DNA of 64,000 bases, from the NCBI GenBank assembly GCA_000310025.1, contig FN649742.1:841383-905382 (forward strand). Reading direction: 5' to 3'. Shown here in pieces: positions 1-64,000 of this stretch. The notes under the pieces are model-generated. The model did not search any database. It was given only the letters and a program-made list of their open reading frames with translations, and was not told the origin of the DNA. Source of the DNA: Ectocarpus siliculosus. Its lineage: Eukaryota; Sar; Phaeophyceae; Ectocarpales; Ectocarpaceae. The position numbers and the translations under genes are program-made. Within the stretch, counting starts at the first letter, position 1. Every line of letters begins with the position of its first letter.

Positions 1-828
1 GCGTACCCTCTTCACCTTCATCGTCTACGTATACACGGAAAACAATGCCGTCGCCACAAAGCTACACAGCCCATCTTTTGGGGACGGAAAAATATTTGAT
101 TATGTGTTGTCTGTTCTATTGGTATGGGTTGTTGGGAATAATAAACATGAGGAAGCGTTCGATGCCCGAGAAAACGGGTGTGCGTGCTTTCAAGTGCAAA
201 AGGAAACAACGCTCCCGGTTGAGTTGAGTCCCCACGAACCGACTTCCATGTCGCGAAGCACACGGCACTCGTGCATATCATAATCGGCAAGCCGGCTGTT
301 GTATAGCCCGTCATATGCACGCCCAAAGCAAAGAGAATGCCCAAACGAAAGCTCTGGAGTAATCTCGAGGATGCGGCTTGAGCCACGGCAATTGGTATTG
401 ATATGTCGGTGCTGTGCTGGCTTGTCTGTTTTATGAAAGTCCATGCGGTCTCCCGCCCTTCGCACTCCAGCGCGGAGTATCCTCTGCCTTGGAGTTCGAC
501 TGACTCTCGAGGGCCCACTCGGATCCCCGAACAAACGCAACACATGTTAAAGGTCTCTGCTGGACAAGAAACGAAAACACCGAGGTTTCGAAGGTGCACC
601 AGAGTACAGTAGTTGAAAAGCCAGCCACGCAAACAGGATAATTGCTGTCGGTAGAATTCGATAACGGGATGCTCACCTAGCTCGTGGTCTTCTTTGGAGG
701 TTGCTCAGTTCTGTGCGTGGGTTGTGCTTAAGCCCGTCAACCCTCTCGCCGCGAGAACCTGTGGCGCCCGCTCACTCCATCGCCGGTAGCTGCGCCCGAA
801 ACTGCTTCAATTCTGCCTCCGTGGACAG
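1..828. other. no gene called; possible intron or upstream exons of the fibrillin gene
   Basis: I see no exon with both convincing splice sites and recognisable protein similarity in this stretch. Open frames exist on both strands but overlap each other and lack family motifs. Earlier exons of the fibrillin gene whose last exon follows at 829 may lie here or left of the window. Confidence 0.3.
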
Positions 829-1068
829 GTCCTCGCCGCTGCTTCGTTGGAGGGAGACAAGCGCCTCACGCTCTCGTTCCGCCGCTCGCAGTACTCGCCG
901 CAAACGCTTCTCGGTCGGGACGTGTCGGCGACGCTGCCTCCGTTCAAGGTCAGCTTCCCGGAGATCCCCGGCACCAACGCCGGTTGGATTGACACCACCT
1001 TCATCGACGAAGAAATCCGGGTCGCGAGAGCTTTTGGTGGAAATCTGTTCGTTCTGGCTAGAGTCTGA
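829..1068 (+). CDS. PAP/fibrillin family protein, last exon (partial gene)
   Basis: Terminal exon of a plastid lipid-associated protein (fibrillin), a family of plastoglobule and thylakoid proteins that bind lipids or prenylquinones. The frame opens after an acceptor-like CAG at 826-828 and ends at TGA 1066-1068. Seen directly: the C-terminal family signature GWIDTTFIDEEIRVARAFGG, followed by NLFVLARV and the stop. The preceding segment (KRLTLSFRR ... LPPFKVSFPEIPG) fits the beta-rich end of the domain. Fibrillins are usually 200-350 aa, so about 80 aa here is only the C-terminal end; the rest must be in upstream exons I could not place. The opposite strand is also open and reads as a charged helix, but it carries no family motif and I treat it as a shadow. 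The exact acceptor is uncertain. Confidence 0.7.
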   Translation, partial: VLAAASLEGDKRLTLSFRRSQYSPQTLLGRDVSATLPPFKVSFPEIPGTNAGWIDTTFIDEEIRVARAFGGNLFVLARV

Positions 1069-3161
1069 ACAACAACGAGAAGGCGACGAAAATTGGGGCG
1101 TGCGGGTAATGGGCTTGGCGCGCTCGCCGCTGAGTACACCGCCGGGAGCCGTTTCTCGAATGCTTTTGGTTGGACTCGTGAATTCTTTGCTGTTACACAG
1201 GATGGACTGATCGGTCTGCGTAGTGACCTCCACCCGGAGGGCTTGGGGTTTTGTGGTGCGAATGCATGCATGTACAGAGCGCATGAGGATACGCAAGATG
1301 GCGGTATAGAGGCGGTGTCAATAGGGTTGTAGGGATAGACTATGACAGAATCTGTGTCGTGCTGACCTCGCTTTTGGGTCGCAAGAAGCGAGCGACTACA
1401 GCTAGCTGTTGTACGACAGTGTGGTGCAATTTTTTGCTGGCAAATGTGTTCGGTACTACTACTACAGCAGTTTGCTCTTCGAGGCGTGTACCATATCATA
1501 CCGTTTTCTGGTTGCTACAGCAGCGCAACTAAAGCGCCCAACAGTATGCACTGAATCAACAATGTTGTCAAGTAAGTCTGATGCTCTCACCGGGATGAGT
1601 GCGAAATGGGCGGATGCGCGTGTGTGCGGAAGGCGTTGCGGTGTGAATATACTTTTTATTGTTGAAGTGGGTTGCATTACGGGAGTAAATTGGTAACTTC
1701 AGGACCATATACACTGTAGTAGGTAAAGAGGAACGAGTTCCAGCGTCGATGTTTTTCCCGATTTCATGCCACCTCTGTTTCGCGTTCAAATCATGGCATG
1801 CGCCGAACGCTGAAAATGGCATGGCGAAAACAGAAAGAAATGAGCTTACGCGTGCCATTGAAGCCTGGCGGAAATCCGATTTTGGCTGGAATTAGCTGCC
1901 GCAATTCTTCAGCTAACTTGCTTGCTTGAGGGTCCCCGCAGGAACCCTCCCGCACTTTAATTGTTTCCGACTTCGAGTACAATAATCCTGTGTCGACTGC
2001 AACAATAATAATTCTCCGCCGACAAGCGAGTAAATGATGTCTCTGCGTGTAGACACGCTAAATAAACACGCTTGCCTGCCTACAAGAGTAGAAGGTATTG
2101 CTGCACCCGAAATCGGGGAGAGAGGCGTATATAACACACAGCGAAGCTAATCAATACTTCATTCATGACAGAGGTTTTTACCTCTTGCCCCTTCCTTCGC
2201 CCCCTTGCCACACCGAAAAAAAGTTTGCGCTTGTTGGGATTTCAACGCTATCGTCAGAGGCCCTCTCCTTAATAAACGTAAGTGCGCGCCCTCCGATTGG
2301 TCAACGCCGGCGCGAGCCTAGCCGCTTCGCAGCACCAGTGGCGCGATCGGCGCCGTAGGTGTAGAGGAGAGCGGGCTATGTAGACGAATTAATTGTGTGT
2401 GCGTGTGGGTGCAAGCGGCTTACGCATAATTATTTCTGTGTGTATTTATTTTTTCCAAATGAACGGACCTTATAACCTTTGTAAGTTAACCTGTGACCAC
2501 GGGAATCGACCGCGTCGAGTGTTGGATCAGTACGGACATACGAAGGTACTGGGTGGAGAGAGATCGGGACGGTTTTTAATGTGAAGACAACAACAACACC
2601 ACCAACAACAACAACAATAACCTGTAAACCTGCAGTCTTAAAGATCCCGAAAACAATGGGTTGGTCCGCTTTGCTTCTTCTCTCCCCCCGTCCTTCCCTC
2701 TCTCGGAAAAGTCAAGAGTCAAGAGGCTCACCACGCCGCCGTTTCACTTACTCCCTTCACTCGACATCATCGCCTACCCAATCGACTAGGAGGCTTTGCT
2801 TCGGGCGCCCGATCCCAGCTGATATGACGTCGACTGGTGAGAGGAGGTTGTCACAAGCTTTGACTGAGCGTCCATCGTCAATCACGCACCCTTGCTGTTT
2901 GAAGAAGGCGTGAGTTGGACGTCCGCGCAACGAAGAGACACGCGCTCTCAAACAGGACTGTTGGCAAGACGGAGATAGAGAGGATTCCCGAAGATCGCAA
3001 CTAGTATTAGCAGCAGCAGCAGTACTGCCCGTCAGCAACGTCGAGTGGGTCGGGTTGGCACTGCTGTGCGTACAACCCACACAATATGCCCCCCTTTGTT
3101 GTGCGTCGTTTGCTCTCATCATCCAATTGTAGCGTGCAACAGGGAGCAGGAGAGGCCTCCC
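1069..3161. other. intergenic, no gene recognised; 5' flank of the TALE gene
   Basis: Short open frames on both strands without splice logic or similarity. Includes a CAA/ACA-rich tract near 2585-2625. The last few hundred bases are presumably promoter and 5' UTR of the gene starting at 3162, but no specific promoter element could be recognised. Confidence 0.3.
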
Positions 3162-6100
3162 ATGGTGGGACACCAGGACGATGAGCAGCAGCAGCCGCGG
3201 CTGGACCCTACAACGACAACGCAGCACCTGCAGCACGCCCGAGACTACCTGGCGACTCTGCACGGCGATAGGGCCGCGTCGTGCTCCGACTTGGAGGAGG
3301 AGGCGAAGGTGTTCCTCGACTCCCCCTCCACGGAAGAGCAGACCCGACGCTTCCGTCTGATCTACCAGCTCGTGCGCTACCAGGTGGGTGGACTGACTGC
3401 TGTCTGAGAGATCGTGTCCAAGCGTCTAGACTACAGCAAGTAGGATACGGTGGTCGCCCTTTCTGGAGTTACTTCGTACATTCGTCGTGGTGATGACCCC
3501 TTTTGGGTCGAACGATTCTTTCGTGGATTCTTTACGATGATTCCCTTGGAATTCCCACCGGCCTTCGGCCCTCCACGGCACCGAAGAGAACAAGAGCGGG
3601 TGCATAGCAGCAGAGGGGAGGGTCTTTTCGGGGCCCTGTGTATCCTAATGCAGGAGCACGTTGATTATTCATGCGTCGGTTCGTAGAGGGCACGGCGGGT
3701 GTGTGTATCACACCCCCGTTTCAAGTAACCATCGATAATCACAGCAACGGAATGTCATGGACTATTTAGCACTTCTAGCCTCCTCGTCGATGTCTACCGT
3801 CGTGTCTATACCGAGTACCGTAGGTGACACAAGATATCACCCCCCCCCTAGATCGACTCTCAAGGTTCCGTTTTTCCACGGCAGCAAGAGCGGCGTTGGA
3901 GAAAATGTCGGCCTGGAACCGTCTCGTCAAGTACCTTCCGCAAACGTTTCGTTTGTTTGTATATCTTCTTAAATAGTCATGGAGTAGTCGAGCTCTGAAA
4001 ACTGGTCGAGGGGTGTGATATCTTGTGTCATGAACCTACCAACACAACCGTCGGTTGCGCACGATACCTACCCCGTGAAACCCCACTCATTACTCTACGA
4101 CAAAGAAGTGCCACACACACTCAACGCTACGTTTTCGGAAAGATCTTGACGAAACGGTTAGATACAACGCCGCCACTGCTGTTTTCGCCCCAGCAGAGCA
4201 ATCGAGCTTTGAAAATCGGGTGTGTGGTAACGTACGCAACCTCCTGGCAGTAGTTATACCATTATTCGTTTTTCGAACGGATTTTTTTTTTTTCTGGTTG
4301 CTCTTCCCGGTTGACCCCCGACACTGCGCCTCTCAACGACAGTTCCATTGCTCGAGGTTACGTTGCAAGAGCAGACGTATGTGATGCCAATCGCAGAGGA
4401 AGGTACTCTGTTGCGACTCGGCTGGCAAGCGGGATCGATCGTCTCCTCTGCGTTGCCATCTCTCCCTTACCCGCACACCAATCGTCCTCCTTTCGTGTTC
4501 CCCGGTCTTTTCTGAACGGAATATTTCTTCCCCCTACACACACCCTTACCCACTTGAAGCAACGAACCCGCCCTGCGCGCAACACTACCCGCCGATAACC
4601 ATGAGCAGATCCACAGCCACACGCACAACATGTACGCCATTCTTCAGGAGAAGCTTGCTGCCATGGCAAGAGTACAGGTGAGCACCAAAACGACCGCAGA
4701 GGGATATTCCTTCCCGAGGCTGCCCTGGGGCACAACCGTGTACAGTAGAATAGCACGTGCAACGAGTCTAGCCTGGTTTGTGTCGTGTTCTCCGCACCCC
4801 TCTTCGTTTCGGTGAAATAACAATATATATATGCGGACTTGGACTACCCCCGAAGACACTTGCCGTTCGTCTGCTGTGCATCTTACAGTGTTGTCTCTAA
4901 AACACGTTTTCTCTGCAGTTTATCGCCAGGAATTGGCGGGTGTTGCCTGTTTCATTGCTGCGAAGTGTTCAGTCATGCCTGGTGTGACCGGATGGTCTCA
5001 ACAAGTCAGATTTTTGGAGCAGTCATGAACCCAAATTCGAGGGCATAGGTTTTCCACACAAGACGGGCGCCTAACAAGTTTCTCTGCGTGTTGTGATAAT
5101 TCTGTGCTTTGGTAAAGGTTGCCGACGACCTTGTTTTTTTTTTTATCTGGCATGTCAAGCATGTTCTCACATCCTTGTGTGTTTTATCTGGGAGGTCAAG
5201 CGTGTTCTCATCCTTGTGTGTTTTCCGTCTCGTGTGCTCCTTCCTCGATCTCGTCGTGAATTTTTACGTTCTCTTTTGTTTCGTTCGGGCAGGCTACGGT
5301 GGGCAACGCCGATGATGACCCCGACGTCAAAGAGCTTACCATCGCTCTCGTCAACGGAAGGATTGTCGACGCCACCATCAGGTATTGCCGTCGTCGTCGT
5401 CGTTGTCGTTGTTGTCATCCTCATGCTGCTTCACTCGCGATACTCTTACGTTCCGAAGCCCATCCAGCGCCCTCCAGCGCCCTCCAGCGCCCTCCAAGTG
5501 TCAGTCTGATCGAAGGGACGGAGCCTACCTCCCACCAAAGTAGGGATGACTGTCCGGTTTTGTGATTGTTGCAATATTGTGATGTTGGCTGACCCTGCCT
5601 ACGTTGTGCGGGACGTTCGCTGTTGAAGGGTGATCGAGCGGGCCGTCGAAGCCATGCGCGACCTCAACGGGAGGAACGAGGCCGGAACAAAGGCAAAGGC
5701 CTCCTCCTCGACCTCCTCCGCATCATCATCCCCGGCAAGCAACACCCCGCCGCCCGAATCATGGGAGCAGCCCAGAAAGCAGCAGCAGGAGAGGCGAAAA
5801 CAGAGGCGGGAGAAGGAGCGCCCCGAAGCCACCCCAATAGGAAGGACCTTCGATTCGCCTTCGAAGCTGCCCAAGCGATCCCGTCTGCCGGCCGCGGCGG
5901 TGAAGGAGATGAGGTCCGTGTTGTTTTTTCGCGCGCGCGGTAGCGTTCCGGCGGACCAGAAGCCGGACAGCAGTGGTGGCAAGCTAGGCTGGTAGCGCCC
6001 TTCATTGTTTTTTTTTTCTTTCGCGGCAGCGGTTGTTGGCGTTTTGCGATTGGCTGTACGATGCCAGAAGGCGGAAGAGAGCAGACTGGTTCCGTTTATT

Positions 6101-8787
6101 TTGTACGCCCGATTGGTATCAAGAAAAAAGAGCACGTGCTGCTGTTATCACTCACCCGTGCACACGTTGCTCGACGTTTGAAGGAGGCGTTTTGTCGTCG
6201 AACGCGAGCGGGGAACGGGAGACATTCGGCGAAACGATATGAGCCTAGAAAGAGATTGTGGTTCCAACGCATAACGTAGAGCCGCAAGAACGCTCGTCTT
6301 GCGCTGTTGCAGCAGCAAACCTTAACCTCGGCATGTTTGATCCTTCGCTCTTTAGACGTGTGCTACGCTGGCTGACTGAGAGTTTTGCGACAGAACTTTT
6401 TCGTGGTGCTCACACTGACCCGTCCCTACCTCTTGTGACCGACCTGTGCGTGCTCTTGCTTGTCCATCTCTCGCCAAACAACCAACACACGATGCCAGGA
6501 CTTGGCTCGACCAGCACTGGGACGACCCCGTACCGACTCACGAGGAGAAGAATAGCTTCGCTATCAAGCACGACATCACCACCAAACAGGTACATGCGTA
6601 TCACCTATTAATACGATCTCCCTTTGGGTAGTACGCCGCAGATCCAAGTTTCGAATTCCGCACTTTGGGCGCATTCTGTGGGGTCTGTGGTATGGAGTAA
6701 GAGCAATGCATAGTTGCCAGGCTCGACCCGACATGCCCGCAGTGCCTGCGTAGCCTACGACCAGTGCCATAGAGGGTTGCGTTGGTTTCTGTTTATTTCT
6801 TGAATATTTCCTCTTTGTGTTTTTCCAGGAAACGGCATGCTGGTTGACCAACTAGCTGCTGTGGTGCAGCGCCCGTCCGGGCCACTGTGGATGTTGATTG
6901 ATTTCACTGCGTCGTTTATCCACCGCCACTACTGACTTCCAAGTTCAAGCCACCGAGAATAGCTATTGGTATAATTAGCAGTGTTGCTGCGTGTTGCCGT
7001 ACTGATTCCAGGATCCAAGATTCGGCGATGGTTTGCGCTAGATTTGACAGCAGTGAATACGTCTCTTTGTTCCTAGCATTACGCAGCCCCTTCGAGTTTT
7101 CGTTTGCTCCCCCTGTTGTGGCATGCGAACAACGATTCACGCCCGCCTGTATTCATGCAGTATGCGAGTTCCTCGCGCTCGCTGCTAGTGTGTCACCGTG
7201 AGCCAGTAGACTTTCGTTCGTCTCGAGGCTATGATCAATTCCCCTCCGCGTGTTAAACCCCTCCCCCTCCGGAGTGCTTCCACCCTCGCCCTCGTTTTCG
7301 GATTTGGTGTCTCGGTCTGCTGTGTGGTTTTGTTAACCGTGCTCTTGTGTGGTGTTGCGTTCGTTTTTCTTCGTGTCAACGTTCCAGGTGGAGAACTGGT
7401 TTATCAATATCCGCATGAGGGAGTGGCGGCCGGCCATGCGCCGGGCGTTGGATCATGCCGAGGTATGCTGATTCCGCGTAAGCTCGTGGTTTAAGTTGCA
7501 GTACGATAGTGCCGGCGGCGCAGGGCCAACGGCACCACTATCGCTTACCGTTTGGTGCCCCTGTTTATTGGGACACGCTGTCAATGTTTGATTCGGCGTG
7601 TGCGGTGCTTGCTCTGCCGTGCCCGTCTTAATGCAATACATAGTGCGCAAGAGCGCATGCTGCCTGCGGTCCTCTATCAATACCTCCCCGCATTGATACC
7701 CCTTTGGGCCGTATCGTGGCATGTTCTTGTTGACATAACATATTTTGTCGCAACCACCATCGTGACGGAACCATGCCGTACGTCTTCTTGTCTCTTGCCG
7801 CTGTGCCGCCACCGTATATACTGTTTTTGACGTCGCATATTGTTGTTACAGGAGACCGGCTCGTACGCCGAGTTCTCCAGGCTCCTCCAGCACACCGCCG
7901 AAGGCAACGTCTTCAAGAAGGTGTGCATACCTGTCTAGCTCTTAGCTGGCCGTATCATAGGGTGCCGTGTTTTCGAAATACAACAAGGTCATGCGACCCG
8001 TCCTTAGGTCACCGGAGATGCCGGTTCGGGATGCACAACCACAGTAAACCGCTCGTCGAATTTACGGCTCCAGAGAGAAGACCCCTCTGGAGATACCGTG
8101 GGTGCTCTCGCGGACCTTGAAAGGGTGCACCGTGCATCTTTCGGTTTTGATGTCTTGGCTCGACGGCATTCAGCGTCCACATCCTAATGCGATTTTTTGG
8201 GACTTCAAGCTTTGGTTGGGGGGGCACCATTTAGCGTTTAACTCACACGTTAAACCTGTAGGCCACGCGGAATCCCTGAGTGACGGCGGAGGGGAGTGGG
8301 CAACGTTGCGGCAGATGTTGATGCATGTATTTTCTGGGCGACCCTCAAGCCAATTCCTCTGCATCTACGCTAGATGTGCGGGTTCGTATCGTACACGAGC
8401 GTGATGGAAGGGGGGCGTTCTGTGATCCAGATTTCGCGGCACGGCACGCGTGTGATTTTCCGGCATCAGCAGAACGTAAGGTTGTCATCGAATTTTCCGG
8501 TGTCAGCAGAGAGAAGAAGTTGGCATCCACACATATCGTCTTTTACCAGAGGAGGTGATTGTGGCGGGTTTCCCTCTGTCTAGGCGCGCAATGCTCACCC
8601 CCTGCACCCCCTTTACGTGTACCCGGCGGCCCCACCTCCCATCGCATCGTGTTGTTAGTTCCTTGAGGAGCGCCAGATGGGTCATGGCTCCACCCTGGTG
8701 CCCCCGCCCAGCCTCCAGCGCTTCATTGGCGCCCAGGGCTTTGCTGCTTTCGCTGGAGACGGCAGGGCGAGCAAGCGGTCGCGCTGA
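3162..8787 (+). CDS. TALE-class homeodomain transcription factor, complete 8-exon gene, 336 aa
   Basis: Predicted nuclear DNA-binding protein. Exons: 3162-3383, 4609-4677, 5293-5381, 5629-5913, 6499-6589, 7388-7462, 7852-7920, 8677-8787. All have GT-AG borders, all phases match, and the total is 1011 nt. The homeodomain spans exons 4-6 (about aa 203-267): KRSRLPAAAVKEMR, then TWLDQHWDDPVPTHEEK with the three-residue loop extension (PVP at the TALE PYP position), then recognition helix VENWFINIRMREWRP. Trp48, Phe49, Ile50, Asn51 and Arg53 are all present, and Ile50 is typical of TALE proteins. The N-terminal 100 aa are predicted helical and could hold a dimerisation region, but I cannot assign KNOX or PBC. 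A Ser/Pro/Gln-rich linker (about aa 140-200) precedes the homeodomain. The tail ends KRSR, possibly a nuclear signal. Brown algal TALE proteins ORO and SAM control the sporophyte programme; whether this is an orthologue of either or a third TALE gene cannot be decided here. Confidence 0.87.
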
Positions 8788-8836
8788 GGGGCATGACTGG
8801 GCGGAAAGTCGAACGAACGCGAGAATCGTCGTTGTT

Positions 8837-9690
8837 AGTCGTGTCGCTTAGGGTCCTACAGGCTTGTTGTTGTCGCTCATGAAGCCATGGCTCGCCTTCG
8901 TGGGTACGTTAACAAGAGACGCTGTGGACACAATTCAACGGTGTATTGTACTCATTGCACGTAGCGTGTTCGTTGATCCTTGTCAGTCGTGTCGCTTTGC
9001 GTCCTAGAAGCTTGTTGTTGTTGTTGCTCATGAAGCCATGGCTTGCCTTCGTGGGTACGTTAACAAGAGACGCTGTGGACATAGTTCAACGGTGTATTGT
9101 ACTCATTGCACGTAGTGTGTTCGTTGATCCTTGCCAGTCGTATCGCTTTGCGTCCTAGAGGCTTGTTGTTGTCGCTCATGAAGCCATGGCTTGCCTTCGT
9201 GGGTACGTTAACAAGAGACGCTGTGGACATAGTTCAACGGTGTATTGTACTCACCGCACGTAGCGTGTTCGTTGATCCTTGCCAGTCGTGTCGCTTAGCG
9301 TCCTAGAGGCTTGTTGTTGTCGCTCATGAAGCCATGGCTCGCCCTTGTGGGAACGTAAGCAAGAGACGTTGTGGACACAATTCAACGGTGTATTGTACTC
9401 ATTGCACGTAGTGTGTTCGTTGATCCTTGCCAGTCGTGCCGCTTAGCGTCCTAGAGGCTTGTTGTTGTCGCTCATGAAGCCATGGCTCGCCCTTGTGGGA
9501 ACGTCAGCAAGAGACTGTGTGAACAAAAACTGCACGTATTGTGCATGCTTAGAAACATTGCACGTATCGTGTAGAAGCATTTTCAATCGTGCAGCTGAGC
9601 GTCCTAGAGGCTTGTTGTTGTCGCTCGCGAAGCCATGGCTCGCCTTCGCGGGAACGTCAGCAAGAGACGCTTGTGAACATGACGCACCGC
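8837..9690. repeat. tandem repeat array, about 150-bp unit, about 5.7 copies
   Basis: Copies begin near 8837, 8987, 9137, 9285, 9434 and 9585, each marked by CTTGTTGTTGTCGCTCATGA and CCATGGCTCGCC. The last copy is the most divergent. The array starts about 50 bp after the stop of the TALE gene. Open frames inside it are products of the repeat period and are not called as genes. Confidence 0.9.
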
Positions 9691-9813
9691 GTAAAAACAC
9701 TTGTTGTTTTGGTCTCTCGCGGCTGGGGATGGCGGTTGAGTTTGTCGCGATATGGGACGATATCAGCGCTCCGATATTCGTCGTCGCTAAAGTACCTAAA
9801 TAGGCTTTGCGCT

Positions 9814-9913
9814 NNNNNNNNNNNNNNNNNNNNNNNNNNNNNNNNNNNNNNNNNNNNNNNNNNNNNNNNNNNNNNNNNNNNNNNNNNNNNNNNNNNNNNN
9901 NNNNNNNNNNNNN
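9814..9913. other. assembly gap (100 N)
   Basis: Exactly 100 N, the usual placeholder for a gap of unknown size, just downstream of the tandem array. The array may have caused the assembly break. Confidence 0.95.
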
Positions 9914-11121
9914 TTGTATGGTGTGGGAGGGGAGGGGAGGGGAGGGCGGCTCTGCTGCGAGTTGAAGGCGGGGGTGTAACTACTGAAGTTGATGGTTGCC
10001 GATGAAGGCGTTTTAGAGGAGAATTGCTAGTTGTGGGTGGAAAATTTGGGGCGACTACTACATAGGGGGGCATTGGGGTGGTGACGGCCCGTGAGGTACT
10101 GAGCATCTATCTGTCGTTTGTAGATTGTCAGACGAAATTTTGTGGTTGAACGAGATTTGAAAGCGGAAGTCTCTGCTGTCTAGTCCAGTACCGCGGTTGT
10201 TGGAGCGATTGCGAGTGTGTGATCGGAGTAACAAAGAGATGATTTTGTACATCAGAGGGTGCTAGTCTGCGTTTGTTCGCTGCAGGTTGTGTGTTGGAGA
10301 ATACCACGTCGCCCAATTTGCTTGTTACGTGGAGCAATAAATGCACCAATAGGCACACTGCGCGGTCGAGGGAGACGATGAGCGACTTGATTTTAGCCGA
10401 GGGTCGGTCTGGCGTAAACAAGAACTTCCAGTTTTGTCTTCAGCTGACGTCACTGGACCTTCACTGACTGAAGGGACGCCAACGCATCTCCTCGAGTCCT
10501 TCCCCGAGTAATCGTGCGCCTTTTCTGGGGTGGTATGTCTTGTTCCTGCGGAAAATGGCATAATTAACCACCTCGTCGTGGGCCACACCGCGCAGCGTAC
10601 GGAAATAGTCTACAGGGTATCAATCGTTGTTCGAGGCTAGAGTTTTCCGACGTCGCCGATGTCCCCGGCCCGTCGCGCGAGGTGGTCGGCATCGTTCCCT
10701 CCTGGCTTCCACGCCTGGTCGGTCTCGGTCCGTGACCATTGCACGTTGATTGTGGCGCGTGAGGCGTAACAAATCGCTCTTCGGGTCCAACCAACTGAAC
10801 GGCATCACAGGGTTAGAGTCATGCCGCTCCGACAGCAGCACTCCCTACGAACCGAACGAAATTGCATGCGTGTGGTCACCCGGAATCCTCAACGCTGCCA
10901 GCCTATTCTTCCTCCACCAGAGAACCGCAGCAATAAACAGTGTATAAAAATTACCAACCAAAAACACCAATAATGGCTGTGTCTTCGTGTAGTGAGCCGT
11001 GAGAGGCAATCAATCTTGTCAATAGACGTGTCCCATCCTCTTTTCCCCCGATCTCAAGAACATCGTATTGAACCGCACTCGTACTGCTCTCTAAACCAAC
11101 ACCGTTAACAAGATGTTAAGG
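9914..11121. other. no gene recognised; 3' flank of the minus-strand pseudokinase gene
   Basis: GGGGA-rich tract after the gap (9920-9945), then unique sequence with only short overlapping open frames. Part of 10.9-11.1 kb should be the 3' UTR of the gene ending at 11122. Confidence 0.3.
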
Positions 11122-14100
11122 TCACACGGGGGTGGCTTGCGTTGCAGACGACGATGCGGCGCGCGCCAAGTAAGCATGGCGGTGCCGATCGCAGACCCAG
11201 GCCACGTCTCCCGTAAGCGGATGAGCGACCGGCTGCAGGCCGAGCATTTGTCGCCAATCCCTCCTCCCCGACCTTCCGGAATAGTGTTCGTCGAGGAAGG
11301 CGACGACCTTCTCGTACGCGTCTCCCGTAGCACGCACCACGTACTTCGTCTGTTCGTCGTGATTTATAGCCGAGAGAGTACAGCATCCCCTACGGGATTC
11401 AGCTTGCATGTAGGAGAAAATGTATCTACCGCAACTGAGCGCAAATACGTGTTTAGTTCATTTACAACAGCTGTGTGAGAACAGCGAAGCGAACCGTGAC
11501 TCTACGCTAGTGCTCCTCAACATTCCAAACGTTCACAGCCGGCAGCCGCACTCCGGGCGACCGGCTCTATGTAACAGCCACACAAACGCTTGCCTGTGCC
11601 TGGAGCTGTTGTGGTGTCCTCGATACCCGGCGTCGTGCGCCCTGTACCTGCAACGTTGAATTCCCGAGCATTGAGGGGAGGCAGCGAGCGGCGAGATTGT
11701 CGACCAGGCTTGACATCAACCCGATCGTGGAGAACACAGGACGGGAAAATCCATTCCTAGGATACGCCAAACCATCGATACACTTGCCATAAACTTATCT
11801 TATGCATGTGACTTCCTGGCCTGATCGCACGGCTGGCCCGGAAAGGACTGCTCACCTGGCGGCTGGTTGTCTGGTCCTCCTCCTCTTGCAGTGAAGTGAA
11901 CAGCTCTTCGATGTTCCCGCCTACTTCGCCACCGAGTGAACTCTCTCCGGCAGCTCTAGCATACTCTTCTTCTAGGTCTGAAGGGAAGACGCAAAATGTT
12001 TCAGTGTTTTTTTTTGCATACCCACGGAGACGCAACGGTCAGTTGGTGTTTTGGCTTCTCACGTTCAGCCGTATATCGTTCATTTGCCAGTACCGAACCC
12101 TGGCGCAAACTTTGCATGCTGTTACCGCGGTTTTTCTATGTCGGCCCCAACGTTCGAGAAATACCTCAAATCTTGGACAAGGTCGGCAAAACCTCGAACG
12201 CGACCTGGCTGTCGAACGTTTCTAGTCTGTCCACATCTCAAAGTTGCCGCATTGTCTGTTACTTGTTTAAAAGCGACACCACTCTTCTCCGGTAGCCCGG
12301 AATTTTGTCAAAAAGGACATTGGGAAACGACTCGCCTCTGTATACTACTGCACGCCATAAAAAGGGTTGTATGGTTGGTCTTGCCATCAACGGGAACAAC
12401 ACACCGAAAGCGTGTCGACACGTTGGTCCTGTACCGTTCACATCAAACACAGTCACCGGGGTGGCTAGGGTGCATGGGATGGGAACTTAACTTTCTGGAG
12501 TTCTTTCGGCCACGGTCACGACAACTCATTCTTTCAACCAAGAAATAAATGGCAAGCGGCGCGGTGGGCAACATTTCGCATTTAATCATGTGCAATGCCG
12601 TAGACATCCATGTATCATTTGGAAGCAACGGAAAATACTTGTCCAGCCTGAAATTTGAACGACCTTGTCGAACCAAACGACACTCTACGCACCTGCCAAC
12701 ACGGCAAAGGCCATGCCCTCAGTCATTTCGTTGACCCCAATCGGAATGGGGAGGCCGGTCACAACACGTGTCACTGCAGCGGCCAACTTGAGCACCATGA
12801 TAGACGCCTTCAGAGCGGGCGTCCATCGTTGCATCTGACGGCTTGGCCTGAGTACCCCCCCCCCCCCCCGCCCCCCCGAACATTTGAGAGATCGAATGAT
12901 AGCGTTAGGCTGCCGTGTGTGTCCCGAGTGTGCAGGTGTGTGTGGTTGATACGACCAAACAATATTTCAGCGTCAATTTTCACGCCGCTACAGCGGTCTC
13001 TGTGTCTGATCACGCAGCTGCCTTGGTAACTCGCTCCTGCATGCCACAACAGGAGCTGCCAAGCAAGTCGCAAAAGGAGACAAGGAAATATAGAGAAACG
13101 CGAGCAATGGTACCAGCCGGTGTGCGGACCAATCTCCTCAAGGTGTAACGCTGTGGATGTTAGCTTCTTTGGTAAGTGTCTATCGTGTGCGATCAACAGC
13201 AACAACTTGCAGAATGGCAATGTTCCCCAAATGCATATCCCATGCACGCATAAACACGCGCGGGCGCGCGCACGCACACACAAACACGCACACACGCCCC
13301 CTCACAGGGTCCCAATTAATGGCATGTAGAAGTATTTCGTGTTTTCAACCGCACTGAGACTCACGTCTTTTCATTGGTCAGCCGGTTAGCGTGGTCGATG
13401 CTAATAATAAAAAGACACACACACTCAGCCGGCTAGCGCGGTCGATGCTAATAAAAATTACACACACACACACACACACACAAGGTTCGCTGCTTCAAGC
13501 TCTGCATATCATACTCACGTTTTGACAGTAAAACCCTTGCCCTTGGGGCCGCAGTGGGCCGGATGAAGGTTGTACGCGCACAAGAACAGCATGTTGGTGC
13601 GCTCCTTCCGGCACCAGCTAGGTTTTAAAGGCATCAGGCCACGCTTCCACCTTTGATTGACCTACGTGCCAAGGTTTCCGACGGGAAATGTAAATCGTTG
13701 CCGGTCAGGAGGGGTGGCATTCCAGATCAACACCCTTGCCAAACCTCTGTAGAGCTGTACGAATGCGCAGTGTTCATCGACGACAGCACTCTACGCGAGA
13801 TACGAAGAGGACTTCAGAATTGTAATGAACCCGCTCCCCTTAGTAGAACGAACACATTGTGGACGAGCACCAATGTCCTTTAATGCGAGGACTGTTGTCT
13901 GCATCGGACTCCCGTGGTGTTTTGATCTGTGAAATAATCTACGCAGCCTGCAAGAACTCCGCGGGCATGCTAATGCTTTGTATATTACCTCTGGAACCAT
14001 CAGGAGGAGCTTGGGGCAGCGTGCGTCCCCTGTAATGAGCTGGTCTACGACGTTGGCGGTCCTGCTGACTCCCCACATTATCGCGCTCAGCTTTTTGTCG

Positions 14101-15973
14101 TGCTCATCAAGGGTGCTCTGCGGTCATGCGCATGGATGGTTTGTCGGCGGCCAGCGGAAGTTTAGTGTAAGTCAGATATCGGTTGGCCCATGACCCGGGG
14201 CAGGGTCCTTTGTGATACGTTCCTAGCCCTGTGTGATACGTCCCTAGAGAATCCTAGTGCGTCGCACTTCTGAGCACCAGCAGAACCGAATGGCTCAGAG
14301 GGGGGAAGGGTAACAGCCAGACTGCCACGACACCAGTGTTTGAATAAATTCGAACTGAAAACGCAGTGAAGTGGAGATAGCCGCTCCGAATTGCTAGCCG
14401 CTGGGTCCTACCCACGGCCATCCGAGCATTTTCCACCGAAGAAGTGGCATTTCAGCAGGACGAAGGAATCGAACGCGCGAACAGCGGAGTCACCGAACCC
14501 AAACCTTTCGTTGAAAGAGATGAGTTTCCACACGAAATCGCAGATAAAAAAGAAACAAGGCAGTCCACAACAATCAGCACAAGGGAAATCCGCATGACAC
14601 CGAAAACACTTGCGCAACTTTAAATAACCAACGAGGCGAGACAGAACCACCGAGGGAAAAGAGAGACGGCAACAACGTACACGTAGATCCGATAGGCAAG
14701 CCGGTGATAGGCGAAGGAGACGGTGTCTTTGGTTTGTAAGCCGTATTGAAGGGTCGGAGAATGGCTGAAACTTCGCTGTTTTCCACCGCAAGCACCTTCT
14801 TTTCCAAGGCAGCCGCGACTGTTGACTGAGACACGAAAGAAGACGCGAAATCAACCATGCCTAAAATTCTCGTACCTCGATGCTGGCGAAGCGCTGTGAC
14901 ATGGCGCGCTGCATGCCCTGTATCGCGGTCGACATTTCTCTGAGGTTTGCGGCGGAAGCACCTTCATCGCCACTGTTGAGCCGGGCTAGCTCCTCGTTGT
15001 AGCGGTCTAGTTGATCCACCATCTGCGTAGCCGAGAACGTGCTTCAAGGTTAAAACATTGGATGCAACTAACATTTGATTTTGAAGAGAGGTTGGTGCTG
15101 CGACTACTGTGGGTTTACAGCAGATTTATGTTGCTAAACAACTGACGCAACAGCGAAGTCTGCACGAGCGCTGGCGGCGCTGAGACTGCGTGGCCAAGCA
15201 GGGAGTACTACGTCGTACTTAGACACACGGCAAGGGCGAAAGCATCGCTCTCATTCTTCGTTTATGCCTCCAGTTTCCGACGAAGCGAAATATGCAACTC
15301 TTTCTTCTCATTCTCTGGTACACGTATTCTCAAGGAAACAAAAGGCCACTTATGCCTGAACCCGCGACACTTTTTTCGCACATGTGTGGGTACGCACCAG
15401 TTCCTAAACATCAGTTGCTGCCCTGGAATTTGTCGGGTGGGCACGCACGTGTTCATCTGTGTGTATGCCTGGCGCAGAGTCTTGCAACGTAAGCTACACT
15501 AGTTTCATACACGAACTGCGGCAGGCTCTGCCAAAGTATAGGAATGAATGCGACGTGGCAAGGACGGAATGTTGACACGAACAAACACGCTTACGCGTTT
15601 GACACCTCCCTTCGTGAGCTTGCACTACACAAGAATTGAACACCACGGGAAATACACGTGGTACAAACGATCTCACAACAACAGAACAAGATGAAAACTA
15701 AACGGAGGGTTGCATCTGTTGGTTACAAGCCTTATTCATGTCACCTCGCAAAGAGGTCTCGCCGATGCTTGGGAGTTCTCGGAGAGTTCTTGCACAGCTC
15801 CTGCCAGGAGCTGCATTTCCTCTCGAACACCGTCTATCCTGCCTGTCTCCAGCTCGCGATTACTGCCGATCGTCGCGGCCATGCCGTCAATGCGGCCGAC
15901 AACATGACCCATCTCGCCCTATGTGGTGGTCCAGAATCGTGCAAAACACGACGGCGAGCACATCGACGACCGC

Positions 15974-16027
<54 letters not shown>

Positions 16028-19000
16028 AGAAAGGGAGAGAGAGAGAGCCGTGGCGGACGATGGAGGACATGCACGCAACGTTGTTCATCAAAGTGAGACT
16101 GAAAGCACACGCATTGAACCACAAGAGACTCGTATCGGATCAAGACTCTGATTTTCACGTCGGCTACAAGTCGGCCTCGTGTGATAGCGCAACAGGGCCG
16201 CGCAACCATCTGCTCATGTCGGTGCGAGAGAAAACATGGCTTGCCGACAGTCGATATCACCAACAACACAAAGAAGGGCCACCAACAAAAAATATCACGA
16301 GACCAACCGAGCATCAAAATGGCAAACGATGGCACCCAACGCAAGGCAAGGCAATGTTCTCCAGTGAAGAGGAAGCAATGATAATCGCCACAAAAGCTAC
16401 ATATACCGCGTACGCTAGTTCGGCAAAACACGTCGGTTTCTCTCTGTTTTTCTGTCGCAAGCGCGAGGGCTAGCTCAGGAAAACTTCGGCCGGGCTCAGC
16501 GAACGTCAAACCAAGCACGCACAACAAGAGTGCCCACGGGGCAACATCCAAACAGAGCGAGCTGGGGTGGTCTCTCGAGACCAACGCCCCGCGAATGCAT
16601 AGGGTCCTGTCGGATGGACGTTCGCAGAAACCCCAGCAAGGTATCATAGCACCCATCACGATATGCGCACCTTCAGCGCGTGCACCGATGCTGCGTTCGC
16701 CACCAGGAAGTCGTCCCTGAGAGCATCGAACGCCAGCGAAAACTGCTGCCTGAGGCCCTCTATCTCCCGCTTCACTTCCTTGACGTGCTTCGAGGCACCA
16801 CACGAGCAAGAGCAAGAGCAAGGAAGAAAGGAAAGTTTGTCACAAGTGGTCAGGCAGGCAACGTGCTACAGCGGATGAGCAGAAGTGTGACCGTCGACGG
16901 TCTTCAAGGTGGTGCACTCGCACGGCAAAGGCGCGCAAGGGCGCATGCCGAAAAATGTGAGAGTAGAGTTCGCTGCGAGCGCTGTTGTCGCCATGCATCC
17001 GAAATCCGCGATATTTTTTATCATATCCTCACAGAGGTGCGTGCTTCGGCGACGTACCCGAGCCTCTTGCCGCTGGCATGATTTTTCTTTATTTTCAACT
17101 GCTCGATCCACGATGATGCACCCGCTCCAACATGTTGGATTCTACGACCCAGCTCGCGGTAACGTGTGGATCTATTTGTGCCTCCCGCAGCTTCTATCTT
17201 CCTGTGTACGCGACTCACACTCAGCTCATGGGGAACTGCGATGAACAGGCGACGGGCGTACGGGTGTGTCGAAAGACAACACGAACGTCCAAACACCTTT
17301 ATACCTCCCTTTCAACAAACAATAAGCACACGGCATACCCATACAGAGTGGTGAACAAACCTGGCCGAGAGGCACATTGGAGGTGGTTTTGGTTCGAGGA
17401 GAGGGGGCGGCGTTGCGGTAACAACCACCAAGAAAACGTGATATCTTAGTCAGGCGGGCTTTCCGAGTACCTCGATGACGGGCTGAAAGTCCAGGTTTTG
17501 AGCTCGAAGCATAACCGTGTCGTTAGCGGTGATGTACGAGCGTTGTGCCAAGGCCAGCATGGACCCTCTTGCCCTGTCGGAGGGGAAAGCGCGGTCCGGG
17601 AGCCCAGGCAAAGACGCAACAGAGCGACAACAAAAAAGCGCGTGCCAGCTCACAAATTACACACGCACAGTACACAAAATCTTGCAGATCTACGTTTCTT
17701 CCCCAGCCGAGCCGCACATTGCTGGGTAATCCCACTGCCATTCCCGTGCGAGGCCTCTCGGCTGTTCTCGCGTATCGGACGGCAGGGCGTACACCCCGAC
17801 GTCCATCAGATTCTGCTTACAGAGGGTAGAGTTCTCTAAGTGTTGGTGGTGGACCGGTCGAAACAGCTGAGAAATCATGCGAGCTAGGACCTCTTCTTTA
17901 CGTAGTCTTCCGCCAGCCGAGGATGGATCTCGACAATCTCCTGAACGGCCGGCGTGAAATCTTAATCTTGCCAGGGTCAAGACGAACATACCACTCCATC
18001 CTCACCTGTCCGCCGCCCCAGATTCGGCGGGGAGAGCTTATTTGCCTTCTGCCGCTACTGATCAAGGTGTGGCAACTCACCTCCGGCATGAACCCCATTT
18101 CGGGGACGGCGGAGCGCATGCAGCCGTGACTCCGTCGTTGCCAGCACCACTACGTTGTACCTATTGGTGCATAAGACCGTTACTTTGTGCCACTCGTGTT
18201 TCTACGGATCTCTGTAACTGAGAGACGCTGCTCGGTGATTTTTCTCCCCCCAAATTAAGGTTTTTCTGTGTTTGTGTTGTGCGGCCGTATAGGTTTGTAG
18301 CGGTTGGTAGCCAAGCTTCGTGGCGTGTGTGAGAGAGAGATGCATACGACGTTACTGCTGTACAAGGTTCGCAGACGACGAGCGATAAAAGCTAAATCTA
18401 GGTTTCGTCTGAAAGACAGCGACCATTCACGTACTGCCAAGAATGTTAGAGCCGCAGCACGTTCAGCAGACATACAGTACCTCGGATTCGCTGGTGCAAG
18501 CATCGTGTCGAGGATGCGGCGAACAGGGTTTTGGCCAGCCTGGCCGACGTGTGCCAACTCGACTTCCTCGTTCCCCTTGGACAGCTCTGAAAGTTCCCAC
18601 GCGATCTGTTGTTTTGTTTTGCTTGTGGTTGTGAGATCGCTATATGTGCAGCGCTACCGCATGACGTCTGTCTGCAGCAAGGTGCCCAGCGGTTGGAACA
18701 AAACGACATGAAAGATTTACACACCGCTGGGGGGAAGGTTACAAGCCAATGGGGTGCAACAAAGACCGAGAACATATTATTTGGGTTCTCACAGGCATCA
18801 TAGTGTATCAATCTCGCCGATCAACGAAAACGCGAGGCAAATGACAAAAACAGCACCAGGACCAAAGAAAGAGACGGGAGCACCATAACATAACCAAGCC
18901 GCAACGAAGTACAGTACTCCGAACACGAAACCCCACCAAAAACACAAAATCATAAAATGGGTGAACTAGGAGGGAACACCCGCCCACCTCTGCCGCCGAC

Positions 19001-22000
19001 AGGCCTCTAAACGGGTACTCGTGTCCGGCTTCTATGCCATATATGAGCATCCCCAGAGACCAGATATCTTGTGCTTCGTCAGCGGTAATGTAGCTCTCGC
19101 CATCGAGCATCGCTCGCGAGACTTCTGGGGCCATGTATCTGAGGTGATCGACGTGAGGGAGTTCTCCCCTAATCTCACCGCGGGAGAACAAGGGGACCAG
19201 TTCCACCCCTTGCTTTTCTTGTCCTGCGGCAAGCAAGCAACGGCGGTCGCTTTGAGTACGTTGTTCTCGGACGTCGGCGCGTGAAGATTGATCGCTATCG
19301 AGGTGTGATATCTCACAAGCTACCGAGCTGCAGGGGGTAGGTGTCGGAGAACAGAGTGTTTACCTCACAAGCATGACTCTTTCTCTTATCAGAATGGTGT
19401 GTAGTCCGTCATTGCATTTGCTCCGCCGACGCTTGCATGACATCATGGCGCTGCTCATCAACAACGGAACTCGGGGCAAATATAAAAAGCCCTGGAGATG
19501 AAAACGGAAGAGTTTGACGCTTACAAATTCGGAAAGCCACAGCAGTGGGGCGGGCAAAACGGCCTCGTGAGCGGCGTTCAAGGCGCCCTCTCGTTTGGGT
19601 GAATGGCGCGTCCGTGTGCCAAGATACCCACACCCTTGCAACCTGCCACGGACAACCCGACTAGGTTCCGTTGGCCTTAGACGACAACTGGGCTATTCGC
19701 TGTTCCAGCCTTACCGATATTCTATCATGCGTTCCGAACTGGAGAACCGCTTCGCGGCGAGTGACCATTTCGAAGCCTACACAGCAGTAGTATCCAAAAC
19801 CTATAACAAAGCGTTCCATCGGTGGGCCTCACCCTTAGCGTTGGGGGAGATTGCAGCGCGACTGAAGTCTGTGGCGAGCAAGACCGGGAAAGGCGTGTCT
19901 CCCGACTTGACGATGAACGTATCCGGTCTGACGCTGCCCCATACGACGCCCGCCCGGTGCAGATCCTGCACCACAGTTGCTGCGCTCACCGCCCACGTCC
20001 TGTGCGCCAAGGGTTCCCCCATCGTTTGATTGATCCGGGTACACGGTTTGCGTGTGGAGAGTTTAATTGAGCCTTGTTGAATTTGTTTTCTCTCCAGGGA
20101 ATCGGAAAAATCGATACGGTGGAGAGGGAACTCTATCGTTTCGTCCACGCCAAAAATACGTATTTGCCTTTTCACACCTGTGCATCCAGACAGCCTAGAT
20201 CGGACCGAGCGTTTCCGAAGGAAACAACGAGGTACGTCATGAACGACAACAAAGCTATGGATGCCCCGATGTCCCTGCTTCGGGATCGGGCAAAACCCAG
20301 AGATAATCGCACCTGAGCCGCTGCTTGATGTAAGCCTTGGGGTAAGTTGGATCCAGCAGCGCTTCCTGCAGCTGGCACACCTTGTCCCGGAGAGTAGTCA
20401 CCTTCTGGTACGTGGTTGGGGTGACGGCTGTTTTTAGTAAATTGCGGCATGGCCCTACACACAAGCGAGAAGCAGCTTGCAACACCTTGGCGCACAGTCC
20501 ACCCGAGTGCTAGACTTTTGCATGCAGAAATGAAGCACCGCAAGGGTTTGAGCACTTCTCTTTCTTCGCAACCCCGAAAAGACGGCAACAAAGAGCACGA
20601 AAAAGACGGGCGACAAAGAGCACGTTCAGTACCGGCATTATACCCCCCAACACAGCAGATGGCCGTGCCGTACTTTCTTTCCCCTGCAGAAATGTTCTTT
20701 TACTCTTGACGCAAGCCCGGGGGGTTCGGGACCAATCGGTAACATTTTTAAGACTCGGCACGTGGTATGTTGCGCCACATGACCCGCCCTCCTTCCCGCG
20801 AAGCGAACCAATTGTACTGAGAAAGCCATGCCCCAACGTGGGTTTGCTTTGCGTTGGACGGAATACATGCTACGCGTGTGGCGGAATCCATCGCGACCGA
20901 GAAAGGAGCGACAATAGGGATGGAGAGCGTTACAACTTGGTGGAAACATCGTAGCCGAATCCACCAAGCCCTTGGGGGGATTGTACATCATATCGTGTTT
21001 GTTCGTTTCTGTTACTACCTTGCCGCCCTCCGTGTTCACGTCAAGAACCGCGAGATTCTTGCACTTCAAGAGACGTGCGCGGACCGAGTCCGCCACTGCC
21101 GCGTCATCTCGCTGCTGCGTTTCTTCCCTGCGTTTTCCCTCTCCTCGAGGTGCAGAGGCTTCAGGATCGTTGCCGCGACCTGCGTTCTGTGCAAACGTGG
21201 GGCGACCGCGAGAAGATAGACTTGTTGATGAAGCAGCACGCCGACAGGTGGAAGCTTCAAGGTGACCCACTCCAGCCCGAGCATACCACATTGTCACCAT
21301 CCTGGCTGTAGAAGCTTCCTTACAGCAATCAACGGCGAGCTGGTACCCCCCGAGACCTCCACGCACGTATGCTACTCTCTCGGATTTTGCATGACTCAAC
21401 AAAACGAAAGACGGCAGGCGCCTTTGGACGAGGAGAGGAAAATGCTCGACCCTCTCCAACGCTCCTCGATACAAATTGTATTCCGCTAGCGTATGGTTTC
21501 CCCAGAGAGAGAGAGAGAGGCTGACCAGCAAGCCGCAGCAGGTTCGGTTTGACAGGAAGGGCAGGAAATTTCTCTTAATTTTCAAACGCCCCGCACGCCG
21601 GAATAACTTCTATTCTAGTCAGGGATTCAGTGGCGTGTGCAGAGCAGGGAAATCAAACTATCAACATACACCTTGCTCTGTGAATGTTCTTCAACGGTAA
21701 CTTGCCCGCTCTATTTGTCCGTCAGTCCAATACACACAACCAATCATTCGCCCCATTGACCCCATCTACGACCTTCATCTACCTTGCAAAACAACCAAAC
21801 CCATGGGTGCACGCATCTATGCACATGACAGTTTTATTGACATTCAACCCATCGACCAATGCATCAGATGTTCTCTTCAAACAACCGACCGATCACCCAG
21901 CTAAACGTACCTCTGGCGGAGACTGGACCGCGAGGTCATCCCACCTCTGAAGAAAATGCTTCTGGTGCACAGGCAACATGCCGATGTTCTTGCAAAACGT

Positions 22001-22820
22001 GGCGACCTGGGTGTGCAAGGCAAGATCGGCAAAACGCGTTTGACGTGTAAAAACTATTCTACGATACACACGTTTTCCTGGGCGTGACACAACGACGCTA
22101 CAAAATAAAACATAGCACGGACGTGAAAAAGATTTGTACGCGGTGCCCGAATAATGCGAGCGGCACGACGGTTTTTCAAAGCATCCCCTGTCTTCATCAC
22201 GGTTCGTCCACACAGCGACAAGCAGCGTTCGGCGATACCATTGCTCCATATGATGGGTAAGTATCAGTTTTAGTTCACATACCTCCTGTTTCTCGACGTT
22301 GCTCACGAGGAAGAACAGGGAAGAGAATCCTTCATCCAGAAATTTCTGCCGAACACGGCACAAGTGAGGGGAAAAGTTAGACAACGACAAGCCTCGGGTA
22401 AGTGGGCCATGCCATTCTACTAACGATTGCCGCAATGCTTCATCCTGACCCCAGCATGGTTCGAACGTCCTACTGTGCCTCTGTCAGGCAGTACACGACA
22501 CAGAACCAGAAACGCACAATTTTCGATGTGGGGAGCCCTCTCTCTACAGATCTAGATGTAGAAATATTTTCTGGGTTTGTACACTTGTTGCGTAGGCAGG
22601 CCTGCTGTGTTCTTGCCTGCGTGTAACCCTGCAAGCCCCCTTCTTGCATCCATCGCTCCATCCCGTCGCGAGATCGAAGGGTCTCTTCGTCTACGTTGAT
22701 TCTTCGGGCCCACTCTCCCACGCTCGTGCCACTGCCGACACTGCCCGCACTTAGCCGCGGCGGTGGTGGTGGGTTCGGTGCTACCTCGACGGCTGCTCGT
22801 GCTGGTGGCGCCGCCGCCAT
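11122..22820 (-). CDS. coiled-coil protein with kinase-like (pseudokinase) C-lobe and a conserved-looking C-terminal module, about 19 exons, about 913 aa
   Basis: Exons, 5' to 3': 22820-22617, 22345-22283, 22006-21911, 21186-21019 (tentative), 20404-20313, about 20167-19833 (start uncertain, 20194 also fits), 19223-18988, 18605-18476, 17960-17891, 17573-17471, 16787-16671, 15918-15745, 15022-14876, 14825-14796, 14117-13989, 13661-13519, 12847-12693, 11977-11856, 11349-11122. Every junction keeps phase and the total is 2742 nt. Intron 1 needs a GC donor. ATG context is GCCATGG. Kinase C-lobe (about aa 210-400): VVWGSVRPDTFIV sits where HRDxKxxN is expected, so the catalytic Asp is Ser; ATDFS replaces DFG; MAPEV and DIWSLG are intact. 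No glycine loop or VAIK lysine was found. Residues about 440-655 are charged helices. The end (aa 655-913) contains ITGDARCPKLLLMVPE, NMLFLCAYNLHPAHCGPKGK and LAAAVTRVVTGLPIPI, a cysteine-containing and hydrophobic module I believe recurs in algal signalling proteins but cannot name. Likely a scaffold or regulatory pseudokinase. Confidence 0.8.
13379..13482. repeat. 47-bp tandem duplication ending in (CA)n microsatellite
   Basis: Two copies of CAGCCGGTTAGCGTGGTCGA-type sequence at 13379 and 13426, each followed by CA-dinucleotide tracts. Lies in an intron of the pseudokinase gene. Confidence 0.8.
15976..16048. repeat. (GA)n microsatellite
   Basis: Uninterrupted GA dinucleotides to about 16021, then an imperfect GGGA/GA tail, inside an intron of the minus-strand gene. 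It creates long artefactual open frames on both strands. Confidence 0.95.
21150..21261 (+). other. exon-like open segment on the plus strand, opposite a tentative minus-strand exon
   Basis: Reads as a charged coiled-coil (LQDRCRDLRS ... KIDLLMKQHADRWKLQ) between an acceptor-like CCTCTCCTCGAG and a donor-like CAAG/GTGACC. It partly overlaps tentative exon 4 of the minus-strand pseudokinase gene. No companion plus-strand exon was found nearby, so this may be chance antisense coding potential or a remnant of another gene. Confidence 0.3.
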
Positions 22821-23390
22821 GGCCGGCGTAAAGACTATTTCTCGCTCAGGTTGTACTTGTTCGGATCTCCTCCTGTGCAGTGGGGTGGGGTTTGTAGTCC
22901 GGGCGTTTTTTCCGACTGTCAGGGAGGAGACCGAACGGTTCTGTTCCACCCACATAATTAACAATAGGGAAAAGCGCCAGGGAGACTACCTCTCGTACAT
23001 TGCCTGGAAACAGACAACCACCGTTCACGCTTGGACACTGGCTGCCTCCTCCCCATGGTCAGCACTCAGGAGATCAGCACCACACCGACAGAAAAGAACA
23101 TATTGAAGGCCCACAATATCCAGAGCAAAGGAAGTAAGGTTTTCTGCCAACCTTATGAACCGCTCTCTAGTCGGTTGCAAGGTGACGTCAGAGCGATTAT
23201 TTACTCACTCAAGGTAGTGACATTTCTACTGCTCGAAGAATTGCAGAGGGTGTTGGGAAGTCGCTTATCGAGACTATCCTCCAGTCCACGACTCCTGTAT
23301 TAGCGGAAGACTCATGCGTCTTTGTACATTACACAGACCAGAGCGTTAAAACACCATATACATCCACTTGTTCGTTTTTGTCCCTCCGTC
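22821..23390. other. intergenic spacer between two minus-strand genes
   Basis: Contains the 5' flank of the pseudokinase gene and the 3' flank of the ankyrin gene. Nothing else recognised. If the ankyrin gene continues beyond its apparent stop by splicing (see that entry), further exons would lie here. Confidence 0.3.
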
Positions 23391-24835
23391 TCACTTGCAC
23401 GCGATGAGCAGGGGCTTCATGGTGTCTTTCGCCTCTCTGGATTTGAAGTCAAACTTGATCCCCGCGGTGTTGCAGCCGGCATCCAACAAAGCCCTAGCGA
23501 CATCAGGGTAGTTGCTGGGGGGAGAACGAGCAAGATGGCACCGAAAAGAAGACCAAACATCACTCACGTTAGCATACATGCACGTCAGAGGGAAAAGGGG
23601 GAGCACTTCGAGAAAGTATCTGGCCGGCACCCAAGCATTCTGGAATTTGTTTTTATGTTCGGTAGACCGCGACGACGACGAGGAGGTGGGACAAACAACG
23701 CTTTCATGAGGAGCGCGACAAGCAACAAGTGAAAGGCACCAATGGGCCGATCGAAGCTGGTGGTGGCTCGCCCGGATCCATGCCAATATTCCCGGGCGGA
23801 TCCCGGAGCATCGTTGTCACAATGATCTCACTAGTTCAAGTTTAGTTCCCGACTCACTTGAAGACGGCATACTGCAGCGGAGTCCACCGCGATAGGTCGA
23901 GGGCATCCAAGTCCGCGTCGTTGCGAATCAGATCCTGATGTGTCGGAAAGTCATAGCGGGCAGGCGTAAGAGCGACACACCAGTGCTGTACCCATCCCAT
24001 GATGTACTTGCAGCGACGAAACCGGCTGGAGGGTTGTTTATGGCCACGAGGGTGTACAAGTCTGGATCACAGGCAAGCGATCAACGCTGCCTTACACTTT
24101 CACACGGCGGCGTTGGCGAGAGCGGGAATGTTCGGAGGGAGTGAGGCGCCCGCGTACGGGGGGAATCACTCCGAATTTATTTTCAAACAATGATTTCAAA
24201 TTTCAGTCCCTCTTACCAGTAAATGAACGTGTTCAAGACCCGCCGATGATTAAAAAAAAACTTGTGCTTCGTATGCAACATTCCCCAGCAGTAGAAATTG
24301 GTAAAAAAACAACAGGTTTTTGCGGGTGTGAACAACTCTTGTTCTGTGGCGCTGGCGCTGATCCCAGCGGCAGGAGTTGTATAACCGATACCCTTTCACC
24401 TTCGGCTTCGGGGTTAAGCACCGCGTCCGCTGTGGGCTCTATGTAGCTTGAGTATTGCCAACGCCGATACATTTCCTGATGGCTCGGTCTCCATGACCCA
24501 ACACATTTCCACCGAACACAGCAGTAGGAACAACCACGAGAGCTAACGTGGGCAGTTTAATTCTGACCCTAGCGCGCAAGGCTGAAACCTGAATGCAATA
24601 CTACAATAAATCGAATTCAACTCATGATAGACTATCATATCGGGCGGAGGTTGGACAGTGAGACAAAAATACAGAGCTACCGACGCTGCTGCTTCCACTG
24701 TATAGTACGTGCCTGGACGATGTCGACTCTCCCGGTCTTGCTGGCGACGTGCAACGCTGTCGTCCCTGACGTCGGCTCCGACTCGTTGATGTTCGCGCCT
24801 GTCATGAGCAACTGCGACACGTGCTCTTTGTCGCC
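23391..24835 (-). CDS. ankyrin-repeat protein, 3' part of gene (5' exons not found)
   Basis: Three exons: 24835-24713, 23934-23858, 23514-23391, with matching phases (0, 0, 2). Joined, they give consecutive ankyrin units: VSQLLMTGANINESE, TTALHVASKTGRVDIVQ, DLIRNDADLDALDLS, WTPLQYAVF, NNYPDVARALLDAGCN. The 33-residue spacing is preserved exactly across both junctions. Ankyrin repeats are protein-protein interaction scaffolds; no catalytic domain is visible. The first listed intron must use a GC donor (CAG/GCACGT): the nearest GT, four bases on, would break the frame. The last exon reads to TGA at 23391-23393 after IACK, but the same spot reads AA/GTGAGA and could be a donor to further exons. 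An upstream exon is expected right of 24835 because the acceptor TCGACCCAAAG opens in mid-domain. I could not place it. Confidence 0.72.
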
Positions 24836-25225
24836 CTTTGGGTCGAGAACCCGGTTGGTTCGTTGTTTGCGTGCGTCGCCCCGATTTGGAGGACGACGGA
24901 TTTCAACAGCAAGACGACACAACGGGTGGTCACGTACATGTATAATATAACATTTGTTTTTGGTATTGCGCCGGGAATCAGATCCGGAACGGATGCTCGC
25001 ACTTGTGCTATTAATGTGTAGGATATAGAGCGTGAACTGAGATGAGACGGTGTAGGAACGCTGCTTCACGTGGGTGAGTCGTACACCATTTTTTTCTATT
25101 GGCTGCCCACGAGAAGCCACCTACGTCCCAGTACTATGAGAAATAATTTTTCGTTGCCAGCACTGCAACACGCCAAGCGACGTGGGTCCCACTAAAATCG
25201 CTCTTAGAGCACTTCCCTGGGTGTG
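24836..25225. other. no gene recognised
   Basis: Presumed intron or 5' flank of the ankyrin gene. The frame stays open to about 25120 but shows no domain similarity. Confidence 0.3.
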
Positions 25226-25322
25226 CTATTGAGCAGCACGATGGCCACCGCACTACAGCAGTATTGTAGCAACAGCCAGCGACACTGACTGTTTACTGTG
25301 GCCACATCGTGCTTCTCAATAG
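25226..25322. repeat. inverted repeat, about 24-bp arms
   Basis: Left arm 25226-25248 (CTATTGAGCAGCACGATGGC...) pairs with right arm 25298-25322 (...ATCGTGCTTCTCAATAG), with one mismatch and a short bulge and about 49 bp between. Could be a small MITE or a structured RNA. No element family recognised. Confidence 0.7.
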
Positions 25323-26136
25323 CTTTGATCTCTCCGGCTCTCACCCTCGTTCTGTCTCCCTAATCCTTCTCTTTTCCCTGGCACCTTTCCCACACCGTCA
25401 CACCAATGTAATTACCGATCGTGAACCTGTGTTCTCCCCCCGTAAGTTACTACAGTAGGAGGCGGGGGAATGTCGGCCGTCGTCAGCGAGATGCAGGGGT
25501 TACCGACAGTGCCATTCAGGCGAGACTGTCTATCGGACTGGTCCCCAACCTGGTCCCAACGGATCACACACAACACACCTCCACGAGGCAGAGATGCGGG
25601 TTGCAAGGGAGACAACTGCTCGGAAAGTACCAAACAAACAGGTTTGTTCGACAATACTGCTGGCCGTTTGTACGGTTTGCATAAGCTTTACCGGCCGTTA
25701 TATGCATATATATGTGGCTGTATATAACCGAGTTCATTGTCATTGCACCAGCAGTGGGGGGGGGGGAGGGGGGGGGGGCGTTCTCCCTTTCCCGGTCGAG
25801 CTAATATTCCTCTAAATTAAATGGGTAAGCGTGTGGATCTCTCTTAGCGTTCAGGTTATCGATGATACCATCGTGGCAGTAAACATGTGCGCTATTCTTA
25901 TGTGTTGGTCAATGTTTTCTTCAGCGGTAGCGCAAAGCACACGCAGCGTCCGAATCTCCACCTACTTCAGCCAAGCTGCACAAGACGACGATTCGACCTC
26001 GGCTTGTTGACTCGATCGAAAATCGTCCAAGACTTTATGTCGCTCACATCTCTGCTGTTGAAAATCAGAGGCTTTGGGTCTGTTAGGACTGTGTAGTCAA
26101 AAACAGTTCCCTGGTGGTTTTGCTTGTGTGGTGTGT
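25323..26136. other. no gene recognised; contains poly-G tract
   Basis: A G-rich run at about 25757-25780. Short open frames on the plus strand lack splice or similarity support. Confidence 0.3.
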
Positions 26137-26227
26137 TCTTTTCAGCGAACGTAAAGAAGCCGAAACCAAACCAACTGACTAGTCTGGTTTGATTTCGGCT
26201 TCGATAAACGTCAGATCTGCTGAAAAG
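26137..26227. repeat. MITE-like hairpin, about 38-43-bp arms
   Basis: Near-perfect inverted repeat: TCTTTTCAGC ... AAGAAGCCGAAACCAAACCA on the left and TGGTTTGATTTCGGCTTC ... GCTGAAAAGA on the right, with about 10 bp between. The compact foldback with defined ends looks like a MITE, but I could not identify a clear target duplication. Confidence 0.6.
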
Positions 26228-27166
26228 AGGTCCTCACTAATACAAGATAAAAGGCTGATGACCCAACTCGGTGGTAGTCTACTTGTTTAAGTGACCTGTG
26301 CTACGGCGGTACAGTAGCAGCAGTGAGAAGCAAGGTAACAGAAGCGTGTGCCACACCTTGTTGACAGGTGTTCGGAGGTGCACTGTAGACGTGACTCTAC
26401 TTGTACCAAATGTGGAAGTTGGGTAAAAGAGAAACGAGAAAAGTATGTTGTGCAATCTTGTTGTATTGTTGAGCTGGGCAGGAAACAGAGTGAGCGCTGG
26501 ACTTTTCCTGAGAATGTTCCCGAGAACGTTCCTGAGAACCGTCTCGGAAAGTATGCCCGATCTAGGAAACGTTACGAACCGTTACGGGACCTACCGCATC
26601 CATCAATCAGTGGATCAGTGGATCGTTCTATACATAGACATACCTTTCCTGCAATACGGTTCTTAAAAGTTGAAATTACACCCTTAATGGCATATTATTC
26701 CGCATAATATTCCGCGTTTAGTGTGCCATGTCAACTATACTGAAACCGGTATTGTTTTGTGCTACCGAAATCGCTCATGATGTATGTGACATCGTATACT
26801 GCTGCGTTGTATTCAAGAGAATCTGCTGCATGATGGTATTCAGGGTTCGGGCCGACTCACTACTACCACCATGTGTAGTAGCGACTAACTCATGGTAGCT
26901 GTTGCACAAGCGCTATTTCTTGCATTATTTATCTAACCACCGCTTCGTTCGTGGCAGGAAATGAAAACTGCATACAATGTACTTGTATCAGGGGCAAGAA
27001 GAACCGTGCGCAACAACAGCCGACGCGGGCGTTCTAATGATCTCTCTCTCTCGTACCCGGCAGAAAATTCCCGCTCTTCGTTGGCACCCGACACGTGTGC
27101 GACACACTCACCCTTGGCGACTTTGGGGTCGAATTTTAATTTTGGATACTCGCGTGCATCGGTGGA
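26228..27166. other. no gene recognised
   Basis: Unique, comparatively AT-rich sequence. Small imperfect direct repeats (GAGAACGTTCC type) near 26510-26545. No exon supported. Confidence 0.3.
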
Positions 27167-27530
27167 CGGGTAATAGTACATGTCGTACAGAGCACTTTAC
27201 AGCAGTACCCGGTATGGATTTGCCGCTACTTCCAGTGTAGCTTAGGTTGATTGCCGGTGGTGACGTTCTAGGTTGAAGTGGGCACTTCGTGGGGCAGTCC
27301 ATGGGCTGCCCACGGGCTGCCCATGGGCAGCCCATGGGCAGCCCATGGACAGCCCATGGACAGCCCAGGGCAGTTTCACNNNNNNNNNNNNNNNNNNNNN
27401 NNNNNNNNNNNNNNNNNNNNNNNNNNNNNNNNNNNNNNNNNNNNNNNNNNNNNNNNNNNNNNNNNNNNNNNNNNNNNNNCGGGTAATAGTACATGTTGTA
27501 CAGAGCACTTTACAGCAGTACCCGGTATGG
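27167..27530. repeat. 51-bp direct repeats flanking a CCCATGGG palindrome array and an assembly gap
   Basis: Copy 1 at 27167-27217 and copy 2 at 27480-27530 differ at one base; each runs from CGGGTA to TACCCGGTATGG. Between them, 27290-27371 is a tandem run of the 12-mer GCCCATGGGCAG and variants, then 100 N (27380-27479). Copy 2 starts on the very first base after the gap. Protein-like frames here are repeat artefacts. Confidence 0.85.
27380..27479. other. assembly gap (100 N)
   Basis: 100 N inside the CCCATGGG repeat, consistent with a repeat-induced break. True size unknown. Confidence 0.95.
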
Positions 27531-27638
27531 CTCTGACCATCCGTCCAGCGTCACTTAAGCTGCATCCCCGTCACAACGGCCTCAATCCAACCGCGCACTC
27601 CCCGCGGCCCTCCATCCACTCTCCACGCACTGCCCATG

Positions 27639-27743
27639 AACCGCCCATATGGCACCCATGGGCAGCCCATGGGCAGCCCATGGGAAGTTCATGAAGTGCC
27701 CATGGGCGCCCATGGGCTACCCATGGGTGCCATATGGGCGGTT
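27639..27743. repeat. large palindrome built from CCCATGGG units
   Basis: Arms 27639-27673 and 27709-27743 are reverse complements over 35 bp with one mismatch (AACCGCCCATATGGCACCCA on the left). The spacer also contains CCCATGGGC. Same sequence family as the array at 27290-27371. Confidence 0.9.
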
Positions 27744-29797
27744 TAGCAAAACTGCCAATAGTGTGGGAGGTTGTACGCCGAGAGGCAAAGGCAGGATTGC
27801 TGCTGCTGTGAATGACATGTAGCAACACAGATGATTGCCGGTTTTCCTGAATCGAGCCTGAACTGAACAACTCACGCACATGGGCACGGGTTAGGTTGAG
27901 ATAAAAACAACATCATCCAGAGCAGGAGGTATGTACCACGCCAGGTTTACTACGGTTACGCATCGTACTTGAGAGCAGCGGAGAGATTGACGTACAACGA
28001 TGCCCGACAGCGAAACTGCTGTGCAAACAATTATACCAGGGCACTTTGTGTCGTAGTTGGGCGCTTACCGTCTCGATCGCTTGATGCAACGGCGGCTTGG
28101 ACACCGCCCTTCTCGCTCCCCGACCCGCAGGCATTATTACTTTGCTTTATTTAGTCGGTGGACGTTCTTCTTCGATATCCACCGATGCTTGCTTGACCCA
28201 AGCTCTACTCTCGTCTGTTTCACCCAGCCAGCCTAGCAACTCCAGCCTGTTGTCGCAGGGCGGGCCATTGTGCCGCAGTTTTTTTTTTTGCACAATGATG
28301 TGTGTCTTCTTCAGACAATATCGTCATCAATCAATAAAAGGGATTTTTGGTAACGAAAAAGCGGCTGGAACTAAATGGGCAGTTTGCTTGCTGGTGCGAC
28401 AGGTTTGGCGATACTTCGAACTTCGAACACAGCAGCAGCTGTTCGCTCGCGAGGTTCCTGCGATATGATAAAAAAAACAAGATGATGATCGCGAGAGCGG
28501 CTCTTTTTCGGCTCCTCTCACAGAGATACTACTGTATATAATGCTCTCCTCTCACGTACAGCTAGTCTAGATGGGAGCTAAAACGAAGGTCATGATATAT
28601 TTCTGTTCTGTTCTATTGTATCGTTGGAGCGGTGTCTCTACTCTGCTGTATGTGTGAGATGTGAGATGTGAGACACTTGACTTTTTGGCGCAAAGAAAAT
28701 GGTTGACAACAATCTACAGAAATCGTTGGTTGAAGTTCATACATGCATGTGCTTGCTATTTTTGGCCGCGTGATGAGAGGTATGTAGAATAAATCAGGGT
28801 ATCGACCCAGATGCGCTACGCAGGAGATAGAGTGGTATGATGCAGACCTCTTCTGCACACCAGCCCCGGCGCTGTCAGTTTGTTTTTTAGAGACGCGCCG
28901 TTGCATCCCGGGCTATGGACAGCGCCTGTGAAAATGAGAAATGTTGGAGAGCTGTAGAGGGTCAACAGAAATTTCCGCAGAAAGTGGAGACCGTTCCACG
29001 GAAGCCGGAAAGCTCACCCAAGCGGATGGTGTGATGATTTGACAGATTCTTTTACTCCGCACAACAACAGCTCAGTCCAAGTAGAAGAGCAGGACCAGCA
29101 AACAGCCAGCGATTGCAAGAAGAGGACGCGAGTCGCTGCGACGACAGGAGATACGAGATACAGCCCCGCACGGTTCAAGCAGAAACAACCAGTGCTCTCG
29201 CAGGTTTCCCAAGGACAGCGGCAGCAGTGGGCGGGAGCCGCTTCGTTCTGAGGCAGTCTATCGTGCCCTCCCCACAAGGTACGGAGGCGCCCATGAGACG
29301 GCAGTAATGCGGCGTGTTGTGGTGCTAGCTACTGCAGATCAGCAGTGTGAATTATCGGAGGAATCCTGTTTTTGGTTGCCCCCTCGGGACCAAGATTGAC
29401 ACGCAGGCGAGTCAAGTTGCGCGCCTCACTGCTGTAGTCTATATGGCCTCGCGCTGTAGACTAAAATCTCTCCGGCTTCTGGTCGACATACATATATGTC
29501 CAGCAGTGTGCACCGCGGATCTCTGAAGGTACCACCACTGCTGTACACACCGCCGACGCAGCCAGCCCCGCGCAATAAGCAGCAGTGCGCGAAGCTATTA
29601 TTCCTCGCAACCTGCTCCTCCTGTAGTCTAATGCGCATGCACCCAATAATGCTGAAAATGAGGTTATGAAAGACAACTTCAACACAGCACTCAGTTTTGC
29701 TGCGCTGGGCGACTTTTCTCTACAAGAAGGACCTTGTGATTTTTTTTTTTGCACCCTTTTTCGGTCCCCAGATGATGTGTTGTCCGAAACACGCACA
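27744..29797. other. no gene recognised
   Basis: Open frames up to about 120 codons on both strands, none with splice sites plus similarity. The region ends at the target duplication of the outer LTR element. Confidence 0.3.
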
Positions 29798-29802
29798 AGA
29801 CG

Positions 29803-30100
29803 TGTTAGTGCACTGCCGCCCTCAGCGGTCTGTGGTGTTGAGACTGGGGACTATGTTATCCCAGGAACAGCTGATAAAAAAGGACGATGTATTATATATA
29901 TTCGTCACGCAAGCCCCTCAGGCAAGCTGGTATTCGACACGCAAGCCCCTCAGGCAAGTGCCGAGAGCACACCGCTGTGTGCTCCCGGGGGCCCCGCACT
30001 TGGACCACAACCGCATACATACCCTCACACCCATACTTCCCATACGCGTATCCCCCACAGAGGATGCACAGATCGGACTCATATCCAAGTACCACAAACA
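29803..30100 (-). repeat. 3' LTR of the outer element (298 bp)
   Basis: Intact copy of the LTR, matching 33839-33904 plus 39060-39291. It holds an internal 30-bp direct repeat (CACGCAAGCCCCTCAGGCAA) and a GAGCACAC/GTGTGCTC hairpin. Confidence 0.88.
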
Positions 30101-31299
30101 GCCCCCCTACTTGATACGATGTACGATCTTGCAAAACCAATGCAAAAACGCAATCAGCAAACATAGAAAAACACCCCTTGAGAAAACTTATTCAACAAAA
30201 CTGGCTACGCATCCAACACAAAGCGTCTCCATCAGTTTATTCACGAATCCAAAGCGTTCGTCTCTGGAAATAATCTCAAACCGTTGACACAAAAGAATCA
30301 TCCTCAGAAAAGTACCCAACAATTCTTTGTGCTACATCAGAAAGGCGTCGGAACGAAAACGGACATTTATTTCTGGAAAAAACAACTTCCAAAAGAGTTG
30401 ACACCAAATCCTCAAACAAAACAAAAACTCAACTTCTTGATCAATCAAAACGAGAATTCGAAAGCACAATGGCCCCAACCATTAATCGTCAAAACATGTC
30501 AAACCCTTCCTCCAATACCAAATCCTAGACAGCGCGCACCCGCTAATCGGTACCGTCGCTGTTGTCCAAGAAACGATAGAAAATGTAAGCAAGCATCCAC
30601 GCAAACAGCCCCCCTGCTGTCAGCTCCCAAAATTCACCCCGAGCTAATATCTCAATGTCAACAGTCCCCCCTGCTTTGCCGTTCACCTAAAACATCAAAC
30701 TCCGGAAAAATTCGTACCGTATGAAAACTTTATTTGCAACTGGAACTCCAAAAGCTACCCTGCTCCCTGAGCCACATGCCTTCACGCACGTCAAGCAACG
30801 CGCTATCATCCCATTTCTTGCGCGCGGCCAAAAACACACCGCAGAGAGCGACCGCTTAACTCAGGACCTAACATAAAAAAACAAACAAACCAAAAGTATC
30901 GAAACACCCCAAGCGCAAAGCGCGACTGAACGTACTCCCGCGAAAGAATAGGGAAATAATATGAAGCATTCAGCTGCAAGGTAAAACGCGACTGAAAACA
31001 TACGAAGAACCAAGAAAACAAAATAATACCCACGTGCTGCTTCCTGTTCCACAGGTTGTGGCAATGCTTATCTTGTCGCAGCGTACATTTATTATCATGA
31101 AACCAAGTACAGAAAAAAAAAAAATTACGCACACGCCGTGGCACACGTCTTTTCTGCATCAAAGTGCACAGTGCGCTCGCAAGGGAAAAACAGAACAAAA
31201 AAATTAACACGAAGCCAAATGGCGAAGCTAAAACGTCCATGCCTGCTCGCAAAAACCGAACAAAGTCGTAAACGTTTAACATGATTTCCCACTTGGCTG
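30101..31299. other. internal region of outer element, no coding call
   Basis: Short AC-rich frames on the plus strand and a hydrophobic minus-strand frame (30806-31282) without motifs. Probably the non-coding 3' part of the outer retroelement. Confidence 0.4.
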
Positions 31300-32134
31300 T
31301 AACAAAGGTGAGGTCGTCGCTGTCACCGTGTCCTCCCCGGTCCCGGTCGACTCGAGGGCGCCACCGCTGCTGCCGCCGCTGCCATCGCCGCCGTTACCGT
31401 TCCCCCGCCGCCACGACCGTCATGAGTTCCAGCGCCAACACGGCTGCCGGTAACGTCGCTGCTGCCGCCTCTACCACCGCCGCCGTTGTCGCCGCTGCCG
31501 TCTTCTGCTGCCGTCGGAGCTCTGGCCGAAGCCACCACTCCCGTCGCTGTTCCTGCTGCCGCCGGTGTCGCCGCCGGAGCTCTGGCCGAAGCCGCCACTC
31601 CCGTCGCGGCTGCCGCCGTTGCCGCCGTTGCCGCTGCCACTCCCGTTCCTGCCCCTATCGAAGGGGTACGCCACCCCTGGTACCGCCCCCCGTCTCCTCG
31701 CGCCACGCGAAGATGTCTTACCGGGGTCGAAGGGGTGCGTCGGGGCTCCACTCCAGGTTTCATCTAACCCTTCACCCCCGTTCCCATCACCGCCGCTTTC
31801 CTCGCTGCTGCCGCTGCTGCTGCTGCTGCGCTGCTGCTGCTCACTTCCTCCTCAGTCTTCTCGGGATCAAAAGGGTGCGTCGGGGCTCCACTCCAGGTTT
31901 CATGCAACCCCTCGTCGCCGGCCTTGCTGCCGTCTGGACACCCGACGCCAACGTGGCGACCGGGGACGCCGCTGCTGCTGTCGCCGCTGCCGTTACCCCC
32001 GTCACCGATGTCGACGTCGTCGCCGCTGCGGCCGTCTGGACACCCAACGCCAACGCGGCGACCGGGGACGCCGCTGCTGCTTCTGCCGCCGCCGTTCCCC
32101 CCGTCACCGATGTCGCTACCGCCGCCGCTGCGGC

Positions 32135-32167
<33 letters not shown>

Positions 32168-32184
32168 GGCCGCCGCTGCTCCGG
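31300..32184 (-). pseudogene. frame-disrupted repeat continuation of the outer element's ORF
   Basis: GC-rich codon-repeat DNA in which the minus strand repeatedly recovers fragments such as YPFDPG and THPFDPEK in different frames, separated by Gly/Ser/Ala homopolymer repeats. I read it as tandem repeats of the ORF's C-terminal part that have drifted out of frame. Contains (GCTGCT)n and (GCC)n tracts near 31805-31830 and 32130-32172. Confidence 0.5.
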
Positions 32185-33795
32185 TCATCCGTCTCTCCAC
32201 CATACTTCTCCTCTCCATCCACACGCACCTCCCAGCGTATAAAATCCTCCAGGGTCAAATGGGTACGACGCGCCCCTCTCGAAACCGCAGATGCTGTCGT
32301 CTCCGCTGCTGCTGCAGATCAGGCCGCCGCTGCCGGCGCACGCATCTTGACTGCCCGGTGCCATCGCGGCCACCGGGGACGTCGCTGCGGCTGCCGTCCC
32401 CACCGTCCCCGTTGCGGCTACCACCGCCTTGGCCGTCTCGACACCCGGCGCCATCGCGGGCACCGGGGACGCCGCTGACGCTGTCCCCACCGACGCTGTT
32501 GTCGCCACTGCCGCTGCGGCCGTCTCGATGTCCGGCGCCATCGCGGCCACCGGGGACGCCGCTACTGCTGCAGCCCCCGCCGCCGCTGTTGTCGCCGCTG
32601 TCGCTGCGGCCGATTCGATGACCGGCGCCAACGCGGCCACCGGGGACGTCGCTGCTGCCGCTGTCTCCTCTGCCGCCGTGGTCGCTGCCGCCGCTGCGAC
32701 CGTCTCGATGCCCGGCGTCAACGCGACCACCGGGGACGTCGCCGCTGCTGCTGTCCCCACCGCCGCCGTTGCTGTCACTGTTGATGAAGGCACAGGTGAC
32801 GCTGCTGGCTGCTGATTCGGCGACTGGTGGTGTGCGCTCATGACATACCGGCACGCTTGCTGCGTGGCGCCAAACGACCCGCGCGGAGAATATCCCTCGT
32901 TCTCACCGGTAAACGCGGTCACCGGGGACGTCGCCGCTGCTGCTGTCCCCACCACCGCCGTTGCTGTCACTGTTGATGAAGGCACAGGTGACGCTGCTGG
33001 CTGCTGATTCGGCGACTGGTGGTGTGCACTCATGACATACCGGCACGCTTGCTGCGTGGCGCCAAACGACCCGCGAGGAGAATATCCCTCGTTCTCGCCG
33101 GCAAACTCACCGCCACGCTGCTGCTGATGCAACGAAGAAAATGTGGCAAATCCTCCGTTCCGCTGCGGCTGTGGCGATCGCTGCTGCTGCGGCTGCTGAA
33201 GTCCACCACGATCGCTGCCGTACACCACGCCTGGCTGCTGCTGGTGGAACGCAGACCCTCTGCCAAACCCGCCGTGCCTCCACTGCTGCTGGGACGACTG
33301 CTGTACGGGAACACCTCCGCATGACTGCTGTTGACCATGCTGCTGTTGTACTCCGAGTCCACCGCCGGCTCCGTACTCCCGCTGCACCTCGTAGAGTTGA
33401 TGCTGTGGAAGAGACGCAGGAACGGGCGGGTGTTGCACTATCAACCCGATCCCCCAGCTAGCCAATAGCTCCAAATTCGAGACATCCAGACGTTCCACTT
33501 CGAGACCGAAGCTGTCCAAGAACTCCTGCTCCTCGCTGTTGAGCTGAAGAGACACCGAAACGGACGGATGCTGTACTGCCGGTCCGTTCCTCCCGCAATC
33601 CTGAAAAAAACTAGCCGTTCCCCCGGCTCCATCCCTATAGTATCCAGACGCATACCCGGCGCCATCCACCCTATCTCTAGTAGCGTCCCCCGCTGAACTC
33701 CTCTCCTCTGCCTCCTTAATTTTCCTCCGTAACTCCGCATTCTCGGCTTCCGCTTTCTTCATTCCTTCTTCCAACTCTCTCTCTCTTTCCGTCAT
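32185..33795 (-). CDS. Gln/Ala-rich gag-like protein of the outer LTR element, 536 aa
   Basis: Starts 43 bp inside the 5' LTR in the element's orientation, the usual gag position. N-terminus: charged coiled coil (MTERERELEEGMKKAEAENA). Then LNSEEQEFLDSFGLEVERLD, a poly-Gln/Gly stretch with HQQQ motifs, two nearly identical 64-aa repeats (about aa 225-350), and then a series of roughly 19-aa repeats of the type TSPVAAMAPGIETAAAA. No zinc knuckle, protease or RT. The gag assignment rests on position and composition, not on family similarity; it could be an element-specific accessory protein. Confidence 0.55.
   Translation of the reverse strand: MTERERELEEGMKKAEAENAELRRKIKEAEERSSAGDATRDRVDGAGYASGYYRDGAGGTASFFQDCGRNGPAVQHPSVSVSLQLNSEEQEFLDSFGLEVERLDVSNLELLASWGIGLIVQHPPVPASLPQHQLYEVQREYGAGGGLGVQQQHGQQQSCGGVPVQQSSQQQWRHGGFGRGSAFHQQQPGVVYGSDRGGLQQPQQQRSPQPQRNGGFATFSSLHQQQRGGEFAGENEGYSPRGSFGATQQACRYVMSAHHQSPNQQPAASPVPSSTVTATAVVGTAAAATSPVTAFTGENEGYSPRGSFGATQQACRYVMSAHHQSPNQQPAASPVPSSTVTATAAVGTAAAATSPVVALTPGIETVAAAAATTAAEETAAAATSPVAALAPVIESAAATAATTAAAGAAAVAASPVAAMAPDIETAAAAVATTASVGTASAASPVPAMAPGVETAKAVVAATGTVGTAAAATSPVAAMAPGSQDACAGSGGLICSSSGDDSICGFERGASYPFDPGGFYTLGGACGWRGEVWWRDG
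32727..33110. repeat. 192-bp in-frame tandem duplication in the gag-like ORF
   Basis: The marker CTGTTGATGAAGGCACAGGT occurs at 32778 and 32970, giving a 192-bp period (64 codons), so the frame is kept. Few differences between copies. Confidence 0.9.
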
Positions 33796-33838
33796 CGCTG
33801 TACCAACACCTGGCCTAGCTAGGCTCCACTCGATATCG

Positions 33839-33904
33839 TGTTAGTGCACTGCCGCCCTCAGCGGTCTGTGGTGTTGAGACTGGGGACTATGTTATCCCAG
33901 GAAC
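33839..33904 (-). repeat. split 5' LTR of the outer element, distal fragment
   Basis: First 66 bp (plus-strand order) of the right-hand LTR, identical to 29803-29868. The remaining 232 bp resume at 39060 beyond the nested insertion, giving exactly 298 bp in total. Confidence 0.9.
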
Positions 33905-34233
33905 TGTGGAGGTCAGGATATGGAGATTCAGGGAGCACAGATACACGTACATAAAGAGTAGGATCTGAGAGGATATGTGATAATAGATTACCGTTCTTCG
34001 AGGGTCTATGACTCTTACGATTCCCAACGGCTGCGAAGAGTTGATGAATCTTTAGGAGAATGGGAAAAGGGTCCACGAAGGCTCGCCCACTCTCCTCGCC
34101 ACCCTAGCTTGACTGAGTTCGCTCGGTCACGCTTGGCATTCCTCGCCATATTGCACCAAAGGAAATAGCCAACCTCCGGTGGCAGGACATAGCCACCACA
34201 CTCCCGGACTCTCTGCTCAGCCAGAGTAGAGGG

Positions 34234-34612
34234 CTTCCATATTGGCGTTCGACGAAGCGTTCTATCTTTACAACCCACGTGTGAAACATGGGCTCCAAAG
34301 GAGGAGGAAAGAAAAAGGACGGAGGGTCGCAACAACAGCAGCAACAGCTGAAAAAGCAAAAGCCGCTGATGACCAAACAGCAGACGAAGCCAAACTCAAG
34401 AAGAGCAATTCGGTTGGCGGGAGCGAACGATGTGGTGAAAGCCGTGACCCACTCCTTCCATATTGGCGTTCGACGAAGCGTTCTATCTTTACAACCCACG
34501 TGTGAAACATGGGCTCCAAAGGAGGAGGAAAGAAAAAGGACGGAGGGTCGCAACAACAGCAGCAACAGCTGAAAAAGCAAAAGCCGCTGATGACCAAACA
34601 GCAGACGAAGCC
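34234..34612. repeat. duplicated leader/gag start with an inverted gag fragment between copies
   Basis: The 158-bp segment 34234-34391 is repeated at 34455-34612. The bases between include 34397-34461, an exact reverse complement of gag positions 35666-35730. The inverted piece joins copy 2 through a shared CTTCCAT. The upstream copy thus carries a decoy ATG (34288) whose frame runs into inverted sequence; the functional gag start is 34509. Confidence 0.9.
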
Positions 34613-36425
34613 GCGCCCCGACGCTGCTGCGCCTAACCACCAAGGCTCGGCTAAGCCCCAAGAGGGACAGTCGACGCCATCCCAAGCTGGGGACACCGCT
34701 GGTGCGGCTGCGAGCGTAGCACCCTCGCAGACCGGTAACCGTGGCGGGTACTTCCAAGCTTTGGTGGGTGGAAGTCGTGACGACAGCGACAACAACAGCA
34801 GCGCTGGCGATGGCGCCGAAGCTGTCACCACCCGACACCGCGACACCGACCCGAACTCCGACGACAATGATGACGACAGCGAAGAAGGCGCCGTTGGCGA
34901 CGACGACGTTGACGACGACCTCGCGCACGACATCCTGCGGAACCGCGCAAGCGCCGCAAGCCAGCAGAGCGGTTCGCTCCTGGCAAGCGGCGGGTCGCTG
35001 GAAGCCGTTCTCGTTGGAGCGGTCACGAAGGCCGTGGAAGCGGAAAAGACCCCACCGGCATGGGTTCTCAACATGCTCATGCCAGGAGCCGTCCACCAGC
35101 ATGATATCCAGCAGGTGAATCCGCGTTCGCTTGCCTCCGATCTAGATGCAGAAAATCGTTCTGGTATGCGCACGACAGTAAGTGTTCAACAGACCCCTGC
35201 TCAGAATATGAATGTGTCTACACCGACAAATTCATCTATTAACCCGGTACACCAAAACACGGTAAACCAGGCCTCACCGAACCAGGTAAACCAGCAGACG
35301 GTAAACCAGGACACCACTACCCCGGTAACCCAAACCACGGTCAACCAGGAAGTGATTAGCACGGCACGGTTCACTTTGAAAGCCAATGACCTACCTCCTG
35401 ATCTCAAGCTCGAGGGTCTGCCTCATGAAGATGTTCCGGAAAAAATGGCACTTTACAGGGCACACATCGGTCTATTGTCAGCCGACAACGTCTCTCAACG
35501 TACAATCGATCACCGCGCAATCAAACATCTCGCGCTATTCGTGCGAGGTGCAGCAGCTCAAAGCCTCAGCCTCATGCTTAGCTCATCTCTCGAATGGCGA
35601 CCGCCAGCTCAGCTAAATGCGTTGCGTGCACGTGGAGAAGTGATCCGCATCACACCTCCGAAAACATGGAAGGAGTGGGTCACGGCTTTCACCACATCGT
35701 TCGCTCCCGCCAACCGAATTGCTCTTCTTGCGCGTGATGTCATGACATTGGAAGCAAAAAGTAGCGAATCAGTTGACGTGTTCGCGCTCCGAGTATCACG
35801 CGCGTATGCCAGACTTCTAGCCGAAGCCGAACGCACAGCTCCGCTGAATGTACCACCTCATGAACACGCATTCAACCAAGCTCTCACCGCCTCTTTTGAG
35901 AACGGTGTACATCCACACATCCGCGTAGAGATGATGCGGGCAGATCCATCCGATTCTTTCATGGAATCTAAAGCGCGTGCTCGTCGACACGAGTCCAACA
36001 AACTGCGCTCTCCCCCTGCCCCCATCTCGGCTACCGCTTCCACCGTGTACGGTTCGGCTCGTTCCGGGCAGCTCCAAACGACTGCGCAGGATAATCGCGA
36101 CCGTATTTCTGCTCTGGAAAATTATATTTCCGGGCAGGAGGCATTCGTGTCCAGTGGTGGAGCGTACAGCACGCAACGCGGTGGGCGTCCTCAGCGGGGG
36201 ACCGACAAACGGGATCGAGACAACTCCAAATCCCGGGGCCCCCCTGCGAGGGCGAAAGCGAAAGTATCGTTTGCTGGGACTACCAAGTCCGACACTGACA
36301 ACACTCGCAAAGAGTGTGACTTTATTGGCTGCCGATTCAGTAGCATTCGCTTCACGCACACCCGTGCCGAGTGTAAAAATGAAGAAGCAGCGAAAAAAGA
36401 GGGGTACAAAGTTACCAAAGACTAG
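34509..36425 (+). CDS. Gag polyprotein of the inner retroelement, 638 aa
   Basis: Structural protein of the virus-like particle. N-terminus Gly/Lys/Gln-rich (MGSKGGGKKKDGG, poly-Q), then an acidic Asp-rich segment, repeats of Q/NQ type (VNQ, about aa 255-285) and a helical capsid-like part (about aa 310-520: RAIKHLALFVRGAAAQSL, TWKEWVTAFTTSFAP). The C-terminal basic region has ECDFIGCRFSSIRFTHTRAEC, a Cys/His set that may be a zinc finger, although not the classic knuckle spacing. Ends at TAG 36423-36425, directly followed in the same frame by pol. Confidence 0.85.
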   Translation: MGSKGGGKKKDGGSQQQQQQLKKQKPLMTKQQTKPRPDAAAPNHQGSAKPQEGQSTPSQAGDTAGAAASVAPSQTGNRGGYFQALVGGSRDDSDNNSSAGDGAEAVTTRHRDTDPNSDDNDDDSEEGAVGDDDVDDDLAHDILRNRASAASQQSGSLLASGGSLEAVLVGAVTKAVEAEKTPPAWVLNMLMPGAVHQHDIQQVNPRSLASDLDAENRSGMRTTVSVQQTPAQNMNVSTPTNSSINPVHQNTVNQASPNQVNQQTVNQDTTTPVTQTTVNQEVISTARFTLKANDLPPDLKLEGLPHEDVPEKMALYRAHIGLLSADNVSQRTIDHRAIKHLALFVRGAAAQSLSLMLSSSLEWRPPAQLNALRARGEVIRITPPKTWKEWVTAFTTSFAPANRIALLARDVMTLEAKSSESVDVFALRVSRAYARLLAEAERTAPLNVPPHEHAFNQALTASFENGVHPHIRVEMMRADPSDSFMESKARARRHESNKLRSPPAPISATASTVYGSARSGQLQTTAQDNRDRISALENYISGQEAFVSSGGAYSTQRGGRPQRGTDKRDRDNSKSRGPPARAKAKVSFAGTTKSDTDNTRKECDFIGCRFSSIRFTHTRAECKNEEAAKKEGYKVTKD

Positions 36426-38918
36426 GGTCGCCCGAGTAGGCAGCGTCCTTCGGCCAACGTGGGACACCAATCATTTGGTTCTGTCAAACCAGTAAGTACA
36501 AACTGGGATAGACTGCAAAGTTCGAGCAAGCAGAAGAGAGCCAAAGTAGATGAGAGGGATTCAAAACACTGTAAAAATGGTGTACGATCTCTGGTGGGAA
36601 AAAAGAAGAAAGCAATCAGAGAGCAACGCTGTAGCAAGACAGTTGAAGTACATGTAACACGAGAATATTCTCGCGAAGGTTGTAGCAACAAGCAGACGCG
36701 AGGGGTTCCGAAGTCAAGTACCAGCACAGCTGATGCAGTAGCCTCTGTAGCTCCAGCACTAAGGGATAGCACCCAAGTAGGGCAAGTAGCCGCCTGTTTA
36801 GCGCCGCAAGCCTTGCACGTAGCTACCGTAGCTGGGGACTTCAGGTCGAAACATAGGTCCAACCTAATGAGAACTGACCGTAATGAAGAATTTCAAGCTT
36901 TTTACATGTCGGCACTCGCTGGATATCCCGTGTGTCCATCGGTATTGCGATCGACATCCAAGCGAGTACGCGTACCCGCCAGAATAAATAATGAATCGGT
37001 TGATGAAATAACAATCGACACGGCGTGTGACATACCATGCATATCACGAAAGTTCATGAGAAGTCACAAAACGTTAAAAAACACGGAAATATTTCCGGTA
37101 CCCCCTGGAGCAATCAATCTGCGAAGCGCTGATGGTTCGCCCCTAAAAATTGCAGGGTACACTCGATTTGAACTGACACTAGGCGAAATCACATTACCTG
37201 TTGAAGCTCTAGTGCTGCCGTCGTTGGGACCAGATAATATGCTACTCGACAATAGCATAATGGGCGCATTTGGTGGTGTTCTTGACTGGCAAGCGGAAGA
37301 ACTGTCGTTTAAAACAGCAGCAACCAAAATTCCAGCTGTCCACCGCAAAACGCGCTATCCCACGACTGATCAGGGAAACAGTTTGAACTGTTCTGTGGTA
37401 GCAGTAGAGAGGGACACACCTGTGATGCCTGTATACACTACACGGAAATGCAGCATACCTGCACAACATGAGATAGCTGTTGAAATTCATTCGCTTGAGG
37501 CACCAGATGAAACCACAGCTGCCGTAGTTGAACCGCGCATCGTTACGTCCGATGACGTGGGCAAGCAGGATACACCAGATGCATTCCGCAGAGTGATAGT
37601 GGCACGCACGGTCTGTCACTGGTATCAGCACAACAAAAGTGCAATGGTCCAACTGGCCAACCCTTCTCACAGACCGGTATCCTTAAAGAGGAATACGCTC
37701 ATAGGCTATATTTCTCCAGTGAAAACAGTACTGCCGCAAACAATGAGCAGCGTTCAATCGAGTCCTGCAGAAACGGAAAAAATTCGTGCAGATCTCACAA
37801 AAGCATTAGCCAAAGCTTTCCGAGATACAACTTTTTCGCCCGACCAGTGTGAAGAAATGCTTAAACTGTGTACCAAATACCGTTCAGTGTTCTCCCTGAG
37901 TCCTAAAGAACTGGGCAGATGTACTCTTACAGAGGCTGATTTTCCATTACAACCGGGGACAAAACCAGTCAACCGAGCTCCATATCGTGCTAATCCACGA
38001 ATGCAAGAGGTCATTGACAAATGTGTTGGTGAAATGGAAGAAGCCGGGATAATCGAACAAAGAGCGAGCCCATGGGGGTCAGCAGTAACGTTGGTAGCAA
38101 AAGCTGACGGCAGTCCCCGATTCTGTGTAGACTACAGAGCGACGATCAACAAGAATTTAATTCGTAAATCGTGGCCAATGCCTGAAATGGCAAGTCATAT
38201 CGACACCGTAGCAGGTGCTAAATACATCACAGTCTGCGATGTACAAAGTGCATACCACCAAATACCAATTGCCGAAGCAGAACAAGACAAGACTGCATTC
38301 GTTACTCGGGATGGAAAATGGGTTTTCAAACGACTCCCCTTTGGCATCGCCAATGCGCCTTTTCTGTTTCAACGTACGATGGCATTGACTTTCGCACATT
38401 TTGGTCCAAAGTCTGGTCTTCTTGTGTACATGGATGATCTTATTTGTTGTTCATCTACATGGGAGGGTCATATCTCTCTTTTGGAAAATACCTTCCAAGC
38501 GCTACAAGCCGCAGGTCTTACATTAAAACCATCAAAGGTACAATTTGGGCCAAAGGAAGTGAAGTATTTGGGGCATGTTCTTTCCGCAGATGGCATACGA
38601 TTAGGTGACGATCGAATAAAATCGATACTAGAGTTGCCAACGCCAACGAACATCAAAAGTTTGCGATCAGTCTTAGGAACGGTCAACTATGTCAGGAAAT
38701 TCATCCCAGACTTAGCCGCCGTTACCGCACCAATGGTTGACCTTACGAAGAAAGACGCAGTGAAGTCGGTAGCGAAACGCTGGGGTCCGAAACATGATGA
38801 AGCATTTGCTGAAGTGAAACGATTACTCACCAACGCCCCTGTTTTGCATTTTCCGGACTTTTCTAAGGAGTCTTCCCACCGTTTTTCTTTTTCCGTTATC
38901 CGGAAGAAAATTTGGTGA
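36426..38918 (+). CDS. Pol polyprotein fragment: protease and reverse transcriptase; RNase H and integrase missing
   Basis: Open in the same frame as gag from the base after the TAG; an internal GTG or ATG is not needed if the stop is read through. Protease region near 37014: TIDTACDIPCISRKF, with DTA where DTG/DSG is usual. Reverse transcriptase about 37960-38750: SPWGSAVTLVAKADGSPRF, CDVQSAYHQIPI, LPFGIANAPFLFQR, VYMDDLI (catalytic Asp pair near 38430), KYLGHVLSADG, all diagnostic of Ty3/Gypsy RT. The thumb/connection follows (VNYVRKFIPDLA). The frame stops at TGA 38916-38918, right after HFPDFSKE, where RNase H should begin. The last 15 codons look unrelated. Confidence 0.9.
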   Translation, partial: GRPSRQRPSANVGHQSFGSVKPVSTNWDRLQSSSKQKRAKVDERDSKHCKNGVRSLVGKKKKAIREQRCSKTVEVHVTREYSREGCSNKQTRGVPKSSTSTADAVASVAPALRDSTQVGQVAACLAPQALHVATVAGDFRSKHRSNLMRTDRNEEFQAFYMSALAGYPVCPSVLRSTSKRVRVPARINNESVDEITIDTACDIPCISRKFMRSHKTLKNTEIFPVPPGAINLRSADGSPLKIAGYTRFELTLGEITLPVEALVLPSLGPDNMLLDNSIMGAFGGVLDWQAEELSFKTAATKIPAVHRKTRYPTTDQGNSLNCSVVAVERDTPVMPVYTTRKCSIPAQHEIAVEIHSLEAPDETTAAVVEPRIVTSDDVGKQDTPDAFRRVIVARTVCHWYQHNKSAMVQLANPSHRPVSLKRNTLIGYISPVKTVLPQTMSSVQSSPAETEKIRADLTKALAKAFRDTTFSPDQCEEMLKLCTKYRSVFSLSPKELGRCTLTEADFPLQPGTKPVNRAPYRANPRMQEVIDKCVGEMEEAGIIEQRASPWGSAVTLVAKADGSPRFCVDYRATINKNLIRKSWPMPEMASHIDTVAGAKYITVCDVQSAYHQIPIAEAEQDKTAFVTRDGKWVFKRLPFGIANAPFLFQRTMALTFAHFGPKSGLLVYMDDLICCSSTWEGHISLLENTFQALQAAGLTLKPSKVQFGPKEVKYLGHVLSADGIRLGDDRIKSILELPTPTNIKSLRSVLGTVNYVRKFIPDLAAVTAPMVDLTKKDAVKSVAKRWGPKHDEAFAEVKRLLTNAPVLHFPDFSKESSHRFSFSVIRKKIW

Positions 38919-38987
38919 CCAGCGGGTTTTGAACCCGTGTCTTTTGCAACCAAAAGCAGACACCCTGACATCTCACGTCGACGCCAT
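38917..38987 (-). ncRNA. tRNA-like segment with B-box (SINE head or reverse-transcribed primer tRNA)
   Basis: On the minus strand: a possible A box (TGGCGTCGACGTG), a hairpin CTTTTGGTTGCAAAAG, a clear B box in GGGTTCAAAACCC, and an end in ACCA. The acceptor stem is not paired with the 5' side, so it is not a functional tRNA. A genomic CCA end suggests a copy derived from mature tRNA. Alternatives: head of a tRNA-derived SINE, or an extended primer-binding site. Confidence 0.45.
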
Positions 38988-39055
38988 TGTGAAAAGAGGG
39001 AATCGTCCTCGACAGACGTTGGGGAGTTTCTACCTTTATGAAGGTGGTCTCCACA
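38988..39055. repeat. 68-bp TG...CA terminal repeat, copy 1
   Basis: TGTGAAAAGAGGGAATCGTC ... GGTCTCCACA, ending at the inner element's right boundary. The same 68 bp, one base different, stands alone at 55441-55508. Confidence 0.85.
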
Positions 39056-39059
39056 GAAC

Positions 39060-39291
39060 AGCTGATAAAAAAGGACCATATATTGTATATATTCGTCACG
39101 CAAGCCCCTCAGGCAAGCTGGTATTCGACACGCAAGCCCCTCAGGCAAGTGCCGAGAGCACACCGCTGTGTGCTCCCGGGGGCCCCGCACTTGGACCACA
39201 ACCGCATACATACCCTCACACCCATACTTCCCATACGCGTATCCCCCACAGAGGATGCACAGATCGGACTCATATCCAAGTACCACAAACA
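39060..39291 (-). repeat. split 5' LTR of the outer element, proximal fragment
   Basis: Remaining 232 bp of the interrupted LTR, three mismatches to 29869-30100. Followed by target duplication AGACG. Confidence 0.9.
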
Positions 39292-39296
39292 AGACG

Positions 39297-40142
39297 TTTT
39301 TTTCCGGCATATCCTTTCACCGCGATGCAGAAGACTGCAGAGACAGATGCGTTGATCTGAGTTTTGTGCAGCGGAAGAAGAAATACTATTAGTTGTCCAA
39401 TCAGAGAGCAGCAGCATGGAATCAGCGTGAAAGTTCTGGAATCTAAGAGAAATAAACGCAACGTGCTTGCCTTGCTTGTCTGTCCCAAACAAGCAAAATA
39501 TAGCGTGAGGCTGCTGCAGCCAAGAGAGGAATTTCGGAAATCTTAATGTGAAGACAACAACAACAATTCCCTTGTCCGATACACGCACAGTCGCCACGGA
39601 CTCCCGGACACAACATGTTTTTTTTTGTTCTTGACACAACGAATCCAACTCTCTGTATCTACCATAGAAACGAGTCTATGAGATAGAGTAACGAAGAATC
39701 CTAGCGTCAGCGAAGGCTCCTTTCACCGCGACATTTGTTTACTTTTTTTTTTGTCTTCACTTCATATCAGCGCTCACAGCACTTGTTGTGCCGTTTACTT
39801 TACGGGAAGGTTTCTTTTGCACTGGGTGTAATGCCATCCGTGTCCTAAAAGAGCTGCACAGTTCGTGTACGGAGAAACGACCGGGCCGGATGACAAAGGT
39901 CGCGTCCACCCCCATGGACTGCCTCGCCGACCGCAAACACAAACAAAACGACCGCCAATTCTTCCCGTATGCATGTGAGATGCCCTGACCTCGACGCCGC
40001 GCCCATGACCCACTCCCCGCTCGCGCATGCACCACAACTGGCAACCCCCCTTGACCTCCCCTGCCCGCGGAGCCCGTGCTCTCAATTCGTCATCCGCCCC
40101 CCCCCCCTTAGTGCCGGTGCCCGTCCCCCCGCCGCACCCTGG
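39297..40142. other. no gene recognised
   Basis: Unique sequence right of the retroelement nest, turning C-rich just before the gap. No exon supported. Confidence 0.3.
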
Positions 40143-40755
40143 NNNNNNNNNNNNNNNNNNNNNNNNNNNNNNNNNNNNNNNNNNNNNNNNNNNNNNNNNN
40201 NNNNNNNNNNNNNNNNNNNNNNNNNNNNNNNNNNNNNNNNNNNNNNNNNNNNNNNNNNNNNNNNNNNNNNNNNNNNNNNNNNNNNNNNNNNNNNNNNNNN
40301 NNNNNNNNNNNNNNNNNNNNNNNNNNNNNNNNNNNNNNNNNNNNNNNNNNNNNNNNNNNNNNNNNNNNNNNNNNNNNNNNNNNNNNNNNNNNNNNNNNNN
40401 NNNNNNNNNNNNNNNNNNNNNNNNNNNNNNNNNNNNNNNNNNNNNNNNNNNNNNNNNNNNNNNNNNNNNNNNNNNNNNNNNNNNNNNNNNNNNNNNNNNN
40501 NNNNNNNNNNNNNNNNNNNNNNNNNNNNNNNNNNNNNNNNNNNNNNNNNNNNNNNNNNNNNNNNNNNNNNNNNNNNNNNNNNNNNNNNNNNNNNNNNNNN
40601 NNNNNNNNNNNNNNNNNNNNNNNNNNNNNNNNNNNNNNNNNNNNNNNNNNNNNNNNNNNNNNNNNNNNNNNNNNNNNNNNNNNNNNNNNNNNNNNNNNNN
40701 NNNNNNNNNNNNNNNNNNNNNNNNNNNNNNNNNNNNNNNNNNNNNNNNNNNNNNN
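40143..40755. other. assembly gap (613 N)
   Basis: 613 N, apparently a size-estimated gap, bordered on both sides by C-rich runs. On the minus strand the right border encodes QHQQQ- and QQQ-type low complexity, so a repeat-rich coding or gag-like segment may be hidden here. Confidence 0.95.
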
Positions 40756-42213
40756 CCCCCCCCACGGCCTCTGTTGCTGGTGCTGCGGTACGAAACCACC
40801 CGACTGTTGTTGCAGCGGTGCATCGACACTCCACCCCCCGATCGTACCTGCCTCCAGCGACGTACCCATGGTATCTCCGGCTCCATCAGGCGTTACTGGC
40901 TGCCCCCCCCAACTTGATGCGTGGCCCTTCTCGTCTGTCTCCAAGAAAACACGCTGTCGCAGTTGGTTAAGGGGTCTATTGTATAGGATTTTGGGGAGGG
41001 CACAGTGAAACCAATATATTCATATTGTGTAGACGTTTTAGTTTTAGTACATACAATATAAAACCCAGCGGGAGGTGTATTAGCTTACATTTACCACACT
41101 AATTCCTATACAATGAAGCGTCACAAAAATGGCTTTACTGTGTCGTTTCTACCATACGCCCGGCCTAGGAGGTGGTAGGTGGTGGGTTCTCACCGCTGCC
41201 GCTGCCGCTGCCGCTGCCGCTGCCGCTGCTGCTGCGGCTGCGGCTGTCTACCTTCCACACCTGACTTGCTCGGCACTCCTCCCGCGGCACCCACCTCGGC
41301 CACGCCTGCCCGTGATTTCCCAAAGGTTCAAGGATTCCCTGTCCTTTCAGGGCAGCGCCGCCTTCGATACCCCACCCACTTCCAGCCCCCGTCTCATACG
41401 AACTCCCACCATGGCGGGAAAGTTCGAAATTTCCAGCAAGTTTTTGAATTTGTGTCGTGGGTCACGGGTCCTGGGGTCCTGGGGTTTTGGGGTGTGGGGC
41501 TGGAAGATGCTACGTGACGGATGCCCTGTGGATCTGGCCGATGAAGGAAGTGCTGGTTGCGGTTACTGCGGGCGAATGCGGGTTCCTTTCTACCTCCCGC
41601 ATGTCGCGATCTCCTCCTTAAGCTCGGCGTGTGTCAGATGTATTATCGGTTATCGGTTTGTTGAAATTCTTGGTACGCGGTACGCATGGATGATACAGTA
41701 ATCCTATCAAAAGAAGGCGCGCTTGAATGCGAAAGGCACAGACTGATCCGTTCATATGATGCACTATTTTCGATTATTTTTGTTGCTCGATTTTCGCGCT
41801 TGCGCCTTGAGTAGATTTCTTGCGGGGTGGAGGCCTGTAGAATATGCATGAATCAATGCATCAACAAAACAGCCGCCGGCCACTCCGAAGCAGTCTACTC
41901 TCTTGCGCTGTTATCCGTGCTCTCGAGCTACAAAATGCATCTACTAAAATATTAAACCATGTGCCTTCATACCGGCTTGGTGCTCGCGAAAGAGTCCTGT
42001 AGATGTTATTTACATTGCGTGGTGTACAACTATTATAGTGACGAGACTATTGCTGCTGCTGCTGCTGCCGCTGCTGCTGTGACGCCTGTATCGGGTGGTA
42101 GGCTGCGGAAAAGAGAGAAACACATCGCCGGCTGCTGCTTCCTGGACACATCTACATCACGTGGACATATATCTAGCTGAATCAAGACCCACGGACTACA
42201 GGTCTCTGTCACC
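40756..42213. other. no gene called; trinucleotide/hexanucleotide repeats
   Basis: Holds (CCGCTG)n at about 41192-41240 and (GCTGCT)n at about 42052-42081. A plus-strand frame of 190 codons (41129-41701) is dominated by the repeat-derived poly-Ala and has no family motif. The last part should be the promoter and 5' UTR of the gene starting at 42214. Confidence 0.35.
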
Positions 42214-45200
42214 ATGGACGAAGGTAAGCACACGTGGAAAAGGGCACGACGGTAGATTTGCCGAAGATGGTTGCGAAACGTTGGGAGCGTACCGTATTTT
42301 TTTGTACACATCATCTGGCACGGGTTGTTAACTTGTTAGTTTTCCCCGGAAGAAGGCCAACCATCTCATGACGGCTCTTGGTGTTTCGATTGGGCTATAG
42401 ACTAAACCCGATAGAATTAATGAAGCTGTCTACCACTGGGTACCCCGCAAGCGATTCGTTCGGCGCTTATTCCCACTGCTGTGGTGGACGAATTTTGCAG
42501 ACTATACTACATGAGACCACATCCGTCTGGTAGGATATCAGTGGCACTTCGTCTGTAGAACAACGGGTAGACCGCGTATTTTGCTCACCTTCTATCTATT
42601 TGTTTCAGCGCCAGGTAAGCATGGTTGTGCACCAATCACACGGTTATACTACCCCAACCTGTGTTTCACGGTGCTTTCTCACGCAGACACTACACCCACC
42701 CGCCTGGGCGTAAATCACGAACTTGATTGACGTTTATAACCGATCCACGTATGTACTTTTGTATGTATGAGGTTGTTGATGAGTCGTATAGGGACGCCCA
42801 GCGTGTGTTCGTTCGTTGTTTGCCTGACATGCGGCAGCAATAGCACGAAACAAGCATAGATTGTCTCTTCTTGTTGCCTCTGCGAGTTCTGTATGCATGT
42901 TGTCCATGGCCATCCCAGCTATTCCCTGCTTGGTGATTTTTTCAAAGGTACTGTTGTAACATATGAAAGAATATTACGCTTTTCTGGTGTCCTCACGGAA
43001 GGTTGAAGTGGGTTTAGCATTTGGTGCTGAGAGGGTTCGCCCTGGTCGCTGCTATATACCACCGTCCTAAAAGGCACACTATCGCATTATTTCCCGTAAC
43101 GCACAGCGAATGCATCCACAACAACAGCATGATCGAGATCTCCCTCCTCAGTGTATTTTACCGGCGACTCGTTTCGGCAGACCCCTCACCTAGGAAGAAC
43201 GCGCAGTCAAGGTCTGGGTAGCCGCATGGGTAGATCTCGAAACCGCAGCTGACCACCCTGCCTGATGTGCCATACCGCCCCCCGCCCTCGCATCTCTCTT
43301 TGTTCCAGTATTGATAGAGGCACCTCATGTCGTACAGACGATGGAAGCGATTCTCTCGCGCGAGAACTATATCTACGAGAGTCAAGAGATGGACAACATG
43401 ACCCTGCTCAGGGCGCGTTTCCAAGAGAGGTACACCATTACCTTCTCCTGCATGCAGGAGAACTCGGTTCGCAGCACAATGAGGGCAATCCTAAGCGACA
43501 AAATCGAAAGCCAGCGACAGCGGAGCGTGGCGGCGACGTACATTGCCAAGGTCAGAAAATAGTACACCCCCTTTAATTGTCCCTGCCCTGAAACTTTCGA
43601 CCCGGAACGCTCTCAATACTTTGGCCTGACCCAGGGTATTTTTTGGAGTACATACACGGTGGACGTTTTTCTGTGTTTTTTCGGATATTCTATTTGTTCA
43701 TGGTCGACGCACCGGTAGCTCATCGAGTTCCATGTGGTGAGGCCGTACATCATTGTGGCCTTTGTCTTACATTTCAACAACGCAGAGGCCGGACGCCTTG
43801 GTTGCAGTGGGAGAAATCCGTGAGATGGGTGTGGCATTTGTGTGGAACGAGGGAACACACAATCAGTTATATTTTGTCTTCCTCCTTCCCGTAGGGAATT
43901 TTCTTCATGGTGTACCATTTTTCGTTGCGTGATGGTGGACGTGGGGGTAGGCTACCCCATACACTTTTCGACGGCTCCCTCCTCCTCCTGGCCAACCTTG
44001 AGTAGGCTACCGTGATGTACTGGGAATGTCTCGTTGCGGGACACTCTGAGGCTTGCCGTGTCTCCCTCAGTCCAAGCAACACATGCATTTTAGATCTTCA
44101 CGCAACAAGTGATTTGATGATGTTGCGCGATCGATTTGAATGAAATCATCGATACGTTCCCCACGTAAAGTGCTCCCCATTACAGCTCCGGCGTGAACCT
44201 GCAAGAAACGGGTCCCCGCATGTTCTCCAAGGGCTTAAAGCGAATCGTGATGCTGCCTCAGATTCTTCTTTTGCCGATTCTTCCGATTAGTTGCAGGTTG
44301 CACTCGTGGGCATTTTTTTCCCAACACTTACAGCAAAAAGAAGTGTTGGTCGTCCTCTAACTTCCCCCTTTATTTTTACTTGTGCGCATGACTTGTCCCT
44401 TACGACGTGGTGGCCAACAAGGCCAACTTTCGTCTCAACGTTGGACAATTTCGGATTGATCTGACGGACGGCGAGGTGGTTTTCCACTCCACTCAGCCGC
44501 TCAAGGGGATGACTCTCGGGGATTGCATCCCCCTACTTCACTCGTGGTAAGCAGCAGGCGACGGCACGCTGATACAGACATCGCGTACGTAGGGCCACAA
44601 TGTATCACATATGCATGCCAGGTTATATGGAGGGTGTTGTGTTCCAGTAGCAGAATCTCAACCCCACGCGCACGCATGCGGTGGGAAGCGCGAACTGCGC
44701 TCGGTGGCTTTTTGAGCGAGACGGATGGATGCGAGGCTCTCTGATGTTGTCGATCCCCATTCAACGGCGGTACATAGACTACAAGTATCCTGTTGTATAC
44801 AATATTACTATTCTGGTCATCTTGCAGATAAATACAACAACGTTGCAAATGTTCATCGGGCAACGATCGATTGTCACAATTTCAACTTCCAACAATAGCG
44901 GCACCCGTCGCTGCACCGCTGTCAGGCAACCCCGGCGCCCACATCCATCCGCGTATATACGAAGAGTATCGATACACCCCCGTCATACCCGCTCTCACAA
45001 AAAAATGCCGGACGACACGTCAACCTTCAGGTTCAAAGCGTTCATGGCCACTTTTGCCGTCTATCGCCATGGCATGAAGGCCCTCATCGAAGGACGGAGC
45101 CTTGAGGCAGCAGAGGGGGTCGTGGACCAAACGTTGTCCTCAATACGCGGTGGATCTAGCTCCTCGCCTTCAGAAGGTGCGGTGACGTCGCTGACCACTA

Positions 45201-48200
45201 TAGAGCGGGTACACACCCACGGTTTTGGAGCCTTAGGATACCTCATCCCAGACTGGGTGGTTGTATAAAAAAGGGAAGGAGGAACATGCGCTTGGCAGGA
45301 CTCGGGCTGACTTGAGCTTTTCGCAGCAAACAAACCCTGCGGGTGAGTGTTGATTGAGATTGTTCTAAATCACGAACGAAGATTTGATGCGCAAAGGAAG
45401 TTTCATTGCCCCAACGGCCTTTGTTCTTCCACAAGGGGAAGATAAAACGAAATTCAGTGCTCATCTGCTGGTTTTCGCCCGAGGGTGTCCATGACGGGAA
45501 TGGTTTGCATCAGCCACTTGCGTAGGGCGTTAGGGGGTGGACGGAGAACGCGGACTATCTTCCGCGGACGGACGTGGGACAACCGTATTTCAGCAACCGC
45601 ATGATGGCTAGAAGCCATGCCAATAGCAGCTTTGCCAGTCTGCCTTCCTACCTGCTTGCCTGACGCGTCATTTTGCGCCTCCTCCACCTCGCTTTCTCGT
45701 ATGCTCTAGCGCCGACGGCGAAGATAACGTCGGCATTCGTCACGCAGGCGATGGAAGACATCTTCAAGGGCAGGGAGTACGTCTACGAAGTGATACAGTC
45801 CGACTCCTCCGTCACCACGCTGAAAGCGAAGTTCACGGGAGGGTACACGGTACGGTTCATGTGCAAACCGGGGAACAACATTCGCAGCACTATGCTCGCA
45901 GTCCTCGAAGACAAGGTTGGCGACGAACGACAGCGGAGCGTCGTCGCGACGTACTTTGCCCAGGTAAAAGGACAATATTTGTTTTTTGCACGGTACTGCT
46001 GAAGGGCATGACACGTTCCACTTCGACGGTCGTCGCTCGCACGGAAGAACCTTCTTTCCAATGGCTTGTCGACACCATAAGCCCTAATTTTCTGTTTGCC
46101 AGACGAATACCTGTCGTCCTTTGAGTAGAACACAGGCTAATTGAGTATTGGCAAGTGATCTAGGTTATCCCCCTTCTAGCCAAAGAAAGGTTCATAATGG
46201 AATGGTTGTTATAACGTTGTTACCCTTGATTTCCGTGGATACCTGGGGCAGTTTACATACATGTAGCTGTCGCGCTTCCGATCGATGCAATCCATGTGAT
46301 GTACGCAAGAATTATTATCGTGTTGCTGTACGTTTACATGTGCCGCCCCCCACAACCAACCCCGTCCCGGGCGATCTGTTCGTTTCGGCGTGGCCAGGTT
46401 AACTTTAATCTCAACAACGGAAAGTTCGAGCTCGACATGCGTGACGGCGAGGTGATGTACAACTGCACCCTGCCTCTTGAGGGAATGACGCAATCAGACT
46501 GCACTCATCTTCTTCGATCATGGTGAGCAGTGCAATTCTTCTACTGTACACAGTACAAGGTTCGGAGATTTCGCAGGTGCTAGCCACCCAATCGAGTCGC
46601 TCCCCCGCTGGCCATACCCCGCAAATCCTTCTGCGGACGTCATGCTCAACGGCTTATTTATGTTGTCCTGTACATTTTCCCTTGGTGGGGGATGATGGGG
46701 GGTGCTGGTTCTATCCTGTGAAGGTTGCTCTATGCTGCTGAGCAGGTCTGCGCGTGGAAATCTCACAGTACGAAGATACAGCAGCAGTCGTTTTGTTATC
46801 GAAACGTCAGAGCCACCACTGCTGTACTAGTACAGAGTGGCTACTGTAGTCATCCGGCATTACGCATGCCGAGACCACGGATATGTAACCGAGAAGCACC
46901 CAAAACCGTTTGAAGCGGTAAGCAAGGGCTTACCGCCGTGGTCCGGGGAAGCCGATTTACGTGTGTGAGACTTTTGCGTGCGCGACACGCTCCCTTTCGT
47001 TGCGCATGGAGCTGTTTTCGTTGGCGAGGATAAAATAAGCGTTTGCACCAACCCCTTGCACCCTGGTGGTGCTCTGTTATACAGTATACTCACACATCCA
47101 GCTCCCACTCAACCAATGCACAACAACAAACAAACTACGCCATCAGGTTCTCGGTGTTCATGGCCACTTTCTACGTCTACATGCCCGGACTGAAACTCAT
47201 CATCGGGGGAGGGAGCATCGAAGACGCGAACGCGGCCAAAGCCAGGCTGTTGGAAGAGGAACGCGGCGGCGGTAGCTCTCGTCGCCCGGCACCCGAACCC
47301 GAACCCGTCTCGTCGTCGTCGTCTTTTTCTTCTTCTTCGACGACGACGACGACGCCGACGCCGACGCCCGCTCCGGTTCCCCAACCTTCGCCGGTGCGAC
47401 CTTCACGGGCGGCCGAGAACTCCGTCGCCGCCAAGGCATTCAAGGACCTGCTGCTCGAACGCGGGGACTGCTGCTCGCTGGAATCGGACGTCGAGGGTGC
47501 CTCGCACGTGGTGCAGGGCGTGTACGACTACAAGGGTGCTACGGCCGTGATCTGGGCCTGCGACAAGACGGACGAGAAGATGCTGGAGGTCCGGGTCTTC
47601 ATGGTGGATGCCGTTCCCCGGCACCGAGTGGAGCCCCTGTCACGACTCATCGAAAAAGTGAACACCAACAGCGCCGTCGGGGGCTTCAAGCTCGGTGAGA
47701 AAATGTGAAACTGCGTACCACATAAACTATGGGTCTTTGTTTTTGGAGTGACGTCGAAAACAGAAAGTGTCAACGACCTGTGATAGGGTTCTGTTTACGC
47801 AAGGAAAGGAGGGAGTTTTTTTGTTTGAGGTTTCGCCGGATGCATGTTAATCGCAGCCGTTTGGACATGACTGGGATCTCTCGGCACCCCGCCGCGACGT
47901 ACCTTGCATGCATCTTAATCGCAGCCGTTTGGACATGACTGGGATCTCTCGACACCCCGCCGCGACGTATCTTGGTGTTTGATCATGAAACCGCCACCCC
48001 CCGGTATACATCCATTTCGCGTACCTGACATCGTATTGTACCGCTGTGCCGAATACGTACATGACTTTTGGGGGCTCGACAGATGAGGAGAACGGACGGC
48101 TGTACTACGGGTACAGCGTTCCGTACGGTGGTCTAACGGATGGTCAGCTCACGGTCCTCGTCAGGGGAAAGTCCCTCCAGCTTTGCCTTGGTGAGACGCC

Positions 48201-49240
48201 GCCGCTTCTCTGTAGTTCTACGTCCCGCCGCTATTCTCTGTGTCTGTGTTTTGTTTCGCTCAACTTCCATTGTCTTGGGGGCAACAATGACCCATCCCTT
48301 GTCTGCGCTACGTGATACCTGGTAGAGAATAACGTTGACGCTTAGCGGGTATTTATTTCTCACCCTGAGCTGAAAAAAACGCCACCTTGTGAGCACTAGG
48401 CAGCGCCGACACATGGGGGAAATGCGTTGAAGATGATGCACTAGGCAGCGCCGACACATGGGGGAAAGGCGTTGAAGATTATGACATAACGTTCACCACG
48501 ATAATAGCTGGGGAGAGTTTGGGTCCTTTTCTTACGACCTCTAGCCTCAACAGTATTACTGATTTTTTTCGGTACATCTGTCGCTTTCGTGGATACATCT
48601 CATCTCGCGTCGCGCCAATTGTGTGCAACGCAAAGACCCGCCGCGTCCGTTCTCCGCGCCGTCGTCCACATTTTCGGTCAAGCGCAGGGACCCACCTGGA
48701 ATTCCTCCCGTCGATTAAAGCCGTCATTCACGACAGCGCTCCCGTCCCCCCCTCCGTCGACATGATCCGGTCTACGTACCACACGACGAGGGACAACCCG
48801 GAGTCCGACTTCCACAAGAACGAGCTGGTGCCGTCCCGGCACGAAGGCCCTTCGGCTGCCACCATGCCGGGTGTAAATCGCCATCGCCCCCGACCGCCGC
48901 CACCCGCCTACGGGTTCGGGACGGCCCCGAGTTCGCGGGACGTCAAGGACGCCGCGGGGGTGATGCCGCGCGTGCCGCAGCTGGCGGTCGAAGACCTGGA
49001 CTTTCAGGACGAGTCGGGCAGGGGTGGCATGGGGTTCGTGAGGAAAGCGGTGTACCGGAAGGGCGCCGAGGTGGCGGTGAAAGAACTCCTGCCAAGCCTG
49101 GCGAAGGACGACTACGACCTGTTCGTGAGAGAGATGCGGGTACACTTTAGCATCCCGTCGTTCCCACACATCGTGCCCGTGAGTCTGACTTGACGTTTTT
49201 GACGTTTTTGACGTTGTTGATGTTGATTTCGCGAGCTACC

Positions 49241-49277
<37 letters not shown>

Positions 49278-52200
49278 GTGATAGATGTACCATTTTTTTC
49301 ATCGGGAATAGAGGGACATTTTGCTGTTCACCACTTTGGCTTTTCAAACATTTTGGTGAGCAAAGTCGGGGGCAGGCGTAGGGCATCTACCATATCCCAC
49401 CACGTTCCAATTCGACGTACGTTCCTGGGTGGTGTTAGTGTGACAATCAGCCAAGTTTCTCTGTGCCCCGCGTGTCTGACGTTTCACCTACGTACCGAGC
49501 GATGTGAGAAATAGCTGTTGGTGTTATATACTAAAGCTTGAGCGACGCTGAACCGCGCATAGGCTCATCGGTCGCATCTTCTCCAACGGATGGTCCGCTG
49601 AAACCACACAGCAATAAATAGTTGAGATTCGCCCACCAACATAATCTAATATTCAAATACTCAACGCCTTTCCCCCCGCGATGGTATTCACAACACCAAA
49701 ACCCACAACCAGATGGTGGGCGTCACTCAAAGGAGCAAGTCCGACCGCGCGCTGCGGCTTGTGACGGACTGGTGCAACGGCGGTTCCCTGCAGACCCTGC
49801 TCAACGACGCGTTTGGTGGAGACGAAATGGAGGTATGTAGAAGAGGAACACCTGACGTACACTTTTACACACGATGGATTCTGCAAAGACGGGGTGACAC
49901 CGATGCCGCGCCATAGCGTATGGGGCAGATATGTATGGCTGTTCATGCAGTGATAGCGTCCCTCATGAACGCTTGTTGGTTGCGGGGGGCAGTCGCGATT
50001 CTGCGTCTGTCTGCGCTTGATAGGAGAAAGGGTAATGATGCGGAAGTCTTTGTAGTTGCTCCGTTGCCCTGACAAATTGTCCAACCGGCTTCGTGCCGCA
50101 AACACCACCGTGCCGTTGCCTGCGTGGTGCAGCGTTATTGCCGACTCGCCCATTGACTCGCTGGTTTTGCACGCAGGTTATCACCTACGGTGACGCGTTG
50201 AAGTATGCTCGCCACATCGCCGCGGGGGTTGACCACCTTCACCGGCACAAGCTCCTTCACCTCGACCTCAAGCCCGGCAATGTCATGGTGAGAGAGGGAG
50301 GTTCATGAAGACACAACAAAGAGGGTTATCACCATGCCGCCCCCCCTTTGATTCGGCTTTGGTGTCTCAACAGTCTAACCGTCAGTGCAACGGAAGAGTG
50401 CTGCCCTGCCGGATCGATGCTCGTACTGAAAAAAATTGAAACAACGGTGGCCGAAGACTCTTCGACTCGAGAGAGACATAGCGATTGTACGGCACTGACA
50501 TGAACGTACCAAAGGGTGGCGAGATGAAGTATTCTTCGTCCTGCGCACATGAATAAAAAACGATTGCCTGGGTAGGTCTCAATCTTTGGCTGCGAGAAGC
50601 ATATTGTCCTGGCTGTAACTCATACATGTACGATCTGACAATCGGCAGCTCGACAGAGCCGGCGGCGGGGGCAAAGCGAAGCTGACGGACTTCGGCCTGG
50701 CCAAGATCATCTCGAACGGTACCCAAACATCCAACCGCACGCTAGGCGGAACATTCGGGTAAGTTCGGTCACCCGCGTGGATGGTTCAACTATACCAGAA
50801 CGCCATGACTGACAATGACAAGCGCTTGGTAAAATAGAACGCGTGCGTTTTCGCCGCCGGGGTGGTTGGGACAATGGCGGTGACGCCCTTGTTCGGTGGT
50901 ACTTCACGGACGGAAGTTCAATTCCCACCAGAGAGAGGGCGGTCATAGCAGCCTATATGTACCAAGAACAGAAGGCGACGTGACTGTGTAACGGGCGTAG
51001 CTGATTTGGCAACGACCACGCTCACTTCCGCCGAGACACAAAACCCCCCGAGAATTCTGGGCTGTGGCGTGTTTCCACAAAATCTATGCCCTGGTTTTTT
51101 TACCCTCTTTCGTCTGCCATTTTCCAAAAATGAATCACTTGCCCCCAAGGTTTTTAACTTTCCACTCAGTACCCCAAGCAACTCCCCACGCATCCTTTCT
51201 CAAACGCGCCAGTTTCATGGCGCCTGAGGTCATCGAGCCAGGAAAATTCACGAAGGAATTGAGGAGCGGCCCTCACACCGACGTCTTCGCGTTGGGCGTT
51301 ACCGTCTTCCTGCTGTTCACCGGCTACCACCGCCCCTACAAGCCCGATGTTTCTGGCCATGCTATCAACCAGGAGGTTCGTCTTTTCACATTTCTTTTGT
51401 GTGTAGGTTTCGCCCAAGGCCAAAAGCCTTTTTTTCTCGATGCTCTTCCAACGCGATTCGTCAGAAGCATTCGTAAGACAGGATCGTGACCTGGTGGTGG
51501 TGGTGGTAGTAGTGGTTATCGCGTGAAGCTCTCTTCCCTTGTGCGTACTGCCGTGCATGTTTGCATTATCAAAAGCTTCGATTGGGCTTCGATTGGGACA
51601 TACTGTTTACGTGCTGCGTACGCTGTGAGCTCTCACCAGCCAACCTCCGACTGCACTCTAGATTTTGGTACACTGGTGGAAGGTCACTTACAATCGTTTT
51701 TGTGCCTGTCCCGGGAAACAGGGCATGCCAACTTCGCCGAGCTCCGTCAACCATCGTTGCATTTGTTTCCTTTTGTACGCATCGAACGCCTCTCAGCCAG
51801 TCGCCGTTCTGCTCATTATATCTTGGCTAGTCGTACGTGGCTCGCGCGTGCGATCCAGCAAACAAAACTACATACCGAAAAGACCGTAGTATCTATAAAG
51901 GTTGCACCCGGTAAAAATGTCCTAAGGAGGAACGGGTAAAACATCCTCGGGTCGTGGCCACCAAAAGGATGGGGTATGTATAGCTCGGGTGGTTGAGTTA
52001 GACCGGTCGGGTGTACACGTTAATATTACCACACCCGCAGCACCAACATTTTGTGCAATGGGTTCCCATCCAACAAGAATTTTTTCATTACCACCAGAGT
52101 GAGGACATCCAAGCGAGAACTTAAGAAAAAGCAATACACGCCGGTGTTTAATCTGTACGTGTCCCGGGCGAATCAACACCATCTGCACTGCTGGCGGCAG

Positions 52201-52892
52201 GTGTGCCGGGGTCTCCGCCCCGAATTTCCCGCCGGGTTTTCCTGGCCTGGAGGAAGCCCCGTAACTGAGCGGGTCCAGAACCTCATCCAGGGGTGCTGGG
52301 CGAACGACCCGGAGAAGCGTCCAGCGGTGGACCATATTCTCAACACCCTCTACCAGATAGAATCCATGGTGCGTTGTTCGCGGTTCATGGGGTTGGCATG
52401 GCTCGTCGCAACCATTCCACGCTCTTGTTGCTTCTTCTGTGGGTGATTCTTCGTGTGTTGTCAGGTCGACCGTTTGGTGTTGAAGGATGTTGATGCTTTT
52501 ATGTGGTTGAGATCCACACCTCAGCAGCAGCTAAGAGCACCCTGCATGATAAAAAATAGTTCGCGGCGACACGAGGGTCAGCAGCTACACAGCATGATGC
52601 GACTAGAGAGAAAGCGGAGGCTGCACGCTCTGTGTGTGTGTGTTTTTTCGTCCTATTTACTATGGCGACACCAATCGAGGAATTTCGGGCACACGGCAAC
52701 AATCGGTTGTTCAAACGCACACGGCATTGGCACCCTCGCACGTTTTTCGCTTTGTTTAAATCAATCCTCGCACCCGGTTGTCAATTCTCTTGCTTCTCCC
52801 GTGTTGTGCGAAAAAAGGTCAAGGACGCCGACGGCATGGAGCGAGCAATCTCTCCGCAGACCCTGCCAATCGTATCCTCATTCAGGTTGTGA
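42214..52892 (+). CDS. protein kinase with three N-terminal YbjN-like modules, complete 15-exon gene, 931 aa
   Basis: Exons: 42214-42223, 43309-43550, 44422-44546, 45031-45176, 45710-45963, 46398-46522, 47147-47694, 48083-48190, 48688-49178, 49713-49832, 50177-50287, 50649-50758, 51213-51375, 52201-52368, 52818-52892. All GT-AG, all phases match, 2796 nt in total; start context CACCATGG. Three modules (about aa 1-174, 175-330, 380-535) share the pattern YT(I/V)xFxC, (S/N)xRSTMxAxLxDK, RQRSVxATY, then FxLDxxDGEV, PLxGMT and a final helix (MKALIEG, LKLIIGG, IKAVIHD). I assign them to the YbjN-like fold by pattern, not by search. The linker in exon 7 is Ser/Thr/Pro-rich. Kinase domain: GRGGMGFV, VAVK lysine, HLDLKPGN, LTDFGLAK, MAPEV, ending in WANDPEKRP; all catalytic residues are present (HLD in place of HRD). 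No signal peptide or membrane span, so probably cytosolic. Confidence 0.88.
47842..47977. repeat. 68-bp tandem duplication in intron 7
   Basis: Two nearly identical copies containing TTAATCGCAGCCGTTTGGAC (second at +68). Confidence 0.85.
48392..48481. repeat. 45-bp tandem duplication in intron 8
   Basis: GCACTAGGCAGCGCCGACAC occurs at 48393 and 48438. Confidence 0.85.
49243..49276. repeat. (GA)n microsatellite in intron 9
   Basis: Uninterrupted GA dinucleotides just downstream of the donor of the exon ending at 49178. Confidence 0.9.
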
Positions 52893-54583
52893 TACGAGCA
52901 GGCCCGTGGCATGGTTGCTCGTAGAGAGGCAAGGTTTTGGTGCTATATGTAACATACGCAATGCATGACACAGCGAGCAGCACGCGAAAAGCTATTAAAA
53001 AGGTGGATTGTTGATCACGCCGCTAGCCCGCTCATCTGCCGTGTGACACTCGGCATGACCGTACAGTAGTACTATTTCTCGCTCGCTGGCCCATCTACAT
53101 GTGAAGTCTGGCGCGGCAGCGAGGCGGTTTTTTTCCCTCTGCGTTTCGTACATCACCGTAGTATAATAAGCGCCATTGAAAGAGTTGGGGTTCTCGGGAG
53201 AACGGGAGCCCTACGCATAAGAGAGTTAATTCAAGTGCATGTTGTCCCTGCCGAGACGTTGGATATTAGGGGAGAAACCGAGGTACCGAGGTTGAGATTT
53301 TCTTTGCGGCGAAGGGCAGGCGGAGTGTGAACGTTAGTAAATAGCAGTATCGGCTCTATGCTAGATAGAGCTGGGGTTGGGCCTCCAGCCTCGACATGTT
53401 GTGCTGATTGTGGTTGACTTGTCCGGCGTCCAGGGTAGTACGTACGATGATGTGCAGGATAGTGATTTGCGGGTATGTTTGTGCCGCTACTACCGCGATG
53501 ATGATGTTGATGATTATGATATGCTCCTCCGGTGTGGGCAGGCTTTGTTGAACTTGATGTGTGGGCTTGCGTCTTCCTCTTCGGTACTGAACGAAGCATG
53601 CTACTACCCAGGATGCGTGACAGCGACATACGTTGTCAGCCCCCCCCGATGCTCGTATGTCGAATGTTTGTTACTGATTATCTTGCCGCCCCCACCCTAC
53701 TACATACCCCCCCCCATACATACTTAAAAGTTGAAGTAGGATAGAACCCCAGCAGTGTGAGGTGATACAAGTAGCAGAGAAACATGAGTGCGAGTGAGGA
53801 GGGCAAAAGCGTGAGCAGGAAGACCTTGTATCGAGCTTCGTTTGCGCTTGACCGCGCTGTGTACACCCATCTATACCGTATTCTATTCCCTTCAATACAT
53901 GAATACGTATTTTTCCTTCCTCCCTATATTGATCATGGCCTTTCCGTCCTCTTTTCCCATGTTTTCCTGTTCTTCTCCTTGGTTCGTTACGGTATTACCT
54001 TTTCTCGTATCCCCTTCTATTTCTCGGACTGTTGTGGTTGTCGTGTTGTCTGCTTTCTGGGTCTGTTTGGGCTTTTTGGGTATGCTTTGAAGTAGTTGTT
54101 TTGTGTTTTTTCGATTTGTTTCTTCGAACCGCCAGTATTTTCGCGTTTTTTCAATTTTTGGCCACCACCATAGAAACATATCACCCCCTGTTGGGCGGTA
54201 CGCCTGCTTTCTGTATGCACTGTGGGGCCTTCCGATTGCTGTTTTTTTGCTATTTTTCCTCCTAGCACCACGAATATTTGCCTGGTTTGTGACCAACCAA
54301 GGGCTAGATTCTGGCAATGAGCTATCGTGATAATCAACAGAACCAACAACGGCGCAAAGCGTAGGCAGGATCGGTTTTCAACACTCCCTTCGTCGTCGCT
54401 GGACATGTAACATGTCGGGGTTGTCTTGACCATACTTGCTGTGCGCAGGGCCTGTGTTTTTTTTTTTATGTGTGGGTTTCCCCCCCCCCTTTCTGACCAG
54501 TGCCGTATTCTCGTAGCACTGCTGTTTCACACGAGAGGGTGTAATCGTTCATGGTAGTATAGCAAAATCGCGTCACCTTCAAG
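52893..54583. other. no gene recognised
   Basis: 3' flank of the kinase gene, then T-rich sequence (53.87-54.3 kb) giving hydrophobic chance frames. A poly-C run lies at 54481-54490. Earlier exons of the IFT74 relic would be expected here but none was identified. Confidence 0.3.
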
Positions 54584-54975
54584 ACGAATATGACCGACGC
54601 AAAAGTGGAGGTGCTACAGAAGCGGGACAAGGAGATGACGGAGTTCATGGAGAAGTTCGACCAGACCAAGCAGTAGGAGGTCCTCGACGACCAGCGATCG
54701 GCAAAGTACACGATCGTAGGCCTCCTGGAGCACATCAGCAATGACCTCGAGTCTCAGCGCCACATCCCGGACAAGGGCGGCACGAGGGTGAGCGAGCCGC
54801 GCACAGCCTACAGCCGCTGCCCCGCAATTGGGGGACAAGCTTCGCACGCACGCTTGTTGTCTTCAAATTTAATATCGATCTTTGCTCAGTGCCTTGTAAC
54901 ATCCTTACCGATCCAACTGACGCGGATGCCTTCCGCGGTTATGGGTAGACGCTTCTCTTTCTCAGCTCTTTGATA

Positions 54976-56090
54976 CCCGATTAAGCCGAAAAGATTAAAC
55001 TGAAACCGAGGAGGTTAAGCCGAAAACGTTAAATTTGACAAAAAAAACGGAGCGGTTTTGCCAAAAACATGAAACCAGGTTAACCCGAAAAAGACAACCG
55101 AAATTTGAAACCGAGAACGTTAGACCGAGACAAGAAAGGCCAAACCGAAAAGGAGAAGCCGAAAAGGTGACACGCCGGAAAGGTTAAACCGAAACCAACC
55201 GAAAAGGTGAAGCCAAAAGGTTTAACCGAAAAAACGAAAACGTTCAGCCCAAAACATGAAACCGAAAAGTACATTAAGCCGACAAGATTAAACCGAAAAC
55301 CTGAAATCGAAAATTGAAACAGAAAGAAAGAAGGTGAGCCGAAAAGGAAGGATAAACCGAAAAAAAATGTGACCCGGAAAACAAACAAACAAACGTGAAA
55401 CCGGAAAGAAAGGGCCGAAAAGGATATATATATATATATATGTGAAAAGAGGGAATCGTCCTCGACAGACGTTGGGGAGTTTCTACCTTTATGAAAGTGG
55501 TCTCCACATATATGCCGAAAAGAAAGGTAAAGCCGAAAACATGAAACAGAGAAGATTAAACCGAAAAAATGAAAACGTTGAGCCGAAAAGGATAAACCGA
55601 AACAGTGAAAGAAACCGAAAGGGGCCGAAAAGATTTAACCGAACAGATTACACCGAAACCGAAAAAGTTAAACCAAAAACATGAAAGAAACCGAAAGGAG
55701 AAGCCGAAAAGGTTAAGCCGAAAAGATAACCGAACCGTGAAACCGAGAACGTAGACAGAAAAGGGGTCGCGAAAAGGCTAAACCGAAAAGACCGAAAAGG
55801 ATAAGCCGAAAAGGTTCAGCCGGAAGGGTAAACCGAAACCGAAAAGGTTAAGCCGAAAACATGAAGAATACGAAAAAGTTAAGCCGAAAACATGAAACCG
55901 AAAAGGTTAAGCCGAAAACAAACGTGAAACCGAAAAGAAAGCTTGATTGAGCCGAAAAGGATAAACCGAACACGTGAAACCGAGAACAACGTGAAACCGA
56001 AAATGCTAAATAAACCGAAAAGGATAAAAACCGAGAAGGTTTTAGCCGAAAAGTTTAAACCGAAACCGAAAAGGTTCAGCCAAAAAGATT
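54976..56090. repeat. CCGAAAA-type minisatellite, left array
   Basis: Over 1 kb of variants of GCCGAAAAGGTTAA / AACCGAAAACGTGAAA, purine-rich on the plus strand, with loose period. Not a telomere motif. Interrupted at 55441-55508 by a solo 68-bp repeat. Lies in the large intron of the IFT74 relic. Confidence 0.9.
55441..55508. repeat. 68-bp TG...CA repeat, solo copy
   Basis: Same 68 bp as 38988-39055 with one substitution, inserted in the minisatellite in an (AT)n stretch. TATA directly precedes and follows it, compatible with a 4-bp target duplication, matching the 4-bp GAAC of the other copy. Behaves like a solo LTR of a very small LTR element. Confidence 0.75.
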
Positions 56091-56862
56091 ATGATCCAGA
56101 AACAAGGCTAGACTACGATATTCCAGGCAAATACACTCTCACCTGCGCAGATCACTATAATAGCTAGTCTCGCGAGTTCGATATTTTTTTAGACATATGC
56201 CAAACGTTCCATCATCAACACAAGCGAGCAAGTAGCGGTACTCCAATTATGCATGCGTTCCACCTCCTCCGATACTCCATCATCTTGTCAGGCATGCATG
56301 CATGCAGGCAGGCGTCGTCATGACTCACAGTTGTGATGTCAGGTCAATAGCGCTCAGGTCGGGTTCGTTCACAGATGTTTCGTGCTCAGTTTCCGGACAC
56401 AAAAGGTCACTGACGGCAAGCGGCAAGGTAGCTGCCAGCCGTCATTCGGAGGAACCGTTTCATCATCGCGCGGGGAATGGTAACCAATCGGAATTCTTCC
56501 GTTGGTTTCCATTATCACCCCGAGAGACGGTTACATCTTCTCGGGACCCCCCTCCGGGCACTTGTGGCTTTGCGTCACAAGTGTCCATCATCGCACTATC
56601 TAGAACCGACGTACACGACCGTCAAGAACACCCCCCCAGCATACACCGTCCGTGGTACACAGCTATGCTAACGGAGCGGCCGTACGGTGCCAGCACGCGG
56701 TCCATACTCCCCTGCCCACATAAGTATAATTTGGGTCTCCCCCGGTGAGAAAAGAAGACGACGCAGCGCTTCGACACATCCTCCCACTGCTGGCACACCC
56801 CTCTAGGCCGCCAGACGACAGTCGGCGGGCTCATGGCAGTGGTAGGAGTTCGTCCTCCAGGG
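56091..56862. other. no gene recognised (left part of the island between minisatellites)
   Basis: Unique sequence with an inexact GCATGCATGCATGCAGGCAGGC tract near 56292. No exon supported. Confidence 0.3.
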
Positions 56863-57903
56863 TTAGGCAGAGTGGGATGGTCGGGCGGCGACGCCGATGC
56901 CCGCATCCATTTCTCGCTTCGTAAGCTCCTCCCAATCTCCGTCCGGGTACTCCACACGCCAGTATGAGTCGCAGTAGTCGAAGACGGAAACCTTGAAAAC
57001 CTTGAGCTGTCCGTCGTTGTCGGTGAGTTCACGGCCGACCAGTGTGCCCACCAGGAAGTCTCCGGGGTGATATCGCGCCGCCGCTTGATGGCCACGAGGA
57101 AGGCTCGGTGCTTCCCGGTGGGTGACGCCAGCATAGGTGGCATGCAGCGTGGCATCCTCCACGGTGCACCGGGCCTGCTCCAAGGTCGATCACAGGCGGT
57201 CCTTCAACGCCGGTGTCCTGGGTATTCCCTCTGTGCACTTCAGGAGCAGCAGCTGCGCCCTGGAGGCGGTGAAGGTGTCCAAGATGGCAGCGGCCTGGGT
57301 GACCGCCGTGTCATCGCGGTGGTTGGGGTTGTATCGTTCGCAGGCGTTGGCGATGAGGACTTCCGGTCGGAGTTCGTTCGGCAACTGCGTGCAGTGGCGG
57401 CCAACAAGCGGAGTTGGGACTACGCGGATTTCTTTACTCCAGCTTTTAGCTCTCGCACACTCCAGTGTGGTCCAGTCCGGCTCGATGGCGACGTCAACTC
57501 GTAACAGACCTTCGAGTGCCAGGAACGCTCCGCCGTCACCGTCGCCCAGAGCAACGGCTCGGGGAAGCCGCAGGGGGCAGCTCCAGTGTGAGCTGGAGGG
57601 ACTAAAGGCGGGTAGAGGCACCGCCGGCTGGCGGCATACCTTAGTCGCCCCAAGTGCAACGTGGGAGACGCCATCAAGAACCTTCTCGTCCTCCCCCGCT
57701 GCCCGATTTTCGGCGGTCGCTTCGAAGGGCGGCGGGCCGGTCTCCTCCCGTGGCGTCGGAGGCGCCAACGTCCGGAGCGGCCCACGGTCGAGCACTGGTC
57801 CCGCCGGCGCCACCGGCGGTTCCTGGAAAACGGGCGTACCAAAGGGTTTGGTCGAGGCGCCCCCTCGTGACTTTGTTCGCGACATCCTCTGGAAGTGCGG
57901 CAC
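56863..57903 (-). CDS. hypothetical ORFs with a Tudor/chromo-like C-terminal segment
   Basis: Two abutting open frames on the minus strand: 57903-57190 (237 aa, Pro/Ala-rich then ECARAKSWSKEIRV ... ACERYNPNHRDD) and 57183-56863 (106 aa). The second contains HPGDFLVGTLVG and FDYCDSYWRVEYPDGDWEEL, a pattern (YWRVxYxDGDxEEL) typical of small Tudor/chromo-like barrels that often end stramenopile retroelement polyproteins or chromatin proteins. The two frames may be joined by a frameshift or small intron. The island is flanked by minisatellites and lies inside another gene's intron, so it is probably inserted DNA. No enzyme domain seen. Confidence 0.35.
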
Positions 57904-58699
57904 CGGCTACTGAGGCCCCGGCTGTTGCGGCCCGGCTGCTGCGGCCTAGGGTGCTGGGCCGGCGGTAGCTGATGCTGTTGCTGCGGCTGCCCTCGTGGGT
58001 GAGGCTCGGGCTGCTCCTGCAGGGGCTGCCCAAGCAGGTGATTCCGGGGCTGCTGCTGCTGCTGCTGCTACTGCCCGGCCGGCTGGTGCTGGGGCTGAAC
58101 TCCGCCCGGTAGGGGGTGCAGCACCTGCAGCATCGGCGGCGGTAGCTGCGGCTGCGGCGGGAGGGGGCCACCCAGGTGAATGAGTGGAACCCCTCCAACC
58201 CCTCCCGGTGGAGGGGGGTGCGCCGCTCCCTGCGGGGGAAGCGGCGACGGCGGAGGAACGGGGGGCACTCCACCATGCGGCGGGGGGGATGCGGCGGCCC
58301 CGCCCCTTGTTGGGCAGGCTGGGCTGCCCCCTGCATGAGGGGTTGGTGTTCGGCTTGTAGGTGCTGACCACGGCGGCGGTGCTGACCCATGACGTTGGCT
58401 AGTCGTAGGGGAGCAGTCGATGTCGCCCGACGCCGTCAAGGGTGCCCGCAGGACGACGCGGTTGGGCACCTCGCTATTTGGTCGCATGACGGTGGCCCCG
58501 CGCATCTAGTTGCGGGTCATCTGAGACAACTTCGACGTCGCCCGTCGAGGTCTTTGGGTGACTCTCAAAGGTGTGGGGGTTAGCGTTAGTGGTTACCGAC
58601 CCGGTTCCAACGTACGAGTAATCCTCTGACACGGAGAAATCATTCATGGGCTCAGAGTAGTCCACCAACACGGAGAAATTCCAACAAGTCCGTCCAGAA
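57904..58699 (-). other. Pro/Gln-rich low-complexity open frames
   Basis: On the minus strand all frames are open and give PPP, QQQ or SSS-rich peptides (for example GGVPPVPPPSPLPPQG). This could be the N-terminal part of the preceding ORF's protein, but composition alone does not decide the frame. Confidence 0.25.
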
Positions 58700-59715
58700 C
58701 AACTAAACCGAAAAAATTAAGACTACAACGTGAAACCGAAAAGGTTCAGCCGAAAAAGTTAAGCCGAAAATATGAAACCGAAAACAAATGTGAAACCGAA
58801 AAGTACCGAAAAGGAGAAGCCGAAAACATGAAACCGAGAAGATCAAACAGAAAAAGCTAAACCAAAACGTGAAACCGAAAACGTGAAACCGAAAAGGACC
58901 GACAAACGGAGAAGCCGAAAAGGTTAAGCCGAAAAGATAATAACCGAAGCAAGCGTGAAACTGAGAACGTGAAACCGAACGGGTTAAGCCAAAAAGGATA
59001 ACCCGAAAACATGAAACCGAAAACGACCGAAAAGGAGAAACCGAAAAGGTTAACCCGAAAAGATTAAACCGGTAATGTTAAGTCGAAACCGTGAACCGAA
59101 AAGGTTAACCCGAAAAGGATGATAAACCGAAAACAAACAAACGTGAAACCAAGAACGTGAAACCGACAAGGTTAAACCGAAAAGGACCGAAAAGGTTAAG
59201 CCGAAACATCAACCGAAAAAAACGAAATAGTTAAGCCGAAAACATGAAACCGAAAAAAGGTTAAGCCGAAAAGGATCAACCGAAAACGTGAAACCGATAA
59301 GGTTAAGCCGAAAAGAATAACCTGAAAACAAACAAACGTGAAACCGAGAACGAACGTGAAACCGACAAGGTTAAGCCGAAAACGACCGAAAAGGGTAAGC
59401 CGATAATACTAAACAGAAACCCAAAGGGTTAAACCGAAAAGGACCGAAAGGGATAAGCCGAAAGGGTTTTGCTTAAACCGAAAAAACCGAAAAGTGGAGC
59501 CAAAAACGCGAAACCGAGAAGGTTGAGGAAAAAAAAAGGATAAACCGAAGGCGTGAAACCGAAAAAATTAAACCAAAACCGAAAAGGGAAACCGAAAAGG
59601 ATAAGCCGCAATGGTTGAGCCGAAAAAATTGAACCGAAACCGAAGAGGTTAAATGAACCAAAAAACCCGAACAAGTTGAGCCGAAAATGTGAAACCGAAG
59701 AGGGGAAACCGACAA
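58700..59715. repeat. CCGAAAA-type minisatellite, right array
   Basis: Same unit family and same strand bias as the left array, about 1 kb. A stray AAGCCGAAAAGGATAAAC recurs at 60293-60310. Confidence 0.9.
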
Positions 59716-60743
59716 TAATGTGGTGGCCCTCCCACGGTTACGCACGGAGTTCAACTCTCCGTAATAGTACGTACCATGACACAGAAAAGGCTTTTACTCG
59801 ATATTAACCAAGTCATGCTACACAACTCACCTGGGCAGAGATAGTGCACTATATCTGCGGAGAACGATCTACTTCTGTATTATGTAGAACATTACGCCTA
59901 GAGGGCGATTGACGACGTCCAACAGCGATCGATCACGTAGTTCCTCGCAAGCTCTGCATTCGACGTATCAGGTTCAGCACTCACAGGGATTCGCACTTGG
60001 CGAGCAAAGGCACAGCGTATGGCCAATTAGATATTTCGCTTCGGGGTCGGTGTCAAGTGAGACACCTGGGTTGATGATCGGGCAACCACGAGAAGAGGCG
60101 TTTGCCCTTTAGGGGTCAGGGGACAATTCCCTGAACCCTTCCAGCGGGCTGGATCGGGGGGGGAGCATATTGTCTGTTCACTTCCCCGATCATGTCAGCC
60201 TGCGCCCTCCGAATCTCGCGACCTTAGCAAAGTATTCATCATCGTATTTACGGCACCGGTGAGGACGGCCGGCCGGAACAACATACGATAAAAAGCCGAA
60301 AAGGATAAACGGATGTTTGCTGCCTCCTCCGTCTCTTCCCACGGAGGCTACCGCGCCCACCCACGGTGGTAGTATGAGTCAATTGTGGGACTAGTAACCC
60401 AGGACCGATTGATGTAGATACCTTTGAAACCTTGATTGCATTGTCAAGCCCAGAGAAGAAGCTGTGCCACGTATCGATGATTCGGAAACACTTCGATCAC
60501 GGTCGCGGCCCGGTGACACCCGCTCCCCCCTCTTCTCTCTACCGTCGGCGTGCTAAATTCTGCCAAATACATGCATGCATACTTGCGGGTCATGGTGGGG
60601 TGCCGAAACCAAGAACCGTCCTTGTTTAGAAAATTCTCCCCATTCTGGATAATACCACAGTCGAAGGGGATGTGTTAAGTCTTAGTCTTTTCAGTGAATG
60701 GGGGATAAACGTCTGTTGTTATTGTTGATGTTGCCGCCGCCAG
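59716..60743. other. intron of the IFT74 relic, nothing further recognised
   Basis: Unique sequence with short chance frames; poly-G run near 60155. Confidence 0.3.
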
Positions 60744-60874
60744 GAAATGGAAGACGAGAAAATTTTCAAGGACAAGCAGCTTCAGAGCTCTGACGACACG
60801 ATGCGGTGACTGCATCAGAATAAGGAGAAACGCCTCCAGGAGATGGAAAAAGTCAAGACTCTAGACACGAAAAG

Positions 60875-63301
60875 GTGGCCGAATTTATACTGACTGAGAG
60901 AAGCAAAATCATTGCAGACGCACGGCGGTATTGACAAACAGACTTGATGCGGAGGGGGCGGGGAAAGCAGGAACTAGTCGAGATGTGCAGTAGCTTTCGG
61001 CAAAACAGCGACAGTCATTCACACTTCGCAATCACTCCCTGTTCAACATGACGTAAGCTGCTGAAAATCTTCCCCCAGTTGAACCCCGACGAATGGTGTA
61101 TCGTTGACAAGAGATACATACCACCCACACGTTAGAAACGTACGGAGGATTTGTTTTTGCTTGAAGGGGCTGCGCGGCAACCAAACCAAAACCAATCCCG
61201 AGGAGGTGTTTTCGTTCTTCCGTCTGTCCGATCGATCGCCGCCAAGGGTAGCCATGCCCGCCAGCGTCGTCACAGTCGTGTAGGGTTGTTGGGCTTCTGC
61301 TGTCGCTCCCCGTTGTCGACGGGCGGCTGTGTGTTGGCGCTCGCTTGTTTTGTGCTCACCGGCGAACGTCACTGCTGCTGTTGCTGGTTTGCGCTCCCCA
61401 CCATACCTGCCGCGCGCCTCGGCGTTTGCCATCGGGGTTGGGGTTTCGTCGCTTTCCAGCGATGTTGTAAAACAAGCCGATCACTTCGTGAGCTCGGCAA
61501 CCAGGTTACCGCTTTTTTTTTTGCCTTTGTTTTTTTTTTGCGGTGACCATGAATGGTGGTCGAGCAGATTATGTTATGCAGGGTCGAGAACCCTCACTCC
61601 ACGCAAAGGGGATAATCGCACCACGTTGTGTTAAATTGGTCAAGCACACCCTCGAGGCAGTTTCACAGTGCTTTCAACTGTCCATGGAAGTGAGAGGACC
61701 AGAAAATAAATCAAGTCATACGCAGCTGTCATCCGTATGCAAGGAAGTAAACACAAGATGCCGAACACCCTTAGCAGGATGCAGCGCACCTTTCATGCGA
61801 CTCGCCGAATACCTCACGGCGCTTCGCGCTTGGTGATGTGAGAGCCTGGTCCGGTGAGAACCCGGCATGCTCCGTCCCGGCTTTGTAGGGATGCGAGGTC
61901 AGTGGTGTAAGCACTACGGCATGCACGACTATGACTACACCCCCCCCACCACCTGAAAAGGCAAAGGCAAGCTTCCCGGCATCGATCGCGTGCTCCGTTG
62001 GCCGCACTGCGAAACGACGCTATTCCTGCCGCCCCCCTAAAGTGAAATTCAACCGATTATGTTCATGGCGCGTGTACGTGCGTTTGAATTTCAGGGGACG
62101 GAGGGAATTATCATGACAAACATACCTTTTCCGTTGTGTGCGTTCCTCCGTGATTTTATGTCCGCCCTCTTTGCCCGTCCGTTCGTTTGTTGCCCCGCAT
62201 TTTCCCGCAATTCCCGCGACGTGCGAATGACATTTCCCTGGAACTAGTGGTGATACGGACGAAAATGGGGGTCGTTTCTGTGTGCTCGTGTGGATGTGCG
62301 GTGTCGTAGATACCCTTGGAACTGAACACACCTGGTGATGGAGAGACAAGTGGGGATGGGAGGTTCTCGTATGTATGTGGCTTGACTTCGTAGTCGGACC
62401 GTTGACTGCATATCTCCGTCCAGACGGAGCTCCGCAGTCCTACCTCCTGGCAGAAACGCCTCCAACACGTTTGCGGGGACCCTACGTTTTTTTTCCCGCC
62501 CCGCCCGTGCGTTGCTCATGATCCGTTGGCACTCTTGGGTAGAGTCAAGAGCACACCCGCGAATTTTTGGTTTTAGGTTGCGCTACACGGTATCATACGT
62601 TGGTTCTCGAACGATTTCTCTATTACCTTGTCTTTTCATCTATTCCGTGGTATGGAAGGCGATATGCTACCGCCAGTTGTGGCAATTCCCTGACGTTGTC
62701 GAGAGTGAGGAGCGGACGCGGGCGTGTAACACAAACTAACTAAGAACGACAACAACATTCGTCAAACAATATACAAGCGCCATCACGCAAGCAAACAGAT
62801 GGATCGGATGCGTAGAGAGATGAGGGAGTTCCCACCGTTCTTTGAACTCAAGCTGGGATAAATCACGTATCGTTCAGAACCACGTTTCGCTCAGGATCTA
62901 GATGGTTATTAGCGCGTTCACGCGTGTCTTGCGCCTTTTTTTTTGTGCCGCCGTGTCGAACAATCAACCTGTGAACGAACGTGTTCCTTGTGTTTTTGTA
63001 TGAAGTTTTCACGGTGAAACGTTGTTTCTACTCCTACTTCCCAAGACATTTTCGTGTCGGACACGCCTACGGCCAGGCAGCGCTAGTCGGCAACAAACGC
63101 AGACGATTTGGAGTGGCCGTCTCTTGGAGATCACGAGCCCCCTTCGATCGACGAGCTAGTGGCGGTCTCCATGCCTCACTGACCGTGGCCTGTCCGCTCG
63201 GCTGTGACCACGCCTGCCATCATCATCGTCGTCGTTGTCGTAGCCATCGCTGTTTGTAGGAACCCCAACCTTAGCCCTATTTTGTCGCGCGAAGATCGCA
63301 G
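60875..63301. other. intron(s) of the IFT74 relic, nothing further recognised
   Basis: One or two exons linking the second and third blocks may be missing or too degraded to see. Poly-T runs at 61507-61535 and 62938-62945. Open frames on both strands lack motifs. Confidence 0.3.
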
Positions 63302-64000
63302 GAACACCTGCAGGGGCTCAGGAAGCAGTACCGCTGGTGGGTGGAGGCGATGCGGGGGCAGGCGCAGCAGCTGACGGCTGGGCACGAGGCCTGCAAGAAG
63401 GACCTCGCCGCCAGCGAGTCGGTGAGAACAGGGAAGTCAAGCACCAACCGTGCCGCGAGGCACGCACGCTCACACGCACACAAAGGAGGGAATCTTTCCA
63501 AAACGCGAACACAAAACCGACCGTCTGGAACAACCCCGTACCATCAAGTAGAGGAGTTGCTTGGGAATAACCTCAGGAGCGGGTACATCGCAATCCAATG
63601 GCGAAGAAACGTCCTATCAAGTTAGCGAAAAACATGTCGTTTAAAACGGAAAATGAGTCGGCAATTTCAGGGGGAAGACGCTGGAAGCCCTGGAGAGGAC
63701 GATGCGAACGTACGAGACCAATACCTTCTTCCTGAAGGACTTCGTGGAGACAGAAAGAGAGGGAGATAGACTTCCAGAGCCTGGGGGGAGAGTGCATGGG
63801 CATGGTCAAGGAATTAAACGAGGCCGTCAAGAGGAAGGGAGAGACGGAAGGGTTCGGTGTCGCCTACTGAAGACCACAATCCTGGATGGCTGGTGTGGGG
63901 CCCGTCACGCCTAAGCAAACAACTGCGACATGATTGGCTAAGCACTTAAGAAGACAACACGAGTGCGAGCTCGGGGAGGGGGGGGGTGCGTGGAGAGAAG

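Follow-up and report, generated by a model that had tools for sequence, protein, structure and literature searches.

The gene model and its surroundings

The window analysed here is a stretch of 64,000 nucleotides of Ectocarpus siliculosus DNA. Its positions 42214-52892 (forward strand) hold a gene model of 15 exons that was rebuilt exactly, exon by exon, and yields a protein of 931 aa, with three YbjN-like modules (M1, M2 and M3) preceding a protein kinase domain (Table 1). All 14 introns are of the GT...AG type and the junction phases are consistent, and the preliminary description, in which the spliced model closes, was reproduced in coordinates, exon count, length and phases. The G+C content at codon positions 1, 2 and 3 equals 0.595, 0.445 and 0.759, respectively, compared with 0.505 across the first 13 introns. 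The first exon, of only 10 nt, has its start codon in the context CACCATGG; both this exon and the last one are uncertain parts of the model, and the domain cores are untouched by either.

Table 1. Features of the kinase gene and of the neighbouring retroelement (positions in the window).
Feature	Position	Strand	Description
Gag-like ORF	34506-36425	+	PF03732 17.9 bits, below cut-off
Pol ORF	36426-38918	+	Reverse transcriptase PF00078, E = 2.4e-26; partial RNase H match below cut-off
Exon 1	42214-42223	+	Start codon and first M1 codons, aa 1-4; GT donor, phase-1 junction giving MDEV; uncertain
M1 (YbjN-like)	43309-45176	+	aa ~4-174; exons 43309-43550, 44422-44546, 45031-45176
M2 (YbjN-like)	45710-47261	+	aa ~175-339; exons 45710-45963, 46398-46522, first part of 47147-47694
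M2-M3 linker	47262-47402	+	Low-complexity, Ser/Thr/Pro-rich, aa ~340-386; exon shared with parts of M2 and M3
M3 (YbjN-like)	47403-48731	+	aa 387-534; rest of exon 47147-47694, exon 48083-48190, first ~15 codons of 48688-49178
M3-kinase linker	48732-48992	+	Proline-rich, aa 535-621; within exon 9
Protein kinase domain	48993-52368	+	aa 622 to ~903; end of exon 48688-49178, exons 49713-49832, 50177-50287, 50649-50758, 51213-51375, 52201-52368
Exon 15	52818-52892	+	Short C-terminal tail and stop; alternative in-frame ends possible

Three repeats were noticed by eye in the introns: a stretch of ~65 bases present twice in tandem 3' of exon 7 (47843-47975), another of ~40 bases, also twice in tandem, 3' of exon 8 (48394-48480), and a GA dinucleotide repeat (49243-49276) 3' of exon 9, in the first intron within the kinase domain. 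Upstream of the gene lies a retroelement on the same strand (34506-38918), with a gag-like ORF followed by a pol ORF. Directly upstream of the gene, at ~40.1-40.8 kb, there is a long run of N, possibly an assembly gap. On the reverse strand, positions 32185-33840 hold a low-complexity open frame of 551 aa with internal repeats, which had no Pfam match at E ≤ 0.01.

The kinase domain and the three modules

When the whole protein was compared with Pfam, the kinase profile PF00069 scored 153.5 bits (E = 9.2e-45) and PF07714 126.6 bits. The motifs GRGGMGFV (aa 630), VAVKEL (648), VREM (666), HLDLKPGN (751), DFGLA (774) and APEV (800) mean that the Gly loop, the VAVK lysine, the alphaC glutamate, HxD, DFG and APE are all present between aa 630 and 803, and the earlier claim of a kinase with all catalytic residues agrees with these intact motifs and with the PF00069 score. 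Because the catalytic loop HLDLKPGN is without the HRD arginine, the kinase is of the non-RD kind. Among the best 60 of 2278 related PDB chains, CaMKII comes first (75.5 bits), followed by RIPK3, TAK1 and RIPK2, with CTR1 lower; the domain is likely a TKL-like Ser/Thr kinase, with CaMKII mixed among the best chains. The likeness to TKL kinases with RIPK/IRAK-like non-RD loops covers the kinase domain, akin to RIPK3, RIPK2 and TAK1, and the HxD loop lacking Arg; RIPK/IRAK kinases carry death-fold or similar domains, whereas in the algal protein the YbjN-like modules occupy that place. Non-RD kinases are tied to innate immune signalling across kingdoms in the available part of PMC8463890, which serves here as a lead and not as evidence. 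Oomycete kinases, also from stramenopiles, are comparable in that many are TKL and joined to unusual domains (PMC3019232), but the excerpted accessory-domain table of that paper lists no YbjN.

In the 189-Mb, 492-contig assembly of the alga's own genome, 58 kinase matches were obtained at E ≤ 0.01; six of them are this gene, and the best other piece is 37% identical. For 4 of the 52 other matches, the surrounding 10-kb pieces were read and contained no YbjN-like open frame (best E = 1.7).

The Pfam check that the preliminary description had suggested for its three YbjN-like modules bears them out, as PF10722 (YbjN) matches the whole protein in three stretches (50 bits, E = 4.5e-13). Taken singly, and with the curated Pfam cut-off of 22 bits, M3 lies above it (27.3 bits, E = 4.6e-6), M2 is 0.4 bit short of it (21.6 bits, E = 2.7e-4) and M1 is below it (12.9 bits). 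In the reverse test, a profile built solely from the three algal modules was run on 299 Pseudomonadota genomes and matched in 8 of them (E ≤ 0.01), and all 8 matches coincide with PF10722 places found independently. PF10722 itself matches in 139 of the same genomes (E ≤ 0.001), so the algal profile detects a small part of the family: 131 of the 139 PF10722-bearing genomes were missed (at thresholds of 0.01 and 0.001), and E. coli YbjN was absent from its matches up to E = 20. Against the open frames of 21 bacterial loci, the algal profile reached E ≤ 1 in 15, with the best value of 6.7e-7.

The hhalign comparison was made with 20 bacterial YbjN sequences, which are the top PF10722 scorers seeded from the best algal-profile hit and are thus biased toward a match. 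With this bias, the three-module alignment gave a probability of 83.8% (E = 7.8e-6), M2 alone E = 9.4e-4 (22%, colinear over 135 columns), M3 alone E = 0.0032 (10%), M1 with M2 E = 0.0053 (7%) and M1 alone E = 0.021 (2%), the last value being close to the best shuffle; in the controls, the best of ten M2 shuffles reached E = 0.033 and the kinase piece E = 0.36. By these comparisons, the case for M3 as YbjN-like in its own right appears strong and that for M2 good, while M1 would be YbjN-like indirectly, mainly via its 46% identity to M2.

Searches of the PDB by sequence returned no YbjN, and the profile search no T3SS chaperone either; NCBIfam gave one chance-level match (AcrR, E = 0.13). AlphaFold models of half modules, made from unspliced pieces, were of low confidence (pLDDT 68 and 57), and at that confidence the predicted order of elements is H-E-E-E-H for M2 and H-E-E-E-E-H for M3, the YbjN fold being alpha-beta3-alpha-beta2-alpha. 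Fold searches with these low-confidence half modules were uninformative and are not taken as support: neither Foldseek nor VIA-align placed a YbjN or T3SS-chaperone chain among the best 50 rows each; rows for dsRBD proteins, Acb4 and DcrB (Z 6.3) were set aside as too weak.

Continuity and history of the fusion

M2 and M3 are fused in the DNA itself, since one exon (47147-47694) encodes the C-terminal part of M2, the Ser/Thr/Pro-rich linker and roughly two thirds of M3. This junction inside a single exon speaks against an accident of the gene model or assembly, by which modules and kinase would be separate genes joined on paper, and we consider such an accident highly improbable. On the kinase side, the ~15 residues at the start of exon 9 (48688-49178) continue M3 in phase with exon 8 and are followed by the Pro-rich linker and the kinase N-lobe, and the hhalign comparison of M3 (E = 0.0032, probability 10%) pairs them with the end of bacterial YbjN. 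Since the Pfam stretch of M3 ends in exon 8, short of exon 9, this junction is graded as probable and not as certain, i.e., exon 9 probably carries the last 15 residues of M3 beside the kinase N-lobe. A joining on paper would gain from this small share of M3 in exon 9, with its weak alignment, from M1 being connected to the remainder solely across a phase-1 intron, and from a model that is known from genomic sequence and has a micro-exon start and an uncertain last exon; against it stand the M3-like end in exon 9, phases that all fit, a GC3 of 0.76 and a dN/dS below 1 between M1 and M2. The earlier assertion that the fusion is no annotation accident therefore stands for M2-M3 and for the phases, but it has to be softened to probable for the M3-kinase junction and, for M1, to a joining across an intron. 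A pseudogene was also considered and was rated as improbable, given the intact frames and a dN/dS of ~0.43.

The two internal introns of M1 correspond to those of M2 in alignment column and in phase (0 and 2), and a phase-1 intron bounds the M1 unit on either side; common positions and phases of this kind indicate that the unit was duplicated after intron gain. Over 162 codons, the NG86 estimates for the pair are dN 0.46 and dS 1.08, and at the DNA level three short matches are left, all on exons and extending at most 8 bases past them. M3 differs in its intron positions and is 19% identical to M2 in the alignment. Judged from these patterns, a unit that already carried introns was copied to give M1 and M2, which then evolved under constraint; M3 has diverged further. 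In brown-algal ROCO genes, repeat units are reported to have undergone exon shuffling (available sections of PMC11378527).

Proposed function, precedents and further copies

In the available excerpts of two papers, YbjN proteins are dimers thought to work by protein contacts without enzymatic action, with dimers reported for AmyR and DR1245, and YbjN is related in fold to the T3SS class I chaperones (PMC5398634, PMC3575483). A third source, likewise excerpted, classes the YbjN superfamily with peptide-binding chaperones (PMC9503650), and taken together the three describe dimeric, chaperone-like protein binders rather than ligand sensors (PMC5398634, PMC3575483, PMC9503650), which refines the earlier suggestion of ligand- or partner-binding sensors that control the kinase. 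From the dimers, the protein contacts and the peptide-binding superfamily in these excerpts, we infer a region that would act as sensor or adaptor, binding a client or partner and setting the proximity of kinase domains. The reading that we lean towards, with some reserve, is that of a single gene for a TKL-like, probably cytosolic Ser/Thr kinase; its N-terminal half, made of three YbjN (T3SS-chaperone-like, "TY-chaperone") modules, would form a dimerising, client-binding regulatory region. M1 and M2 may associate within the molecule as a pseudo-dimer that offers a surface for binding peptides or proteins, while M3 would pair in trans or bind an adaptor; the binding of a client or partner would then gather kinase domains, or present that client to the kinase, with proximity as the main means of control. 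No clear transmembrane stretch was found in the protein (best 19-residue mean hydropathy 1.53, in M2), and its location is probably cytosolic.

The same chaperone-like fold family and the client binding of YbjN and T3SS chaperones, as far as the excerpts go (PMC5398634, PMC3575483, PMC9503650), together with the low-complexity linkers that flank M3 on either side, would also suit a substrate-chaperone scaffold. Here the modules would keep one dedicated client partly unfolded, as T3SS chaperones do, and the tethered kinase would phosphorylate it constitutively, without sensing or switching. However, the client is only putative and three modules exceed the apparent need of one client, and we regard this as unlikely. 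It is also quite unlikely, in our view, that M1-M3 are a pure dimerisation domain that merely oligomerises the kinase without a ligand. Family-wide conservation in YbjN concerns the core and the dimer interface and not the surface, according to the available part of PMC5398634, and the non-RD loop HLDLKPGN would suit activation of the proximity type, both in keeping with dimerisation alone; yet a set of three copies, of which M3 has diverged strongly, points to more than a single role. In the excerpt of PMC8463890, activation-loop phosphorylation matters in one non-RD kinase, and such activation-loop control argues against pure dimerisation and against a simple proximity-only reading.

If the preferred reading of a client-binding regulatory region is true, a fold known from bacterial secretion or stability chaperones now serves a eukaryotic kinase as its regulatory half. 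The algal protein would be a concrete, expressible means to ask what YbjN modules bind, as well as a further candidate component of brown-algal signalling, about which little is known. A bolder scenario, to which we give little credence, is that an algal ancestor captured a bacterial chaperone-like module, which gained introns, was duplicated as a phase-1-flanked exon unit and was turned into the sensor half of a kinase of the non-RD kind; the protein would then be an algal counterpart of the RIPK/IRAK adaptor kinases, recognising peptides or client proteins, perhaps microbial, via a chaperone groove.

Compared with the YbjN family PF10722 (AmyR, DR1245 and Synechococcus YbjN), the modules are alike in sequence profile, with M2 colinear along most of the domain, but the members described in the excerpted literature are stand-alone bacterial dimers, while three copies are found here in one eukaryotic kinase. 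The TY-chaperones (T3SS chaperone/YbjN superfamily) share the superfamily, and TY-Chap2 has two domain copies per protein; in the accessible text of PMC9503650, however, they are described in ADP-ribose-centred conflict systems and not on eukaryotic kinases. Among the bacterial PF10722 matches listed, judged by eye, none is adjacent to another and the open frames that contain them do not exceed 334 aa, so there is no tandem or kinase-fused YbjN among them. The literature searched, including the available parts of PMC5398634, PMC3575483, PMC9503650 and PMC8756737, with many subscription papers outside its scope, contained no YbjN-kinase fusion, and within these bounds the initial impression that no described system has this layout was supported.

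Single-protein searches of the own genome with M2 and M3 gave 5 and 3 matches, respectively, all at this locus; strongly diverged copies would escape such searches. The direct PF10722 search of that genome returned 0 matches and 0 candidates, and since it missed the present locus too, whose domains are split by introns, it is uninformative on further copies. On the contigs of other genomes, the module alignment gave 54 pattern matches with no relative among them; on viral contigs, it gave 56 pattern matches and M3 gave 16, again with no relatives, and M2 had no pattern match. A single plasmid match to M3 (E = 4) was discarded. Brown algae have an expanded EsV-1-7 repeat family, and its profile PF19114, which had no match in 14 control genomes (five or more of them bacterial), gave at least 150 matches in the own genome (150 of 880 candidates scored).
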